A DNA stretch of 64,000 bases from Pseudobdellovibrionaceae bacterium. Its GTDB lineage: Bacteria > Bdellovibrionota > Bdellovibrionia > Bdellovibrionales > UBA1609. Position numbers and translations under genes: made by a program. The stretch spans positions 1-64,000 of the forward strand of contig CANEZP010000019.1 of NCBI GenBank assembly GCA_947444305.1, in the 5' to 3' direction. Below the pieces are notes generated by a model that was not told where the DNA came from, did no database searches, and saw nothing but the letters and a program-made list of their open reading frames with translations. The first letter of the stretch is position 1. The number at the start of each line of letters is the position of its first letter. This document shows positions 1 through 64,000 of this stretch, one piece after another.

Positions 1-265
1 CCATTTGCGGATTCTCGTTGCCCTGGCGCATGAGATTTAAAAACAAAGCGAGCTCATCGTTTTGCTTCTGCGTATCTTCGGGCACTTCGCGGCGGTAATC
101 TTTGAGCGAATCACGGTCTTCGCGCAGGGACATTTCGGTGCCGAGCTCTTGCTCGACGATTTTGCGGTCGTCGGCCCGGACTTCCGCCTCGCGCCGCTTG
201 GTCACGCAACCGCTGAGGTGGAGCAAGATCAAAACGCCGGCTAAAATCTGGACGATAGTTTTCAT
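1..265 (-). CDS. Partial lipoprotein (N-terminal 88 aa, runs off window start)
   Basis: Read from sequence (absent from ORF track because truncated): MKTIVQILAGVLILLHLSGCVTKRREAEVRADDRKIVEQELG...; signal peptide plus lipobox LSGC. Confidence 0.7.
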   Translation of the reverse strand, partial: MKTIVQILAGVLILLHLSGCVTKRREAEVRADDRKIVEQELGTEMSLREDRDSLKDYRREVPEDTQKQNDELALFLNLMRQGNENPQM

Positions 266-300
266 ACGTTGATTGTAGGGCCGCCGCGCCGGGCTCTCAA

Positions 301-759
301 CTATTTCCTGAGCGCGCGCTGGATGTCACGGTCGGCCTCGCGGCTCTTGATCGTGTTGCGCTTATCGCCCTTCTTTTTTCCGCGGGCGAGCGCAATTTCA
401 ACCTTTGCGCGGCCTTTCTTAAAGTACATCTTGATCGGGACGCAGGAGAGTCCTTTTTCGGTAATGGCCTTGTGGATTTTTTCAAGCTCGTGTTCGTGGA
501 GCAATAATTTGCGCAAGCGTTCGGGCTCGTGATTGTTGTAGCTAGAGGCCATGTAAACGTTGATGAATACGTTCTGAAGATAAGCCTCGTGCCCGCGAAA
601 GGCCACGTACGCGTCTTTCAAATTCACCTGGGAAGTGCGCAGTGATTTTACTTCGCTCCCCTGCAACACGAGGCCTGCCTCGAACTTTTCGAGGATCTCG
701 TAGTCGAACCACGCTTTCTTGTTTTCGGTGATGATTTTGATGTTCGTTTGGCCGCTCAT
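301..759 (-). CDS. smpB: SsrA-binding protein SmpB
   Basis: 152 aa with SmpB hallmarks (TENKKAWFDYEILEKFEAGLVLQGSEVKSLR, C-terminal basic tail). Confidence 0.95.
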   Translation of the reverse strand: MSGQTNIKIITENKKAWFDYEILEKFEAGLVLQGSEVKSLRTSQVNLKDAYVAFRGHEAYLQNVFINVYMASSYNNHEPERLRKLLLHEHELEKIHKAITEKGLSCVPIKMYFKKGRAKVEIALARGKKKGDKRNTIKSREADRDIQRALRK

Positions 760-1568
760 TTGGACGCTTCTTTTACCGCTTCGTTATACAGTTCGACGAA
801 TTGCTCAGGTAGCAGTTCTTCGGCGCGCGCGGTCTCTTTAATTCCCAAACGCTGCAAGGTGGCTTTATCCACCGAGCCGGTCAGGTTTTTCAACAAAAAC
901 TTGCGGCGGAGCGTGAAGGCCCGCTTAACGAACTTGAGAAAGGGCACGCCCAGGCCATGGACCTCGCGGCGTTCGAATTGAAGCACGCGGCTCGCGATCT
1001 TGGGAGCGGGGAAGAAGTCGCGCGGCGAGGCCTCGGCCACTTTGCGCATCTTGAAATGAAGCTGCGCCATTACGCTGAGCATGCCGTATTCCTTGGTCCG
1101 TGGAAGTGCGGTCAGCCGTTGCGCAACTTCCTTCTGGAACATCAGCACCATCCATTTGAGGTTGGAGGGCCCCACGCAGCGGTCGATCACGATGCTCGTC
1201 GAGATTTGGTAGGGTAAATTGCTGACCAAAAGTGAATCCGGCCGCAGAGCGAGCGCGTCCCAATCGATTCGCAAAGCATCGCCGGCGATGACGGTGGCCT
1301 CGTCCCGCCCCTGCCAGTAACCCACGAAATCCTGGTCGAATTCGACCAATCGTGGTTTGAAGCCCGCGGCCAGCATGGGCTCGGTCAGGGCGCCGAGGCC
1401 GGGCCCGATCTCGATCAGGTCAGTAAACTGATATTGTTTAACCGCCGCGAGTATCTTACCGATGACTTGTTGGTTGATTAAAAAGTTTTGCCCGAACGCT
1501 TTTTTAGGCTGGAGGCGCATCGCCTCTAAACGCTCTTTGATTTCGCTCGCGCTCATGAGTTGAGCCAA
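756..1568 (-). CDS. rsmA: 16S rRNA (adenine1518-N6/adenine1519-N6)-dimethyltransferase RsmA/KsgA
   Basis: KKAFGQNFL, IEIGPGLGALTEPML and SNLPYQIST motifs; 4-nt overlap with smpB. Confidence 0.95.
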   Translation of the reverse strand: MAQLMSASEIKERLEAMRLQPKKAFGQNFLINQQVIGKILAAVKQYQFTDLIEIGPGLGALTEPMLAAGFKPRLVEFDQDFVGYWQGRDEATVIAGDALRIDWDALALRPDSLLVSNLPYQISTSIVIDRCVGPSNLKWMVLMFQKEVAQRLTALPRTKEYGMLSVMAQLHFKMRKVAEASPRDFFPAPKIASRVLQFERREVHGLGVPFLKFVKRAFTLRRKFLLKNLTGSVDKATLQRLGIKETARAEELLPEQFVELYNEAVKEASK

Positions 1569-2587
1569 TCGTCGGGCAAGGAACTCGAAGACGGCGACAG
1601 TTCTTGGTCGGCCACCAGTCCCGCGCGGAATTTCAATAAACCTGCGTACGCGATCATCGCCGCGTTGTCGGTGCAGTAACGCAACGGCGGCATCGCGAGA
1701 AGGGCACCTTCTTTTTTAGCGGCGGCTTCGGCTTGGCTACGGAGCGAAGAATTGGCGGACACCCCACCCGTGATCGTCCAGCGTTTAATATTCAGCCCGC
1801 GCGCGGCTTTCACTAACTTATTGATCAAAACGTCGACGATGGCTTCTTGGTACGAAGCCGCGAGATCGGCCTTGCGAGAATCTAATTCGGCCGGCGGTGT
1901 TTTCTCTATTTCGCGAAGGGCCGCCGTCTTTAGACCCGAAAACGAGAAATCTAGGTTGTTCTCGTGGATCAACGGGCGCGGGAATTTGTAGGCCTTCGGG
2001 TTTCCGGTTTGCGCTAAACGATCGACCGCAACCCCACCCGGAAATCCTAAACGAAGCATCTTGGCGAACTTGTCGAAGGCTTCGCCGGCGGCGTCGTCGA
2101 TGGTTTTGCCGAGCAGGCGGTACTTGCCCGGGCCGCGCACTTCGAAAAGATGCGAGTGACCGCCGCTGACCGCGAGCCCGACGTAAGGAAAATCGAAACC
2201 GTCGGGCGGCGCGTAGGTTGAATCGCGCAAAAGGCTTGCGAGTAAATGCCCCTCGATGTGATTGACGTCGACGATCGGGATTTTTTTGGCCATGCTGAGC
2301 GCCTTGGCGGTGACTACGCCCACCAACAACGAACCGATCAAACCGGGACGCGAAGTCACGGCGATCGCTTCGATCGAAGACCACGAAGCCTTCGCTTCGC
2401 TCATCGCTTGCTCAATGATCGGAATTAAATTTTCGGTGTGTTGCCGGCTGGCGACCTCGGGCACCACGCCGCCGAAGGGCCGGTGCTGGGTGTCTTGGTT
2501 GGCGGAGACCTGCGCGAGCACATGGCCCGCACCGTCGACGATCGCGACCGAGGTATCATCGCAACTTGTCTCAAGCCCTAAGATCAT
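1553..2587 (-). CDS. tsaD: tRNA N6-adenosine threonylcarbamoyltransferase TsaD
   Basis: ILGLETSCDDTSVAIVD, HIEGHLLASLL, LAVSGGHSHL, TGGVSANSSLR motifs. Confidence 0.96.
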   Translation of the reverse strand: MILGLETSCDDTSVAIVDGAGHVLAQVSANQDTQHRPFGGVVPEVASRQHTENLIPIIEQAMSEAKASWSSIEAIAVTSRPGLIGSLLVGVVTAKALSMAKKIPIVDVNHIEGHLLASLLRDSTYAPPDGFDFPYVGLAVSGGHSHLFEVRGPGKYRLLGKTIDDAAGEAFDKFAKMLRLGFPGGVAVDRLAQTGNPKAYKFPRPLIHENNLDFSFSGLKTAALREIEKTPPAELDSRKADLAASYQEAIVDVLINKLVKAARGLNIKRWTITGGVSANSSLRSQAEAAAKKEGALLAMPPLRYCTDNAAMIAYAGLLKFRAGLVADQELSPSSSSLPDDWLNS

Positions 2588-2588
2588 A

Positions 2589-3314
2589 CTACTTCAAATT
2601 TTTCATGCGGAACGCGGCCTTCTTGGCCTCTTTGGATCCGGGAAATTTCGAAATGACTTCGTCGAAGAAAGCCTTCGCTTCGTCTTTCATTTTCAATTCT
2701 TGGAAGCAAACGCCGATCTTGTAGGTCGAGTCGCCGTACATTTTCCCTTTGGGGTAAGTGTCGCGGTACTTCTGGTAACTGACGATGGCTTCTTTCCACT
2801 TCTTTGCGGTCAGCAATTCCTCGCCCTCGTCGTAGGGCGTTTTGCCCTTGCCCGCAATCGCGCCGCTGATCGAACCGGCACTGGGTGTAGGAGCCGGCTC
2901 GGCCTTCGCGGCTTTTACCTGCGCTAATTCTTGCTCGACCGCGCTAAGCTTGGCTTCCATCTTGCGAAGTTCTTCTTCGTACGCGGTGAACTTTTGGTCG
3001 GTGTATTTCGCCATCTCCGTGACGCTTTTCTTTTCGCCCTCGTTCGCGGCGTTGATCTGATTCAAAAGATTTTCGATCGAATCGACGCGGCCGTTGAGCT
3101 GGCGCATTTGATCGTCGAGATCCTCGCTACGCGCGGTCACCGCGGCGGCCTTTGGCTCATTATATTCTTTTACCGTTTCGCGCTGCGCGCGTGAGGATTG
3201 GCGCTGCGGTTCAACGTTGCCGCCTTCACCGCGCACTTCCGAGCGGGTTTTCAGCGCGACGCAACCCGAGGCCATGGCCGAAGCAAGGATCAAAGTTAGG
3301 ATTTGAGATTTCAT
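2589..3314 (-). CDS. Tol-Pal system protein CpoB/YbgF-like lipoprotein (coiled coil + TPR)
   Basis: Lipobox ASGC, coiled coil, C-terminal TPR (YDEGEELLTAKKWKEAIVSYQKYRDTYPKGKMYGDSTYKIGVCF). Confidence 0.8.
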   Translation of the reverse strand: MKSQILTLILASAMASGCVALKTRSEVRGEGGNVEPQRQSSRAQRETVKEYNEPKAAAVTARSEDLDDQMRQLNGRVDSIENLLNQINAANEGEKKSVTEMAKYTDQKFTAYEEELRKMEAKLSAVEQELAQVKAAKAEPAPTPSAGSISGAIAGKGKTPYDEGEELLTAKKWKEAIVSYQKYRDTYPKGKMYGDSTYKIGVCFQELKMKDEAKAFFDEVISKFPGSKEAKKAAFRMKNLK

Positions 3315-3661
3315 GGGAAGCTGTCTCCACTTTGGAATTTTTTAAGGCGGGTGGCGTTCTCCGCCCGCTCGGCGTAATCGATCGCACGTTTGAAAAACTG
3401 TTTTGCTTCTTTGAAGTCGGCGTCTTTGAAACTCTTCGCGCCGTTGCGGTAGCTTTCCTCGGCGCGATTATATAGGCCCGTCGAGAAACGGGCGCTGTCG
3501 ACCTCTTGCGCCGAGCGAACGGCCGCGCGCGCAAGGACGTATTCCTCGTAGGGAGCCGGCGGGGCGATCACGCAAGCGGAAAGCCCCAGCGACAACAGCA
3601 ACCAGGCGCTATTGAAATTACTGAGCAAGCGGTACGAAGTTGGCGCGGCGATTTTTCGCAT
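3311..3661 (-). CDS. DUF4398-like small lipoprotein (exact start uncertain)
   Basis: LGLSAC lipobox; YVLARAAVRSAQEVDSARFSTGLYNRAEESYR...; overlaps the pal 3' end and cpoB start. Confidence 0.65.
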   Translation of the reverse strand: MRKIAAPTSYRLLSNFNSAWLLLSLGLSACVIAPPAPYEEYVLARAAVRSAQEVDSARFSTGLYNRAEESYRNGAKSFKDADFKEAKQFFKRAIDYAERAENATRLKKFQSGDSFP

Positions 3662-4145
3662 AAGCGTCTTCAGATTCTCCGGTGACGATAGGTTTCTCTT
3701 CGCCGTAGCTGATGATGGTCAAGCGCTTTGAGTCGATGCCCAAGCTGACCAAATAGTTCTTTACCGATTTTGCGCGGCGCTCGCCCAAAGCTAAATTGTA
3801 CTCAACCGAACCGCGGCTATCGCAGTGGCCTTCGATCTGAACCGTGGCGTTGGCGTTGGCTTTGATCCACTCGCCGTTTTCGGCAAGGCGGCGGCGGTTG
3901 TCGCTCGAAAGCGTCGCGGAGTCGTAATCGAAATTGACCGAAGCCAACCCGCTGATTTTGCCGCTGTCGGAGCCGCTGGCGTCAAAAACGCCACCCGTGT
4001 CGCCGGACGTGATTTTAGAATCGAGCGCGCCACCTTCTTGGCCACCGACCGGTGCGGTCTCTTCGGCCGCTTTTTTCTTCGAACCGCAGGAAATCGTGAA
4101 GGCCAACGCGGCGGAAAACACGACCAGTGAAACGCGATTTAACAT
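3618..4145 (-). CDS. pal: Peptidoglycan-associated lipoprotein Pal (OmpA family)
   Basis: OmpA C-terminal domain (VNFDYDSATLSSDNRRRLAENGEWIK...VQIEGHCDSRGSVEYNLALGERRA). Confidence 0.9.
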   Translation of the reverse strand: MLNRVSLVVFSAALAFTISCGSKKKAAEETAPVGGQEGGALDSKITSGDTGGVFDASGSDSGKISGLASVNFDYDSATLSSDNRRRLAENGEWIKANANATVQIEGHCDSRGSVEYNLALGERRAKSVKNYLVSLGIDSKRLTIISYGEEKPIVTGESEDAYAKNRRANFVPLAQ

Positions 4146-4333
4146 GATGAGGTCTCCTTTAAGATTTGCTTAACATTTTTGAAAATTGGGGTCGTGAAGT
4201 CTACCCCTACCGCTAAGCGCAATACTTGGTGCTGTTTGAATCTCGGACAGAGCTTAGCACGGCAACCGCGTGGATGCGCAAACGACTTTGGCCGGAACTT
4301 GCAGAACTTGCCGACAAACCAAAGGAGGTTTGT

Positions 4334-4738
4334 ATGAGCCGAACCATGAACCGTGTTTTTTTAATGGGCAACTTAGCGCAAAAGCCCGAGTTGCGTACCT
4401 CGAAGGCAGGCAAATCCTACGCGCGCCTGAATTTGGCCACCCACCGCTACCGCGCCCAGGGTGAAAAAGAAGTGACCGATTGGCATTCGGTCTTCGTTTT
4501 CGGGGCGGCGGCTGAAAGCTGCGCCAGTCGCCTCGATCGCGGTGCGCTCGTGTTCGTCGAAGGCACGCTCTCGTACTGGAAAATCGATTCCGACGACGAC
4601 GGCAAACGGTACCAAAATGCCATCAATGCCGATTCGGTGCGCTTCATCTCTTACGGCCGGTCGAAGAATGATCAGGAGCTCGAGAATGTTGACAATTCCG
4701 TCTCCCCATTAAATCATAATGCTGTGGCGCATCTTTGA
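4334..4738 (+). CDS. ssb: Single-stranded DNA-binding protein (OB fold)
   Basis: MSRTMNRVFLMGNLAQKPELRTSKAGKSYARLNLATHRYR; AAAGGAGG ribosome-binding site at 4321-4328 supports ATG 4334 rather than ORF-track start 4226. Confidence 0.85.
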   Translation: MSRTMNRVFLMGNLAQKPELRTSKAGKSYARLNLATHRYRAQGEKEVTDWHSVFVFGAAAESCASRLDRGALVFVEGTLSYWKIDSDDDGKRYQNAINADSVRFISYGRSKNDQELENVDNSVSPLNHNAVAHL

Positions 4739-4823
4739 ATGATGGACCGCGAGCGCGCGATCCGCGAATGATACGCTAACCTGGGACCTCGTGATCGAGG
4801 TCTCTTGTTTAAAGGGGTGCCCG

Positions 4824-5318
4824 GTGGAAAAACTCAGTTGGATTAAAGAGCTTGTTCTTGCCGAACAACAGATGGAAGAAGCCGGCGTCGTCGATATGGA
4901 AGCCGGGTTTGATCCCGCACGCCAAGTCGAAGAAGCAACCAGCGAATTCATACAAGATCTTAAAGCCGGTTTTGTTGAAGCCGCGTCGGCGTTCAACCAA
5001 CTTAAAGGTTCGACCCACGGTCACATCCGCATTTACGGCATTTCGAAAACCAAAGCCGACTTCATGTTGTTTCGGAACGGATACAAATTAATCTTCAGCA
5101 TGCGCCAGCCCGGTTTGATCACGGTCGCGCACTCGAACGCCGGCGCCCACTACATCCCCGGTCAGGTAAAGGCCGAAGACACGCCCGCGCAAGATATGCT
5201 GCGCGCTTCGTGGGGTGCGTTCGGGCAGTTGATTTGGACTTACAACGAACACGAAATTAATATCGATTATCTTATCCGTTATTACATGAGCCGCTTCGTT
5301 AAAGATTCGGCTAGGTAA
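4824..5318 (+). CDS. Conserved hypothetical protein (likely GTG start)
   Basis: VEKLSWIKELVLAEQQMEEAGVVDMEAGFDPARQVEE...; ORF-track start 4791 is further upstream. Confidence 0.65.
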   Translation: MEKLSWIKELVLAEQQMEEAGVVDMEAGFDPARQVEEATSEFIQDLKAGFVEAASAFNQLKGSTHGHIRIYGISKTKADFMLFRNGYKLIFSMRQPGLITVAHSNAGAHYIPGQVKAEDTPAQDMLRASWGAFGQLIWTYNEHEINIDYLIRYYMSRFVKDSAR

Positions 5319-5730
5319 GTAAACCCGTACGCGCGGCTTTTTCGAGCAGGCGCGCCAACTCTTTCGCTTCCTTCGCATTTAAAGTGCCGGCAATTTGTTC
5401 GGCCACGAGATCACGCGCCTTGAAGGCTTCCTTCGCTTTTTGCTTACCCAAACCGGTAAGTTTGATGATTTCGCGGCGGCGGTCGGCGTCGTCTTTCACC
5501 CGCGTGATGAACCCGAGTTTTTCCATCGCGCTAAGTGAGCGGCTCACGGCGGCCCGGTCGGTCTGCGTGCACTCGGCCAACTCCGAAGCGGTCGTTGCCT
5601 CTTTCGTGGCTAAAAAATAAATCATGCTCATTTGGTAAAAGCCCAGGTCTGTCTTTTTAATTTGGGCGGCGCAAAGGCGGGCAAGGCTGCGGCGAAAATG
5701 CCCGTAAGAATCTAAAATCGATGACGTCAT
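5311..5730 (-). CDS. MarR family transcriptional regulator
   Basis: Winged helix pattern MSMIYFLATKEATTASELAECTQTDRAAVSRSLSAMEKLGFITRVKDDADRRREIIKLTGLG. Confidence 0.92.
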   Translation of the reverse strand: MTSSILDSYGHFRRSLARLCAAQIKKTDLGFYQMSMIYFLATKEATTASELAECTQTDRAAVSRSLSAMEKLGFITRVKDDADRRREIIKLTGLGKQKAKEAFKARDLVAEQIAGTLNAKEAKELARLLEKAARTGLLT

Positions 5731-5762
5731 AGGCCAATTGTTAATACGCAGATCGTTGATAT

Positions 5763-5778
5763 GTCAATTATCGTTGAC
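5763..5778. promoter_or_regulatory. Candidate MarR operator in divergent marR/efflux intergenic region
   Basis: Inverted repeat GTCAA-TTATCG-TTGAC; also ATGACGTCAT palindrome over the marR start (5721-5730) and direct repeats ATCGTTGA. Confidence 0.4.
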
Positions 5779-5828
5779 GCCACAGTCGCTTGTTGATTAA
5801 TTCGAGGCACAATATTCCGGGGGGAATC

Positions 5829-6701
5829 TTGAACCAGTCTAGCTGGGTCGTCACAGTCTTCATGTTGTCTCTAAGTTTAACTTTAGGCCTAACTAGCGTC
5901 TGCGACGCGGCCGACGGCGAAAACGCGCCGGCTTCGAAGAGCGAGAAGCTCGAACGCTTACGCAAAGCCTTGCGCGGATCTTCCGGTACGCCCGCACCAC
6001 GGCACCCACCGCCGAAGGCCGAAGCGGTCGATATGCAGATCCGCGCGCGCGACGAACTCAAACTTGAAAGCTCAGCCTATTCGGACGGTTTAGCCCCGAG
6101 CGTGGCGGTGGTGCGCACGACCAGCATCCTCGCGAAGGATCCGGTTTACTACAGCGGTCTGCAAGTCGGCGTGAACGCGCAGCCCTACACACCGCAGGGC
6201 AAAGCTCCGTTGGTAACGCTGGGTGAACGCAATCTCGGTTCCGCGGATCAGACCTATATGTTGGGGCTCGAAGCGCGCTACATGCCGTGGATCTCCGGCT
6301 TGTTCGGCGAACACAGCGTCGGTTTCCGCATCGGCGCATCGTACGCGCGGCAAGAAATCAATTTGTTCGCGCAGACCGGTGTGCGCCTCGGCAATAGCAA
6401 TCTCCACTCACTGCAAAGTTATGTTTTACTAAGCCAACAGTGGGCGCTGCCGTCCGCCAAATACTGGAGCGTGAATGTCGACGCGGGTGTTTCACGCTTC
6501 GATATGTTGCTTACGTCTTCGTCGAGCCTCGGCGAAGTGAGCGATGACATTTGGCTCGCGACCCTACGCTTAGGGCCCGCGTACCGCACGGGCAACTTGT
6601 CTTTCAACCTGAACTACGAACGCCGCCAACGCATGACCGATGGCTGGGCCCGCCTCGAAGAGAACGGCATCATGTTAGGAATGCTCTATGGGATTCGCTA
6701 A
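5829..6701 (+). CDS. Secreted/outer-membrane beta-rich protein, first gene of efflux operon (TTG start likely)
   Basis: Signal peptide LNQSSWVVTVFMLSLSLTLGLTSVCDA; alternating beta-barrel-like C-terminus; GGGGGAA upstream of TTG. Confidence 0.6.
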   Translation: MNQSSWVVTVFMLSLSLTLGLTSVCDAADGENAPASKSEKLERLRKALRGSSGTPAPRHPPPKAEAVDMQIRARDELKLESSAYSDGLAPSVAVVRTTSILAKDPVYYSGLQVGVNAQPYTPQGKAPLVTLGERNLGSADQTYMLGLEARYMPWISGLFGEHSVGFRIGASYARQEINLFAQTGVRLGNSNLHSLQSYVLLSQQWALPSAKYWSVNVDAGVSRFDMLLTSSSSLGEVSDDIWLATLRLGPAYRTGNLSFNLNYERRQRMTDGWARLEENGIMLGMLYGIR

Positions 6702-8106
6702 ACTCCTCGTCGCGCTGTCCGTCATACCTACGCAAGCTTTTGCTTTACGCGCGCTTCGTCCGCAAGACGTGGTCGACTCCGTACTGAGCAAAGGCCTCGG
6801 GGCCGAACTGATCGCGCTGGACACCCAACAAAATTTTGTGTTGATGGAACGCGCGCTCGGAAACTTTGATTTCAATCTTAAGGGTAGCGCGGGTTACGAA
6901 TATAAAGAGGCCGAAAACCTGACCGGGCTCGCCAACCCCGTCGATAAAACATTGACCGCAAATTTAGCGATCATGAAACGAACTTCGATCGGTGCCGAGC
7001 TTGAGTTCGGTTATTTGCACCAAGCCCAGAACAGCGTTTTGAATTCGATCATCGTGCTCGCGCGTGATCCGCAACTGACTTTAGATTCGGCTTACCTACA
7101 GTGGCGCCAACATCTATGGTCAAACTCTTTCGGTTTAAGTGACCGTGCCGATCTAAACGTCGCCCGCAGCCGCTTTAAGAATTCCGATCTAAATAAGCAG
7201 GAGAGTACCGAAACACTCGTCTTAGATTCCCTTCGCTATTACTGGGACACGTACGTCGCGCAAACGAAACTCAAAGATTCGATCACCGCGCGGCAGATGT
7301 ACAAAAATTTAATCGGCGTCGTACAAAAGCGAGGACGCTTCGGCCTCGACAAAGGTGGGGAATACGCCCAAGTCATGGCGGATTATACGGCTTCCGACAA
7401 CGCGGTAAAAGTCGCTTCGTACGAGTATATTGACAGGCTCAACGCGCTCGAACGGTTGATGCAAGACAAGTTCACCGAGGATATGGAGTTCCAGGTGCCT
7501 GACCTAGTCCCGCCATTACCGAGATACACGCCGGTGAAAGCCGAAGACCTCCGTTCGATGAAGTTAGCGCAAACAAATTTAGAAAATGCCGTCGCCAGCG
7601 CGCGCGCGATAGATTGGCGCAATGAACCGGTTCTTGATTTAGTGGCGCGTTCGACTTCGACCGGGGTCGACCAGCGCGCGAACGCCGCGTATTCGGAGTT
7701 AGTCGCGGGCACGCGTCCGACCTATTACGTCGGCCTTGAATTTTCGACGCCGCTGGATTCTTCCGGCCGCCGCGCGAACGAAGCGGAAGCGCGCGTTGCG
7801 CTCGGCCGGGAAACCGTAAACTTCAAAGACAAACGCCAAGACGTCGATCGCCGACTGGTTATCTCCGAGCGCCGCCTGGAGCAAACTTTTTCGAACGCTA
7901 ACGGCGCCATCGAAGTGGAACGGTTGCGCCAGCGCACGGTGCGCGAACAAGAGACCGAGTACCGCCAGGGCCGCCTGCCCTTGCGCGACTTGCTCGAAAC
8001 TTATCGCCGGTTCTTTGATTCGCAAACTCAGCGGGTCCAAGCGATCGGTGAATATCATATTGCTTTGAACGAAATGGCCGCATTACGCGACGAACTAGTG
8101 AGGTAG
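6688..8106 (+). CDS. TolC family outer membrane efflux protein
   Basis: 472 aa; TolC-like repeats (KLAQTNLENAVASARAIDWRNEPVLDLVARS..., EVERLRQRTVREQETEYRQGRLPLRDLLETYRRFFDSQTQRVQAIGEYHIALNEMAAL). Confidence 0.85.
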   Translation: MGFAKLLVALSVIPTQAFALRALRPQDVVDSVLSKGLGAELIALDTQQNFVLMERALGNFDFNLKGSAGYEYKEAENLTGLANPVDKTLTANLAIMKRTSIGAELEFGYLHQAQNSVLNSIIVLARDPQLTLDSAYLQWRQHLWSNSFGLSDRADLNVARSRFKNSDLNKQESTETLVLDSLRYYWDTYVAQTKLKDSITARQMYKNLIGVVQKRGRFGLDKGGEYAQVMADYTASDNAVKVASYEYIDRLNALERLMQDKFTEDMEFQVPDLVPPLPRYTPVKAEDLRSMKLAQTNLENAVASARAIDWRNEPVLDLVARSTSTGVDQRANAAYSELVAGTRPTYYVGLEFSTPLDSSGRRANEAEARVALGRETVNFKDKRQDVDRRLVISERRLEQTFSNANGAIEVERLRQRTVREQETEYRQGRLPLRDLLETYRRFFDSQTQRVQAIGEYHIALNEMAALRDELVR

Positions 8107-8108
8107 AT

Positions 8109-9503
8109 ATGAAGCGCTTACTGAGTCTCTCGTTACTGACTTATGCTTTGGTCCTCGCCGGCTGCGGCGTCGGCCTCGAAGACACTTCGGGCCGCAACGT
8201 CGACCGTGAAATCAAAAACGATAAGTTGCGCGCCGAATACGAAGCCGTGCGCGGAACCTACGAGGGCACCATTCGCCTCGGTAACGGGCCTAAACGTTTT
8301 CCCGTAAAATTATTTTTGTGGCTCGGCGAGATTCAAGAAGCGCCGTTGCCCGGCGATCTTAAGCCCGGCATTCGCGTGGTGTTGCGCGGCCGGCTTATGC
8401 AGCAAAATCTGATCGGCGACAGTGACAACTTGATCATGACCGGTCAGTACGATGCGCTGACCGGACGTCTGCGCCTTGATCCCGATTTGGAAGTTTCCAA
8501 AACGTCCACCGGCTGTCGCCTCGGTGGTCAAGATCCCATCACGATCGCCGGAAGTTTCGGCGGCGAAGTGGTCGCCGGCTCGATCTTGCGCAACGGCCAA
8601 GAGTGGGCGGTGCTCGACGATATGAAACGCATTTCGACCGAAAGCGGTTCGGGCGCGGCGCTGAGCGAAGAGCAAGAGTACCAACGCTTGCAAACGACTT
8701 ACGCGCCCGTCATCGGCATGTACAACGGCCAGCTCTCACGTCAAGTGTGCGGCGGCACCCGTCGCGAAAATTACGAAACGTGGCTTTATATCGAACGCGT
8801 GGCGGAAGGTACGGGCTTGAACAACGCCGCTTGCTACATTCCCCGACTGTCTTTGCGAACGCTTCGTCACTATGACGGTGAACTCGCGGACATCACGTAC
8901 CGTTCGATCAATCGCTTCAATCCCGATCGTCTTTTGCCACAATTTATCTCAGTCGACGCCAAAGCGAATTCAAAAGTCGACCTCGATTACAACGCAAACC
9001 GCCTGACCGGGTTGATCTCGACGACCGGCCGTTGGGGTAATTTCGAAGCCGCGCGCAAATCCGCTCAGGTCGTCGCACCCGAAGACGAGACGCTCTTGCT
9101 GCGTGAGCGGCGCGAGCGCACTTACTCCCAATTCACCGGACAATACCGCGGCACCAACAACGCCCACGAAGGTCCGGATTGGCCCGTGAAGCTGCAACTC
9201 TACGTGGACGAAAAAAATATCGACGGCGTACGCCAACCCATTTTGATGGGCCTTTACCGGCGGCCGGACTTTAGCGACGAAACCATCGGTGAACGTTTGA
9301 TGGAGGTCGACGTTTCCATCGACGGCTGCAAACCGGTTCTGGCGATGAAGTCGGACGCGCGCACTGGTGGTGGCAACGGCGGCGGCGGCATTCCGGGCGT
9401 AGGCCTCATGCGCTTCAACGCGACTTATACAAACGGCACGCTGGCCGGCGAACTCGTCGATCACCGTGGACCACAAGGTGTTTTAACAGTTAAAAAGAGA
9501 TAA
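8109..9503 (+). CDS. Hypothetical lipoprotein with three repeated beta modules, between tolC and RND genes
   Basis: LVLAGCG lipobox; repeats YEAVRGTYEG / YAPVIGMYNG / YSQFTGQYRG. Confidence 0.75.
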   Translation: MKRLLSLSLLTYALVLAGCGVGLEDTSGRNVDREIKNDKLRAEYEAVRGTYEGTIRLGNGPKRFPVKLFLWLGEIQEAPLPGDLKPGIRVVLRGRLMQQNLIGDSDNLIMTGQYDALTGRLRLDPDLEVSKTSTGCRLGGQDPITIAGSFGGEVVAGSILRNGQEWAVLDDMKRISTESGSGAALSEEQEYQRLQTTYAPVIGMYNGQLSRQVCGGTRRENYETWLYIERVAEGTGLNNAACYIPRLSLRTLRHYDGELADITYRSINRFNPDRLLPQFISVDAKANSKVDLDYNANRLTGLISTTGRWGNFEAARKSAQVVAPEDETLLLRERRERTYSQFTGQYRGTNNAHEGPDWPVKLQLYVDEKNIDGVRQPILMGLYRRPDFSDETIGERLMEVDVSIDGCKPVLAMKSDARTGGGNGGGGIPGVGLMRFNATYTNGTLAGELVDHRGPQGVLTVKKR

Positions 9504-9509
9504 ATAAAA

Positions 9510-12500
9510 ATGGATCTAGCCAGTCTTTCGATCAAGCGGCCTATCTTTATCAGCTGTATCGTCGTTCTGATCTTATTGATCGGCTACATCAGCATGACCA
9601 AACTCGCCGTCGACTTGTTTCCCGACGTCACCTTCCCCACCGTGGTCGTTAACGTCGAGTACCCCGGAGCCGGGGCCACCGAAGTTGAAACTTTGGTCGC
9701 CAAGATCCTCGAAGAAGAGTTGAGCGGCGTCGCCGGGATCGAAAAGCTGCGCTCGGTTTCCAAAGAAGGTATCGCGACCGTCATCGCCGAGTTCACCCTG
9801 GCGATCGATATTAAGTACGCCGAGCAACAAGTGCGGGACCGCGTGTCGGCCGCACGCCACCGGCTACCCGACGACATCGAAGAACCGACCATCCGCACCG
9901 TCGATCCCGCCGATCAACCGATCGCGATCGTGGCCGTATCCGCCGAAGGAAAATCTGCTTCGGAGCTCTTCGATATCGCCGATCAGACCGTTAAGGTGAA
10001 ATTAAGTCAGGTGAATCAGGTGGGCCTGGTCGAAATTCTAGGCGGCCGTAAGCGTGAGATTCAAGTTCAGCTCGACGCGAAGAAATTGCGCCAATATAAG
10101 ATTGCCGCGAGCGAAGTGACCGACGCCCTCGGCCGCTCGGGCGAGAACGTGCCCGCGGGTAAAACCAGCAACGCCAAGGCCGATACTTCTTACCGCACGG
10201 TCGGTGAATTCCGCGACATGAAATTGATCACGCCTACCGTAGTTCGTTTCGCGAACGATGAGCACGCGATCACGGTCGGAAATCTAGGCAAAGTGGTCGA
10301 TACGCTCGAAGACGAAAAAACCCGCACCTTTCTCGACGGCAAGCCGGCGCTGTTGCTTTACGTTTTCCGGCAGAGCGGCGCGAACACCATCGAAGTCGTC
10401 GACCGTTTGGGCGGTGCCATCGCCAAAGTGAACAAACAATTTTTAGACTCCGGTATTAAATCCGAAGCGAAGCTGGTGAAGGACGGCGCGAAGCGGATCC
10501 GCGCGAACGTGCACGACGTTTACGAATCGATCGGCATCGGCGTCGCCCTTACAATTCTAGTGGTTTACCTGTTCTTGGGCAGCTTTCGTTCGACGATGAT
10601 CACCGGTCTCGCCCTGCCCAACTCGCTGCTCGGCGCGTTTATCTTAATGCTGATCGCCGGTTTCTCGATCAATATTATGTCCTTGTTGGCGCTTAGCCTC
10701 GCGGTAGGTTTATTGATCGATGATGCGATCGTGGTGCGGGAGAATATTTTCCGTCACCTAGAAATGGGCAAGAGCGCCGAAGAAGCGGCGTTAGCCGGCA
10801 CGCGCGAGGTGAATTTGGCGGTCATCGCGACGACGCTCGCGATCTTAGCGGTCTTCGGGCCGATCGGTTTCTTACAAGGGGTGACCGGTCAGTTCTTTAA
10901 AGAATTCGGTCTGACGATCTGTTTCGCGATGTTGATCAGTTTGTTCGATGCCTTGACGATCGCGCCGATGCTCTCCGCTTACTTCGCGGGCTCGATGCAC
11001 CCGAAAGAGCCGACCACTTTAGTGGGCCGCTGGAATAAGAAACTCCTGAAAGGTTTCGATCGCTTTCAAACCGGACTCGAGAACAAATACGAACACGCTT
11101 TGCACTGGACGCTCCGGTACCCGAAGACGATCATCGTGGCGAACGTATTCTTATTCGCCTTAAGCATCTTTTGCCTTCGCTACGTTCCGAAAACATTCAT
11201 TCCCGCCGCGGACAACGGCGAATTCTTGGTCGGTTTAGATTTACCGCCCGGCGCTTCGCTCGACCGCATGGCCGAAGTCGGCGCGGAAATTGACGCGAGA
11301 CTAAGGAAGATGCCCGAGATCGAACGTACCCTGCTCACCATCGGTAACCGCGACGGTGAACCGAACTACGCGGAAATCTCCGTCGACCTAAAAGAAAAAG
11401 GCAAAGAACGTTCAAGCTCGACGAGCGAAGTAAAGGACATGGTCCGCCAGAACATCAAAGATTTCGCTTACGCAAATCCTTCGGTCAAAGACGGCGATGC
11501 GACCGGCGGCGGTCAGCGCCAGTTTAACTTGAACATCTCGGGCCAAGATATGAAAGAGCTCGAAGCTTACTCTTCCAAACTGCTTGCGCGTTTGAAGTCA
11601 CACCCGGCGCTCACCGATGCGGACACAAGCTTTCGTGCGGGTAAACCGGAGTTTCAGTTTAACATCGATCCCGAGATCGCGCGCGAGGCGGGTTTAAGTC
11701 CCCGCACCGTCGGTCTCGAGCTTCGTAACTTGGTCGAAGGCGTCGTCGGCGCGCCGTTCCGCACCGCCGATTTGGAGTACGACATTCGGGTACGTTTACA
11801 AGAAGACCAGCGGGATCTTAAAAAGATTTGGAAAGACGTGATGGTCCCGAACATCAATAAAACGATGGTGCCGCTCGGGCTCGTCGCCGAGATTTCGCCG
11901 TCGAACAGTCCGGCGAACATTCAGCGCGAGAACCGTTCACGCACGATTCAAATTTCCGCCGACATCGCGCCGAAGGGCCCGGGTCTCGGCGGCGCGATGG
12001 CCGACATCCCCGTCATCATGGCGAACGAATTGCCCTTGCCCCCGGGCATGTCTTATTCATTTTACGGGCAGGCCGAACGCTTCAAAGAACTCATGGGCAA
12101 CATGATGGTCGCGATGGGTTTGGGCATTCTGTTCATCTACTTCGTCTTGGCTTCGCTCTACGAATCGGTCGTAACGCCGTTCGCGATCATGATCGTCATG
12201 CCGTTGGCGGCGATCGGCGCGTTTTTCGGTTTGCTCGTTACGCAAAAGACGCTCGATTTATATTCGATGATCGGCTGCGTGATGCTGCTCGGTCTCGCGG
12301 CTAAGAACTCGATCCTGTTGGTTGATTACACCAAGCAGTTGATGGAAGAGGGCATGCCCCGCACGCAAGCGATCATCCAGTCGTGTAAAACGCGTCTGCG
12401 CCCGATCATCATGACGAGCTTGGCGCTGATCGCGGGGATGGTGCCCGTCGCGATCGGTTTGAACGAAGCTTCGTCGCAACGGACTTCGCTCGGCGCAGCC

Positions 12501-12788
12501 GTCATCGGCGGCGTCATCAGTTCGACTTTGTTGACATTGATTTTGGTACCGGCCGCGTTCATTTACATCGATCGCTTCCGCGTGTGGAGCGAAGAGATGT
12601 TCCGCGTCTACGTGCAAGGCCGTCCGCCGCAAGCCGCGGGTGTTGGGGTTAGCGTCGCCTCGGGAGCGGGCCTCGGGCCCGCGCAAGTGGTTTGGACCCC
12701 GACGCCCGACATGCAAGAACGTGACGGTCATGCGGATCGCCAAGGTCCCGGCCACGCCCGCCGGCCCGAGCCGCCGGCGCATCCGTAA
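9510..12788 (+). CDS. Efflux RND transporter permease (AcrB/MexB/HAE1 type)
   Basis: 1092 aa; KRPIFISCIVVLILLIGYISMTKLAVDLFPDVTFPTVVV, GLLIDDAIVVRENIFRH, GLAAKNSILLVDYTKQLMEEG. Confidence 0.97.
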   Translation: MDLASLSIKRPIFISCIVVLILLIGYISMTKLAVDLFPDVTFPTVVVNVEYPGAGATEVETLVAKILEEELSGVAGIEKLRSVSKEGIATVIAEFTLAIDIKYAEQQVRDRVSAARHRLPDDIEEPTIRTVDPADQPIAIVAVSAEGKSASELFDIADQTVKVKLSQVNQVGLVEILGGRKREIQVQLDAKKLRQYKIAASEVTDALGRSGENVPAGKTSNAKADTSYRTVGEFRDMKLITPTVVRFANDEHAITVGNLGKVVDTLEDEKTRTFLDGKPALLLYVFRQSGANTIEVVDRLGGAIAKVNKQFLDSGIKSEAKLVKDGAKRIRANVHDVYESIGIGVALTILVVYLFLGSFRSTMITGLALPNSLLGAFILMLIAGFSINIMSLLALSLAVGLLIDDAIVVRENIFRHLEMGKSAEEAALAGTREVNLAVIATTLAILAVFGPIGFLQGVTGQFFKEFGLTICFAMLISLFDALTIAPMLSAYFAGSMHPKEPTTLVGRWNKKLLKGFDRFQTGLENKYEHALHWTLRYPKTIIVANVFLFALSIFCLRYVPKTFIPAADNGEFLVGLDLPPGASLDRMAEVGAEIDARLRKMPEIERTLLTIGNRDGEPNYAEISVDLKEKGKERSSSTSEVKDMVRQNIKDFAYANPSVKDGDATGGGQRQFNLNISGQDMKELEAYSSKLLARLKSHPALTDADTSFRAGKPEFQFNIDPEIAREAGLSPRTVGLELRNLVEGVVGAPFRTADLEYDIRVRLQEDQRDLKKIWKDVMVPNINKTMVPLGLVAEISPSNSPANIQRENRSRTIQISADIAPKGPGLGGAMADIPVIMANELPLPPGMSYSFYGQAERFKELMGNMMVAMGLGILFIYFVLASLYESVVTPFAIMIVMPLAAIGAFFGLLVTQKTLDLYSMIGCVMLLGLAAKNSILLVDYTKQLMEEGMPRTQAIIQSCKTRLRPIIMTSLALIAGMVPVAIGLNEASSQRTSLGAAVIGGVISSTLLTLILVPAAFIYIDRFRVWSEEMFRVYVQGRPPQAAGVGVSVASGAGLGPAQVVWTPTPDMQERDGHADRQGPGHARRPEPPAHP

Positions 12789-12802
12789 TTATAGGTGGGC
12801 GG

Positions 12803-13465
12803 TTATTCGATGGTCTTGATGAAAGCGTCGGCTTGGTTGATCGAGCGGTTCATGTCTTTGATCAAGCCTTGGATGTCGTTCTCGATGCGGGTGTTCTCGG
12901 TTTTCAGTTGCGCGATCGATTGCGCGTTTAAATTGTGCTTAAGGTAAAGCACGTGATCGTTCAGCCGGGTTAAAACGGGATTCATCTTGTTTTCCGAAGC
13001 CATCAAATTTTTATTCAGCTCGTTGAAGCTGGCCTTGGTCGCCTGCAGTTTCGAGCGGCTCTTACTTTTGAACTCGGCCGTCTGGATATCGTCGATCTCG
13101 CGCTCCCACTCATTGAACAGATCACGCGCGACGGTCTCCATCTTTTCGCGCGCCGCTTTGACTTCGCCCGCCTTTTCTTTCGACTCGTCGAACGAGGACT
13201 TTACCTCGCGGTATTGTTTCTCGAGTTTGCCGCCGTCGAGGCCGTACATCTTTTGTAATTTATCGAGTGAATCGGTGAAGGCCTCACCGGCTTCTTTTTG
13301 CTCTTCGCGCGTGTCGTTGATTCTTCGCTTTAAAAGATCGCGCTTTTGCACGCCGACCATTTCGTAGGCGGAGTAGCCGGCGTTACGAACGGCTTTCTTG
13401 ACCGGGTTTTCGCAACCGGTGAAAAATGCCACGGTGACGCTTGCGATGAGGATAGGTTTGAACAT
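12803..13465 (-). CDS. DUF2959-like lipoprotein
   Basis: FFTGCENPVKKAVRNAGYSAYEMVGVQKRDLLKRRINDTREEQKEAGEAFTDSLDKLQ... Confidence 0.75.
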   Translation of the reverse strand: MFKPILIASVTVAFFTGCENPVKKAVRNAGYSAYEMVGVQKRDLLKRRINDTREEQKEAGEAFTDSLDKLQKMYGLDGGKLEKQYREVKSSFDESKEKAGEVKAAREKMETVARDLFNEWEREIDDIQTAEFKSKSRSKLQATKASFNELNKNLMASENKMNPVLTRLNDHVLYLKHNLNAQSIAQLKTENTRIENDIQGLIKDMNRSINQADAFIKTIE

Positions 13466-13532
13466 TTAAGACCTCCAGGCACGGTGGCCTTGTTTGATAT
13501 CACAATTGCACGGAATTGCACAGAACGGGCCA

Positions 13533-13973
13533 CTAGCGCCGTTGAATCAATTGATCCAATTTGCCTAAGAAGTTGGAGCGGTCTTTTTTCTCCATCGGCG
13601 CGGGGCCGCCGCGCAACTCCCCCATCTGCCGCAATTTTTCGCTCAGTTCGCGGTTGGCCACGGCATTACCGATGTTGTCTTCCGTCCACTCGGCACCCTT
13701 CGGGCTAAGCGCGAAGACCTTCTTTTCGACCAAACGCGCCGCTAGCAAAATGTCCGAGGTGACGACGATATCTTTAGCTAAGGCGTTTTCGACGATCCAA
13801 TCGTCGGCCGCATCGAAACCGCCCGAGACGGTTTGCATTTCAATGTTCTCTTCGAAGGGAATATTTAGCGGCTTATTGGCCACGACGAAAACGTGCAGTT
13901 TATAACGGCCCGCCACTTTGTACACTTCGTCTTTGACGGGGCAGCCGTCGGCGTCGATGAATATACGTTTCAT
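13533..13973 (-). CDS. YaiI/YqxD family protein (DUF188)
   Basis: [39 protein letters not shown]...[34 protein letters not shown]. Confidence 0.93.
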
Positions 13974-13997
13974 CGGCGCAGCTTACTTCGGTGAATT

Positions 13998-15080
13998 CTA
14001 TTTTTCAATACGCGGAAAAATGACCTTTTTCACGAGCGTCGTCGAACGATTATTCGGATCCTCGCTAATCACTTTGGTCACGCGGGGCGGACCCATCGTC
14101 GCGGGGCTCGGCGCGGTGTGCGTCTGCGCTTCGAAAATGGGACCGGCGGGCCCGGGGCCGAACGAAAATCCACCACTGGATTGTACCGACGGTTTGTCGG
14201 CCAGTCTGTCGGCTTGAGTTTCCGTTTGCCGCTCGATCTGCTTGTCGACCACTTGCGAACGTAAAAGATCCTCGGCCGTGGAAACGAGTTTATCGCGAAG
14301 CGTTTGCGCCGTAGCCTTCATCGTCATGACGGCGGGTTGCATGTGCTGCACGCCCGAGGACATCGAAGCCTTCAACGTATCGGCGACTTTGTTATCGAGA
14401 AATGTGGACGGCGGATTCTGCGCTTGTTCGCGCGCGGTTTGAACCGCGGCCTTGAAATTGTCGTTGATGCTCGTCATGTTGTCGATATCGGGTGACGGAC
14501 GCTCGCCACCCGCCCCGACGAAATCCATGTTCGCGATACCGAAGTGATTTTGATCTTCAACCGGGCGGTTGACCCATTCGGGCAGCGATTCTTCGTCGAA
14601 CATCAATTGCTCACGGTTGAACTTAGCGATGAGCTCAACTTGCTCGCGCGGCAAGTTGCTGCTCGCGGCGATTTCGTCGACGCTCAAGCCGCTGTTGGCC
14701 ATGCGCGCGGCCTTGACGTACTCGACCGTACGTTGGCGTTCCAGAATTTCTTGATGCGGAATTTTATCCTGGAAAATTTCGGCGACTTCCATGCTCTTGT
14801 TCATGGAGTGATCGATCTTTAAAACCTGAGCTTCGGCTTCGAGAATCTTATTTTGCAGCATGCGGTTCTTTTGATCGAGCAAACCGGTCAAAGTTTTCAC
14901 CTGGGAATCGGTTCGGTCGGACAAGTCTTCGAGCACGGTGATCTTAGTTTGCAGGAGTTGAAGACCGCGCGAAAGACGCGGATCATCCTGCGGCGGGCGG
15001 CGCAGGCGCATCCACAACGCGGCAAAGCTGGCGACGGCCAGAAGATTGAAAATGATTTGGAATAAGGTCCAGATCGACAC
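13998..15080 (-). CDS. Membrane-anchored coiled-coil protein, DUF2802-like
   Basis: N-terminal TM helix (VSIWTLFQIIFNLLAVASFAALWMRL), coiled coil, AARMANSGLSVDEIAASSNLPREQVELIAKF; GTG start at 15080 more likely than track start 15110. Confidence 0.6.
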   Translation of the reverse strand: MSIWTLFQIIFNLLAVASFAALWMRLRRPPQDDPRLSRGLQLLQTKITVLEDLSDRTDSQVKTLTGLLDQKNRMLQNKILEAEAQVLKIDHSMNKSMEVAEIFQDKIPHQEILERQRTVEYVKAARMANSGLSVDEIAASSNLPREQVELIAKFNREQLMFDEESLPEWVNRPVEDQNHFGIANMDFVGAGGERPSPDIDNMTSINDNFKAAVQTAREQAQNPPSTFLDNKVADTLKASMSSGVQHMQPAVMTMKATAQTLRDKLVSTAEDLLRSQVVDKQIERQTETQADRLADKPSVQSSGGFSFGPGPAGPIFEAQTHTAPSPATMGPPRVTKVISEDPNNRSTTLVKKVIFPRIEK

Positions 15081-15208
15081 GCGTATACCCCCAAGGCAAA
15101 CGGCTCGCAATCCGGCGGACCGTCTTTTTACATTTTAGGAGTTAAGGCGTGGATGCACAAGATAGGCGAAGGTCGGGGCTAGCCGGCCCGCTCGCGCGGG
15201 CCCGATCA

Positions 15209-16411
15209 TTAAGCGTCGAGCGAATCCGTGAACATGCGAATACGTTTAACCGCTTCGGTCAAATCACGTTCGTGAACGGCGAAACTCAAACGCAAATATC
15301 CGCCTAAGCCGCTCTCACCGCCGGGGACGGCCGCGACGTATTGATCTTCGAGGAGCGCGGCCGCGACGTCACCGCAGGTGCTAAGCTTCTTACCGCGCCA
15401 GGTTTTGCCGACGATACCGCGAATATCGGCCCAGACGTAAAACGCACCTTGCGGATAACCGGACCTCCATCCAGGTACGGTGTTCAGCGCTTCGACGAAA
15501 AGATCCCTGCGTGATTGCAACACTTTGATGTGCCCGGCGATTTCCTCGCCGCATTTTTGTAAACCCGCGAGCGTCGCGATTTGCGTGAACGGCGAAGCGC
15601 AGCTTACGGTTTGCGATTGGTAATTCGACATCGCCTTGATCACTTTTTCGGGACCAAGGGCCCAACCCAAACGCCAACCCGTCATCGAGTAGGTTTTCGA
15701 AGCACTGTTGATCAAGATCATGCGGCTTTTTAATTCGGGCGCGACGTGCAGCAAATGCGGAGCGACCGATTCGCCGGTGAACACGAGTTGATTGTAGATG
15801 TCATCGCTAAGGACGATGATTTGCGGGTACTTTTTCAACATGACGGCGATGTCTTCGAGCTCTTGGCGCGTGTACATCTGGCCCGTGGGATTGTTGGGCG
15901 AATTCAAAAGCAGAATCTTCGTCTTGGGCGTAATTAACTTTTCAATTTGGTGCGCGTGCGCTTTGTAGCCCGTAAGCTCATCGGACTTGACGATAACGGG
16001 AACGCCGTCGACCAGTTCAACCATCGTGGGATAGCTGACCCAGTAGGGCGCGGGAATCAGCACTTCGTCACCCGGATCAACCAATACCGCCAATGCGGCA
16101 AATAAAATAAATTTAGCGCCGGTACTGACCGTCACTTCATTAGGCGAGTATTCGACGTTTAACAATTCGCGCGTTTGGTGCGCGATGGCCGTGCGCAACG
16201 CCGGCGTTCCGTTAGAAGGCCCGTATTTTGTTTGGCCGGCTTGAATGGCTTGGATCCCGGCTTCTTTAATGGTGGGCGGCGTATCCCAATCGGGTTCGCC
16301 GACGGAAAGCGAAATGACCTTATGACCTTGCGCGAGGAGCTCTTTCGCTTTGGCGGCGATGGTCAAGGTGGCGGAGGGTTTGAGAGCGAGGGCTTTCTTG
16401 GACAGCATCAT
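15209..16411 (-). CDS. Pyridoxal phosphate-dependent aminotransferase (aspartate aminotransferase type)
   Basis: SVGEPDWDTPPTIKEAGIQAI, NSPNNPTGQMY, SASKTYSMTGWRLGW. Confidence 0.94.
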   Translation of the reverse strand: MMLSKKALALKPSATLTIAAKAKELLAQGHKVISLSVGEPDWDTPPTIKEAGIQAIQAGQTKYGPSNGTPALRTAIAHQTRELLNVEYSPNEVTVSTGAKFILFAALAVLVDPGDEVLIPAPYWVSYPTMVELVDGVPVIVKSDELTGYKAHAHQIEKLITPKTKILLLNSPNNPTGQMYTRQELEDIAVMLKKYPQIIVLSDDIYNQLVFTGESVAPHLLHVAPELKSRMILINSASKTYSMTGWRLGWALGPEKVIKAMSNYQSQTVSCASPFTQIATLAGLQKCGEEIAGHIKVLQSRRDLFVEALNTVPGWRSGYPQGAFYVWADIRGIVGKTWRGKKLSTCGDVAAALLEDQYVAAVPGGESGLGGYLRLSFAVHERDLTEAVKRIRMFTDSLDA

Positions 16412-16893
16412 GTTCCCTTTTTGGATTGAATATGTTTACGGAGTGCTTGCGCGACGTTCGGCGGCACGAGGTTGGAGAGGTCGCCGTCGTGATGCGCAAC
16501 TTCCTTCACCATGTGCGAAGCCACGAAAGAATATTCGGGCCGCGTGAAGACGATCATGGTCTCGATTTTTTCTTTTAATTTTTTGTTCATGTTGAACATG
16601 GCAAATTCGTATTCGAAGTCGGAGATGGCGCGTAGCCCGCGCACGATCACTTGCGCACCGATTTTTTCGGCGTAATCGGTGATCAGCCCATCGCACATCG
16701 AGATTTTCACGCCCGCGGGTAAATTATCGCGAATAAGTTGCTCACGTTCGGCTAGTGAAAACATATAGTGTTTACGCTGAGAATTTGCGACGACCACTTC
16801 GAGCTCGCCGAAGAGCGGCTGAATGCGGCGGATAATGTCTATGTGTCCGAGGGTGATGGGATCGAAACTACCTGGGTATATCGCCTTGATCAT
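16408..16893 (-). CDS. coaD: Phosphopantetheine adenylyltransferase CoaD
   Basis: AIYPGSFDPITLGHIDIIRR, VRGLRAISDFEYEFAMFNMN, EYSFVASHMVKEVA. Confidence 0.96.
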   Translation of the reverse strand: MIKAIYPGSFDPITLGHIDIIRRIQPLFGELEVVVANSQRKHYMFSLAEREQLIRDNLPAGVKISMCDGLITDYAEKIGAQVIVRGLRAISDFEYEFAMFNMNKKLKEKIETMIVFTRPEYSFVASHMVKEVAHHDGDLSNLVPPNVAQALRKHIQSKKGT

Positions 16894-17446
16894 GGATTGC
16901 TATCGCTTTCTCGAAGAAGTTCAGGTGTTTATCACCAAACACCCGACGGTCCAAGCGATTTAAGCCCGGGTAAATCTCGTCCATGCGCTCTTTCGAACTC
17001 GTTTCGACGACGTACGTAAACGCCGGTCCCAACACGGAACTTTTACCCATTTTCACACATAATTCGTGCCCGTAGCTTTGCGTAAACGGGGGATCGGCGA
17101 TGATCAAATCGTAAGGAGCTCCCTCGTAAGACTCGAGATATTTAAAGACGTCGACGGGATGGATTTTGTAATCCTCGGTCACCTTCAACGTCGCCATGTT
17201 CTTTTTTATAATCTCTAGGCTTTTGCGGTGATTTTCGACGAGATCGACGTGCGCCGCGCCCCGGGACAAGCATTCGATGGCCAAGTTACCCGTGCCCGAA
17301 AAAAGATCGAGGATGCGGGCGCCGTCGACTTGGCCCATGAGTTTATTAAACAAGGTCTCTTTGACCCGGTCGGTAGTGGGCCGAATATTGTCGGCCTGGA
17401 AGCTCACCAACTGGCGGCCCTTGTATTTTCCGGAAATGATTCTCAT
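16868..17446 (-). CDS. rsmD: 16S rRNA (guanine966-N2)-methyltransferase RsmD
   Basis: MRIISGKYKGRQLV...RPTTDRVKETLFN...ILDLFSGTGNLAIECLSRGA...IIADPPFTQSY. Confidence 0.94.
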   Translation of the reverse strand: MRIISGKYKGRQLVSFQADNIRPTTDRVKETLFNKLMGQVDGARILDLFSGTGNLAIECLSRGAAHVDLVENHRKSLEIIKKNMATLKVTEDYKIHPVDVFKYLESYEGAPYDLIIADPPFTQSYGHELCVKMGKSSVLGPAFTYVVETSSKERMDEIYPGLNRLDRRVFGDKHLNFFEKAIAIHDQGDIPR

Positions 17447-17453
17447 CTAGATC

Positions 17454-17819
17454 TTATTTGCTTTCTTGGCCGATGGCGTTCGTAAACGCGAAAATGCGCG
17501 TACGATGCTCTTTGGTCAAGTCTTGGAAGTGCAGTTCGGCCATGCGTTCAACCGATTTTGATTTGATATCGAGAGTTTTGTCGTAAGTTTTCAAAACCCG
17601 CACCTGGGTGTTGACGAACTCGTGCGTCACCGGGATTTCAAAAACAATCTGGTAATACATGCCCACGTGTAAAATTTGATTTTTGAGCCGTACGATCGCG
17701 CCCTGAACATTTACGAAAATAATCTCTACTTCGGATTTTACCGTCTCTTTTTCCAAAGTGCCGGCGATCGGGTACGGACGAACCTTTTTCTTTACGATTT
17801 TTACTTGCTGGTCAGACAC
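17454..17819 (-). CDS. PilZ-domain-like protein
   Basis: 120-aa beta-rich protein resembling a PilZ core; RxxxR/DxSxxG motifs not clear. Confidence 0.4.
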   Translation of the reverse strand: MSDQQVKIVKKKVRPYPIAGTLEKETVKSEVEIIFVNVQGAIVRLKNQILHVGMYYQIVFEIPVTHEFVNTQVRVLKTYDKTLDIKSKSVERMAELHFQDLTKEHRTRIFAFTNAIGQESK

Positions 17820-18174
17820 TCGCTAATTCCTCACCGGTTTTGACAACCGCAAATATATCCTCGAACGGCTTAGGAATAAAGAGATGCGCGCCGAGGGATT
17901 GTGCTCTTTCTAAATCATACTCGCCGGTGAAGGCCGACATCAAGATGACTTTCGCGTGCGCGCGGTCCGCCTTAGTTAGGGCACGTAATAAGTCGGGACC
18001 ACTAAGGCGCGGCATCAACACATCGAGAAAAACGAGATCGGGTTTGAAGCTCTGCCATTTTTCGAGGCCGCTCTGCCCGTCTTCGGCTTCCTCGATTTGA
18101 TGGCCTGACTTATGTAAAGCTCTCTTAAGAGACAGCCGCACCAAAGGTTCATCGTCGATCACCAAAACCTTCAT
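17812..18174 (-). CDS. Single-domain response regulator (CheY-like receiver)
   Basis: MKVLVIDDEPLVRLSLKRAL...PDLVFLDVLMPRLSGPDLLRAL...VILMSAF; start at 18174 overlaps kinase stop. Confidence 0.9.
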   Translation of the reverse strand: MKVLVIDDEPLVRLSLKRALHKSGHQIEEAEDGQSGLEKWQSFKPDLVFLDVLMPRLSGPDLLRALTKADRAHAKVILMSAFTGEYDLERAQSLGAHLFIPKPFEDIFAVVKTGEELASV

Positions 18175-20063
18175 GATAAAATCTCGAGCGGGAGTTTTAC
18201 GCGGAACAACGAGCCCTGCCCTTCGCTCGATTCGCATTCCAGATCACCGCCGAACTGCCGCGCGATATCGCGACTAAGACTAAGCCCGAGACCGGTGCCC
18301 TCGCCTTCTTCCTTCGTGGTGAAGAACGGTTCAAAAATCCGTTCGCGCACCGACTCGACGATCCCCGGCCCGGTATCGCGCACTTCGAGAAACGCCCAGC
18401 CCTTGTCCTGATGAGTGTGCACGGTGATTTCTCCCTTATCTTTCATGGCCTGGCAGGCGTTGTTCACGAGATTGAAAATCACCTGCTGCATAAGGTGCGG
18501 CTCCACTTTCACCATAAGTTCGCCGTCGCTAAGCTGAATGTCGCTACGAAATTTCCCGGTCGCCGATTTTAAAAAAGGCAAAGTTTTGCGCGTGATTTCG
18601 TTGAGATCTAAAACTTGCGCCTTTTGCCCGATTCCGCCTTTAGAAAAATCCAGCAGGTTCGTGATGATGCTCTGACAGCGGGCCGACGCTTTTTCGACCT
18701 CGGTAAGATCTTTGTTCACCTGACCCTCGGGATCCGTCTCGGTAAGCAGAACTTGCGTGAGCGAGCGAATCCCGGTGAGTGGATTATTTAGTTCGTGCGC
18801 GATGTGACCCGCTAATTGGCCGATGGCCGACATCTTCTCGACCTGTACGACCTGGCTCTTCAATTTCTGCGAGCGTGTCTCGTCACGCAGATAAACGACC
18901 CAGCTTAGCGGTGGATCCTCTAAGCTCATGCGAATCGGATATTTTTCGACGGTGTAAAGCCTTTCGGCTACTTTCAAATGTTTTTCCTGACTTTGTAAAA
19001 CGGCGCGATACTCGTCACGCCAGTGGGAATTCGCGCGCAACACCCGTCCGTCGTGATCGAGAATGGCGATCGGTTCGGCCAATTCATCGAACGTCATTTC
19101 CCATTCTCGGGAAGTGCTTTTTAGCTCTTGTTCGAGCACCAAGCGATCCAGCGCCCAGCTTACCGGTTGCAGCTTTTCGCTCAGCGAAGCCACGATCGGA
19201 TCTAAATCCTTCGTGACTAAGTTGTGTTCGAACATCAGCAGAGGCGAGCGTGAAACATCTTTTTGGTGGCGCACGGTAATCAACGGAAAGCGAATGACCT
19301 TGGCGAACGGCCGCCCCATCGCGTTCGCGAGGAACTGACTATCTTCACTCTCGTTGACCCGGATTCGCGGGGAAACGACCCATTCGCCGCGCACGCGCGT
19401 GCTTATAGTTTGCGAACCGCGCAGGTAATACATATCGCCGTAGGCTTCACCCCTGGGTATAAATAGTAGCGGCGATTCAAGGCCATGGTGTTCTTTTAAT
19501 TGCCGGCGGATCAACGGCAAGAGATCGGCGACGTCGAGCAGCTGCGCGAGATCTTTGATGAAGCCGATGATCTCACGGACGCGCGAGATATTTTTTTGGC
19601 TCGCCTTACGAGAATCAACTTCGTTCGTGGTTCGCTCGATCACTACTTGTTCGAGGCCGCGGTTAAGTTCTTCTATCTGGCGGTTCTGCCCGCGCATCGC
19701 TTGCATTAAGGAATTGTTGCGTTCTTTTTCGGTCTGGCGGCTCAAGGCGACGCGTACAACCTTTGAAAGCTCGGCGGTGCCGTCGGCGATGTCCATGAAC
19801 AGCGCGCCCTTAAGGGTGTTGATCGCGCGCCTCAAGTTCTGCCCGGTCCAACCGTTGTCGACCAGGATGTAAGCTTTAGAAAATGAGATTTCTTCTTTAT
19901 GAACGTCGGTGATTTCCGCACGGTTGATTAGGATGACGGTCGCCGCCGGATTGAATTCGCGGCCGACGACCCAATCACAACCTAAATCGTCCAAGGCCTG
20001 GAGTTCGCTCCACCAATTCGGAGCGTCTCCTCGGGTTAATAACTGAATCGTCCTACGCTCCAT
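18171..20063 (-). CDS. Sensor histidine kinase (HisKA + HATPase_c, PAS-like domain)
   Basis: QLAGHIAHELNNPLTGIRSLTQVLL (H box), VNNACQAM (N box), VRDTGPGI and GTGLGLS (G boxes). Confidence 0.95.
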   Translation of the reverse strand: MERRTIQLLTRGDAPNWWSELQALDDLGCDWVVGREFNPAATVILINRAEITDVHKEEISFSKAYILVDNGWTGQNLRRAINTLKGALFMDIADGTAELSKVVRVALSRQTEKERNNSLMQAMRGQNRQIEELNRGLEQVVIERTTNEVDSRKASQKNISRVREIIGFIKDLAQLLDVADLLPLIRRQLKEHHGLESPLLFIPRGEAYGDMYYLRGSQTISTRVRGEWVVSPRIRVNESEDSQFLANAMGRPFAKVIRFPLITVRHQKDVSRSPLLMFEHNLVTKDLDPIVASLSEKLQPVSWALDRLVLEQELKSTSREWEMTFDELAEPIAILDHDGRVLRANSHWRDEYRAVLQSQEKHLKVAERLYTVEKYPIRMSLEDPPLSWVVYLRDETRSQKLKSQVVQVEKMSAIGQLAGHIAHELNNPLTGIRSLTQVLLTETDPEGQVNKDLTEVEKASARCQSIITNLLDFSKGGIGQKAQVLDLNEITRKTLPFLKSATGKFRSDIQLSDGELMVKVEPHLMQQVIFNLVNNACQAMKDKGEITVHTHQDKGWAFLEVRDTGPGIVESVRERIFEPFFTTKEEGEGTGLGLSLSRDIARQFGGDLECESSEGQGSLFRVKLPLEILS

Positions 20064-20067
20064 CCCG

Positions 20068-21732
20068 TTAGGATAGAGCAGGAATCAACACGTACTCAAG
20101 CTGATCGGCGACTTCGATCAAATCTCTGCGCCCGAGCGCATCGTTTAGCCCCGTAAGCATGGTCGACCACTCCGCTTCACCGACCTTTGTCGAGTGGCGC
20201 GAGAGTTCGTGCAACGTAGAGAGCAAGCTTTGAAAATCGTCTTGCACGCTCGCCATCCGGAATTCCCGGATCGCGGGCAAGCAACGGCGCGCGAGCTCGA
20301 TCGCACGTCGGCTGTCGCCGGCGGGTTCAACGTGGCGGCGATAGATGGCCGTGATCGTCTGCAAGTCGGTAAAAAGATTTTTGGTGCGAACCAAAGTTTC
20401 CTCGGCCGAGCCGGGCGGTATTCGCAAACGTTCGGTCTCGAACCACTGGACAAGCGGATCGATGCGCGGATTCAGCCGGCTGATTTCGGTCAACATCTGG
20501 TCGATGTTTTTTAAAATCAGCGCCGACGTCTTGCGACGCTCGGGCACTTGGAAATTATCGATTTGCGCGAGCGCGAGTTCGCTCAATTCAAACAATCTTT
20601 GGAACCCGAGCAGATCCGCTTCGATTTCGGCTTCGGGGTAAGAGCCTTGCGTATACAAAGCCTCGATCAAGTGCCACGAAAAATCGTTGAAGCTTAACTC
20701 GTGGAGGCCGAAAGGCTTGAGCGGTCCCGTGCGGTAAGCGCAGGGACTATGAGCCGTTTCGCCGTCGAGCATTGCGCGGGCTTCTTTAGCCACGCGGGCG
20801 GGCGCGATGGATTCGAGATCGGCTTCGTAAAGCACCCGGCTACCCGAGCTCGTCGGTCCCGTCGTCCAAAAGTTTGCGGTCTCGGAGCTCAATTGCAAAA
20901 CGGGCGTTTGGGTCAGCGAAGCCATCTGTGAAGGTGCACTGTCGCAACCGATGAACAACCGGCTTTCGGCTAATAATTGCATCAGGCCGGTCAACGTGGT
21001 TTGCCCGGTAAGATTGTGCACGCGATTTTGGTCAAACTGCGAGGCCACGGCTTCGGCCATGGAACGCTCATCGGGACTACCGACGAGGATCCAATTTTCA
21101 TCACCGAGCGCGAGGCCTTCGCGAATTACCGCGGCCCATTTGTCGGGCGGGTAAAGTCTAAGCGATTGGCTAGCGCCTAAATGTATAACGATCTGTTCTT
21201 TACGCTCGCGCTTTTCAGGCAACGCGTGAAAGTCCTCGTCGGTGAGATCGACTTGCGCGACGAGACCGAATATCTGCGTCACGTGAAAGCGATTCGAGCG
21301 CCCGATTTCACCCTGCGCGAAAAAATAGGCGCTGGCGTCATCGGGGATATTGAGAAAGCCGTCCTCAAAACGAGTGTAACCGGTGGTTTCGGTATGACCG
21401 TGCGATAAAATATCGGCGAGGTAGCTCGATACCGGTGAGAATGAGAGATTCACGATTTTATGAAACTCAAGCTCACGCAGCGGTGCGATGGCCGCCTTCA
21501 GCAAATCGTGCGCGGCGCCTTCATCACCCTTGGTGTATACGGGCTCAAGAATATCGGCCGTCGGCCAGCTATGCGCCGTGATTCCGTTAAAACCGTTTAG
21601 CGCTTCGCGAAAACGATGACGGACCAACACGTGCAGCTCGGCCCCCGGGTGTTGCCGTTGCAACGCCTTGAGCGTGGGCCAAGTTTGGTAGATATCACCG
21701 AATCGTGCGAGTTGAAGAACTAGGATACGCAT
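20068..21732 (-). CDS. Glycosyltransferase family 9 (heptosyltransferase-like) with ~220-aa helical C-terminal extension
   Basis: MRILVLQLARFGDIYQTWPTLKALQRQHPGAELHVLVR; FIGCDSAPSQMASLTQTPVLQL. Confidence 0.85.
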   Translation of the reverse strand: MRILVLQLARFGDIYQTWPTLKALQRQHPGAELHVLVRHRFREALNGFNGITAHSWPTADILEPVYTKGDEGAAHDLLKAAIAPLRELEFHKIVNLSFSPVSSYLADILSHGHTETTGYTRFEDGFLNIPDDASAYFFAQGEIGRSNRFHVTQIFGLVAQVDLTDEDFHALPEKRERKEQIVIHLGASQSLRLYPPDKWAAVIREGLALGDENWILVGSPDERSMAEAVASQFDQNRVHNLTGQTTLTGLMQLLAESRLFIGCDSAPSQMASLTQTPVLQLSSETANFWTTGPTSSGSRVLYEADLESIAPARVAKEARAMLDGETAHSPCAYRTGPLKPFGLHELSFNDFSWHLIEALYTQGSYPEAEIEADLLGFQRLFELSELALAQIDNFQVPERRKTSALILKNIDQMLTEISRLNPRIDPLVQWFETERLRIPPGSAEETLVRTKNLFTDLQTITAIYRRHVEPAGDSRRAIELARRCLPAIREFRMASVQDDFQSLLSTLHELSRHSTKVGEAEWSTMLTGLNDALGRRDLIEVADQLEYVLIPALS

Positions 21733-21874
21733 TCGTCAGTTGTTCCTTAATCATTTCTTCGAGAAGTTTTAGGCTCTTGGCATCTTTCGAGTAACCGCGG
21801 GTCGAGATAATTTTGCGCGTCGAAGTTTCTAAACGTTCGAGCACGGCTTTTAGTTTTTCGGGCGTTTCGTTCAT
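21695..21874 (-). CDS. Small conserved-looking protein (59 aa) between the two GT9 genes
   Basis: Read from sequence, below the ORF-track cutoff: MNETPEKLKAVLERLETSTRKIISTRGYSKDAKSLKLLEEMIKEQLTNAYPSSSTRTIR*; upstream AAAGGAAAAGGT. Confidence 0.6.
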   Translation of the reverse strand: MNETPEKLKAVLERLETSTRKIISTRGYSKDAKSLKLLEEMIKEQLTNAYPSSSTRTIR

Positions 21875-21929
21875 ACCTTTTCCTTTAGGGTAAACGTTTT
21901 TCTTAGACGTTTCTTCTTAAACGTACTTC

Positions 21930-23417
21930 TTAAACATTTTCGGTCCAGTTTGATTTCAACGTACGGATTAGCTTGGTCTTGTGTTCAAGATGCTGGTGCG
22001 CAAATTCGAGTTCGATCTGTTTTTTACGAAACTTCGCGATGTCGAGGAGGTCCGTACGCGGTGCACGTTCGCGCTTTAGGGTAAAGAGTTCTGAGCTGAC
22101 CGCCAGCGTCCGGTCGCCTTCCCGCTTCTCTAGGAAGTCGAGGTGCGCGAGCACGGGCAATTCAGCATCACCGGGAATTAACGCACGAAGTTCACGGCGT
22201 AGCGCCACGCCCTCGCTGCCGAATTCCGAAAATTGTTTCTGTCGTTCACGGTTGAGCGTGATCTTCCAAGCGCAACGCTCGACGAGCGTCGTGACCAAAC
22301 GAACGTTGCACTGCTCACTTAAATCCTGCGCGTACCAAAATCCCGAGCTGAGCTCGCGGCTGCGCAAGATATTCACTTCATTTTTGTAAGCGGCGGCGAC
22401 TTGTTCGATGGCGGCCCAATTGCCGTTAAGTAAGGCCGACGTCGCGCCGTGGACCGCGCCTACCGAAGGCACGCCGTCGTTAACCGCGCGCATGATCAAG
22501 GAGTCGGCTTTGTAAATGCCCGTACGGCGGGAATCGCTCCAGCCGATGCTGAGCTCGACGACTTTGGCCGAGCCGGAATTAGCCAAATGTTTAATGCTCG
22601 TATCGCCGGTGACCAAAACCTGGGCACGGTTCAACAGCGCGACGGCGCCTTCGAGCGAGGTGATCGCGGGAATAATCGTAACGCCGGCGTTCGCGATAAA
22701 TTCATTAATCCGGTCGCTCTCATTCGGAGCGCCGATGGCCACGATCTGCGCCGCGGGCCTTTCGCGTTTTATGTTACGGACAAAATCGGTCCATTGCGAA
22801 AGCGGCCAATTTTTCTTCTCGTCTGAAGTAAAAAGTTGGAGGGCGATCACTTCGCCTTCGCTTAAGGCAAGCGCGTCGACTTCGGCCTTACCCTTCGCGG
22901 TGGAGGTCATCTTCCAGTCGCGACCCGATTCACCGAGACCGCAAGCGTGCGCAAAAATATCCGTGTGGTGGAAGACGTCTTCAACTTCGCCGTCGGCGCG
23001 CTCATCCAGGTACCGGAACCAAGGCGAATAGAAATGCGGCAAACCTTTAAGATCGTAGGTTAGCCCGAGGCGGTCGCCGGCTTTGAGGTAGCCCGCGACC
23101 CACGCCGAGAAATGCGTTTGCGTGAGGTTAATGATCAAATCGTATTTTTCGGCGTTGATCGCGTCTAGCTGCTCTTGCAGAACGGCGAACGAAGCCAGCG
23201 TCGGCACGTCGGCTCGGTTCATGCCCTCTTGCAATTCATCGCGGTTCAACGTCCACCAGCGGCGCACGTTAGGGAGCATCGAGTGAAGTTGTCCGACGGG
23301 TTTAAAGCTAAGGACGTCGATCAGGGCATCGCCCCGCTTCGCGGCCAGGCCGTTGATCACCGGGACGGTCATCACCATGTCGCCCAAGCGTAAAAGATTG
23401 ATAACGAGTATCTTCAT
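21930..23417 (-). CDS. Glycosyltransferase family 9 protein
   Basis: MKILVINLLRLGDMVMTVPVINGLAAKRGDALIDVLSFKP; VLVTGDTSIKHLANSGSAKVVELSIG. Confidence 0.88.
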   Translation of the reverse strand: MKILVINLLRLGDMVMTVPVINGLAAKRGDALIDVLSFKPVGQLHSMLPNVRRWWTLNRDELQEGMNRADVPTLASFAVLQEQLDAINAEKYDLIINLTQTHFSAWVAGYLKAGDRLGLTYDLKGLPHFYSPWFRYLDERADGEVEDVFHHTDIFAHACGLGESGRDWKMTSTAKGKAEVDALALSEGEVIALQLFTSDEKKNWPLSQWTDFVRNIKRERPAAQIVAIGAPNESDRINEFIANAGVTIIPAITSLEGAVALLNRAQVLVTGDTSIKHLANSGSAKVVELSIGWSDSRRTGIYKADSLIMRAVNDGVPSVGAVHGATSALLNGNWAAIEQVAAAYKNEVNILRSRELSSGFWYAQDLSEQCNVRLVTTLVERCAWKITLNRERQKQFSEFGSEGVALRRELRALIPGDAELPVLAHLDFLEKREGDRTLAVSSELFTLKRERAPRTDLLDIAKFRKKQIELEFAHQHLEHKTKLIRTLKSNWTENV

Positions 23418-24037
23418 TACTTCACCAACTCTCTTAGGGCCTTGAACAAAAGCTTTTCTCGCTCTTCGGAATTTTGCACGAGCTCGGTTTGTTCTAGATC
23501 GTAAATAGTCAACGGCATGTCGGAAGCACGGTCGATGCGCGAATGAGCGTCAAAGCCGGGAGCGTTGCGCAGCTTCCACTGCCAAGTCAGCGCGCCCCAG
23601 TCGCGGCCGAGCAATTGGGCCCGGCATTCTTCGTATACTTTCGCGTCTATCAGCAGCGATGCCGGGTGCATCAAGACAACGAAGCTGCCGAGCACGGCTT
23701 TTTTAACTTGCATGGAGGCTCGCAATTCGCGGGCCGTCTTCACGTGTTCGAACGTCACGCGGCTGGCCGGAAACATGTGCAAACCTTGGGACGCGGTTAA
23801 AATTTGTTCGTGAGTATCGATGACCAAAATCTTGGCATCGGTTCTGTCGAGAAGCTCGGCGACGTGGTGACCCGACGCCATCCCGAGCACGATCACCGTG
23901 CGCACCTTCTCAAGGAATTCGGGGCGACGATCGATCCATTCGCGCGCCTCTTGCCGCGGATTGAAACGGGAGGCGAGCAGCCGGCCGCCGAAACGAATGA
24001 CCTTCTCGCCGTTAGCGGCGTCGATAATCTCGATCAA
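23417..24037 (-). CDS. Rossmann-like protein resembling the region around Maf/DUF115 motility-associated factors
   Basis: VRTVIVLGMASGHHVAELLDRTDAKILVIDTHEQILTASQGLHMFP; overlaps both neighbouring genes. Confidence 0.5.
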   Translation of the reverse strand: MIEIIDAANGEKVIRFGGRLLASRFNPRQEAREWIDRRPEFLEKVRTVIVLGMASGHHVAELLDRTDAKILVIDTHEQILTASQGLHMFPASRVTFEHVKTARELRASMQVKKAVLGSFVVLMHPASLLIDAKVYEECRAQLLGRDWGALTWQWKLRNAPGFDAHSRIDRASDMPLTIYDLEQTELVQNSEEREKLLFKALRELVK

Positions 24038-24966
24038 GCGTTTGTCCTTAGTTGAGCGGCTAATTGCAGCGCCTGTTCGTTCGCGGGATTCACCGCGAGT
24101 AAACGTTCAAGTTCCAACTTCGCAGAATTAGCTTCGCCGCGCCGATGGCTTAGCCAGACGAAGGCGAGCGATAACTTCTCGTTCCAGCCGCCTTCCATCA
24201 AAAAATTGCGGATCAATTCAAGAGCGCGGAATTCGCGGCCCTCTTGCGTGCTCCACTCGAGCGCAAGACCAAGCGCCGTTTCGTTGAGCGGATTGTATTG
24301 CAGAGCCGCTTCGATGTTTCCCCACGCGAGTTCCCAATCGCCTTTCATGCGATGGCAGAGCGCCAGTCCAACCCACGCTTTGTCATTTTCCGGATTGATT
24401 TCGAGCGCGGCGCGGAACTGTTCAAGGGCTTCGTCCCATTTCGCTTTTTGAATTTCGAGCGTACCTAAGTTTACGTATAAGGTGTCCGAACCGGGATTCA
24501 AGCGATGAGCTTTGAAGTAGTTGTCTTGTGCCGAATCGAAATCGCCTTTACGAACAAGAATGTTGCCGAGCGTTTTGAAAACTTCGAAGAGTCCTTTTGC
24601 GTTCTCGGGTGCGACGAGTACCGCTTGTTGCAAGTGATCGAAAGCATGATCCATTTGATCAAGCTGATATTCGACTTGCGCCAACGCGTTCAAGGTTTCG
24701 AACCGGTAATCGATTTTGATAACGTTACGAAGAATGCGAACGCTCTCGTCGAAACGATTCATCAAACGCAAACGGTTCGCCAATTCCATCGCGATCAAAC
24801 TATCGTTGGGGTCGATTTGTAAAATCATGTATAGCTCGGCAAGGTCGAGCTTCGGTGATTCAACCGGCGGCTGAATTTTACTTATTAAGACTTCGGCCGT
24901 GGGCGTGTGCTGATTTAATTCCAAGGTTGCCTCCAACATGATCTTGTTGAGCAACCCCGGTGCCAA
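24034..24966 (-). CDS. Tetratricopeptide repeat protein
   Basis: Repeated TPR units (GDFDSAQDNYFKAHRLNPGSDTLYVNLGTLEIQKAKWDEALEQFRAALEINPENDKAWVGLALCH). Confidence 0.92.
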   Translation of the reverse strand: MAPGLLNKIMLEATLELNQHTPTAEVLISKIQPPVESPKLDLAELYMILQIDPNDSLIAMELANRLRLMNRFDESVRILRNVIKIDYRFETLNALAQVEYQLDQMDHAFDHLQQAVLVAPENAKGLFEVFKTLGNILVRKGDFDSAQDNYFKAHRLNPGSDTLYVNLGTLEIQKAKWDEALEQFRAALEINPENDKAWVGLALCHRMKGDWELAWGNIEAALQYNPLNETALGLALEWSTQEGREFRALELIRNFLMEGGWNEKLSLAFVWLSHRRGEANSAKLELERLLAVNPANEQALQLAAQLRTNA

Positions 24967-25050
24967 ATTTGCTTGAGCTTAAAACGGGAACTGAGGTCTT
25001 TTTCTAGGCGGAGGGCTGGACGGAATCACTCCCGTCCAGTCAAATTTCTG

Positions 25051-25488
25051 TTACGCTTCTTCGTCGAGTTTGCCGGGTGCATCGCCCGATTTGTACGCGC
25101 CGATGGCTTTTTTGCCGGACTGGACGGTACGCAATTCACGAATGATGTTGGACTTGGCTTTTTCGATTACGGAAAGAATTTGTAAGTCCTGCGCCAAGAT
25201 GCGCTGAACCATGTCGTTCTTTATATTCATGGCCGTAACCATTTCCTTTTTATTCTGATTCGATACGACGGGCGCATCACCGTGCGTGCTGGCGGCCGCG
25301 TCGATCAAACGATCGATGCAACGAACAAGATCAAGAATCGTCTCGCGCGATTGATAGAAAACTTCGAGGTTATCGAAATTGCCTTCTGAGAAGTTGAGCA
25401 GTTCGCCCTCGTTGAGCTCCAAGAACTTACCGAGATGGTAATTCTTGTCCTTTAATAAATTAATGATCGTGTCCATTTGGCCCTCCAT
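25051..25488 (-). CDS. FliT/FlgN-like flagellar chaperone-type helical protein
   Basis: Helical ~145-aa protein immediately downstream of fliS (positional plus composition evidence). Confidence 0.5.
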   Translation of the reverse strand: MEGQMDTIINLLKDKNYHLGKFLELNEGELLNFSEGNFDNLEVFYQSRETILDLVRCIDRLIDAAASTHGDAPVVSNQNKKEMVTAMNIKNDMVQRILAQDLQILSVIEKAKSNIIRELRTVQSGKKAIGAYKSGDAPGKLDEEA

Positions 25489-25508
25489 GACCTGTATGAG
25501 AAGAATCC

Positions 25509-25904
25509 CTATTTGTTGCTAAGATTTTCTTCGCGCTTAATTTTTTCGAGCGCTTCCACCCATCCTGAGTAGAGCGTTTCGAGAACTTTCAATGCATCTT
25601 CAAGGGGCTTCGGTTGCCCGGTCGCGTTCGTCTTCGTCAGCTGTTCCGTAATGAACATATAGAGCTGCTCGAGGTTCTTCGCGATATCTCCACCGACTTC
25701 ATGATTCAAAGTGTTGTTCAATTCCATGACGATGTCGTAGGCGCGGCCGATGTTTATTCCGCGACCCGCGATATCTTTCTTCTCGATGGCGATCAACGCT
25801 TGTTTCACGAAGCGGATTGCGCCTTCGTAAAGCATCAGCAAGATTTTTTCTTTGCTCGCGCTTTGTACCGAGGTCTTTTTATATTGTGCTACGCCACTTT
25901 TCAT
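25509..25904 (-). CDS. fliS: Flagellar export chaperone FliS
   Basis: YKKTSVQSASKEKILLMLYEGAIRFVKQALIAIEKKDIAGRGINIGRAYDIVMELNNTLNHE. Confidence 0.95.
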   Translation of the reverse strand: MKSGVAQYKKTSVQSASKEKILLMLYEGAIRFVKQALIAIEKKDIAGRGINIGRAYDIVMELNNTLNHEVGGDIAKNLEQLYMFITEQLTKTNATGQPKPLEDALKVLETLYSGWVEALEKIKREENLSNK

Positions 25905-25908
25905 AACC

Positions 25909-27291
25909 TTATCCTAACCCTGGAATTGCCCCGCCGCCGCCCATGCCGGCCGCGGAGATCTGGCCCTGTTGGCCTTTTAATTTACTCATCGTTTCTTCAA
26001 GCTTCGCGAACTTGTTACGAAGCTGATCTTCCTTCTTCGATAATTGCCGTTCTTTATTGGCAATTTGGTCGTCCATCTGGCCGATCCGGTCCGTCAGCGC
26101 TTTCTTACGGATCGCAACCGGGCCGAAAGCCGAATTTAAGACGGTGCCGATCTCTCGCTTAACGGATGAGATCAAGCCGGTACTAAAGCCATCGCCCGCC
26201 AAAAACTTTTGGACGTCGGCCGGGCTCTTAGCCATTGTGTCGTTAAACTTTTTGTCGTCGTACTCAAGCACCCCTTGGCGATTGAATTGGATGCCGAGCT
26301 GATTCAAACGGTTGATGCTGGATTTGACGCCGTACTGCGGATTCTGCACGAGCGAGCGAATCCGCTGCTCGATACTCCGGAGTAAACTATCGCCGCCGAG
26401 CGTGCTCGACGTATCCGTCTTCTCGTTCACCTTGTTCTGACTTTGGATGAAACTTAAAACGCCGTTCAAACCATCGACGAAAGTTTTTACCTTACCGGTG
26501 ACGACTTCTGTATCTTCCTTGATGCTCAAGTTCACCGTTTTACCGGGGCTCGCCTGTTTTAAATCAAGCGTAACGCCCGGCACGATATCCGGGACCTTGT
26601 TGTCCCCGATTTCAAATTCAAAACCGTCGACTTTAACTTTTCCGTTTTTGGCGGCTTTCTCTTGATCAAAGTAAATATCTTGATCGCCGTCGAGGAAATA
26701 AAGCGTCGGGTACTTAACGGTGTTGTCATTGCCGACCGCATCGCCGGAGACCATGAGCTTGAAGGGCTCGTCGGGATCACTGCGGTCATTGATGACGCTC
26801 GCTTTGACGCCAAGGCCGCTCGAGTTGATGACTTTCGCCACGCCTTCGAGCGTGCTGTTTTCTTCTTTGATATAAATTTCTTTTTCGCCCTCGGTTGTTT
26901 CGAAAGTAAAATAGCCGACGCCGATTTTCGTTTTGTCTTTGTCGGGAAAGCCGTTGGTGATCGCCGCGGCTTTTTGCGCAAGCTCCATCACTTCGACGTT
27001 CCAATTTCCGTTTACCGCCGAGTTAGGATCGACGACACCCGTGATAACGTTCGGATCACCCGACGTTAACTTAATATCAGTGAAGCCTTTGCTGCTGGCG
27101 AGTGTGCCTAAAGAGCCGGTCACGGCATTGAGTTTCGTCTCCAACTCTTGCACGAGTTTGAGACGACTCTCCTGCTTACCTTTAGCAGTCTCGATCGTCT
27201 TGATGGGAATGCGCTCGGCTTCCACCAATTGATCGACTATGTTCGGCGGTAACCCTGAAGCGAGTCCGCTGAATGAGATTTTGCCTGCCAT
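25909..27291 (-). CDS. fliD: Flagellar hook-associated protein 2 (filament cap) FliD
   Basis: ISFSGLASGLPPNIVDQLVEAERIPI...; C-terminal FliD domain; fliS downstream. Confidence 0.94.
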   Translation of the reverse strand: MAGKISFSGLASGLPPNIVDQLVEAERIPIKTIETAKGKQESRLKLVQELETKLNAVTGSLGTLASSKGFTDIKLTSGDPNVITGVVDPNSAVNGNWNVEVMELAQKAAAITNGFPDKDKTKIGVGYFTFETTEGEKEIYIKEENSTLEGVAKVINSSGLGVKASVINDRSDPDEPFKLMVSGDAVGNDNTVKYPTLYFLDGDQDIYFDQEKAAKNGKVKVDGFEFEIGDNKVPDIVPGVTLDLKQASPGKTVNLSIKEDTEVVTGKVKTFVDGLNGVLSFIQSQNKVNEKTDTSSTLGGDSLLRSIEQRIRSLVQNPQYGVKSSINRLNQLGIQFNRQGVLEYDDKKFNDTMAKSPADVQKFLAGDGFSTGLISSVKREIGTVLNSAFGPVAIRKKALTDRIGQMDDQIANKERQLSKKEDQLRNKFAKLEETMSKLKGQQGQISAAGMGGGGAIPGLG

Positions 27292-27298
27292 TCATTCT

Positions 27299-27322
27299 CC
27301 TGCGTTCTTTTATTCTCGCAGG
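27299..27322 (-). promoter_or_regulatory. SD-sequestering hairpin in the fliD leader
   Basis: mRNA sense CCTGCG-AGAATAAAAGAA-CGCAGG, 3' arm overlaps the GCAGGAG ribosome-binding site. Confidence 0.45.
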
Positions 27323-27354
27323 GGATTTTAGGAAATCGTGAGTCAATTAAATGA

Positions 27355-27726
27355 CTACATCGCTTTGTCTAGAAACTTACCGGTCTGGCGATCTTTGTCG
27401 CGGGTGACGGACCATAGTTGGCTCTCAGAAAGCCTACGCACGGTCACGCCGTTGGGATCGACGATGTAAATCACGCGAACACCGTCGTTCACCTCGACTT
27501 TGATCACGAGGTTATTAGATTTAAGTCCGGGTGTTTCGCCTAAGGTCTTGATGGCATCGTCAAATTCTTGCTGGGATAGATTGCGTTTTGTTTCGCCTTC
27601 TTGTTGATGGCGCTTGCCGTCGGCGTCGCGATCGCTGCTCGATTTAGCGCGCGAGTTACCATCGACCTTCGGTTTCGGGTCGATCGGCTGAACAGGAGCT
27701 ACGAAGACACTCTTGATATTCATCAC
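27355..27726 (-). CDS. flaG: FlaG-family flagellar protein
   Basis: C-terminal FlaG-like VIKVEVNDGVRVIYIVDPNGVTVRRLSESQL; adjacent to fliD-fliS. Confidence 0.7.
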   Translation of the reverse strand: MMNIKSVFVAPVQPIDPKPKVDGNSRAKSSSDRDADGKRHQQEGETKRNLSQQEFDDAIKTLGETPGLKSNNLVIKVEVNDGVRVIYIVDPNGVTVRRLSESQLWSVTRDKDRQTGKFLDKAM

Positions 27727-27811
27727 AGTCTATTTCGGGAGAATATTCCCGGAACATTACGTCCCGTTTTGAAATCGCGACCTTTGGTCCTCAGATATTC
27801 GGTCCCCGAAA

Positions 27812-27838
27812 CAAAAAAGGCGCCCCGGTGGGCGCCTT
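27812..27838 (-). terminator. Rho-independent terminator
   Basis: Minus strand AAGGCGCCC-ACCG-GGGCGCCTT followed by TTTTGT, just after the 27864..31001 stop. Confidence 0.85.
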
Positions 27839-27863
27839 AAACAAACATTCGGTAATAATTTGC

Positions 27864-30800
27864 TTACGGGGCCGTGTACTTCAACGACCGCAATCCACCG
27901 CCGAGCAGATTATTGATGTTGACCACTTTGTCCACGCCGCTGTCCGCGACCTCGGAATCGGACGGCATTTGCAGAATGAAGCTGCCGGCCGCGAGACCCG
28001 TGCCCGTCTTTTCTATGTTCAACCCACCTTCGCGCGAGAACGTTAGGAAGACTAGACCGAAGACCTGAAGGGCATTGAGGTTCGTGTCGGCCGCGATCGT
28101 GTGCGCACCGTCGAACCAACCGTTGAACGCCGTGGTCAGCAATTTCTTAGCGCCCGCGGGATCACCGAAGACGTAACCATTGTCACGCCCCTGCAGCGCG
28201 GCCGTGCGCAAAGGATTGTTGTTTCCGGGCATCGAATACCAACGAGTGTACTCATGCGAGCTCGAAAATGAAATGTCGTTGCTCGACGCAATCGTGTTCG
28301 TGGGATTCGACGGGTCGCAATCCAATTGCTGATTGTTGTTGCCGTCGATGAAGTAAGGCTCTTTGTCACAGCGGAAGCTCGGGTTGACGTAAGGCCCGTT
28401 GTGAATCTGCTTGTTCGACGCGACTTCCGAGAAGTTTCCGTTCCCGTAGGTGAAGTATACGTCGTTTAACTGATCGAGCGTATAAACTACGGCGTTAGCA
28501 ACGTTGCAATTGACGCTGCCGCTGACGATTCCGCAAACCGGCGTTGACGAGGCCGTGCCGTCGGAATCTTGAGTCGTCGTTCGGACTTCTCCGTTTTCGT
28601 TCACGAGATAGAAATTCTCAACCGTGCAATTCGCGGGACAATTGACGTAGCGGGGCACGATGTAATGCCCGCCCGCGTTCGATTCCGTGAGCCCGTCGTT
28701 ACCGGTGTCTCCGACACCGATGATAACTTGCAGCGGCGTCATGTAGGCGAAGTCACCACTCGACATGACGTTCAGAGGCTGCGTGGCCGAACCGAGATAG
28801 ACCCCGGTCGTCTTGTAGTTCGTCGTGATCATCGTGCCGAAAGCAGGTGCCCCCGACGAAGATATCGGCGTGTAAGATAGAACATTGTAGCTTGGGCAAT
28901 TTGATCCGCCCTCCCCGCAATTCCAGCTCAGCTTTACGTTGATCATCGTGCCGGCGGGACACGAAGGACTCATGCCAAGAATCGCTTGCGTGGGGCAATC
29001 ATCTTGGAACAAGGCGATTTTGATCGCCCGTTCTTGATTCAATTCATCCATCAACATGCGGCCGTCGGAGACTCGCGTGAAGCCGACGATGCCGGTGAAG
29101 CCGCTGCGGTCGAAGAAAGGACGCATGAGGTACGCGCCGGTGGCCGATTGCGTGACGGTGTCGATGCGGCGGGTGGGTTGGTCTACGGAGATCGTCGTTC
29201 CCAATCCGACGTTTACGCGTACGACGGGGTACGGCGTACCCGAAGTGCCCAGGCAAGGTTCCGAACTCGTAAGGTCAAAGCAAGGATTCGCGCCCGAACT
29301 TGATCCGCGGCGAATGTCCTCGCTATAGATCGCGAAGACTTTGCGATTGCCGGTCGGATTGTTCTCGACGTGCGTTTGCTCATTCACGAAAGAATCGATT
29401 TGCGGCATCGAGGGAACCGGGCCACCGTAAATAAGATTGGTTGCGCCGGCGTTCGAGCCCGCGCCCACCGCGGTCACCAACGCGCTGATTTGCGTGCGTC
29501 CGATGCCGAGCGTTGAGCTCAGTTCCGAGGGCGCCCATTGGACGGCACCCGCCATGAACGGAAACGATAAATGACGGTCGGTCGCGTAGCCGGGTAAGAT
29601 GTTGCAACCCGAAACGGCGCAGTACGAGAGAGATGAATCGCCCCAAGGAATATTCGGGACCGCGGTCCAAGCTCCCGCGTCGTTCTTGTAATGAAAAGCG
29701 CTGTTGGTCAGTTCACCGGTCGCGCCGTTCGGTCGCGAGACGTGAAATAAACGTGCGTTCATGCCGGCATCGGCGGTTGAGTTATAGCTGAACATGATCT
29801 GATCGATATTCGCCAAGCGGTATTGAGCTTTCGAGAATAACGATTGGCCGAGCGCCGTAAGCACGCCGTCTTTCCCACCGGTCATATCTTCCGCGAAGGC
29901 CATACCGCCGTCGTCCCCGCCCCGCTCATCGCCGCGATTGCGGTTTGATTTGCTAAGCGTAGGCTGGATTAAACAGAAATTAGATATTCCGTGGAAGTCA
30001 TCGGATGCGAAAGTGCCGGCGGGAAACAACGCAACGAGTCCGGTGTTGTTATTATCGCAACCAGCGGCAAGTTCCGCTTCGAATGCACCACCCGTCGTCA
30101 TATTCAAAAGCACGGGAAAGTTTAAACCCGAGTACACCAGCTTCGCGATGGCGCGCGTGCAAGTGATCGCGCTTTTACCGGCGATGGTGCTTTCGCAATC
30201 GGCAAAGGCCGTAACTTGGCTCTTCGCGCCTTCAACCGATTGTTCAACAGTAGCCGGGATCGGCTTGGCAATTTCGTACGCGGTGGTCGAACTGTTCGCC
30301 TGCGCGGCGGTCGTGGTGGTTTGTAAGCCACCCGCGATGATCGCGGCTTCGGCGACCGAAGGCGGCTGCATCGCGCCGCTTTGAATTGCCGTTTCGATGG
30401 TCGACTTTAAAATCGAGATAATCGAATCCATATTCGCGACGATCGCGGCTTTGACCGCCGTGGCGCTATCACCGGTCAGACCGAGTGAATCAACCGCGGT
30501 GAGAACCGCTTGGATAATTTTTGCCGCAACGATCGTGGAAACCGGGCTGGTCACCTCGGGATCTTTATCCGCGATCTCGCTCGTGTCGGCCTTCACTACG
30601 CTCGTGTACTTTTCATTCGCTCCGCAGTTCGCGATCACTTTATAGGTCTTACCCGCTTCGAGGCCCCTAAGGGTATAAGTGCCGTCCGTGCCCGAAGTCG
30701 TGTTCGCAAGTTCAGCGTTGCTGAGTAAATCAAGAGCGGACAGCGCACAACCGTTCACCGCAAATTCGGCGAGCTTGTTGGTCTTGCCGGGCTTGTACGC

Positions 30801-31001
30801 AAACATTGCGCTGGGTTGAGTTCTTTGCAAAACCGCACCGGGCACCGCAAGCGTAACCGATTGCGAAACTTGACCGTAGATGTTCGGGCCAAGCGCGCTT
30901 ACCGAGCCGCTATCACCGTCCGAACCGCTTGAACAACCGCCCAGAAAAATCGCGACCGACCCTAAGGCCAGCGCAACCGACTTCGAAAACTGTCTTGCCA
31001 T
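27864..31001 (-). CDS. Large (1045 aa) Ser/Thr/Asn-rich lipoprotein
   Basis: FLGGCSSGSDGDSG lipobox; SGTDGTYTLRGLEAGKTYKVIANCG resembles a carboxypeptidase-regulatory-like beta domain. Confidence 0.8.
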   Translation of the reverse strand: MARQFSKSVALALGSVAIFLGGCSSGSDGDSGSVSALGPNIYGQVSQSVTLAVPGAVLQRTQPSAMFAYKPGKTNKLAEFAVNGCALSALDLLSNAELANTTSGTDGTYTLRGLEAGKTYKVIANCGANEKYTSVVKADTSEIADKDPEVTSPVSTIVAAKIIQAVLTAVDSLGLTGDSATAVKAAIVANMDSIISILKSTIETAIQSGAMQPPSVAEAAIIAGGLQTTTTAAQANSSTTAYEIAKPIPATVEQSVEGAKSQVTAFADCESTIAGKSAITCTRAIAKLVYSGLNFPVLLNMTTGGAFEAELAAGCDNNNTGLVALFPAGTFASDDFHGISNFCLIQPTLSKSNRNRGDERGGDDGGMAFAEDMTGGKDGVLTALGQSLFSKAQYRLANIDQIMFSYNSTADAGMNARLFHVSRPNGATGELTNSAFHYKNDAGAWTAVPNIPWGDSSLSYCAVSGCNILPGYATDRHLSFPFMAGAVQWAPSELSSTLGIGRTQISALVTAVGAGSNAGATNLIYGGPVPSMPQIDSFVNEQTHVENNPTGNRKVFAIYSEDIRRGSSSGANPCFDLTSSEPCLGTSGTPYPVVRVNVGLGTTISVDQPTRRIDTVTQSATGAYLMRPFFDRSGFTGIVGFTRVSDGRMLMDELNQERAIKIALFQDDCPTQAILGMSPSCPAGTMINVKLSWNCGEGGSNCPSYNVLSYTPISSSGAPAFGTMITTNYKTTGVYLGSATQPLNVMSSGDFAYMTPLQVIIGVGDTGNDGLTESNAGGHYIVPRYVNCPANCTVENFYLVNENGEVRTTTQDSDGTASSTPVCGIVSGSVNCNVANAVVYTLDQLNDVYFTYGNGNFSEVASNKQIHNGPYVNPSFRCDKEPYFIDGNNNQQLDCDPSNPTNTIASSNDISFSSSHEYTRWYSMPGNNNPLRTAALQGRDNGYVFGDPAGAKKLLTTAFNGWFDGAHTIAADTNLNALQVFGLVFLTFSREGGLNIEKTGTGLAAGSFILQMPSDSEVADSGVDKVVNINNLLGGGLRSLKYTAP

Positions 31002-31196
31002 AAAAATATGACCCGTGCCTTTCAGTTAATATATTTGAACACTTCGAGCACTTCACCAAGGGCCAGGTGCCTTAGCAAAACAAATTCGCATTACTTCGAT
31101 AGGCTTTTCTTTGGCTTCAATTACTAGACCTTCGTCTTAGAAGGATGGGACCTTGGAGCAGTTTTTCTTTTGCGCCGGCCTCCATATAATAAAGAG

Positions 31197-32906
31197 ATGA
31201 AACAAATCTTTCGCATCCTCTTGCCCACGGTACTTACTTTCTTTTTTTGGGGTTGCGGTGAAACGCAAACGACTTCCTCGAATCCCGGAACGACCGCCGA
31301 GGGCATACCGAATTTGACTCTCGGTACACCAAACACCGCAATTACCGAAGGCGAAAACGCCGTGATCACGATCGTGTTGAACCGCGCCCTGCCTTATTCG
31401 GCCAATCTCATTTGGGAAGTCATCATCGGCACGACTCGCTTCGCCGGAGCAACCGGTGCGCTCGTCGTCAATGCCGGCACGACGAGCACGCTTCTCAGCA
31501 TTCCGACACTTGATAACGTGGTTTACGACGGCTCGGTCAAAGCGCATATTCGTATTCGCGATACCGCCGGAATTCTTTCGCCGGTCGAAATCAATTTCGA
31601 CGTCACCGACAACGATCCCATTCCCTTCGTTAGCATCGCCGACCAACAAGGCGTTCGCGGATCCCGGATTGACCTTGCGATCGAGCTTTCGGCCGCGAGC
31701 AATCTCGAAACGGTCGTCGGCTGGAAGACGATCGATGCGACCGCCATCGCCGGCACCGATTACATCGCGGCCAACGGTACGGTTCGTATTCCCGCCGGCG
31801 CAACCCAAGCGGTCATCGGCGTGACGACCTTACCTTTGGCAAGCGATTCAAACTTCACGGTCAAATTGATTAGCGTGGAAAATGCGGCCTTCGCCGATTC
31901 GTCGGCCAGCGCGCACATCCTACCGGGTAATAACCTCGGCACGAAAGTAAGCTTCGCCGCTTCAACGTCGACGTTGAACGAAGCCGCCGTTAACGCCGAC
32001 GTCGTTTTGCAATTAACGAATGCGGTCGGCGTGGACGTGGTGATTGATTTATCTGTAGAGGGTGACGCCATCGCGGGCTCCGATTACGTAACCTTTCCGA
32101 CCACCGTCACGATTCCCGCCGGCGCGAGCAACGTGACCCTGCCGATTCAGATTCTCGATGACGCGATCTTCGAGCGCGAAGAAATCCTCCGACTAAGATT
32201 GCAATCTTCGACTAATGCCAGCTTCGGGCTCGAGACCGTGCACACGATTTACATCGGCGATACGGATGCTAATCCGACCATCTCCATTTCGGATGCCCAA
32301 GCGCTTGAAGCCAACGCGCTTACGTTCTCGGTCTCGTTAAGCCAAGTGAGCGGCGCGGACACCGCCTTCTCGTACCTGACCGCCGACGGTTCGGCCGGCA
32401 TGAGCGATTACGTGCAAGTCGCCGGAACGGTCACGATTCCGCGCGGGCAAACGGTCGCGCAAGTATCGGTACCCACTTCGACGGATACCTTGCACGAAGA
32501 AACCGAAGACATGTCGCTCGTCTTGAGTGAAGCGAACGGCGCTACCCTACTCCGCGCGGTCGCCCGTGGTTCGATTCTTGATGATGACGTTGCACCCGCC
32601 GTTCAGTTTAGCTCGGCCAGTCAGACAATCGGTTCGGGTGTCTCGGCCGTCAGCGTGCCGATTTCGCTTAGCTTCGTGAGTGGCGCCGCCGTTAAAATTC
32701 CGTTTACCGTCGCGGGCACCGCGGTTGGTGGCTTAGATCACAACTTAGCATCGGGAGTGATCACGATTGCGGCGGGCCAAACCACCGGCACGATTTCATT
32801 TACGATCATTCGTCACGGCCCCCCGGCCAAGACCGCGATCATCACGATGGGAACACCCACCGGCGCGAGCTTAGGCGCGCAAACGAGCCACACGGTTACG
32901 TTTTAA
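31197..32906 (+). CDS. Calx-beta repeat lipoprotein
   Basis: FFWGCGETQ lipobox; tandem repeats of type AGTDYIAANGTVRIPAGATQAVIGV / AGSDYVTFPTTVTIPAGASNVTLPIQILDDAIFEREE. Confidence 0.85.
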   Translation: MKQIFRILLPTVLTFFFWGCGETQTTSSNPGTTAEGIPNLTLGTPNTAITEGENAVITIVLNRALPYSANLIWEVIIGTTRFAGATGALVVNAGTTSTLLSIPTLDNVVYDGSVKAHIRIRDTAGILSPVEINFDVTDNDPIPFVSIADQQGVRGSRIDLAIELSAASNLETVVGWKTIDATAIAGTDYIAANGTVRIPAGATQAVIGVTTLPLASDSNFTVKLISVENAAFADSSASAHILPGNNLGTKVSFAASTSTLNEAAVNADVVLQLTNAVGVDVVIDLSVEGDAIAGSDYVTFPTTVTIPAGASNVTLPIQILDDAIFEREEILRLRLQSSTNASFGLETVHTIYIGDTDANPTISISDAQALEANALTFSVSLSQVSGADTAFSYLTADGSAGMSDYVQVAGTVTIPRGQTVAQVSVPTSTDTLHEETEDMSLVLSEANGATLLRAVARGSILDDDVAPAVQFSSASQTIGSGVSAVSVPISLSFVSGAAVKIPFTVAGTAVGGLDHNLASGVITIAAGQTTGTISFTIIRHGPPAKTAIITMGTPTGASLGAQTSHTVTF

Positions 32907-32915
32907 ATCCAATTC

Positions 32916-35399
32916 TTAGCGGCGGCGGCCTTTTGCTTCGGGCGTCGCCGTTAACGGATCGTCGGGCCAAGAATGTTTCGGATAACGTGAACGCAATTCT
33001 TTGCGAACTTCGATGTACGCACTTTTCCAAAAATTGCCGATATCCGACGTGACCTGTACGGGTCGGTAATTGGGGCCGAGCAACCTGAACGTCAAAGGTA
33101 ACTTTCCATTAAGGATTTTCGGCGTAGCCGTGATTCCGAACATTTCTTGCAAACGCACATCAACGTAAGCCGCGTGGGGCTCGCCGTAATTCACTTTGTG
33201 CGCGTGCCCCGTCGCGGCTTTAAAATGCGACGGCAACTGATCATTGAAGTCTTTGACCCAGCCGCGGTCTAAAAGACTTTCGAGCAGTCCGACCATGTCT
33301 TGTTCCAAAACGGCTTTGATCGAAGTTTTATTATAGGCCGCCATTTCGATAAACTCACGTCGCTGTTCTTCGCTTAAGTGAAAGCGCGAATCATGTGGTT
33401 GCGCAAAGCGAAGCCGCTGCATCCACGCGAGCAAACCCTCGTGCTGAGTAATGAACCACTCCCACTTATCGATCAAAACATCGACGAGCTGCGTGCCGAC
33501 CGAAGCCGCATCAACGGGAGTGAGCGAAGGTTCGTCCACGGGCAGATCGTCGATGTAGCGCACGCGCCTGGCGAAGAATTGACCTTTGTCCGTATCGAAG
33601 TGAATGTCTTCGCGCACTTCGATTTCATCCTTCAAAGTGGCGAGCACGAAATCTTTATTTAAGCCGCACGCGACCGAGATCATGGTGTCGGCGCTCCCGC
33701 CGCGATCCATGCCGTTTAGGGCGATAAAGAATTCGCTCTGTCGGACTTGCGTTTCGGGCGCGAGTTTGACGCCTCGTCCGCCGGTCATCAGCGCACGGTC
33801 ACCACCCCGCCGGCGCCGGGCCAAACGATCTCGCTGGCTGAGCAATAAGAGTCGGCGGACCGTGTCGGGTAAGTTTTTACCGGCCGGCTTTGCACCGCCG
33901 GATTTAATCATACCTTCGAGCTGCTTAACGGCATCGACGACCGGCTGGGCGCGCAGGTGCCGCGCGCGTCCCGCTTCGAAATCGCTCAGCATCTCGAGCC
34001 GCATAAGAAGATCACATTCAAGCTGCGTCGTCGGGGCGTTGCGAGCGTCGGCTAACAAATCTCGTTCGTTCAACAGCGCCGCCATCCGCGCCGCGAGCGC
34101 GCCCTCGCCCGTGCGTTCACCGAGCGCGAGTAGCGCACCCCAACGCGGCGGTAACGGGAATTGGTTCAAACGACGCCCCAAATCCGTTAAGCGATTCGAA
34201 GAATCTAATGCACCCATCGCGCGCAGCGAGCGCACGGCCAACGACATCAATGCGGTCGGAGGTGAATCCAGCCAAGAAAAGTTCGCGAAGTCCGATACGC
34301 CCATGTGTGCCAGCAGTAAAAAGGCCTGCGCTAAATCGGAACGCTCGACTTCGGCCGGCATCTCTTCGGCCTGCGTGACTTCTTCGTGAACGGTCCAGAG
34401 CCGCCAGCACACACCCGCTTTTTGCCGGGCCGCGCGCCCCGAACGCTGGCGGGCGTTGAACAAAGCGATGCGCGACAATTCAAGCGCCGAAAAACCCGTC
34501 TTGTGGTCCGTTTCGATCACCTTGGCCAAACCGCAATCGATCACGCCGTCGACGCCGTCGACGGTCACCGAAGCTTCGGCAACGTTGGTCGTAAGAACGA
34601 CCCGCGCCGATGAACCTCCACGTAAAACTTTTTGCTGTTCGGACAAACTTAGCGAGCCGTGCAGAATCTGAATTTCGCGCGGCAATCGCCGCTCTTCAAG
34701 TTTCTCACGAACGCGCATGATCTCGCCGACCCCGGGCAAAAAGACGAGCAGATCGCCCGAACGTTCACGCGCGCCGACTTCGATCGCTTGGACCACCCGC
34801 TCGATGAATTGAAAATCCGTACGCTGGGACAATGGCGTTAGCGAATGGCGAATCTCTAACGGATAAACCAAACCGGGAACGTCCACGTGAACCGAGCCCG
34901 GCAAAAAGTCTAAGAGCTTGCGCGTGTCCAGCGTGGCCGACATCACCAAAATTTTGATCGGCGAACCAAGCTCCTGCATTTCGCGCAAACAGCCGAGCAT
35001 TAAATCTTGGTTCAAATTACGTTCGTGAAATTCGTCGATAACAACGAGCGAGACGCCGCTTAACTCCGGATCGGAAACAAGTTGCCGTAGCGCCAAAGCA
35101 TCGGTCACAAAATTCAACCGCGTGTCGCGTGAGATCCGCGAATCGAAACGCACCTGGTAACCGACCTCGGCGCCGAGCCGCCAGCCGGTTTCTTCCGCCA
35201 CGCGAGACGCCGCCGCGACCGCGGCCATTCGCCTCGGTTCAAGCACTAGAATTTTTCCGGGAACCGACTCTAAGAGCGCCGGGGGTAACCGGGTGGTTTT
35301 ACCCGCGCCGGGCGTGGCGGTAAGGATAATATTCTGGTGATTTGCCACCGCCCCGGCGATTTCGCCGAGGAGTGGATCAATGGGCAACGGGCGCAACAT
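32916..35399 (-). CDS. hrpB: ATP-dependent helicase HrpB
   Basis: ILTATPGAGKTTRLPPALL, VIDEFHERNLNQDL (DEFH box), MSATLD, QRSGRAARQKAGVCWRLW; start MLRPLPIDPLLGEI. Confidence 0.93.
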   Translation of the reverse strand: MLRPLPIDPLLGEIAGAVANHQNIILTATPGAGKTTRLPPALLESVPGKILVLEPRRMAAVAAASRVAEETGWRLGAEVGYQVRFDSRISRDTRLNFVTDALALRQLVSDPELSGVSLVVIDEFHERNLNQDLMLGCLREMQELGSPIKILVMSATLDTRKLLDFLPGSVHVDVPGLVYPLEIRHSLTPLSQRTDFQFIERVVQAIEVGARERSGDLLVFLPGVGEIMRVREKLEERRLPREIQILHGSLSLSEQQKVLRGGSSARVVLTTNVAEASVTVDGVDGVIDCGLAKVIETDHKTGFSALELSRIALFNARQRSGRAARQKAGVCWRLWTVHEEVTQAEEMPAEVERSDLAQAFLLLAHMGVSDFANFSWLDSPPTALMSLAVRSLRAMGALDSSNRLTDLGRRLNQFPLPPRWGALLALGERTGEGALAARMAALLNERDLLADARNAPTTQLECDLLMRLEMLSDFEAGRARHLRAQPVVDAVKQLEGMIKSGGAKPAGKNLPDTVRRLLLLSQRDRLARRRRGGDRALMTGGRGVKLAPETQVRQSEFFIALNGMDRGGSADTMISVACGLNKDFVLATLKDEIEVREDIHFDTDKGQFFARRVRYIDDLPVDEPSLTPVDAASVGTQLVDVLIDKWEWFITQHEGLLAWMQRLRFAQPHDSRFHLSEEQRREFIEMAAYNKTSIKAVLEQDMVGLLESLLDRGWVKDFNDQLPSHFKAATGHAHKVNYGEPHAAYVDVRLQEMFGITATPKILNGKLPLTFRLLGPNYRPVQVTSDIGNFWKSAYIEVRKELRSRYPKHSWPDDPLTATPEAKGRRR

Positions 35400-35413
35400 G
35401 CCCGGCAGTATAC

Positions 35414-36451
35414 TTAAAACGAGCGGCCTACACCACTCAAGTATTCGGGCCACGACCGGCCGCGATTGATTCGGCCAAGGCCGCGGTGTTCGGGACGCGA
35501 ATGGCTCATCACGCCGAAAGCGTTTTCACGCGCGTCGCACTTCTCAGGCGTGTAGGCGCTGTTTTTCTTCAACGTTAAAGTCGCTACCGAATAAGACGGA
35601 GCTTCGATCTCTTTCCACTCGAGCGTGGGATTCTCGACCCATTCCCAAGATTCGAGCCGGCGGCCATCTTTGCTCGTCATGCCAACGGTGTTCAACGGCT
35701 GCACACGAAAATCAAAGCAAGCGGAAGCGGACGCATCGGCCAAGTTGGCTAACAAACCTTGTTTTAGGAAATCGGCATTCGCGGAAGCTTGACCGGCGTT
35801 TGCCGCGCAAGGAACGACGATGTACTTCACGGCTTGTTGGTCGCCGAGGGCGTAGGCCGTACCACTCCAGTACGTTTCCGTGAGGTAGCTGGCCGGCGCG
35901 GGGCTAAAAGTTTTCGCTAACTCCAACATGTAAGTTAGACGCTGACGCTCATCGTCGGGTCGACCGGCAAAGCCTTTAGGATCTTGCACGTGGCCTAAAA
36001 GCAAAACGAAATCTTCGAGCGAGGGAATCGGAAACACGGGCGAGTTCTGCACGACGAAATCTTGGCGACCGCCGCCCGCCGTTTTCACCGAAATCGAAAG
36101 TGCGCGACCATCGTACTCGGTATCGGGCGCAACCTTCGAGGCGGCGTTGGCGAAACGAACGCGTGCGCCATAAGCCGCGGCCTTCGCGAACAATCCGACC
36201 GACAATTCCCGGCGCAAATTCTCCGGCAAATTTTCGTTCTTCAAATCCTTCACGGTGAACTCGGCGTCGGCGCAAACACCTTTGGAGTGAGTGCCGCGCA
36301 AACCGGTGGTCGAAGCAATGTACGCAAACGCCGCGGCAAGCTTGCCCGCTTTGAATGTTTCGTAGCCTTCTGATTTTTCGAGGATGTGGGATTGGCCAAA
36401 GGCCGGGAGGGACAGCAAAGGTAACAATAACAACGCCGTTAAAATACGCAT
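35414..36451 (-). CDS. Secreted hypothetical protein
   Basis: Signal peptide MRILTALLLLPLLSLPAFG; 345 aa. Confidence 0.65.
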   Translation of the reverse strand: MRILTALLLLPLLSLPAFGQSHILEKSEGYETFKAGKLAAAFAYIASTTGLRGTHSKGVCADAEFTVKDLKNENLPENLRRELSVGLFAKAAAYGARVRFANAASKVAPDTEYDGRALSISVKTAGGGRQDFVVQNSPVFPIPSLEDFVLLLGHVQDPKGFAGRPDDERQRLTYMLELAKTFSPAPASYLTETYWSGTAYALGDQQAVKYIVVPCAANAGQASANADFLKQGLLANLADASASACFDFRVQPLNTVGMTSKDGRRLESWEWVENPTLEWKEIEAPSYSVATLTLKKNSAYTPEKCDARENAFGVMSHSRPEHRGLGRINRGRSWPEYLSGVGRSF

Positions 36452-36526
36452 AGTTTAGTCTCCGGTTAGGGGAGACCAACGGATACACGATCGACAACGT
36501 TTAAGCTCTGAAAAAGAATACACCCA

Positions 36527-36563
36527 ACCAAAACTCCCGGTTACACATGAAAGTGCGACCGGG
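36527..36563 (-). terminator. Probable terminator downstream of flagellin 1
   Basis: Minus strand CCCGGTCGCAC-TTTCAT-GTGTAACCGGG then AGTTTTGG. Confidence 0.5.
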
Positions 36564-36642
36564 TTAGGTAAGGTCCGCGGGGCTGGAGAACCCTCCCCGC
36601 TTCGCTAAAAATCCAAAGTCAAATTACATATTCAGATCTAAA

Positions 36643-37476
36643 TTAACCGATCAGTTTCAAAGCCGACATTGGCTGTTGATTCGCCTGAGCCAAAACCGAT
36701 ACCGAAGCCTGTTGCAAGATGTTGTTGCGCGAGAGTTCAGCCGAAGACTGAGCGACGTCGGTATCACGGATGCGTGAGTTCGCGGCCGAGAAGTTCTCGA
36801 TCGACACGCCCAAGTTTTCGGTCGTCGAAACGAGTCGGTTTTGGATGGCACCCAAAGTGGCGCGGTATCCGTTAACCGTACGTTGCGAGTTTTCCAAAAC
36901 TTCTAACGCTTTACGTGCGTCCATTTTATCACCGAAGTTGAATTCAGCGATGCCGAGTTCGGCGGTCGTCGCTTTGATCTCGCCCGGTTCGAAACCGATA
37001 CGATCGTTGAAATCGTCGTTGTTGATGTCGACTTGGAATTCGAAGCGCGGGCCTTCGCCGTTCAACATCGCGGTCTTACCGAAACGAGTGGTCTGTGCGA
37101 TACGTTCGCTTTCCAATTTCAACTGTTGAACTTCTTTATCGATGAAGCCGCGTTCGATATCGCCGACCGTGTCGGAAGCGGCCTGAACACCTAGTTCGCG
37201 CATGCGGGTCAAGATGTTCGAGATTTCGCCCAAGCCGCCTTCTGCAACTTGAACCATCGAGATACCGTCGTTAGCGTTACGCGAGGCCTGTTGATATCCA
37301 CGGATGGTGGACTTGAAAGTTTCGCTGATCGACAACCCTGCGGCGTCATCGGCGGCTTTCGTGATGCGGCTGCCTGAAGCTAATTGCGCGAACGACTTGC
37401 TGATTTCGCGTTGACTGCCGGCCATTGATTTTTGTGCATTGATGCTCGGAATGTTCGTGCTTACTCTCATACCCAT
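36643..37476 (-). CDS. Flagellin 1
   Basis: 277 aa; N-terminal RVSTNIPSINAQKSM...LASGSRITKAADDAAGLSISE; C-terminal SRIRDTDVAQSSAELSRNNILQQASVSVLAQANQQPMSALKLIG. Confidence 0.97.
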   Translation of the reverse strand: MGMRVSTNIPSINAQKSMAGSQREISKSFAQLASGSRITKAADDAAGLSISETFKSTIRGYQQASRNANDGISMVQVAEGGLGEISNILTRMRELGVQAASDTVGDIERGFIDKEVQQLKLESERIAQTTRFGKTAMLNGEGPRFEFQVDINNDDFNDRIGFEPGEIKATTAELGIAEFNFGDKMDARKALEVLENSQRTVNGYRATLGAIQNRLVSTTENLGVSIENFSAANSRIRDTDVAQSSAELSRNNILQQASVSVLAQANQQPMSALKLIG

Positions 37477-37636
37477 GACTGTTCTCCCTTTGTCGTTGCG
37501 AAGGCAAAGCCGTACCTACTCAGCTTGGTTTCACGAAAAATTTCGTAACCCCGCTGCCCGCTGCAACATTGATTATTAAGTTTTGTTTCTCGTTCGCAGT
37601 GCTAGACGTCTTGGTCGAGCGCTGCTTACATCAAAC

Positions 37637-37663
37637 CTTTCGGCGAGTCTGGGGATGGCTAAA
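37637..37663 (-). promoter_or_regulatory. Candidate sigma28-type promoter of flagellin 1
   Basis: Minus strand TTTA-N15-GCCGAAAG; conserved with flagellin 2. Confidence 0.45.
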
Positions 37664-37949
37664 GTCGCGTCGAGTGATTCTAGACGGAGGTCGCGTAAAA
37701 ACGCGCTTTTTCTGGACGAAGGGAGGGGAAAACAAGGCTAAAGAACGTATCAAACAGGACTGATGTACGGTCCCAAGACCTATAGCTATCAGACCTTAGC
37801 AACCTAACCGTTAGCCTACACCGACTTTATATATATCTAGTCGGGTCCGACAGTACCCCGGGCGAAAATTGCTCCACCCGGGTAGGTAAGGTACCGGAGG
37901 GTAAAGGAAATAAACCCTCCAAATTTCTTACTTCATTATTATGTAGGTA

Positions 37950-37980
37950 GAAAACAAAGGCCCGTCCTCATGGGCCTCCG
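37950..37980 (-). terminator. Terminator of flagellin 2
   Basis: Minus strand AGGCCC-ATGAGGAC-GGGCCT followed by TTGTTTT, 15-45 nt after stop. Confidence 0.7.
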
Positions 37981-37995
37981 CAAATCATAGGACTA

Positions 37996-38829
37996 TTAGC
38001 CGATGAGTTTCAAAGCCGACATGGGCTGTTGATTCGCCTGAGCCAAAACTCCGACCGACGCGTTTTGCAAGATGTTGTTACGCGCTAATTCAGCCGAACT
38101 TTGTGCAACGTCGGTGTCACGGATGCGTGAGTTCGCGGCCGAGAAGTTTTCAACGGCTACGCCGATGTTCTCCGTCGTCGAGATCAAGCGGTTCTGGATG
38201 GCACCCAAGTTAGCGCGGTATCCGTTCACGGTGCGCTGAGCGGTTTCCAAAACTTCCAAAGACTTACGAGCGTCCATTTTATCCGAGAAGTTGAAGTCTT
38301 CAACGCCGAGGCTAGAGACCGTCGCGTCCTGTTGGGAAGCGTCGAAGCCGATGCGATCATTGAAGTCATCGTTGTTGATGTCGATCTGGAACGCGTATTC
38401 TTGTCCCGAACCGTCGAGCAAATTCGTATCGCCCCAACGAGTGGTCTTAGCTACACGTTGCATCTCTGATTTCAATTGTTGAACTTCTTTATCGATGAAG
38501 CCGCGTTCAACGTCACCGACGGTGTCGGAAGAAGCTTGAACACCAAGTTCGCGCATACGGGTCAAGATGTTCGAGATCTCGCCCAAGCCGCCCTCGGAGA
38601 CTTGAACCATCGAGATACCATCGTTGGCGTTACGGCCGGCCTGTTGGTAACCACGGATGGTTGATTTTAATGTTTCACTGATCGACAAACCTGCAGCGTC
38701 ATCGGCTGCTTTGGTGATGCGCGATCCGGTGGATAGCTGCGCGAACGATTTACCGATTTCGCGTGAGCTAGCGGACATTGAACGTTGTGCCGCGATCGAC
38801 GGCAAATTTGTTGAAACTCTGAGACCCAT
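37996..38829 (-). CDS. Flagellin 2
   Basis: 277 aa, closely similar to flagellin 1 (RVSTNLPSIAAQRSM...NNILQNASVGVLAQANQQPMSALKLIG). Confidence 0.97.
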   Translation of the reverse strand: MGLRVSTNLPSIAAQRSMSASSREIGKSFAQLSTGSRITKAADDAAGLSISETLKSTIRGYQQAGRNANDGISMVQVSEGGLGEISNILTRMRELGVQASSDTVGDVERGFIDKEVQQLKSEMQRVAKTTRWGDTNLLDGSGQEYAFQIDINNDDFNDRIGFDASQQDATVSSLGVEDFNFSDKMDARKSLEVLETAQRTVNGYRANLGAIQNRLISTTENIGVAVENFSAANSRIRDTDVAQSSAELARNNILQNASVGVLAQANQQPMSALKLIG

Positions 38830-38930
38830 AGGGTGCTCCTTTATAGTGGTGGGCTTACATTGCCCGGCTCCCTCGACCCGATCCTACTCGGGTACTATTG
38901 AGAAAGCGCTCGCTTCCCTGCGGCTTGGGT

Positions 38931-38946
38931 TGAACACGTTGGAGCA
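38931..38946. repeat. 16-bp inverted repeat copy A (partner at 43018-43033)
   Basis: TGAACACGTTGGAGCA on the plus strand; complementary in mRNA sense to the flagellin 3 leader. Confidence 0.9.
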
Positions 38947-39049
38947 GAAGAGAAGTATCCGGCAGGAGTTCAAACGAGGATTCCGAAGTTCAGTCACGTT
39001 CTTCAGATCTCTAGTCCCGCAAACCCAATCCACTGCTTGCATGACTAGC

Positions 39050-39076
39050 TTTTCGGCCGGGTCGAGGTGAACTAAA
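39050..39076 (-). promoter_or_regulatory. Candidate sigma28-type promoter of flagellin 2
   Basis: Minus strand TTTA-N15-GCCGAAAA; same upstream block CTAAAGTCGnGTCGAGT (plus sense) as flagellin 1. Confidence 0.45.
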
Positions 39077-39224
39077 GTCGAGTCGAGTATAACTAGACCA
39101 TCGTCTCGTACGAACTAGACTTTAGTTGAGGGATTTGGCGTGAAATCGCCGGAGGATGATGACGTAACGTGTTCTCGACTAGATCGGGCTTAGGTCTGAC
39201 GGACCAAAGCCCCAGTATATTAGG

Positions 39225-39917
39225 CTATTGTTTGAGGCGCGCGATCGTTCGCGAGAAACCTTCGCGGGCCGCTTTCGCCAATTCAATCTGTCCTTCAAGA
39301 TCTTGCGCGTGAATCATCGTCGACTGCAGCGTCGTTTGCCGGCGTTCCATGTCGGCGTCGCTCAAGGCTTCACGGGTGCGCAATTTCTCACCGCTCTTCA
39401 CGTAGGTTTCCGCGATGCTCTTCGCCGTACCGGCAAGCTCTAGGGATTTCGTTAGCGTTTGGATCTCGAGGTCTACGCCTTCAAGCATGAGCTGTGCCTG
39501 CGCGAGCCGGTGGTCCTGGCCGGGGTTGCCCTCTTCCACTACGCGGAGCGCGTGATATTGCGCGGTCATCTTATATTTAGAAACATCGATCGGCAGATTG
39601 ATCATGTCGACTTCGAGAGTGCGATACTCAAAATAAATCATGCTGAACTTAGATTCGGTGATGGTGCCCGACGTGCGGAGTTGTTTACTGCGCTCAAGAT
39701 CGCGCTTGGCTTGTTCGAAACGGAGTTGCGTCATTTTCAGTTTACTCTGCGCCTTTGACCATTGCGACAAAGCGAGCACCTGCTGAAATTCTTTGTCGAG
39801 CGATTCGCTGGTCACGACCTGTTGGTCGCCCGCGTGCACAATTTTAAATGAGGCCGAATCCTCGGCGGCCATGGCCAACACCGGCATGAGACAAAGAGCC
39901 GTGAAAAATAGCTTCAT
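39225..39917 (-). CDS. Secreted coiled-coil protein
   Basis: Signal peptide MKLFFTALCLMPVLAMA; heptad-rich helical remainder. Confidence 0.65.
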   Translation of the reverse strand: MKLFFTALCLMPVLAMAAEDSASFKIVHAGDQQVVTSESLDKEFQQVLALSQWSKAQSKLKMTQLRFEQAKRDLERSKQLRTSGTITESKFSMIYFEYRTLEVDMINLPIDVSKYKMTAQYHALRVVEEGNPGQDHRLAQAQLMLEGVDLEIQTLTKSLELAGTAKSIAETYVKSGEKLRTREALSDADMERRQTTLQSTMIHAQDLEGQIELAKAAREGFSRTIARLKQ

Positions 39918-40227
39918 GAAATGTCACTCCTACATATGAAGGACGGCTGAGATACGGTACCGCCCATGATTTGTTGTTTGCCGTTTCGATTTGCACTTGC
40001 CGTGCCCGCGGTCGCGCCGCGTTCCCGCGACAAACCGTTGAGTGATGTTCGGGCTTCATTTGCGAGCCGTGTCGTGAACTTACGAGTTTAGGAATTGAGT
40101 TGCGCCTTCTTTGCGCCTCCCATTACGATCACGCCATTAGCGTTTCCCTTGACAGTTTTACCGCCAGGCCACAATGCTTTTCGGCGAAACCCAATTCAAT
40201 CATTCCCCTGATCGGGAGAGGTAAACC

Positions 40228-40716
40228 ATGATCCAACGTTCTGCCAAACAAGTCTTCACCGCGCTCATCGCCATGTCGTTCTTCATCGGCGCGTGCTCCA
40301 CTCACAAAGGAAATTTTAGCTACTCGGAATTCAAATCGGAAATGCCGATCAAAGCCGGCAGCTACGACGGTGAAGAACTGGGCGCGATCGAAGGTTCGCA
40401 AGGTGGTTTCGTTTGGACGTCGTGTAACGAACAATCGCGCGAAGCGGTTCAAGATCTGATCTCGAACGCACGTGCAAAAGGTGCGAACGCGATCGGGAAC
40501 ATCAAATGGCGCGCCGACGGCACCTCGGACCCCACTTGCAAAAAATCATGGGGCTTCGTCTTGATCTGGCCGTTCTTGTTCACTCCCCTGTTCGCTAGCT
40601 CGCACGCCGACGCCACGGCCTACAAAATCTCGGGTAAAAAAGCCGGCCTCTTCATGTTGCCGTCCGACAAGTCCGGCGACGCCGCCTTGATCACCGAAAT
40701 CCTCGCCGCACGCTAA
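40228..40716 (+). CDS. Small lipoprotein
   Basis: FFIGACSTHKG lipobox; C-terminal hydrophobic stretch WGFVLIWPFLFTPLFASS. Confidence 0.7.
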   Translation: MIQRSAKQVFTALIAMSFFIGACSTHKGNFSYSEFKSEMPIKAGSYDGEELGAIEGSQGGFVWTSCNEQSREAVQDLISNARAKGANAIGNIKWRADGTSDPTCKKSWGFVLIWPFLFTPLFASSHADATAYKISGKKAGLFMLPSDKSGDAALITEILAAR

Positions 40717-40850
40717 AAGGCGCTCCCCACTCCCGGGGGCGCCCCCCACTCCCAGAAGTGGGGACCCTCTGGGAATATTCTGGCCCTAGCCGTGCATTGT
40801 TGTTGAGGTAAGTTTCCCAACGAACATAAACGCGTCACCCGCCAGGGCTT

Positions 40851-41780
40851 ATGATAAGAATTTACATTCTCGCGCTGAATTTCTGCATCCTTGCCGGCTT
40901 CGCAATCCCTGCGCGGGCCGATCGCAATAAACATAGTTGCCAGTTCGATTTGTTCAAAACCGCGGCCGTAAAACCGGCACCGGCTTCGCCTCCGCGTTTG
41001 AAACCATCCGAGTTCTTCGCCGACTTCCCCGCCCTGCAACGAAAAATTTGGTCCCACGAGTCGGCCGGTGAGAATGACCCCGCCACCTACCTGCGCCGGA
41101 TACTCGAAACGCAATTGATCATCAGTCGCTTAAAAGCTCCGGCCGCAAACTTCGGGCGCAATACGCTTTTCACGACCTCCGGCAAATCACTTCTGCTTTA
41201 CCTTCCCGAAGCCGCCGGCCGCCTTGAATCCGCCGCCTACGCATTCAACGAAAGCCTTGGCCGGCCGGTAAGGATTCCGACGACGGTCAATTACCTAAAG
41301 GGAGCGGTCCAAGTATGGATATTTGACGATGCCGAGGACGAAATGCTTTCGGCAGAAGAAGATCGCCTGGTCACCGACGCGGTCGCGACGGACGCGGATC
41401 TTGCGCTATTTAATTTTTTGGTTTCGATCGCGCCCGAACATGCCGTGCCCGAACATGCGCAAAAGGCCGTGCTCGATCCCGGGGCCGGTTTAGTTGTTTC
41501 AAACTTTGCCGGTGGATTTCGGTATTCCGTACGCCATTTTTTCCCCCACGTGAAAAACGTAAAAGACGTGGCGGACCTTCTTCGTGGTCAGCTGAAAAAT
41601 GCGAAGTTTGATTGGGTTTCGGCCATGAATCGCCTGGATTTGGATTTGAAATTAGAGAATGTAAACACCCTCGCGGGGCGCAATCTTAACGCGACCGAAG
41701 CGCGAGATTTAGGCGCACGGCTTTGCCTGTTGAAAGCGGTCGTGAACGGCTCAAACATTTCAGACTGCCCGTTTCTTTAA
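40851..41780 (+). CDS. Secreted hypothetical protein
   Basis: MIRIYILALNFCILAGFAIPARA signal peptide; 309 aa. Confidence 0.65.
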   Translation: MIRIYILALNFCILAGFAIPARADRNKHSCQFDLFKTAAVKPAPASPPRLKPSEFFADFPALQRKIWSHESAGENDPATYLRRILETQLIISRLKAPAANFGRNTLFTTSGKSLLLYLPEAAGRLESAAYAFNESLGRPVRIPTTVNYLKGAVQVWIFDDAEDEMLSAEEDRLVTDAVATDADLALFNFLVSIAPEHAVPEHAQKAVLDPGAGLVVSNFAGGFRYSVRHFFPHVKNVKDVADLLRGQLKNAKFDWVSAMNRLDLDLKLENVNTLAGRNLNATEARDLGARLCLLKAVVNGSNISDCPFL

Positions 41781-41786
41781 GCTTAT

Positions 41787-41820
41787 AAAAAAACCCCGGG
41801 ACATGTGGGATGTCCCAGGG
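41787..41820 (-). terminator. Terminator of flagellin 3
   Basis: Minus strand CCTGGGACAT-CCCAC-ATGTCCCGGGG followed by T7. Confidence 0.85.
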
Positions 41821-41971
41821 CGGGCTTAAGGAGACCAAGTGTCTGTGGGCGTTGGTCCCCAAACTTAGAACTCTTTAAAATTCATTTTTTGTATATGTTC
41901 GTAGCGATCCACCGGGCCCCATTCGAAGCCCGCGCGGAATTATTCACTTAGATTGCGTGGCTGACCCGATA

Positions 41972-42799
41972 TTAAATCAGTTTCAAAGCGGCTGAGCCGT
42001 TTTGGTTCGCTTGCGCGAGGACACCGACCGACGCTTGCTGCAAGATTTGCGCAGACGTCATTTCGGCGCTCTCGAAAGCGATGTCGGCATCCGAGATGCG
42101 CGATTTCGCGGCCGAGAGATTCTCGTACTGCACGTCCAAGTTGCTGGTCGTGGTTTGCAAGCGCGATTGAACCGCACCGAAGTCGGCGCGCATCTGACCG
42201 AGTTTCACCAAAGCTTCGTCCACCGACTCGAGCGTCGAGCGGGCGCCGTCTTTGCTGTCGATCGCGATACCGTCAACACCAAGGGTGCTGGTCGTCGCGT
42301 CGGCCGACATTTTGTACTTGATCACGTTTTGCGATTCATCGGCGAAGGGGCCGACGTGGTATTCCATCTCTTCGCCCGAACCGTCGAGCAGCGCTTTGTT
42401 ACCGAAGCGGGTCGACTTGGCGATCCGGTCGGCTTCCGAAGTTAACTGCTGGGCTTCTTGATCCAAGAATGAACGTTCAACGTCACTCACGGTATCCGAA
42501 GCGGATTGAACACCCAATTCGCGCAAACGAATTAAGATGTTTGAGATTTCATTTAGTCCGCCTTCCGACACTTGAATCAACGATTGCGCGTTGTAAGCGT
42601 TGTTGCGGGCCATCTTGATACCGGCGACTTGTCCGCGCAAGTTCTCGGAGATGGCTAATCCGGCGGCGTCGTCCGCGGCCTTGGTGATGCGGCTACCCGA
42701 AGCTAGCGACATTTGCGCATGTTCCATGCGCTGTTGTTGTTTCGTTAAAACTCGTTGCGCCGAAATCGACGCCATATTCGTAGAGATCCTTAAGCCCAT
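41972..42799 (-). CDS. Flagellin 3
   Basis: 275 aa; LRISTNMASISAQRVL...LASGSRITKAADDAAGLAISE; ISDADIAFESAEMTSAQILQQASVGVLAQANQNGSAALKLI. Confidence 0.96.
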   Translation of the reverse strand: MGLRISTNMASISAQRVLTKQQQRMEHAQMSLASGSRITKAADDAAGLAISENLRGQVAGIKMARNNAYNAQSLIQVSEGGLNEISNILIRLRELGVQSASDTVSDVERSFLDQEAQQLTSEADRIAKSTRFGNKALLDGSGEEMEYHVGPFADESQNVIKYKMSADATTSTLGVDGIAIDSKDGARSTLESVDEALVKLGQMRADFGAVQSRLQTTTSNLDVQYENLSAAKSRISDADIAFESAEMTSAQILQQASVGVLAQANQNGSAALKLI

Positions 42800-42985
42800 T
42801 GTGGCCTCCTAAGCCAGTAGCCGAAATCCATTCGACCAACCATAAGCTTCGACCGCCCACATCCCATAATTAGGATGATCGACGAAACTTACAGGACAAC
42901 CCTGTCTGGTTAAATTGTTGTGAAGGAGGCCCCCAGACGGAGAGGGGTGACTGACCCTATCCGTCTGGAGTTTCTGATTCTTCTA

Positions 42986-43006
42986 TTCAGTGACTGCTGA
43001 AATGAA
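42986..43006. repeat. 21-bp inverted repeat copy A (partner at 47227-47247)
   Basis: TTCAGTGACTGCTGAAATGAA on the plus strand. Confidence 0.9.
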
Positions 43007-43017
43007 GTTTCGAGAAG

Positions 43018-43033
43018 TGCTCCAACGTGTTCA
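43018..43033. repeat. 16-bp inverted repeat copy B (partner at 38931-38946)
   Basis: TGCTCCAACGTGTTCA on the plus strand. Confidence 0.9.
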
Positions 43034-43039
43034 GGTAAC

Positions 43040-43066
43040 TTATCGACGAAGGTCCAGTTTCCTTTA
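43040..43066 (-). promoter_or_regulatory. Sigma28-type promoter of flagellin 3
   Basis: Minus strand CTAAAG; TAAA-N15-GTCGATAA, close to the TAAA-N15-GCCGATAA consensus. Confidence 0.65.
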
Positions 43067-43258
43067 GGCCTTTAGTCTAGTCGAGGTCTGGGTGCAGCGC
43101 GTCTAGTGCGCGATGAGACGAAGGATTTGGGATAAAAATTAATTTTTAAACTAGACCAAAGTCGCATGTTAACGCTTTGCGTTGCAGCGAGTTGTGGGCG
43201 TTTGTCCTCAACAAAAGGAGGCCGAGGTCCTATCCTCATGCGCTTAAAGGGAGTTGCC

Positions 43259-45376
43259 ATGAATAAAACCTGCGGTCTGATCGTTGCCATCGCCTTTACC
43301 CTCACCTTCTTAGGTTGCGCCACGACGAAGACGTCACCACCGGTCGATCCACCGGATGAAAATCTTTGGCTCGAAGAAGTCACCGGTGAAAAACCGCTCG
43401 CTTGGGTGAAGGAACGAAATGCCGAAACGGCGGCGGCCCTCGAACAACTGCCCAACTTCAAACGCAACGAAAATGAAATTAAAGCCATCTTGCTCGCGAA
43501 CGACCGCCTGCCTGCCGTCACCCAAAGCGGAAAATATTTAAATAATTTCTGGCAAGACAAGACGCACGTGCGCGGCTTGTGGCGCCGAACGACGATCGAA
43601 GAATACAAAAAGAAATCACCGAAGTGGGACGTGTTGATCGACTTCGATAAATTATCGAAAGAAGAAAACGAAAACTGGGTTTACAAAGGTGCGAGCTGCT
43701 TACCGCCCGACAACCAACTCTGTTTGGTGATTCTTTCGCGCGGCGGGAAAGACGCGAGCGTCGTGCGTGAGTTCAATATTTCACACAAGTCGTTCGTAAA
43801 AAACGGATTCACCTTACCCGAAGCGAAGAGCCGGGTTTCGTGGGTGGACGCCGACACTATCTTAGTCGGAACCGACTTCGGTCCCGGCTCGCTCACGACT
43901 TCGGGATACCCGCGCATCGTAAAATCTTGGAAACGCGGAATGCCACTTACGTCGGCGACCACGCTGCTCGAAGGTAAGAACGAAGACGTCAGTGTCTCGG
44001 CCGGCACGTTCTTCACACCGAAGGGAAACAAAGTGATCGGCGCACGCTCGATCACTTTCTACGACGAAGAAGCCTTTGAACTCACGCCCGAGGGGAAATT
44101 TAAGAAAATCGAGAAACCGCTCGATGCCCAGATCGTTGCCTGGCTTAACGGACAAAACATCATGCAACTGCGCTCCGACTGGCAGGTGCGCGGCGAGAAA
44201 TTCAAGACCGGCAGCCTGATCGCGCTCCCGATTATCGACGGTGGCCAACCAAAGATCATCTTTCAGCCCAACGATAAGCAGTCCATTGTGCAAGTGGAGC
44301 AATCTAAAGATGCACTTATCATTAACTACCTCGACACCGTTCAAGGCAAACTGGCGCGTGCGTACCTCAAAGGTGACACTTGGATCGTCGAAGATCTTCC
44401 TTTCCCCGCGAAGGGGGATATCGGTTTAAGTTCGGTTGATTCGTACGGCGATCTCATTCTTGCGACGTTCGAAAACTTTTTGGTCCCAAACTCGATCATG
44501 ATGGCCAGGGCCGGGATCGAGCGACCCGCGGTTGACGTCAAACCCGAGACCTTAAAATCATTGCCCGCGCGCTTCGATGCCGCCCAATTCAAAGTCGAAC
44601 AGCTTTGGGCCACGAGCCGCGACGGAACGCAGGTGCCTTACTTCTTCATCTCGGATAAAAAAATGAAAACCGACGGCAATACGCCCGTTCTCATTTACGG
44701 TTACGGCGGCTTCGAGGTATCGCAAGGGCCCTACTACCCCGGCGTCACCGGCAAAGTTTGGCTTGAGAAAGGCGGCGCCTACGCGCTCGCCAATATTCGC
44801 GGCGGTGGCGAGTTCGGTCCCGGCTGGCACCAAGCTGCGCTCAAAGAAAATCGGCAGCGTGCGTTCGACGACTTCATCGCCGTAGGTGAAGACTTGGTGA
44901 AACGCAAAATCTCAAATCCCAAGAAAATGGCGATCTCGGGCGGTTCAAACGGCGGCTTGTTGGTCGGCGCTACTTTTGTCGAACGTCCCGATCTTTTCGC
45001 GGCCGTAATTTGCAAAGTTCCGCTATTAGACATGCTTCGTTACAACAAATTGCTCGCGGGCGCATCGTGGATGGCCGAGTACGGTGATCCCGCCGATCCG
45101 AAGGTCAGGCCCACCATTCTTAATTACTCGCCTTACCAAAACGTTAAACCCGGCGTGAAATATCCCGAAGTTTTCTTCATCACTTCGACGATGGATGATC
45201 GCGTCCATCCCGGGCACGCAAGAAAGATGGTCGCGCGCATGAAGGCGCAGGGGCACCCTCTCCTGTATTTTGAGAACACCGAAGGTGGGCACAGCGCCGC
45301 CGCGAACCTCCTTCAACGCGTAAAGTTCTCCACGCTTGAGTACACGTTCTTGCAAGATCGCTTACTGAAAAAGTAG
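43259..45376 (+). CDS. Prolyl oligopeptidase family serine peptidase (S9), lipoprotein
   Basis: FLGCATT lipobox; [32 protein letters not shown]; catalytic [17 protein letters not shown] and EGGHSA. Confidence 0.93.
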
Positions 45377-45431
45377 CGGAGTATTAACCGTTTCACCGGC
45401 TTCCCCGGTCACGAATATACAGGGGGAGTCG

Positions 45432-46298
45432 ATGCGCTTTTTACCCGTCCTAATCATTTTAATCTCCGGTTGCGGAAAAACTCACGACAACTTCAAAGGT
45501 GCACCCGTTAGCGACGGCGCGCTTGCCGTTACCGAGCCCGCGCAGCGAATCGGTGTCGCGCCCGCGACCGGTGTGCAATGTCCAAACGGCGGCAGTGTCT
45601 ACACGGTTTACGCGGACGAAGATATCTTGAGCACGCAGGTAATCTGTAACGGTGTTTCGGGCGCCGACGGCTTCAGCACGCTCTTCGCGGTCCAGCGCGT
45701 GACGACCAATTTCTGCGCCGCGGGCGCGGGCCTGCAATTAAATTTTGGTTTAGATGCCGATCGCAGCTCGAGGCTCGAACCGTCGGAATACGGGACGCCG
45801 CAGATTCTGTGCGACGGCATGGCCGGCCAAACCGGCGCGGCCGGAGCACCGGGCGCCGCCGGGACCGACGGCGTCGGCGTCACTTTCCAAATTATTCCCG
45901 CAACGACGGCAATGTGCGCCGCCGGTGGTAGCGTGATCATGATGGCCTCCGATGATCGGCGCACCGGCGTGTACGATCCGCTCTCCGCGCATCAACAATC
46001 GGCGACGGTTTGTAACGGTGCGAACGCGGCGGTGTCACCTTACCTGCCGGTAGCAAACATTTACGTTTGTGGTCAGAGTGGTCCTTACGACGAAGTGCTT
46101 TTGCGATTGAGTGGCGGACAACTGCTCGCGTCGTTTAGTCAAAACGCGAACGGCAACAACACGCGGCTCACGTTTTTACCCGACGGCAATTATCAAACAA
46201 CCGACGGTCGAAACTGCGCGTTTACGCTGACGACCGCCAACGGAGTAAGATCGATCGCGTGGGGCAATCAAACGCGAGCCTCATGGCCCACGCAGTAA
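45432..46298 (+). CDS. Lipoprotein with short collagen-like Gly-X-Y segment
   Basis: [11 protein letters not shown] lipobox; [21 protein letters not shown]. Confidence 0.7.
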
Positions 46299-46299
46299 A

Positions 46300-47130
46300 T
46301 TATCCGTCGAGAAGACGAAGGGCGCGCATCGCCGAACTATTAGCCTGCGCGATGACCGACGTGCCCGCGTGTTGCAGCACTTGCGCTTGCGTCAGTTTCG
46401 AAACTTCTTCGGCCATATCCGCGTCGACAATATGACCACGGGCCGACTCTAGATTCTCGGCCTGCACGCCGAGCGTATCGATCGCGTATTGAAAGCGGCT
46501 TTGTACCGCACCGAAGCCCGCCCGCGCGCCGGCCACGTGCGAAATTGCCGAATCAAGTTCGCTCAAAGTCGAAAGCGCGTTGCTCTGATCGGCGACGTCG
46601 AGCGCATCGATCCCCACATCACTGGAAGTTGTGTTGGCGTCGAGCCTGAACTTAATTACGTTTTCCTCGCCGGCGTAAGGTCCCACTTGAAACTCGAATT
46701 CCTCGTTCGAACCCGTAAGCAATTGCTTTTGCCCGTACCGGGTCGATTTCGCGATCCGGTCGAACTCCGAAGTGAGCTGCTGGAATTCCGTGTCCAGGTA
46801 GCCCCGTTCTTCATCGCCGATCGTGTCGCTCGCGGCGTACACCGCGAGTTCGCGCAGACGCACGAGAATATTGTTCTGTTCGTTAAGCCCGCCCTCGGCG
46901 GTCTGCACCAAACTGGTCGCAGATTCCGCATTAAACTTTGCCTGTTTAGTCCCGCCTATTTGCCCACGCAAACTTTCCGCTATGGCGAAACCCGCGGCGT
47001 CGTCCCCGGCCCGCACGATGCGGCTGCCCGAGGCAATCGTGCCTAGGGATTTTTCGATTTGATCGTTTGCTTTGTTGAGATACCTGGCGGCCTGAATAGT
47101 CGCGGTACTTGATCCGATTTTAAAAGCCAA
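46300..47130 (-). CDS. Flagellin 4 (divergent; TTG start likely)
   Basis: LAFKIGSSTATIQAARYLNKANDQIEKSLGTIASGSRIVRAGDDAAGFAIAESLRG; GGAGGGTG upstream of TTG at 47130; track start is 47163. Confidence 0.93.
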   Translation of the reverse strand: MAFKIGSSTATIQAARYLNKANDQIEKSLGTIASGSRIVRAGDDAAGFAIAESLRGQIGGTKQAKFNAESATSLVQTAEGGLNEQNNILVRLRELAVYAASDTIGDEERGYLDTEFQQLTSEFDRIAKSTRYGQKQLLTGSNEEFEFQVGPYAGEENVIKFRLDANTTSSDVGIDALDVADQSNALSTLSELDSAISHVAGARAGFGAVQSRFQYAIDTLGVQAENLESARGHIVDADMAEEVSKLTQAQVLQHAGTSVIAQANSSAMRALRLLDG

Positions 47131-47226
47131 ATGAGCACCCTCCTTTTCCCGATAGGCTTCCAAACCTGACCCCCGTCACGTTCTGAAACACCGGAATTTT
47201 TTTAGCGCCCACAGACAAAAATTAAG

Positions 47227-47247
47227 TTCATTTCAGCAGTCACTGAA
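47227..47247. repeat. 21-bp inverted repeat copy B (partner at 42986-43006)
   Basis: TTCATTTCAGCAGTCACTGAA on the plus strand, at the predicted 5' end of flagellin 4 mRNA. Confidence 0.9.
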
Positions 47248-47248
47248 C

Positions 47249-47275
47249 TTATCGTCGCAACGCGTTATAACTGAA
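47249..47275 (-). promoter_or_regulatory. Weak sigma28-like promoter of flagellin 4
   Basis: Minus strand TTCA-N15-GACGATAA; good -10, poor -35. Confidence 0.35.
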
Positions 47276-47309
47276 GGATTATTTTATGTGCTGCGTTAAG
47301 TACTGGAGA

Positions 47310-47588
47310 TCAAACGTAAATGTCGATCAGTTGACCGATGTCTTCGGCCTGTTGGACCGACTGCAAGGCTCTTGCGTAGAGGTGCTTGGCCGATTTGGTC
47401 GCGGGCTTCTTACGCTTCTCCTGATTGACGAAGCGTGCGAATCGAAGAAGTGCTCCGCCCTGATCCGGATCGCGGTCACCGGTCTTCGGAAATCCGGCCG
47501 GGCTCACGGATTGCGGTCCCGCCCGTTTCTCGGCTCTCGTCTGATGTGTGTCCGCCTTACGGATAAGATCCACGGCCGAGTAAATCAT
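47310..47588 (-). CDS. Hypothetical 92-aa protein
   Basis: MIYSAVDLIRKADTHQTRAEKRAG...YARALQSVQQAEDIGQLIDIYV; a competing plus-strand ORF exists. Confidence 0.45.
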   Translation of the reverse strand: MIYSAVDLIRKADTHQTRAEKRAGPQSVSPAGFPKTGDRDPDQGGALLRFARFVNQEKRKKPATKSAKHLYARALQSVQQAEDIGQLIDIYV

Positions 47589-47673
47589 GGACCTTAGATT
47601 ACCAGCCTCGCGACCGACCGCGTAAGAATCCCGCCGCGTGTCTCACTTTGATGCGAAGGCTTATAAATTAGGT

Positions 47674-48561
47674 CTATTTAGTAAACATCTTCTTAAATGA
47701 AGACGTATCAACCACCTGCTTTAGGCGGCCTTCGGTCGCGAGTTCCCATTCGCGACGCAACAAACTTTTAGCTTCTTCGCGCAGACGTTTCGGGTCGTTA
47801 CGCAAAGCCGCCCAGCCGGCGGCGTTCTTTTCTTCGAGCATCAGCGTGCACAATTCGCGTAGACCCTTGTCCTCGCTAGCCGTGGTTTTCAAGACGGAAA
47901 CGGATTTTGCGGCTTCACCGTCATGGACGGCGGCTTCAATTTCGCGCGCGAGACCGTCGGCGCCCGGTCTATCCGCTTTGTTTACTACAAAGATGTCGGC
48001 AATCTCCATCAATCCGGCTTTCATCGCCTGGATCGAATCGCCGCTCTCGGGCACAAGCACCACGCAGACTTTGTCGGCAACGTGAAGAACATCCAGTTCG
48101 GTTTGCCCGACGCCAACCGTTTCGATCAACAGAACATCGAAGGCGCAAACATCGAAAGCGCGAGCCATGAGGAAGGCGGCGCTCGACAATCCACCGAGCG
48201 AACCCCGGGTCCCGAGTGAACGGATGAAAACACCGCCGTCGAGAAAATGCTCGGAGTAGCGAATCCGGTCTCCCAGAATGGCGCCCTTGGTGAACGGACT
48301 CGACGGATCTACGGCGAGCACACCGACGCGTAAATTTTGGGCGCGTAAATGTTTAATGAGATGACCCACGATCGTGCTCTTACCCGCGCCGGGCGGGCCC
48401 GTGATGCCAAGCCGGAACGCCGGTTTAACGGGATTAAGCAATTCCTCGAGCAAGGCCTCCGAGGTTCCGGCACGTTCGAGCCAGGTAAGAAACTTAGCAA
48501 AGGCCTGGAAATCTCCGGCTTTAGCATCCACCAACAATTTTTGCCCATCTTCGGCACTCAT
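47674..48561 (-). CDS. meaB: Methylmalonyl-CoA mutase-associated GTPase MeaB
   Basis: RLGITGPPGAGKSTIVGHLIKHLR, VLAVDPSSPFTKGAILGDRIRY, LIETVGVGQTELDV, NKADRPGAD. Confidence 0.93.
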   Translation of the reverse strand: MSAEDGQKLLVDAKAGDFQAFAKFLTWLERAGTSEALLEELLNPVKPAFRLGITGPPGAGKSTIVGHLIKHLRAQNLRVGVLAVDPSSPFTKGAILGDRIRYSEHFLDGGVFIRSLGTRGSLGGLSSAAFLMARAFDVCAFDVLLIETVGVGQTELDVLHVADKVCVVLVPESGDSIQAMKAGLMEIADIFVVNKADRPGADGLAREIEAAVHDGEAAKSVSVLKTTASEDKGLRELCTLMLEEKNAAGWAALRNDPKRLREEAKSLLRREWELATEGRLKQVVDTSSFKKMFTK

Positions 48562-48755
48562 ACGTAAATCGCCTCTGTCGTTGTAAACCCGCAGAAAGAG
48601 TAAGGTTTAAGGGCACCAATGTCTAGCTGTCGAACCGCGCGACAGCGGCCATTCCGAGTCTCAAATTGAGATTTAAAAAACCTCAATGTTCCGGTCACTT
48701 ACGCAAGCCTCCCGGGGCACGAATGATGCGTTAGTAAGTCTACGAGGAGCTACTT

Positions 48756-50009
48756 ATGAATGACATGAACTGGAAAACTTGGGCTTTGGTTATCGTGGTT
48801 GCGATGGGTATTACCTTCGAAGCCATCAAACGTTTGCCCAACGACAATTCAAAGTGGACGGCGAACAATCTCAAGTTCGAGAATGCGAAATCGACGCCTT
48901 ATCAGGTTAAATACAAGCGCGTAAATTCGAACACCGCGCCCGGCATCTTACCGATGAAGACGCAGGTCGTACACGTCGCCGGCAACGCCGCCGTGAACCG
49001 CGAGACGATCGAAAAATTCTTGGCCGCGAACACCACACACACCAGCGAATTCAATCACGCCGGCAAAGGTGCGGAAGGCAAAGATGCGAAACTCAAGAAG
49101 AAGAAAAAAGACGACGGTGATTACGAGATCATCATTGATCCCCGTACCGGCAAACGTTACCGCCGCAAAAAGAAGAAAGTAGCGAAGGTCGAAGAAGTTA
49201 AGGCTCCGGAAGTTGCGAAAGAAGAACCGAAGAAGGAAGAAGCGAAGAAAGATGACGACATCGATGGTTTGATGAACCAAGCGATCGCCCAGGGCGGCCT
49301 ACCCCCGGTCAACGACCAAGCCGATAGCCCCCACGTTGATCTTGAGGAGTGGAAGCGCCGGTTGTTGACCCGCCCCGACGCCGCCGAAACTCGCCGCTTC
49401 ATCGAACATTACAAGAATAGCATCGTGACCGCCGAGATTTTCTACAAGATTACCGCGCTAATGATCGATGATCCGCGCCCGCCGATGAAAGATCTGGGCG
49501 TACTCTGCGCCGGGCTAACCCCGTCGGTGTTGAGCTTTCAAGTTCTCGCGGACGTCGTTAAAGAAGAACGCTCGGGCAGCAATCTACGCAAATATTCCGA
49601 GAGCTTTATGAACACCTATTCGTCCCTCGGTAATCTCTACGTACTTGAACGCGTTCTAAAATCGCCTTCGTCGTCATTCATGGCGGTGCAGGCGACGAAG
49701 CGTCTCGACACGTCGGCAAATACTTACCTGGCGCCTTCGAAGAACAAACCGCCTAAAGGCACTTCGACGACCGCAGCGGCTTCGCACTCGAACGCCAATT
49801 ACTTCCGTCGCTTCGTGACGATCTTGCAAACCTTGGTGCGCAATCCCGATGCGCAGGTGAACGAGCAAGCGCGGCAAACATTGGCCACGATCAACACGTT
49901 GATGTCGGTCAACGGCGTTCCCGCAACCGTCACGCCCCCGGCGAACGGAAGCACGCCGCCCGCGGCCGCGAACACCCCGCCGGCCCAAGCCTCGACACAG
50001 CCCTTATAG
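48756..50009 (+). CDS. Membrane-anchored hypothetical protein with Lys/Glu-rich and Pro/Ala-rich linkers
   Basis: N-terminal TM WALVIVVAMGITFEAI; KLKKKKKDDGDYEIIIDPRTGKRYRRKKKKVAKVEEV. Confidence 0.65.
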   Translation: MNDMNWKTWALVIVVAMGITFEAIKRLPNDNSKWTANNLKFENAKSTPYQVKYKRVNSNTAPGILPMKTQVVHVAGNAAVNRETIEKFLAANTTHTSEFNHAGKGAEGKDAKLKKKKKDDGDYEIIIDPRTGKRYRRKKKKVAKVEEVKAPEVAKEEPKKEEAKKDDDIDGLMNQAIAQGGLPPVNDQADSPHVDLEEWKRRLLTRPDAAETRRFIEHYKNSIVTAEIFYKITALMIDDPRPPMKDLGVLCAGLTPSVLSFQVLADVVKEERSGSNLRKYSESFMNTYSSLGNLYVLERVLKSPSSSFMAVQATKRLDTSANTYLAPSKNKPPKGTSTTAAASHSNANYFRRFVTILQTLVRNPDAQVNEQARQTLATINTLMSVNGVPATVTPPANGSTPPAAANTPPAQASTQPL

Positions 50010-50042
50010 ACCGACGGCGCAAAATCACCTATTCTTTGGTGC

Positions 50043-50837
50043 ATGCGCCCCGCTCTTCTTTTTTTATTTTTATTCACGTGCCAAGCAAACGCGTTTCAGA
50101 TTCCGAAAGGTTTGACGGCCGGCGATCGTAAAGAAGTCGTGCGGACGGTAGGATTGAATTCGGCGAACAAACTTCTTACGAATCCCTACCCGCTCGGCGG
50201 CTATTCCGGTTTTGAGATCGGTTACTCGATGGAGTTCGTCAACGTTCGCGACCTTCGCCGCTTGGGCTGCACGCCGGGTGGCGCGGGTTGCGCGAACACC
50301 GGCTACTCGGACGATACCGAATGGCGTTTCTCGCGTTTGACGATCGGCAAAGGCCTCTACAATGACGTCGATTTGTTTTTCTCGTTCATTCCGCCAACCG
50401 GGCCGGAACGCATCAGCGATTACGGCGGTTTCTTGCGTTGGTCTTTCTTCCAAGCGCAATTCTTGCCCATCAACTTATCCGCATTGGTGCATTTCAATCA
50501 GCTCAACTTCGAAGATATTTACATGAACCGCAACGTCGGCGCCGAACTTATCGCCGGCGTAAACGTCGATAACTTCGCGCTGTACTTCGGCGGCGGCGTG
50601 GTGGAAGCGCGCGGCACGTTTATCGGACCCGACCTGAGCGGCGTCTGCGCAAACGACTGCCGCGTGGGCGCGGGTGATCCCGATTTGAACACCGGCAACC
50701 GCACGGTTTCGAATTCGCTGCGCGAAACACATACCGTTATTGGGTTGTCGCTTCATTACGACAACCTCTTCGCGGCGGCGCAGGTCGACCGGTACCGCGA
50801 CGCGGTTTACTCGCTCAAAGCGGGGCTGAGATTTTAG
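50043..50837 (+). CDS. Secreted/outer membrane hypothetical protein
   Basis: Signal peptide [17 protein letters not shown]; amphipathic beta-rich sequence ending in aromatic F (LKAGLRF). Confidence 0.65.
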
Positions 50838-51316
50838 AGTTTTTGAATACGTTCGAGAATGGACGTCGTGCTTTTGCCCGGATGAAAAGCTAAAGACTTA
50901 ACTTCGCCACCGCGCGCGAGTACGAACGCACTGCCCACGATTTTTTCGGGCGGCCAGTCGCCACCCTTGACCAAGATATCCGGCGCAACCGTTTCGATTA
51001 ACGAAAGCGGAGTGTCGTCACCGAACATCAACACGAAATCGACCGAGGCCAACGAGGCGAGCATCTCGGCGCGTTCATCTTCGTTTACTACCGGGCGCTG
51101 TTCACCCTTCAGGCGTTTTACGGAGGCATCGCTGTTGATGCCGACCACGAGCAAATCGCCGAGCGCGCGGGCGTCTCGTAGATAGCGCGCGTGGCCCACG
51201 TGCAAGATATCGAAGCAACCGTTCGTAAACACCACGCGCGGCGGGCGGCGCGGTGACATATCTTTTCGCCGGGAAATTTCTTTTTTAAATTGATCGAGGG
51301 TAAGGACTTGGCCCAT
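50834..51316 (-). CDS. rfaE2: D-glycero-beta-D-manno-heptose 1-phosphate adenylyltransferase (stand-alone RfaE domain II)
   Basis: [44 protein letters not shown]. Confidence 0.92.
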
Positions 51317-51334
51317 CTTCGCTGCGCCGGAACT

Positions 51335-52324
51335 CTACACGCGCTGGCGGTAGAGTTTTACTCCGCTTAGTTGCCCGGCGATATCGCGGCCGATGAGTAG
51401 CGACACGAACGGCAACAAAACCACGCCGGTGATGACGTTTAACAAACTGCGGAAAGCCACCTTAAGCGGATAGCTACCGAGGAGTTGTTCGTCGTCTTGG
51501 CCGATTTGTAAGTCAAAAGTCCATTCGCCGAGCGTGCGCCCGAAGATCGCGCGTGAGATGACGACGTACATTTGCATGACGGCTAAGAACATCAAACCGA
51601 GCGCGATTTGGGTCATCACGTCGCGATTCAAATTCGCGAGCACCAGATTCAAATCAACTTTCGTGACCGTAAGCGATGCGGCCAGGAAAACCAAACCGAG
51701 CGCGGTGCAGATGATAAAATCTAAAATGGCCGACGGCACGCTAACGGTGGCGGGCATGAGTTTACGTTGCGGAGAATCGGCGGCGCCACGGCGGGTGCCG
51801 ACGCTATTTAACTGCGCTTGTGACTCTTTTTGTTTGATGATCGCGGGCGTGCCGGGCGTCGCGGGCATCGGCTGCTTATTTTGCTTAATCGGCTTCGGGC
51901 TTTTGTAAGCCTCGGGTCGCGGGAACGGCGATTGAACGGGACGTTCGGGCACGCCGAGATCGATGTCCATCGCGTCTTTCGCGAGCGGATTCTTAGTCGC
52001 GGGTGATTTCATTTGCTCACGGGCTTGGCGCGGCAGCGGCTCGGTAAATTGTAGATCGGCCGGAGCCGAAGCTTTGCGCGCGAGCGGCGTTTTTTCGAGC
52101 GCCGATAAAACGTCATCGAAGGTATGCTTCTTAACGGGCGCTTTCGGAATTTCGTCGAGCATGTTCTTCGGGATCGAGAGGGGAATTCCCTGTAACTCGT
52201 CTTCGAGAACGCCGGAATTTTTTAAGCCGTCTTTAAGGCTTACTGATTTTTTATGGAAACCCAAACCATCGGTCAGAGGTTTGAATTCAAATTCGTCAAA
52301 GGGATCCATACTACTTGTACTCAT
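51335..52324 (-). CDS. RDD family membrane protein with long disordered N-terminus
   Basis: C-terminal RDD-like TM domain (RAIFGRTLGEWTFDLQI...YPLKVAFRSLLNVITGVVLLP). Confidence 0.75.
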   Translation of the reverse strand: MSTSSMDPFDEFEFKPLTDGLGFHKKSVSLKDGLKNSGVLEDELQGIPLSIPKNMLDEIPKAPVKKHTFDDVLSALEKTPLARKASAPADLQFTEPLPRQAREQMKSPATKNPLAKDAMDIDLGVPERPVQSPFPRPEAYKSPKPIKQNKQPMPATPGTPAIIKQKESQAQLNSVGTRRGAADSPQRKLMPATVSVPSAILDFIICTALGLVFLAASLTVTKVDLNLVLANLNRDVMTQIALGLMFLAVMQMYVVISRAIFGRTLGEWTFDLQIGQDDEQLLGSYPLKVAFRSLLNVITGVVLLPFVSLLIGRDIAGQLSGVKLYRQRV

Positions 52325-52334
52325 CTGGTCACCC

Positions 52335-53099
52335 TCACCTACCGCTTAGCATTCCGAATTCATACTTTATGACGCTCACCAGAGCCACGCAAGCCGTTTC
52401 GACGCGCAGAATTTGCTCGCCCATCGACGTCGGGTTGAGACCGGCCTTCGCGAACATCTCTACTTCGCGCACCGAGAAACCACCTTCGCTGCCGACGAAA
52501 ACCCAAAGGTGGTCTAGTCCGCGCGACTTCAGCTCATTCAAAGCAGACGAAAGTCCCAGCCGAGACTCGCCCTCATAAGGAAATAGACCACCGGTCCCGG
52601 CATTTCGGCTAAATTCACCTAGCAATTTGTCTAGGGTCACCGGTTCGCCGATTTTCATAAGGTCACCGCGCCCTGATTGTTGAGTCGCGCCCTGCACGAG
52701 CTTTCGCCACCGCGCCATGCGATTTTCGGAAAGCTCACCGACTTTGCGCAAAAAGCTGTAATCGGAAACGAACACCCGAACCTCGGAAGCTCCGAGTTCG
52801 ACACACTTTTCAACGATCCAATCCACCTTCGGCAGCTTAGGCACGCTCACGCAAAGGGTGATGAAAGGTTTGGGCATCGGGGGTAACGCGCGGGTGGAAA
52901 GAATCTGCGCGGTCATCTCGCTTCGCGATTCGTGGGTCAGCTCAACGTGATGAGCTTTCCCGTCACCGGCCAAAACTTCGAACTGATCACCGGTTTTGAA
53001 CCGGCAAACGTCTCGGATGTGGTGAACCAAATCCCCGCGTAAATGTACTTGCGAACCGTCGATGCCGTCGGGCTCGATGTAGAAACGTCTTAGTGCCAC
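52335..53099 (-). CDS. rsmE: 16S rRNA (uracil1498-N3)-methyltransferase RsmE
   Basis: MALRRFYIEPDG...HLRGDLVHHIRDVCRFKTGD...VFVGSEGGFSVREVE...MGEQILRVETACVALVSVIKYE. Confidence 0.94.
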   Translation of the reverse strand: MALRRFYIEPDGIDGSQVHLRGDLVHHIRDVCRFKTGDQFEVLAGDGKAHHVELTHESRSEMTAQILSTRALPPMPKPFITLCVSVPKLPKVDWIVEKCVELGASEVRVFVSDYSFLRKVGELSENRMARWRKLVQGATQQSGRGDLMKIGEPVTLDKLLGEFSRNAGTGGLFPYEGESRLGLSSALNELKSRGLDHLWVFVGSEGGFSVREVEMFAKAGLNPTSMGEQILRVETACVALVSVIKYEFGMLSGR

Positions 53100-53100
53100 G

Positions 53101-53967
53101 TTAAATCCTCGTCGCGTAAAGGACCCAGTCGCCTTTTTGCCGGCGCTCGAGCCAATCGGCTTTGAAGCCGGCGAGAAAATCTTTTTCGCGCTCGGTAATG
53201 ATACCGGAGACGATCAGCCAGCCGCCCGGATTCAAGCGCGCCTTAAGCGAATCTTGAATGCGGACCAAAACACCGTCGATGATGTTCGCACAAACGACGT
53301 CGAACTTGTCGTCGAGGTTTTCCACCTGTCGCTCGTCCAGTTCGATATCGCCGGTTTTATTCAATTCAAAATTTTCCTTAGCCACCCGGCGTGAATCCGC
53401 CTCGATTTCGGTAGCGGAAACTTTGGCGATCTCTAATTGTTTGGCGAGGATCGCTAGGATGCCCGTACCCGTGCCGACATCCAGTAAGCTCTGCGGCTTT
53501 TGTTTTTGCACCACTTCGAATAGAAATTCGGCCACGAGCTGAGTGGTTTCGTGGGTGCCGGTGCCGAAGGCCATGCCGGGATCTACCATGATGGGAAAGC
53601 TCGCTTCCGCGGGCACGGGCAACCAACTGGGCACGACCCAGTGGGCGCCGACCAGCGAGAACGGCACGAAGCCCTTCTTCCATTCGGCGAGCCAATCTTT
53701 ATTTTCTTCCCCTTTGATGCGCAACATGACCGAAGGGAAACGTGAACGTACGAGCTCGATGAAACCGGGAGCGGGCAATTTACCGAAGTAAATTTCGAGA
53801 TTTCGTTTTTCAGGAATTTTCGTGAAGACGTCTTCTTCACCTTCGGGTTGCTCAAAGGGAAGCGACTCGCTCATGCCGAGGGCGCCCCAATCAAAAGCAT
53901 TTACGCTAAGAAATTCTTCGGCGCGGGCGTCGACGTTCGATAGATGCACGACAAAATACTGACTCAC
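53101..53967 (-). CDS. prmA: Ribosomal protein L11 methyltransferase PrmA
   Basis: VDPGMAFGTGTHETTQL, LLDVGTGTGILAILAKQL, VCANIIDGVL. Confidence 0.94.
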   Translation of the reverse strand: MSQYFVVHLSNVDARAEEFLSVNAFDWGALGMSESLPFEQPEGEEDVFTKIPEKRNLEIYFGKLPAPGFIELVRSRFPSVMLRIKGEENKDWLAEWKKGFVPFSLVGAHWVVPSWLPVPAEASFPIMVDPGMAFGTGTHETTQLVAEFLFEVVQKQKPQSLLDVGTGTGILAILAKQLEIAKVSATEIEADSRRVAKENFELNKTGDIELDERQVENLDDKFDVVCANIIDGVLVRIQDSLKARLNPGGWLIVSGIITEREKDFLAGFKADWLERRQKGDWVLYATRI

Positions 53968-54890
53968 TCTTTTTTCACCAATCCGTTAATTACGTTCACT
54001 TTAACTTTCAGCGCGTTTTTCGCGGCTGACCGGGGGAAGAAATCTTTTAAACCGTTCTTCACTTTGACTTCGAAGTCGTAGGTCCTAGCCGGATCCGTTT
54101 TGATATTTACCTTGCCGTTGTCGAGCGCGATGTCGAGCGGACCGCCGGGCTTTTCGATATCCATGTGGCCGTTCACGCCTCGCACTTCGGTCGCCAGTCC
54201 GAGCGGAACGGCGACCGCGCACTTAACTAAATTCAATTTATCCAAGTTCAAGGTCATCACTCCGGCAACGACGGCCACTTCCGGTGCCGTCTGCGATGCG
54301 GCCTTACAGTCCCAAGTGATTTTACGGCCGGCCGCGACCGAAAGATCGAGCTTTGCCGTATTGAAAGGAATCTTGAGAACGCGAACCGAACCGGTCAGCG
54401 TCTCTTCACCTTTCACTTCGACGCCGTCGCCGCCGCCGGCATTGACGAGTAGATCACCGATTTTGACTTGCCCGATTTTTTCGTTCACGTCGATGAGGCC
54501 GCCGAGCAAAAGGATTCGGCCTTTTTCATCGTCTATTTTGACGAGCGGACTAAAATACCAAATTGCCGACATACCCGCGAAGAACACGAGTCCGAAGAAG
54601 GCGACCGTACCGATCGCGAGCCACTTGAACCATGCGCCCCCGCGACGGCGGGGCCGCTCAACGGCGATTCCCTTCTCGGCTAGATATTTATGCGCAACCA
54701 TCTTCGGCGAACCGAGATCCTCAAGGACGCGGTCGATCGCGCGCTCCGGATCCCCCGTCATTTTCGCTTCGGCATCGATTACGTGAGCTTTGATTTCGGT
54801 GATGATTTCGGCGCGCCGGCTTACCGGCAGCGGCTTCAACTCGCGGTCGAGCTGTAAAAGGTAATGCTCAAGTTTGACTTCACGGTTCAT
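53964..54890 (-). CDS. HAAS/DUF1700-type membrane protein with DUF4097-like C-terminal region
   Basis: LEHYLLQLDRELKPLPVSRRAEIITEIKAHVIDAEAKMTGDPERAIDRVLEDLGSPKMVAHKYL then TM and beta repeats; downstream of padR. Confidence 0.75.
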   Translation of the reverse strand: MNREVKLEHYLLQLDRELKPLPVSRRAEIITEIKAHVIDAEAKMTGDPERAIDRVLEDLGSPKMVAHKYLAEKGIAVERPRRRGGAWFKWLAIGTVAFFGLVFFAGMSAIWYFSPLVKIDDEKGRILLLGGLIDVNEKIGQVKIGDLLVNAGGGDGVEVKGEETLTGSVRVLKIPFNTAKLDLSVAAGRKITWDCKAASQTAPEVAVVAGVMTLNLDKLNLVKCAVAVPLGLATEVRGVNGHMDIEKPGGPLDIALDNGKVNIKTDPARTYDFEVKVKNGLKDFFPRSAAKNALKVKVNVINGLVKKE

Positions 54891-54900
54891 AATCTTGCCC

Positions 54901-55236
54901 TCACTTTCGTATCTTCGATACCAAGTCGGTCATTCTTAGAAACTCATCTTCCATTTCGTTAAGCGATTGAACGCCTTTTTTCGTCAGCGCGTAGAATTTG
55001 CGCGGGTGCCCCTTGAGGTTCGCGGTTTCCCACGTCGAACTTAACAGCCCGTCGCCGGTCATACGACTAAGCAACGGATAAAGCGTACCCTCTTTTAAGG
55101 TAAGTTCGAGCGACGCCAATTTTTCCAGGATTTCTAAACCGTACATCCGCTTTTGCTGACGGATAAGGAGCAACAAACAAAGCTCGAGGTAGCCCTTTTT
55201 AACCTGCACGCGCCAATTGTCGAGATCCAATTGCAT
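54901..55236 (-). CDS. PadR family transcriptional regulator
   Basis: WRVQVKKGYLELCLLLLIRQQKRMYGLEILEKLASLELTLKEGTLYPLLSRMTGDGLL; start MQLDLDN. Confidence 0.93.
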   Translation of the reverse strand: MQLDLDNWRVQVKKGYLELCLLLLIRQQKRMYGLEILEKLASLELTLKEGTLYPLLSRMTGDGLLSSTWETANLKGHPRKFYALTKKGVQSLNEMEDEFLRMTDLVSKIRK

Positions 55237-55241
55237 ACGAC

Positions 55242-55264
55242 TATACCTAGCCAAGCTAGGTATA
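55242..55264. promoter_or_regulatory. Candidate PadR autoregulatory operator
   Basis: Perfect 10-bp inverted repeat TATACCTAGC-CAA-GCTAGGTATA, 5 bp upstream of the padR start codon. Confidence 0.65.
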
Positions 55265-55295
55265 CCGGTCAAGCCTGGTCGTCGCGGATTACGCG

Positions 55296-55892
55296 CTACT
55301 GCAAGATGGGGGATTCGACCGGCGCCTGGGTCGGCGGTTCGGGATTAGGCGCCGGAGCTTCGCTAGATACTTTCACGGAATTAACCACGATCTGCGCGGG
55401 TTCGGGCCGGGACTGAGGCTGGGGCGCGGGGCTCGAAGCGACGGGTTCAGCCGCACTCTCGGCTTCGGCCTTTTTCGAATCTTTGCCGGAATCTTTCTCG
55501 CTCGTTGCGCTATCCATGTCTAGGCGGTCGCCCACCATGATGAAGTTGTCTTCGAGAATGGGCGCGTTTTCACGCGTGAACTCCGAGAACAAACGCGCAA
55601 CCGAGATCCCTTTTTGCACGTGGATGATCTTGATTTTAGCGACCTTCAACTGCAGGTCGCCGGCCGAGCGGTTTTGGTAATTGTCGTAAAGAGGCATGCG
55701 GCGCTCAACGGTGATGACCATGCCCGAGTTCAAACCCGATTCACTGCCGCCGTTGATGTAGAAATCGCGGTAAACTATTTCGGTATCGGACATCGGTAAA
55801 TTTTTACGCACATCAAAGATGGTGAGATCGCCCGCGAACGCGGCGTTCGAGACTGCCAAGCCAAAGACCAAGATATACTTCACGGCGACCAT
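55296..55892 (-). CDS. Secreted hypothetical protein with Pro/Ala/Glu-rich C-terminus
   Basis: Signal peptide MVAVKYILVFGLAVSNAAFA; disordered tail. Confidence 0.65.
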   Translation of the reverse strand: MVAVKYILVFGLAVSNAAFAGDLTIFDVRKNLPMSDTEIVYRDFYINGGSESGLNSGMVITVERRMPLYDNYQNRSAGDLQLKVAKIKIIHVQKGISVARLFSEFTRENAPILEDNFIMVGDRLDMDSATSEKDSGKDSKKAEAESAAEPVASSPAPQPQSRPEPAQIVVNSVKVSSEAPAPNPEPPTQAPVESPILQ

Positions 55893-55988
55893 CCTTATTT
55901 GATGTTCAGGGGAAAACCCTTACCCGTCTCTAATCGGGAAAAATTTGCCGCGGCTTAACGTCTAGCGACTACGGTCGAGGTTTGTATT

Positions 55989-56744
55989 ATGGTCCGCCCC
56001 ATGACTGCCTTATTCATCTTTCTTACCGCTATTCTCGCCGCCGTTTACTTCAACAAGCGCCGTTGGTCGCTGGTCTTGGTCGCGCTGCTCGCCATCCACC
56101 TGATGCTTTCGGGCAGCGGCATCGTCACACGGACATTACTCAGAAATTTACAAACGGCCGCGCGCATCGACCCACCCGAATGGCGCACGCGCAACGTAGT
56201 GGTCGTGCTCGGCTTCGGTACGGTGAAGTGGACCTCGCCCGAAAGCGTAACCTCGGCGTCGTTTGCTTACGCCCGCCTGTTCGAAGGCCTGCGGCTCTAT
56301 AAGGATTGCGTGAAGACGGCGAAGGTTTGCCGGCTGCTGGTGAGCGGCGGCGATCCCATGCGCAACGGCGAGGCCGAGGCCGACGTCATGGCCCGCGAGC
56401 TTGAATCGGCCGGGGTTCCAAAAGGTGATTTGATCATCGAGAACAAGAGCAACAACACATTCCAGAACGCGAAGTACTCGGCGCCCCTACTCGAAGGCTT
56501 CGACCGCATCCACTTAGTCACTTCCGGCGTGCACATGCGGCGAGCGATGACCTTCTTCACTCACTTCATCAGGGACGTGACCCCCGCACCGGCCGACCGT
56601 ATGAATTCGCTGCTCACGATTTTGCCGGTTTCGCCGAACTTAATTTATTTTGATTTTGCCGTGCACGAGTACGCAGGCATGCTTACGTACCACGTCTACA
56701 ACTGGATGGGCTGGAACCCACCGCCGGTTTCTAAAGTGGACTAA
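55989..56744 (+). CDS. YdcF family (DUF218) membrane protein
   Basis: VVVLGFGTVK..., LLVSGGDPMRNGEAEADVMARELESAGVPKGDLIIENKSNNTFQNA. Confidence 0.9.
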   Translation: MVRPMTALFIFLTAILAAVYFNKRRWSLVLVALLAIHLMLSGSGIVTRTLLRNLQTAARIDPPEWRTRNVVVVLGFGTVKWTSPESVTSASFAYARLFEGLRLYKDCVKTAKVCRLLVSGGDPMRNGEAEADVMARELESAGVPKGDLIIENKSNNTFQNAKYSAPLLEGFDRIHLVTSGVHMRRAMTFFTHFIRDVTPAPADRMNSLLTILPVSPNLIYFDFAVHEYAGMLTYHVYNWMGWNPPPVSKVD

Positions 56745-57268
56745 CCTTCGACTTCGGGTGGGCGCGGGAGTTTGACCGCGACGTCGGTATAGGCGGTTTG
56801 ATTTTTGATCGAGGCCGAAGGATTTTGCACCACGCGCTGTTGGAGGCGGGTGAAAATCGGTTCGCGAATCGCTAAGGAATTGTCTTGAAGGACGCACTGC
56901 CGGGCCAAACGTTTGGCCACGTTAATCACGATCGGGGCCTTAAGATTGGCCGTCATTTGCGTCGGGTCTTGCGGAATAGTGATGATCGCGAACGAGCGCG
57001 TGCCCTCTTTATTGGGCAAATTCAAAACTTCTAAATCGTGTTTGGTCAGCGAAACGGAGTAATTCGAAGTGAAAAGCTCGGGCTCAAGCAGCGGAAAGGC
57101 AATTCCGGGTTCGTCGCAGGACTGAAGCCAGGCAAAGATTTCGTCGGAGGGATCATCCAAGAGCACGAACCGACGTAGCTCATTGAAGCCCAGCAAACCT
57201 TCCGGAAACTGGATTACGTCATCAGTTGTGATGGATATAACGCCAAAACGACTCGTATGAACTGTCAC
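56741..57268 (-). CDS. fliW: Flagellar assembly factor FliW
   Basis: IQFPEGLLGFNELRRFVLLDDPSDEIFAWLQSCDEPGIAFPLLEP; adjacent to csrA (GTG start). Confidence 0.95.
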   Translation of the reverse strand: MTVHTSRFGVISITTDDVIQFPEGLLGFNELRRFVLLDDPSDEIFAWLQSCDEPGIAFPLLEPELFTSNYSVSLTKHDLEVLNLPNKEGTRSFAIITIPQDPTQMTANLKAPIVINVAKRLARQCVLQDNSLAIREPIFTRLQQRVVQNPSASIKNQTAYTDVAVKLPRPPEVEG

Positions 57269-57391
57269 CCAACCCCCCTCTTCAAGTTTAGGATGCCCCT
57301 ACTTATAGGGACTCTTCAACTCTAAATGCGGGTTAATAACGCACAACGAAAATAGGAAGGGAGCGCGACAGCGATCCCGTAATATGCGGCT

Positions 57392-57622
57392 TTACTTAGA
57401 CTTAAGAAGTTCGGCGACCGCTTTTGAGCTGTCGCTGGTCGTGCTTGCCGATTCTTGATTTTGATTTTGAATCGCTAGATAGACTTCTTCACGATGAATC
57501 TTCGTGTCTTTGGGCGCTTCGATACCGAGGCGCACTTGTTTGCCTTTGATCTGCACAACACGAATTTTAATATGATCGTCGATCGCGATGCTTTCGCCGA
57601 GTTTACGCGTAAGGACCAACAT
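57392..57622 (-). CDS. csrA: Carbon storage regulator CsrA
   Basis: MLVLTRKLGESIAIDDHIKIRVVQIKGKQVRLGIEAPKDTKIHREEVY; AAGGAGT RBS. Confidence 0.97.
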   Translation of the reverse strand: MLVLTRKLGESIAIDDHIKIRVVQIKGKQVRLGIEAPKDTKIHREEVYLAIQNQNQESASTTSDSSKAVAELLKSK

Positions 57623-57748
57623 TCCAGACTCCTTCAACATCCTAGTCAAAGCTACGCTCTGGGGAGCAAGATGACTGATCTACCCCAGGCGAATCTCTCT
57701 ACGGCAGATTCTTAAGAATGCTTTAGGTAGTCTTATGAGAGACGAAAG

Positions 57749-58300
57749 TCAAGGTAGCGAACCCGCGCTCGTGAGTTGCGCGCAGACGCTCTGGAGTGGC
57801 CGGAAATAAACATCCTCCCCGTCTGAAAATTTACATGGGCGACCAGCCTTTGCGCTCTGGTCGAGGACCACGGCGAGCGTGCATTCCAAGGCTAAACCTT
57901 TATCCGGTTTCTTCTTCCAATCGGCGATGATTCTTTCGCGAGTCGCTTCGGAATTATGAGCGGCCGAGCGCAATCGTTCACGAATTTGCGAACGGAAGGC
58001 GGCCAATTTTTTGGCTTCGATCATGGTCGAATTGTTCATGGAATCAAAGGCTTCGGTAGACCCGCAAACGACGTCGCGCCAGAAAACTCCGGTTTTAGAT
58101 TTTTTGTCCTGCGCCCATTCCTTGTAAACCGATAGCGTGTCACGGATGTCATCATGAACGCTCTGCGGTCCGGGCAAGTTCACGGTTTCGGTTCGCGCAA
58201 CGGGAACCAGCCGCGCTTCCCCTCCCGAGGCCAACGTCTCGGCGTGGGCGAATTGAAATGCGGGTGCGATCAACAACAGCGACAGAATAAGTTTGTTCAT
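57749..58300 (-). CDS. Secreted hypothetical protein
   Basis: Signal peptide MNKLILSLLLIAPAFQFAHA; Cys-containing mature region. Confidence 0.65.
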   Translation of the reverse strand: MNKLILSLLLIAPAFQFAHAETLASGGEARLVPVARTETVNLPGPQSVHDDIRDTLSVYKEWAQDKKSKTGVFWRDVVCGSTEAFDSMNNSTMIEAKKLAAFRSQIRERLRSAAHNSEATRERIIADWKKKPDKGLALECTLAVVLDQSAKAGRPCKFSDGEDVYFRPLQSVCAQLTSAGSLP

Positions 58301-58402
58301 GCTTTATCGTTACTTCAACGTACGTGCCGCGCGGGCGCGAAAATAAGCGATCGCCGCCGTCTCACATTGAGACGGTGCCGTAACTGGTCAGGCGGTGCGC
58401 GA

Positions 58403-59461
58403 TTATTTAATGAAGTCGAGCAAACTCGGCTGAATCAATTTGCCGGAGGTTTGCAAGGTCGCCTGCAGGGTATTTTCGGTCTTGGTAATATCACTGACGG
58501 TCGAGAAAATATCGGCGTCCTCGAGCTGGGAGATCGAGATCTGATTATCGACTTTTTGTTTTTCGAGCGACTGCACGAAATTATCGAGAACCGAACTGCG
58601 CGAGCCCACTTGCGAGCGCGTAAGCACAACCTGGTTCAAGCCGTCGTCTAAATGATCGAGCGTATTCTGCACGGCCTGCTTATCGTTCGTACGCAACGCC
58701 GTTTCCAGATCCTTAACTATACTAAATAGATTCACGCCGGCGGGCGGCTCGACCGGCTTCGGCGGCACCTCGGGCTCGGGGCCGCGGAGTCCGAGAATGC
58801 TGGCGGGGCCGCGCAGCTCGATCGGATCCATCGTCTTCATCTTCTGCGCGTCGAGTTCTTCGATCGAACGCGCCTGCGGCACGGAAGGCTTAGCCATCCC
58901 GTTACGATCGATGCCGTCACCGAGGAACACGCGGCCGCCCGGTACGTTCATCGCGACGAAGGCTTCTTTATCGATGTGGATGTTCATCTCGCCGGGGTCA
59001 CCGTTGTATTCGCCCTTGAGATTGAAAGGCGCTTGCTGCGTGCTGAACCCGCCGAAGATGAAGCGGTCGCCGAGCTTACGGTTACCGATGTTCACCATTT
59101 GACTATAAAGCTGTTCAATTTCAATGGCGACGGCGCGGCGGGAATCTTCGTTGGCGCTGGCGTCGTTACTCTGCCCGATCGCGAGTTCTTTCGCGCGCAT
59201 GATGACTTCGCTCAATTCGCCGAGCGATTGATCGGTGTATTCTAGAAAAGATTTTGCGTAGTTAAGACTCTTCGAAAACTGTTTGTTGCCTTGCAGATCG
59301 ATACGGTTGCCGAGCACACGGCTCGCGGCTAAGGGATCATCGGACGGCTTCGTCACGCGCTTCTGGGTGGCCGCTTGATTTTGCAGCTCGGCCATTTGCG
59401 TGCGGTTTTTGCCGACGTTGGTCTTCACCTGATCATATTGCATCTTATCCGCGATACGCAC
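58403..59461 (-). CDS. flgL: Flagellar hook-associated protein 3 FlgL
   Basis: RIADKMQYDQVKTNVGKNRTQMAELQNQAATQKRVTKPSDDPLAASRVL...; GTG start; downstream of flgK. Confidence 0.94.
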   Translation of the reverse strand: MRIADKMQYDQVKTNVGKNRTQMAELQNQAATQKRVTKPSDDPLAASRVLGNRIDLQGNKQFSKSLNYAKSFLEYTDQSLGELSEVIMRAKELAIGQSNDASANEDSRRAVAIEIEQLYSQMVNIGNRKLGDRFIFGGFSTQQAPFNLKGEYNGDPGEMNIHIDKEAFVAMNVPGGRVFLGDGIDRNGMAKPSVPQARSIEELDAQKMKTMDPIELRGPASILGLRGPEPEVPPKPVEPPAGVNLFSIVKDLETALRTNDKQAVQNTLDHLDDGLNQVVLTRSQVGSRSSVLDNFVQSLEKQKVDNQISISQLEDADIFSTVSDITKTENTLQATLQTSGKLIQPSLLDFIK

Positions 59462-59472
59462 TTAAACTTCCC

Positions 59473-60900
59473 TTACATCCGTTTCAAGTTGAGTACGGTG
59501 TCCATCATTTCATCGGCCGTGCGAACCATTCGCGCCGAAGCGTCGAACGCTTTTTGAAACTCGATCATCTTCGTCATCTCTTCGTCGATGCTGACGCCCG
59601 AGATGGATTCGCGCAGGTTTTTCAACTGCCCGACGATATCGCCTTGCGATTCGGCTGCCGAGTTCGCCCGCTGCGCTTCGATCCCGATCTTACCGACGAG
59701 CGCATTGTAGTGATCGTCGAGCGTCGTCTTGCCGCCGTCGAAAACACCTTTGTATTGCAAACCGGAAAGCACGTTGGCCATGCGGTTATCGCCCGCGGCA
59801 TCGGGCTGCGCACCCGCGGCGATGCGGCCGACATCGTTGCTGACCGCTTCGCTAAGCTTCATATTTTCGGCGGCGCCGTCGACGCTGTAGTTATCTGCGA
59901 AAAACAAATTACCGGTTTGCCCATTACGGTCGTAACCTTGAACGTGCGCCATGTTCACTTCTTCGGTGACCTTCGCGGCAAGTTGATCCATCCCGCCGAT
60001 AAAATCGTTAACGACCGAGTCACGTACTTCGAGCAATCCACCCAGCTCGCCACCCTTGATCTGCTTCGTAATGTTCACGGGCGTGGAGTGATCCGTAGAT
60101 TTGTAGAAGATGTCGACGTTGCCTTCGCGCTTGTTATCGCGGCCCGGGGTCGAAGCGGTGACTAAATCGCGCTGCGAATGCCCGCTGACCAAAACGCCCG
60201 TGCCCGCGACCGAAATCGCCAGCATACCGTCTTTGCTCTCGGCCGACTTGATGCTCACTTTTTCACCGAGTTGTTTCACCAAAAGGTCACGGCGATCGCG
60301 TTCGTCGTTGGCGGGCGTGCCGTTCAATTCGATCGTTTGAATCTTTTGGTTAAGCTGCGCGATTTCGCGCGTCGATTGGTTGATCTCTTCGACTTTTAAG
60401 CCGATCCGAAAATCGGCGTCGTTTTGAATCTCTTTGAGCTGTCCATTTACGCGGTTGAAATCTTTCGCGAGGTATTCGGCGGATTCTTTAACTTGCGTAC
60501 GGGTCGCGAGACTTTCCGGATTGTTCGACAGCTCACGGAACGAGTTGAAGAAGTTGCCGAGCGAATGGTTCAGACCCTTATTCACTTGCTCGTTATAAAC
60601 TTGCTCCACGCGGCCGAGCATTTCGGATTTTGACGTTTGGTAACCGAGTTGGTTGCCCTCGTGCTCTAATTGTTTTTCTAAATATTCATTGTTGGTGCGA
60701 TTGACTTGGCTGGCGCGCGCGCCCATGCCGATGCGCAAACGGCCTTCGCCGACCGATTCGTTGGTGACCATGTCGACGCGTTGGCGCGAATAGCCTTCGG
60801 TGGATTTGTTGGCAATGTTGTGGGCGGTGGTCTGCAAGGCCGTTTGGCTATTCGCCAAAGACCGCCGGCCGACGTCCATCATGGACCAAATGCGCGACAT
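59473..60900 (-). CDS. flgK: Flagellar hook-associated protein 1 FlgK
   Basis: MDVGRRSLANSQTALQTTAHNIANKSTEGYSRQRVDM; C-terminal ISGVSIDEEMTKMIEFQKAFDASARMVRTADEMMDTVLNL. Confidence 0.96.
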   Translation of the reverse strand: MSRIWSMMDVGRRSLANSQTALQTTAHNIANKSTEGYSRQRVDMVTNESVGEGRLRIGMGARASQVNRTNNEYLEKQLEHEGNQLGYQTSKSEMLGRVEQVYNEQVNKGLNHSLGNFFNSFRELSNNPESLATRTQVKESAEYLAKDFNRVNGQLKEIQNDADFRIGLKVEEINQSTREIAQLNQKIQTIELNGTPANDERDRRDLLVKQLGEKVSIKSAESKDGMLAISVAGTGVLVSGHSQRDLVTASTPGRDNKREGNVDIFYKSTDHSTPVNITKQIKGGELGGLLEVRDSVVNDFIGGMDQLAAKVTEEVNMAHVQGYDRNGQTGNLFFADNYSVDGAAENMKLSEAVSNDVGRIAAGAQPDAAGDNRMANVLSGLQYKGVFDGGKTTLDDHYNALVGKIGIEAQRANSAAESQGDIVGQLKNLRESISGVSIDEEMTKMIEFQKAFDASARMVRTADEMMDTVLNLKRM

Positions 60901-60910
60901 ACTATCTTCC

Positions 60911-60932
60911 TTCAATCCATCCGTGGATTGAA
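60911..60932 (-). promoter_or_regulatory. Hairpin with ACGGAU loop adjacent to flgK SD; candidate CsrA site
   Basis: mRNA UUCAAUCC-ACGGAU-GGAUUGAA then GGAAG RBS. Confidence 0.55.
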
Positions 60933-60960
60933 ATCGTTAAACCCGTTCAATGACTGAGGA

Positions 60961-61482
60961 CTACGCTTCCCTGCTTACGAGTTGACCGGAGGCCGTGTGG
61001 CCTTCGACTTCACCCTTTTTCTTATACGTGGGCTTTTCGTCCAACGTGCCCTTGATTGCATTCATCGCGCCCGTAATATTCGTCAAAGCGCTTTGCACTA
61101 AAATTTCGTTGCCGCGATTGTACTCTTGCACACGGCGGAGCAAAAGTTCGAGGACCGAGTGAATATTGCGAAGTTTATCGGCCGGACCGTCGGGGAGATA
61201 TTTTGCGATCTCGAGCAAGCGCGGTTGTTCGGCTTTTAGATCTAAAGCCGCGCCGAGCTGAACGGCCGCGGTCACACGCTGCGATTCAAGCGCGCGGATC
61301 TTCAGCAGCATGGCTTCTTTTGCTTTATTATTTTCGTTTAAATCATCGAGGTGCGCCGAAATCAAAATGTCTTTTTCTTTGCGGACGACTTCGAGCAAAT
61401 GGCGATACACCTTGATCTGTTCTTCAAGAACAGACACCAAGGAGATCACCAGGTCATTTGCGGCTTGCGAAATTTCCCCCAC
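60961..61482 (-). CDS. flgN: Flagellar chaperone FlgN
   Basis: FlgN-like helical protein (LVSVLEEQIKVYRHLLEVVRKEKDILISAHLDDLNENNKAKEAMLLKIRALESQR) between flgM and flgK. Confidence 0.85.
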   Translation of the reverse strand: MGEISQAANDLVISLVSVLEEQIKVYRHLLEVVRKEKDILISAHLDDLNENNKAKEAMLLKIRALESQRVTAAVQLGAALDLKAEQPRLLEIAKYLPDGPADKLRNIHSVLELLLRRVQEYNRGNEILVQSALTNITGAMNAIKGTLDEKPTYKKKGEVEGHTASGQLVSREA

Positions 61483-61501
61483 TCAAAACCCCTTGTCCGG
61501 A

Positions 61502-61831
61502 TTAATCCGGAATCGTCATGTGTTCGTCGACCAAGCGATCGGCGATGGCTTCGGCGTCGACTTTGTAATTGCCTTCGTCGATCATCTTTTGCAAGCGTGC
61601 GACTTTCGCTTCGTCAACCGTCATCGGTGAGCTTGCGATCTCTTTCGCCTTCGCCATCATCTGTGCGCGCTCGGAAACGTTAACGTTCGACGAGCCTTTT
61701 AAGTTTGCGCTGCTTTTTACTGAGCCGGGCTGAATATCTTTTTTCAACGCCGCCGCGGAGTCGGCTTTGCCTAATTTTCCGGCGTCTAAATTACCCGACG
61801 GATTTCCAATTTTATTGTTTGAAACTTTCAT
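61502..61831 (-). CDS. flgM: Anti-sigma28 factor FlgM
   Basis: C-terminal VNVSERAQMMAKAKEIASSPMTVDEAKVARLQKMIDEGNYKVDAEAIADRLVDEHM. Confidence 0.9.
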   Translation of the reverse strand: MKVSNNKIGNPSGNLDAGKLGKADSAAALKKDIQPGSVKSSANLKGSSNVNVSERAQMMAKAKEIASSPMTVDEAKVARLQKMIDEGNYKVDAEAIADRLVDEHMTIPD

Positions 61832-61947
61832 CGCCGCTCCTCGTTTATCTCTTCTAAAAGTGTACCATATTGAGACGTTGTCTAGCGCAAATTATCATTC
61901 TAAGTTCCGGTCTTTAGTGATGACCGGCAGCGCTTACGCCTATCGCA

Positions 61948-62637
61948 CTATACCCAATCCAATTTCCAGGCCAAGACCGGGCGCTCGCCGTCAAGCGTAC
62001 CTAACTTTTGCCCCGCAACCACGTCGCTTCCCACGCCCATTTCCGGCAACGAGCCCGGAAACGTCAGTTCCGACTTCACACCCTGACCATGGTCTAGTTT
62101 CACGGATGACCAACCCTCGCCTAAAGTCCTGCTTTCGGTGACTTTGCCCGCGTAGGGAGCCTGAGCTTCGTAAGATTCGCCCGACGGATTGGGCACTTCG
62201 AAACGATATTCGAGCCCGGCTTGCGGGCCCGGCGGTATCGCTTTCATTTTCATCGAATCGGTTGCGGGAATGCCGATCGGATTTTGTTTCGGCGCGATCG
62301 GCATGACGCCTTTTTTTAAATTGAACGAACCTTTATTCGCGGTCTTATTAAATTTATCGCTGATCTGCTGATGAATCATATCGGCGAGGCCGATGCCGCC
62401 TTTTTTTGTCCAGCCGTCGACGTACTGCGCGTCGAGCTGCCCTTCGAAAATCTTTTCGCCGAAACTTTGTTTCATCAAACCGCCCTCACGCTGGACGGTC
62501 GAACGCATGGCTTTGACCATTTCGCCCAAGAAATAATTCTCGTACATCTTGGCGGCGTCTTTGATCTGGCCATCGACTTTCGCGGCCTTCTCTTCAGGAT
62601 TTTGTTGAATCGGAAACGTAGAGGTCGGGATCTTCAC
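61948..62637 (-). CDS. flgJ: FlgJ-type rod-binding protein with C-terminal degenerate M23-like domain
   Basis: Rod-binding domain (AAKMYENYFLGEMVKAMRSTVQREGGLMKQSFGEKIFEGQLDAQYVDGWTKKGGIGLADMIHQQI); C-terminal LDHGQGVKSELTFPGSLPEMGVGSDVVAGQKLGTLDGERPVLAWKLDW. Confidence 0.85.
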   Translation of the reverse strand: MKIPTSTFPIQQNPEEKAAKVDGQIKDAAKMYENYFLGEMVKAMRSTVQREGGLMKQSFGEKIFEGQLDAQYVDGWTKKGGIGLADMIHQQISDKFNKTANKGSFNLKKGVMPIAPKQNPIGIPATDSMKMKAIPPGPQAGLEYRFEVPNPSGESYEAQAPYAGKVTESRTLGEGWSSVKLDHGQGVKSELTFPGSLPEMGVGSDVVAGQKLGTLDGERPVLAWKLDWV

Positions 62638-62641
62638 GGAG

Positions 62642-62655
62642 GCACATCCTTGTGC
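62642..62655 (-). promoter_or_regulatory. Candidate CsrA site over flgJ SD
   Basis: mRNA GCACAAGGAUGUGC hairpin; 11/12 match to CsrA consensus RUACARGGAUGU. Confidence 0.6.
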
Positions 62656-62666
62656 GGTCTAATATC

Positions 62667-62690
62667 CTGCTTCGCAAGCTTGCGAAGCAG
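62667..62690. repeat. Perfect 24-bp palindrome upstream of flgJ
   Basis: CTGCTTCGCAAGCTTGCGAAGCAG, no U-tract on either side. Confidence 0.9.
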
Positions 62691-62918
62691 TAAAAAGTGA
62701 GGGAAGTGAGTCAGAACATTTCGCGCATCCTGCGCTATTTAGAGCAACTCAAGGTCCTTGAAGCCTTCCTGGCCTCTCGACTTGAATTCGGTTATTCAGT
62801 CTCCTGCGACAGAAACAATCATACCTTTTTTGAACCGTCCTGGTCCTATAGACTCTAACTCACTACCCCCGCCCCCAGAAAACATCCTGTCACCTGGAGG
62901 TTATAAACTTAAATAATA

Positions 62919-63932
62919 CTATAATATTTCTAGATCCCCGTGCAAAGCCCCCGCGGCCTTTATGCTTTGGAGAATCGTGATTAAATCTTTCGGCGTTACC
63001 CCGAGCTTATTCATCGCTTTCACGATGTCGCCCACGTTCACCGATTCTTCCATCAACATAAGACGGTCCCCGTCTTTTTTGCCGGCCGCACCCTCGCCGC
63101 CGACTTTTACGGCTAAATCCCCGTGGGCGATGGCCACCCTGGAGATCTTTACGCCGTGCCCGATCACAACCGTTCCGGTCTTCTCATTCACTACGACCCG
63201 CGCCGGCTGGTCCGGGTTAATATCCAGACTCTCGATCATCGCCAGCAACTCAACCCCTTTGCCTTCAAACGGCGGGGGAGACACCACATCGATCGTGCCC
63301 GCATCCAGGGCGTTCGAAAATTTTCCGGCAAGTTCCTTATTTATTACTTTGACGATTCGGGCGGCCGTTGTGAAGTCCGGGTTATGTAACGTGAGCCTAA
63401 ACATCTTCCGGGACGCAAACTCTTGTCCTATGTCGCGTTCAATCATGGCGCCGTTGGGCAATCGGGCGCCCGTTTCGTGCACGCCCTGGCTAGAAAACCC
63501 GACCACCACCGAACCTTGGGCGACGGCATAAACCTGTTGGTCGGCCGCGCGTAACGGTGTTTGCACCAAAGTTCCGCCTTTTAAAGACGAGGCATCGCCG
63601 AGCGTACTTACCGTAATGTCTAACTTATTTCCGGATCTGGCGAACGGAGGAAGGTTGGCGGTCACGATAACGGCGGCCACACTTTTCGAAGAAACGTCTT
63701 TGCCGTTAACCTTTACGCCCAAACGGTCGAGCATCCGCTCTATCGACTTGTTCGTGAATTCCGATTTGCTGTCACCCGTGCCGTTCAAACCGACGACGAC
63801 CCCGTAACCGACGAGTTGGTTCGAGCGAACGCCGCGGATGTTCGCGATATCTTTAAGACGCGCGGCTTCGGCGCTGAACGTGAATAGCAACGGCACGGCG
63901 AACGCGATCGAGAGCAGACTCAAGCGAATCAC
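62919..63932 (-). CDS. flgI: Flagellar P-ring protein FlgI
   Basis: ARLKDIANIRGVRSNQLVGYGVVVGLNGTGDSKSEFTNKSIERMLDRLGV; GTG start. Confidence 0.97.
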   Translation of the reverse strand: MIRLSLLSIAFAVPLLFTFSAEAARLKDIANIRGVRSNQLVGYGVVVGLNGTGDSKSEFTNKSIERMLDRLGVKVNGKDVSSKSVAAVIVTANLPPFARSGNKLDITVSTLGDASSLKGGTLVQTPLRAADQQVYAVAQGSVVVGFSSQGVHETGARLPNGAMIERDIGQEFASRKMFRLTLHNPDFTTAARIVKVINKELAGKFSNALDAGTIDVVSPPPFEGKGVELLAMIESLDINPDQPARVVVNEKTGTVVIGHGVKISRVAIAHGDLAVKVGGEGAAGKKDGDRLMLMEESVNVGDIVKAMNKLGVTPKDLITILQSIKAAGALHGDLEIL

Positions 63933-64000
63933 ATTTCACCTTCTTTGCGGCGGGCACTGACGATATCGAATTTCGGATCCAATAATTTACCGGCGCTGAT
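63929..64000 (-). CDS. C-terminal fragment of the CDS upstream of flgI (possibly flgH by position only)
   Basis: Read from sequence: ...ISAGKLLDPKFDIVSARRKEGEM*; stop overlaps the flgI GTG start. Confidence 0.5.
   Translation of the reverse strand: MSAGKLLDPKFDIVSARRKEGEM

Follow-up and report, generated by a model that had tools for sequence, protein, structure and literature searches.

How bacteria with several flagellins make each of them in the right order and the right amount is a general question; for Bdellovibrio bacteriovorus the order of the flagellins along the filament is known, and an account of its control was not found in the open-licence literature. The 64-kb stretch of DNA analyzed here (the window) originates from a Bdellovibrionales genome of 4.17 Mb in which eight loci match Flagellin_N, one of them more weakly and FlgL-like. 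Orthologues of its genes fla1 to fla4 were present in relatives, frequently in the same order. One relative (G040) was identified as B. bacteriovorus HD100, as its flagellin gene order fits the published locus tags (PMC2791853) and the published small-RNA coordinates fall sensibly. The HD100 counterpart of fla3 is the gene at 562,130 (fliC1, Bd0604), and that of fla2 is the gene at 564,214 (fliC2, Bd0606). The features of the window considered below are as follows.

41972..42799, minus strand: fla3 coding region (orthologue of B. bacteriovorus fliC1), with Flagellin_N and Flagellin_C; best match of HD100 562,130-562,951
43040..43066, minus strand: fla3 sigma28-type promoter, TAAAG, 14 nt, GTCGATAA; predicted transcription start near 43031
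43018..43033, minus strand: fla3 5' block, RNA TGAACACGUUGGAGCA, predicted to pair with the fla2 block; its GUUGGAG would also form helix P1
42986..43006, minus strand: fla3 hairpin P2, putative receiving site for the fla4 5' end; 21-nt exact complement, covarying in 24 genomes
42947..42954, minus strand: apical loop of fla3 hairpin P3, RNA UCAGUCAC, putative contact with the fla2 loop
42917..42929, minus strand: 3' strand of helix P1, a weak helix here, with 4-5 bp, and a stronger one in relatives
37996..38829, minus strand: fla2 coding region (orthologue of fliC2), with Flagellin_N and Flagellin_C, assigned by comparison with relatives
39050..39076, minus strand: fla2 sigma28-type promoter, TTTAG, then GCCGAAAA, read by alignment with relatives
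38990..38997, minus strand: fla2 hairpin loop, RNA GUGACUGA, putative contact with the P3 loop
38931..38946, minus strand: fla2 target block, RNA UGCUCCAACGUGUUCA, 102-117 nt ahead of the start codon
46300..47130, minus strand: fla4 coding region, a flagellin by Pfam, with start TTG at 47130 by alignment with relatives
47227..47247, minus strand: fla4 5' end, predicted to pair with fla3 P2
47249..47275, minus strand: fla4 sigma28-type promoter, TTCAG, 14 nt, GACGATAA

Complementary blocks in the flagellin leaders

Pfam confirmed that fla2 and fla3, with starts at 38829 and 42799, are both minus-strand flagellin genes, as the first-pass annotation had read them. The 16-nt complement it had described between their leaders was likewise exact: TGAACACGTTGGAGCA was found at 38931-38946 (+) in the fla2 leader, and its exact reverse complement at 43018-43033 (+) in the fla3 leader. 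This complementarity is real and not a matter of chance. The fla3 block had further been placed at the predicted 5' end and 11 nt ahead of the block pairing with fla4 (42986-43006); the latter spacing held, and the -10 box GTCGATAA (43040-43047) was located 6 nt upstream of the block. Since transcription is predicted, by analogy with mapped start sites, to begin near 43031, about 14 of the 16 nt would surely be contained in the fla3 RNA; HD100 start sites lie about 8 nt past the -10 box. For fla2 in this genome, an automatic scan picked a promoter site different from the alignment-based one listed above.

As fla2 and fla3 lie on the same strand, 4 kb apart, a cis-encoded antisense RNA was ruled out. 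The longest dispersed inverted match in the window was the 21-nt fla3/fla4 pair, and a second, unrelated 16-nt inverted match (n = 1) occurred elsewhere in the same 64 kb. By our own arithmetic, approximately 4e-4 matches would be expected among 21 pairs of ~300-nt flagellin leaders, and a genome-wide search allowing up to two mismatches returned a sole additional site, at 24677. When all leader pairs were compared in four genomes, two leader-leader links recurred and stood out, the exception being an AT-rich 14-nt match in G013. Covariance models of Rfam 15, applied at gathering scores to the window, to the HD100 locus, and to two relatives, gave no match, and the flagellin region gave none even at E values up to 1. 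Because a length of 16 nt is in itself weak evidence, comparison with relatives was needed.

Conservation and covariation of the pairings

The comparative alignment that had been proposed as a check on the pairing turned out in its favor. In 41 of 42 Bdellovibrionales genomes, including HD100 (fliC1/fliC2), the fla3 5' end was complementary to the fla2 leader, the pairing being kept with compensatory changes. The sigma28 promoter sequence upstream of the block was present in the orthologues in the same architecture as in fla3, and in nearly all of them a block like TGAACACGTTGG opened the fla3 leader about 8 nt past the -10 box, and fla2 carried its complement. Matched fla3/fla2 variants included AGACACATTGG/CCAATGTGTCT, TGAACAAAACGGGG/CCTCGTTTTGTTCA, GTTACTTGTTGG/CCAACAAGTAAC, and TAAGTAAGTTGGAGC/GCTCCAACTTACTTA. 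An alignment-free test on the 42 genomes gave a mean of -25.2 kcal/mol for cognate and -19.6 kcal/mol for non-cognate combinations; the observed cognate mean was not attained in any of 100,000 permutations.

In the aligned blocks (31 distinct rows), 91.6% of the cells were paired, compared with 26-33% (maximum 32.5%) in slid controls, and two-sided changes were observed in 18 of 23 pairs overall, with 15 of 16 affected in the long helix. Mapping onto the fla3 protein tree yielded 31 compensatory, 7 one-sided pair-keeping, and 5 breaking changes in the core columns, against 0-2 compensatory changes in the slid controls; five fla2 blocks were anchored from duplex positions, so that these pair and event counts lean towards structure, and the permutation test is independent of this anchoring. 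The core columns held 13 G-U and 3 A-C states. Columns 2-10, nine in a row, were paired in 40 of 40 genomes, and the pairing dropped at column 1, approximately the predicted transcription start. Among genomes fetched afterwards and held out, 11 of 14 kept the pairing (permutation p ~5e-4), and further matched variants appeared, among them GTGATACGTTGG/CCAACGTATCA. The pairing was absent in G011 (possibly a wrong paralogue), G064, G072, and G080; within one family (f5), the block was absent in G028 and G035 and present in G085. The claim that the mRNAs themselves are complementary thereby gained considerably in weight, as the compensatory changes, the excess of G-U over A-C, and the coincidence of the pairing edge with the predicted transcript start strongly support an RNA pairing under selection, namely conserved base pairs joining an mRNA to the untranslated region of another mRNA encoded at a different locus.

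A further contact had escaped the first-pass annotation. The fla3 hairpin P3 displays CAGUCAC in its apical loop, and GUGACUG occurs in fla2 upstream of the target block, where it is mostly predicted to be unpaired. These motifs varied together as CAATCAC/GTGATTG in HD100 and its near relatives, G009, and G030, as TAGTCAC/GTGACTA in G007 and G033, and as CGTCAC/GTGACG in G032; the fla2 loop in G007, G009, and G033 fits P3 and not P2. From these matched motifs, the P3 loop is predicted to be the true second contact to fla2, and since the two fla3-fla2 helices are nested, both could form within one complex. When fla3 leaders were aligned without guidance, RNAalifold recovered P3 alone; P1 and P2 are modeled from pairwise checks and single folds, the P1 helix GUUGGAG/CUCCAAC being predicted to close the fla3 leader in most genomes.

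The fla4 5' end paired with fla3 P2 in 23 of 24 genomes, with a mean of -29.9 kcal/mol as against -20.2 kcal/mol, a result that no permutation out of 100,000 equalled, and in G025 both partners were totally replaced (GACTATAAACGACCGCCGTGT with ACGGTAGGTCGTTTATAGTC). A cognate excess was found neither for fla4 with fla2 nor for the fla3 5' end with fla4. Across the control pairings, which also comprised reversed fla2, two other fla3 segments, and the fla3 leader itself, no comparable excess was seen (p 0.04-0.81), the value of 0.04 belonging to the fla3 segment at +60 to +86. The fla3-fla4 block is as real as the fla3-fla2 block, and most simply the fla4 5' end targets fla3. Of the "two-headed" fla3 module that had been proposed, the 5' block stands as an outgoing head to fla2, and the second block is P2, which most simply receives the fla4 5' end. 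Judged from sequence, the layout is a relay from fla4 to fla3 to fla2 rather than a two-headed module. Since no fla4-type gene was seen in HD100, the fla3-fla2 link is the more widespread of the two.

Two readings that dispense with pairing between the leaders were weighed against these data. A single protein could bind both blocks as DNA, in opposite orientations, since parallel change at two sites, following a drifting protein specificity, would mimic covariation. We consider this very improbable: the whole genome holds two close sites and one weaker site, G-U states exceed A-C states, and the pairing stops at the predicted transcription start; moreover, there is a loop-to-loop contact with changes of its own and a third pair, fla4-fla3, of unrelated sequence. 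That the block is a chance inverted repeat, for which the further 16-nt pair in the window might speak, or a by-product of P1 conservation alone, has a negligible probability. Chance is refuted by the covariation, the permutation test, and the held-out genomes, and the fla3 5' end matches fla2 species-specifically, which it does not do with its own downstream leader (p 0.81).

A discrete leader RNA and the proposed mechanism

The first-pass annotation had anticipated that the fla3 5' end might yield a stable short RNA, and published RNA-seq on the HD100 orthologue supports this. APsRNA3, a 128-nt RNA with a FliA promoter at 561,854-561,981 (+), was reported at 14,726 RPKM in the attack phase and 77 in the growth phase (191-fold up in the attack phase), as an intergenic attack-phase small RNA without target or function and with no homology found outside B. 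bacteriovorus (PMC3627812); beyond that study, no mention of it was found in open-licence papers. Its coordinates are those of the fliC1 leader: it begins in the 5' block (ACGTTGGG), runs through the P1 strand CTCCAAC and then a U-rich stretch, and ends 148 nt ahead of the fliC1 start codon. Intergenic signal continuous with the downstream gene was discarded by the authors (PMC3627812), which implies that APsRNA3 is a separate RNA. The table of the same study lists no small RNA at the fliC2 leader, and the listing of a discrete RNA for the fliC1 leader alone suggests that fla3 is the acting partner in the pairing. Compared with the prediction, the published start is shifted about 3 nt downstream, and an RNA beginning there could form no more than about 6 bp of the HD100 core duplex; given that every genome shows pairing in the upstream columns, we expect the true start upstream of 561,854.

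These observations are, taken as a whole, probably best explained by a fla3 leader that acts in trans, pairing with the leader of the fla2 mRNA and regulating fla2 after transcription. The leader would be transcribed from the sigma28 promoter, and its first ~125 nt would form a domain of closing helix P1 and hairpins P2 and P3 that could exist as a separate small RNA. Its P3 loop would dock on the fla2 hairpin loop (7-8 bp), after which the unpaired 5' end would serve as a toehold, displacing P1 and forming a 9-16-bp duplex with the fla2 leader; in parallel, the fla4 5' end would bind P2. We infer the order of these steps, as well as the direction and sign of the regulation. As the 5' strand of P1 is common to the fla2 duplex, docking followed by toehold invasion would be the natural order. 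Hfq would not be required; the Hfq family gave no match in six genomes, including the window genome (97% complete) and HD100, whereas control genomes gave matches, and CsrA was present in all six.

As for the outcome, the fla3/fliC1 leader RNA would keep the fla2/fliC2 output low or late. Across the genomes, the fla2 pairing site lies ~65-145 nt upstream of the start codon, and constrained folding with the fla2 contact sites blocked altered the accessibility of the ribosome site by +0.015 on average. Both results make simple masking or opening of that site unlikely in these models, and duplex-dependent cleavage or refolding of the leader may instead be the effector route. FliC1 is abundant and FliC2 scarce, and the two are neighbors in the filament (PMC2791853), which leads us to favor slightly, as a guess from protein amounts, a restraint of fliC2 by the fliC1 leader RNA; a positive coupling of the two appears the less likely sign. 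Being kept by matched mutations across the order, the pairing probably helps to set the amounts of each flagellin in the tail. A more far-reaching reading, which we consider somewhat less likely than not, is that an Hfq-free chain of leader-to-leader contacts from fla4 to fla3 to fla2 determines in which order or proportions the flagellins enter a segmented filament, each 5' end being the address of the next mRNA.

The roles of the partners may be reversed, with the fla2 mRNA taking the 5' strand of P1, opening the domain, and altering small-RNA release or fla3 read-through, or else sponging the fla3 leader RNA. The use of one strand by P1 and the fla2 duplex would suit such a scheme, as would the end of the HD100 RNA just past P1 in a U-rich stretch, which attenuation would predict. 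This stretch is not conserved, however, and the discrete RNA was reported from fla3 and none from fla2, so that we regard reverse or mutual control as unlikely, even though both directions could hold at once. Less probable still is that full-length flagellin mRNAs are merely tethered for co-localized translation or a common fate, neither regulating the other: the links do make a chain and both partners are mRNAs, but a tether has no need of the free leader RNA found in HD100.

Relation to known leader and flagellar RNAs

Precedents exist for trans-acting leader RNAs, for sigma28-dependent flagellar small RNAs, and for mRNA-mRNA pairing (PMC10578931, PMC9217812); a report of flagellin leaders paired with each other, or of a chain of such links, was not found in the open-licence literature. 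The present analysis adds an mRNA-mRNA pairing conserved with compensatory changes throughout an order, in six genomes of which Hfq was searched for and not found; it assigns a likely target to APsRNA3, an abundant small RNA known since 2013 whose element is orthologous to the fla3 leader, and makes a conserved RNA element with named bases available for mutation.

Like the fla3 leader, MotR and FliX of E. coli derive from flagellar transcripts under sigma28, MotR from the motA 5' end, and base-pair with flagellin mRNA to tune flagella (PMC10578931). They differ in acting with Hfq and in making most fliC contacts inside the coding region, whereas no Hfq was found here and the leader of one flagellin mRNA would meet that of another at two points. 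The mgtCBR leader RNA of Salmonella, as cited in PMC10578931, also affects a flagellin gene in trans from the leader of one mRNA, and as cited there it belongs to a virulence operon and forms a single link with no chain of flagellin genes. In irvA-gbpC, hly-prsA, and vigR-folD, as outlined in PMC9217812, an mRNA base-pairs through its untranslated region with a second mRNA, so that the expression of the two is coupled, the target being stabilized and the hosts Gram-positive; fla2, fla3, and fla4, in contrast, are paralogues joined leader to leader, in series, with covariation across the order.

Flagellin leader elements

In a relative's genome, G006, the fla3 leader extends only 68 nt past the -10 box (L074:1060-1127), and this shortened form retains the 5' block, which pairs with the target block of the fla2 leader, together with the closing helix P1, while hairpins P2 and P3 are lost. 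A conserved CTGTGGGC-like motif was observed in both fla3 and fla4 leaders, e.g., near 42876 and 47210. Leaders of the fla1 and fla2 types have in common a small hairpin whose GUAGGU loop is conserved; it lies just upstream of the ribosome site, is perhaps a protein site, and was located as follows.

38830-38930, window leader
37477-37580, window leader
fliC2 and fliC5 leaders of B. bacteriovorus HD100

Putative CsrA sites and small RNAs

Downstream of the target block, several fla2 leaders (38880-38925 in the window, and those of relatives) carry hairpins presenting GGA in the loop, as would be expected of CsrA sites.

57467-57622, minus strand, csrA of the window
499,375-499,581, HD100 (L126), published small RNA APsRNA1, with many GGA motifs within short hairpins
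562,984-563,081, HD100 (L119:2485-2582), published small RNA APsRNA4, starting ~30 nt past the fliC1 stop codon

With its GGA-bearing short hairpins and the HD100 csrA gene ~5 kb away (at 504,164), APsRNA1 appears to be a CsrA sponge of the CsrB type. From its start position, APsRNA4 appears to derive from the 3' untranslated region of fliC1, the fla3 orthologue, in a layout resembling that of FliX in E. coli.

Sigma28 promoter spacers

The spacers of the sigma28 promoters were conserved, each flagellin class having its own sequence.

43040-43066, fla3 promoter, spacer CTGGACC
47249-47275, fla4 promoter, spacer ATAACGC with GCG
39050-39076, fla2 promoter, spacer AGACCTCG

Since these conserved spacers differ between classes, their sequences hint at class-specific regulators.
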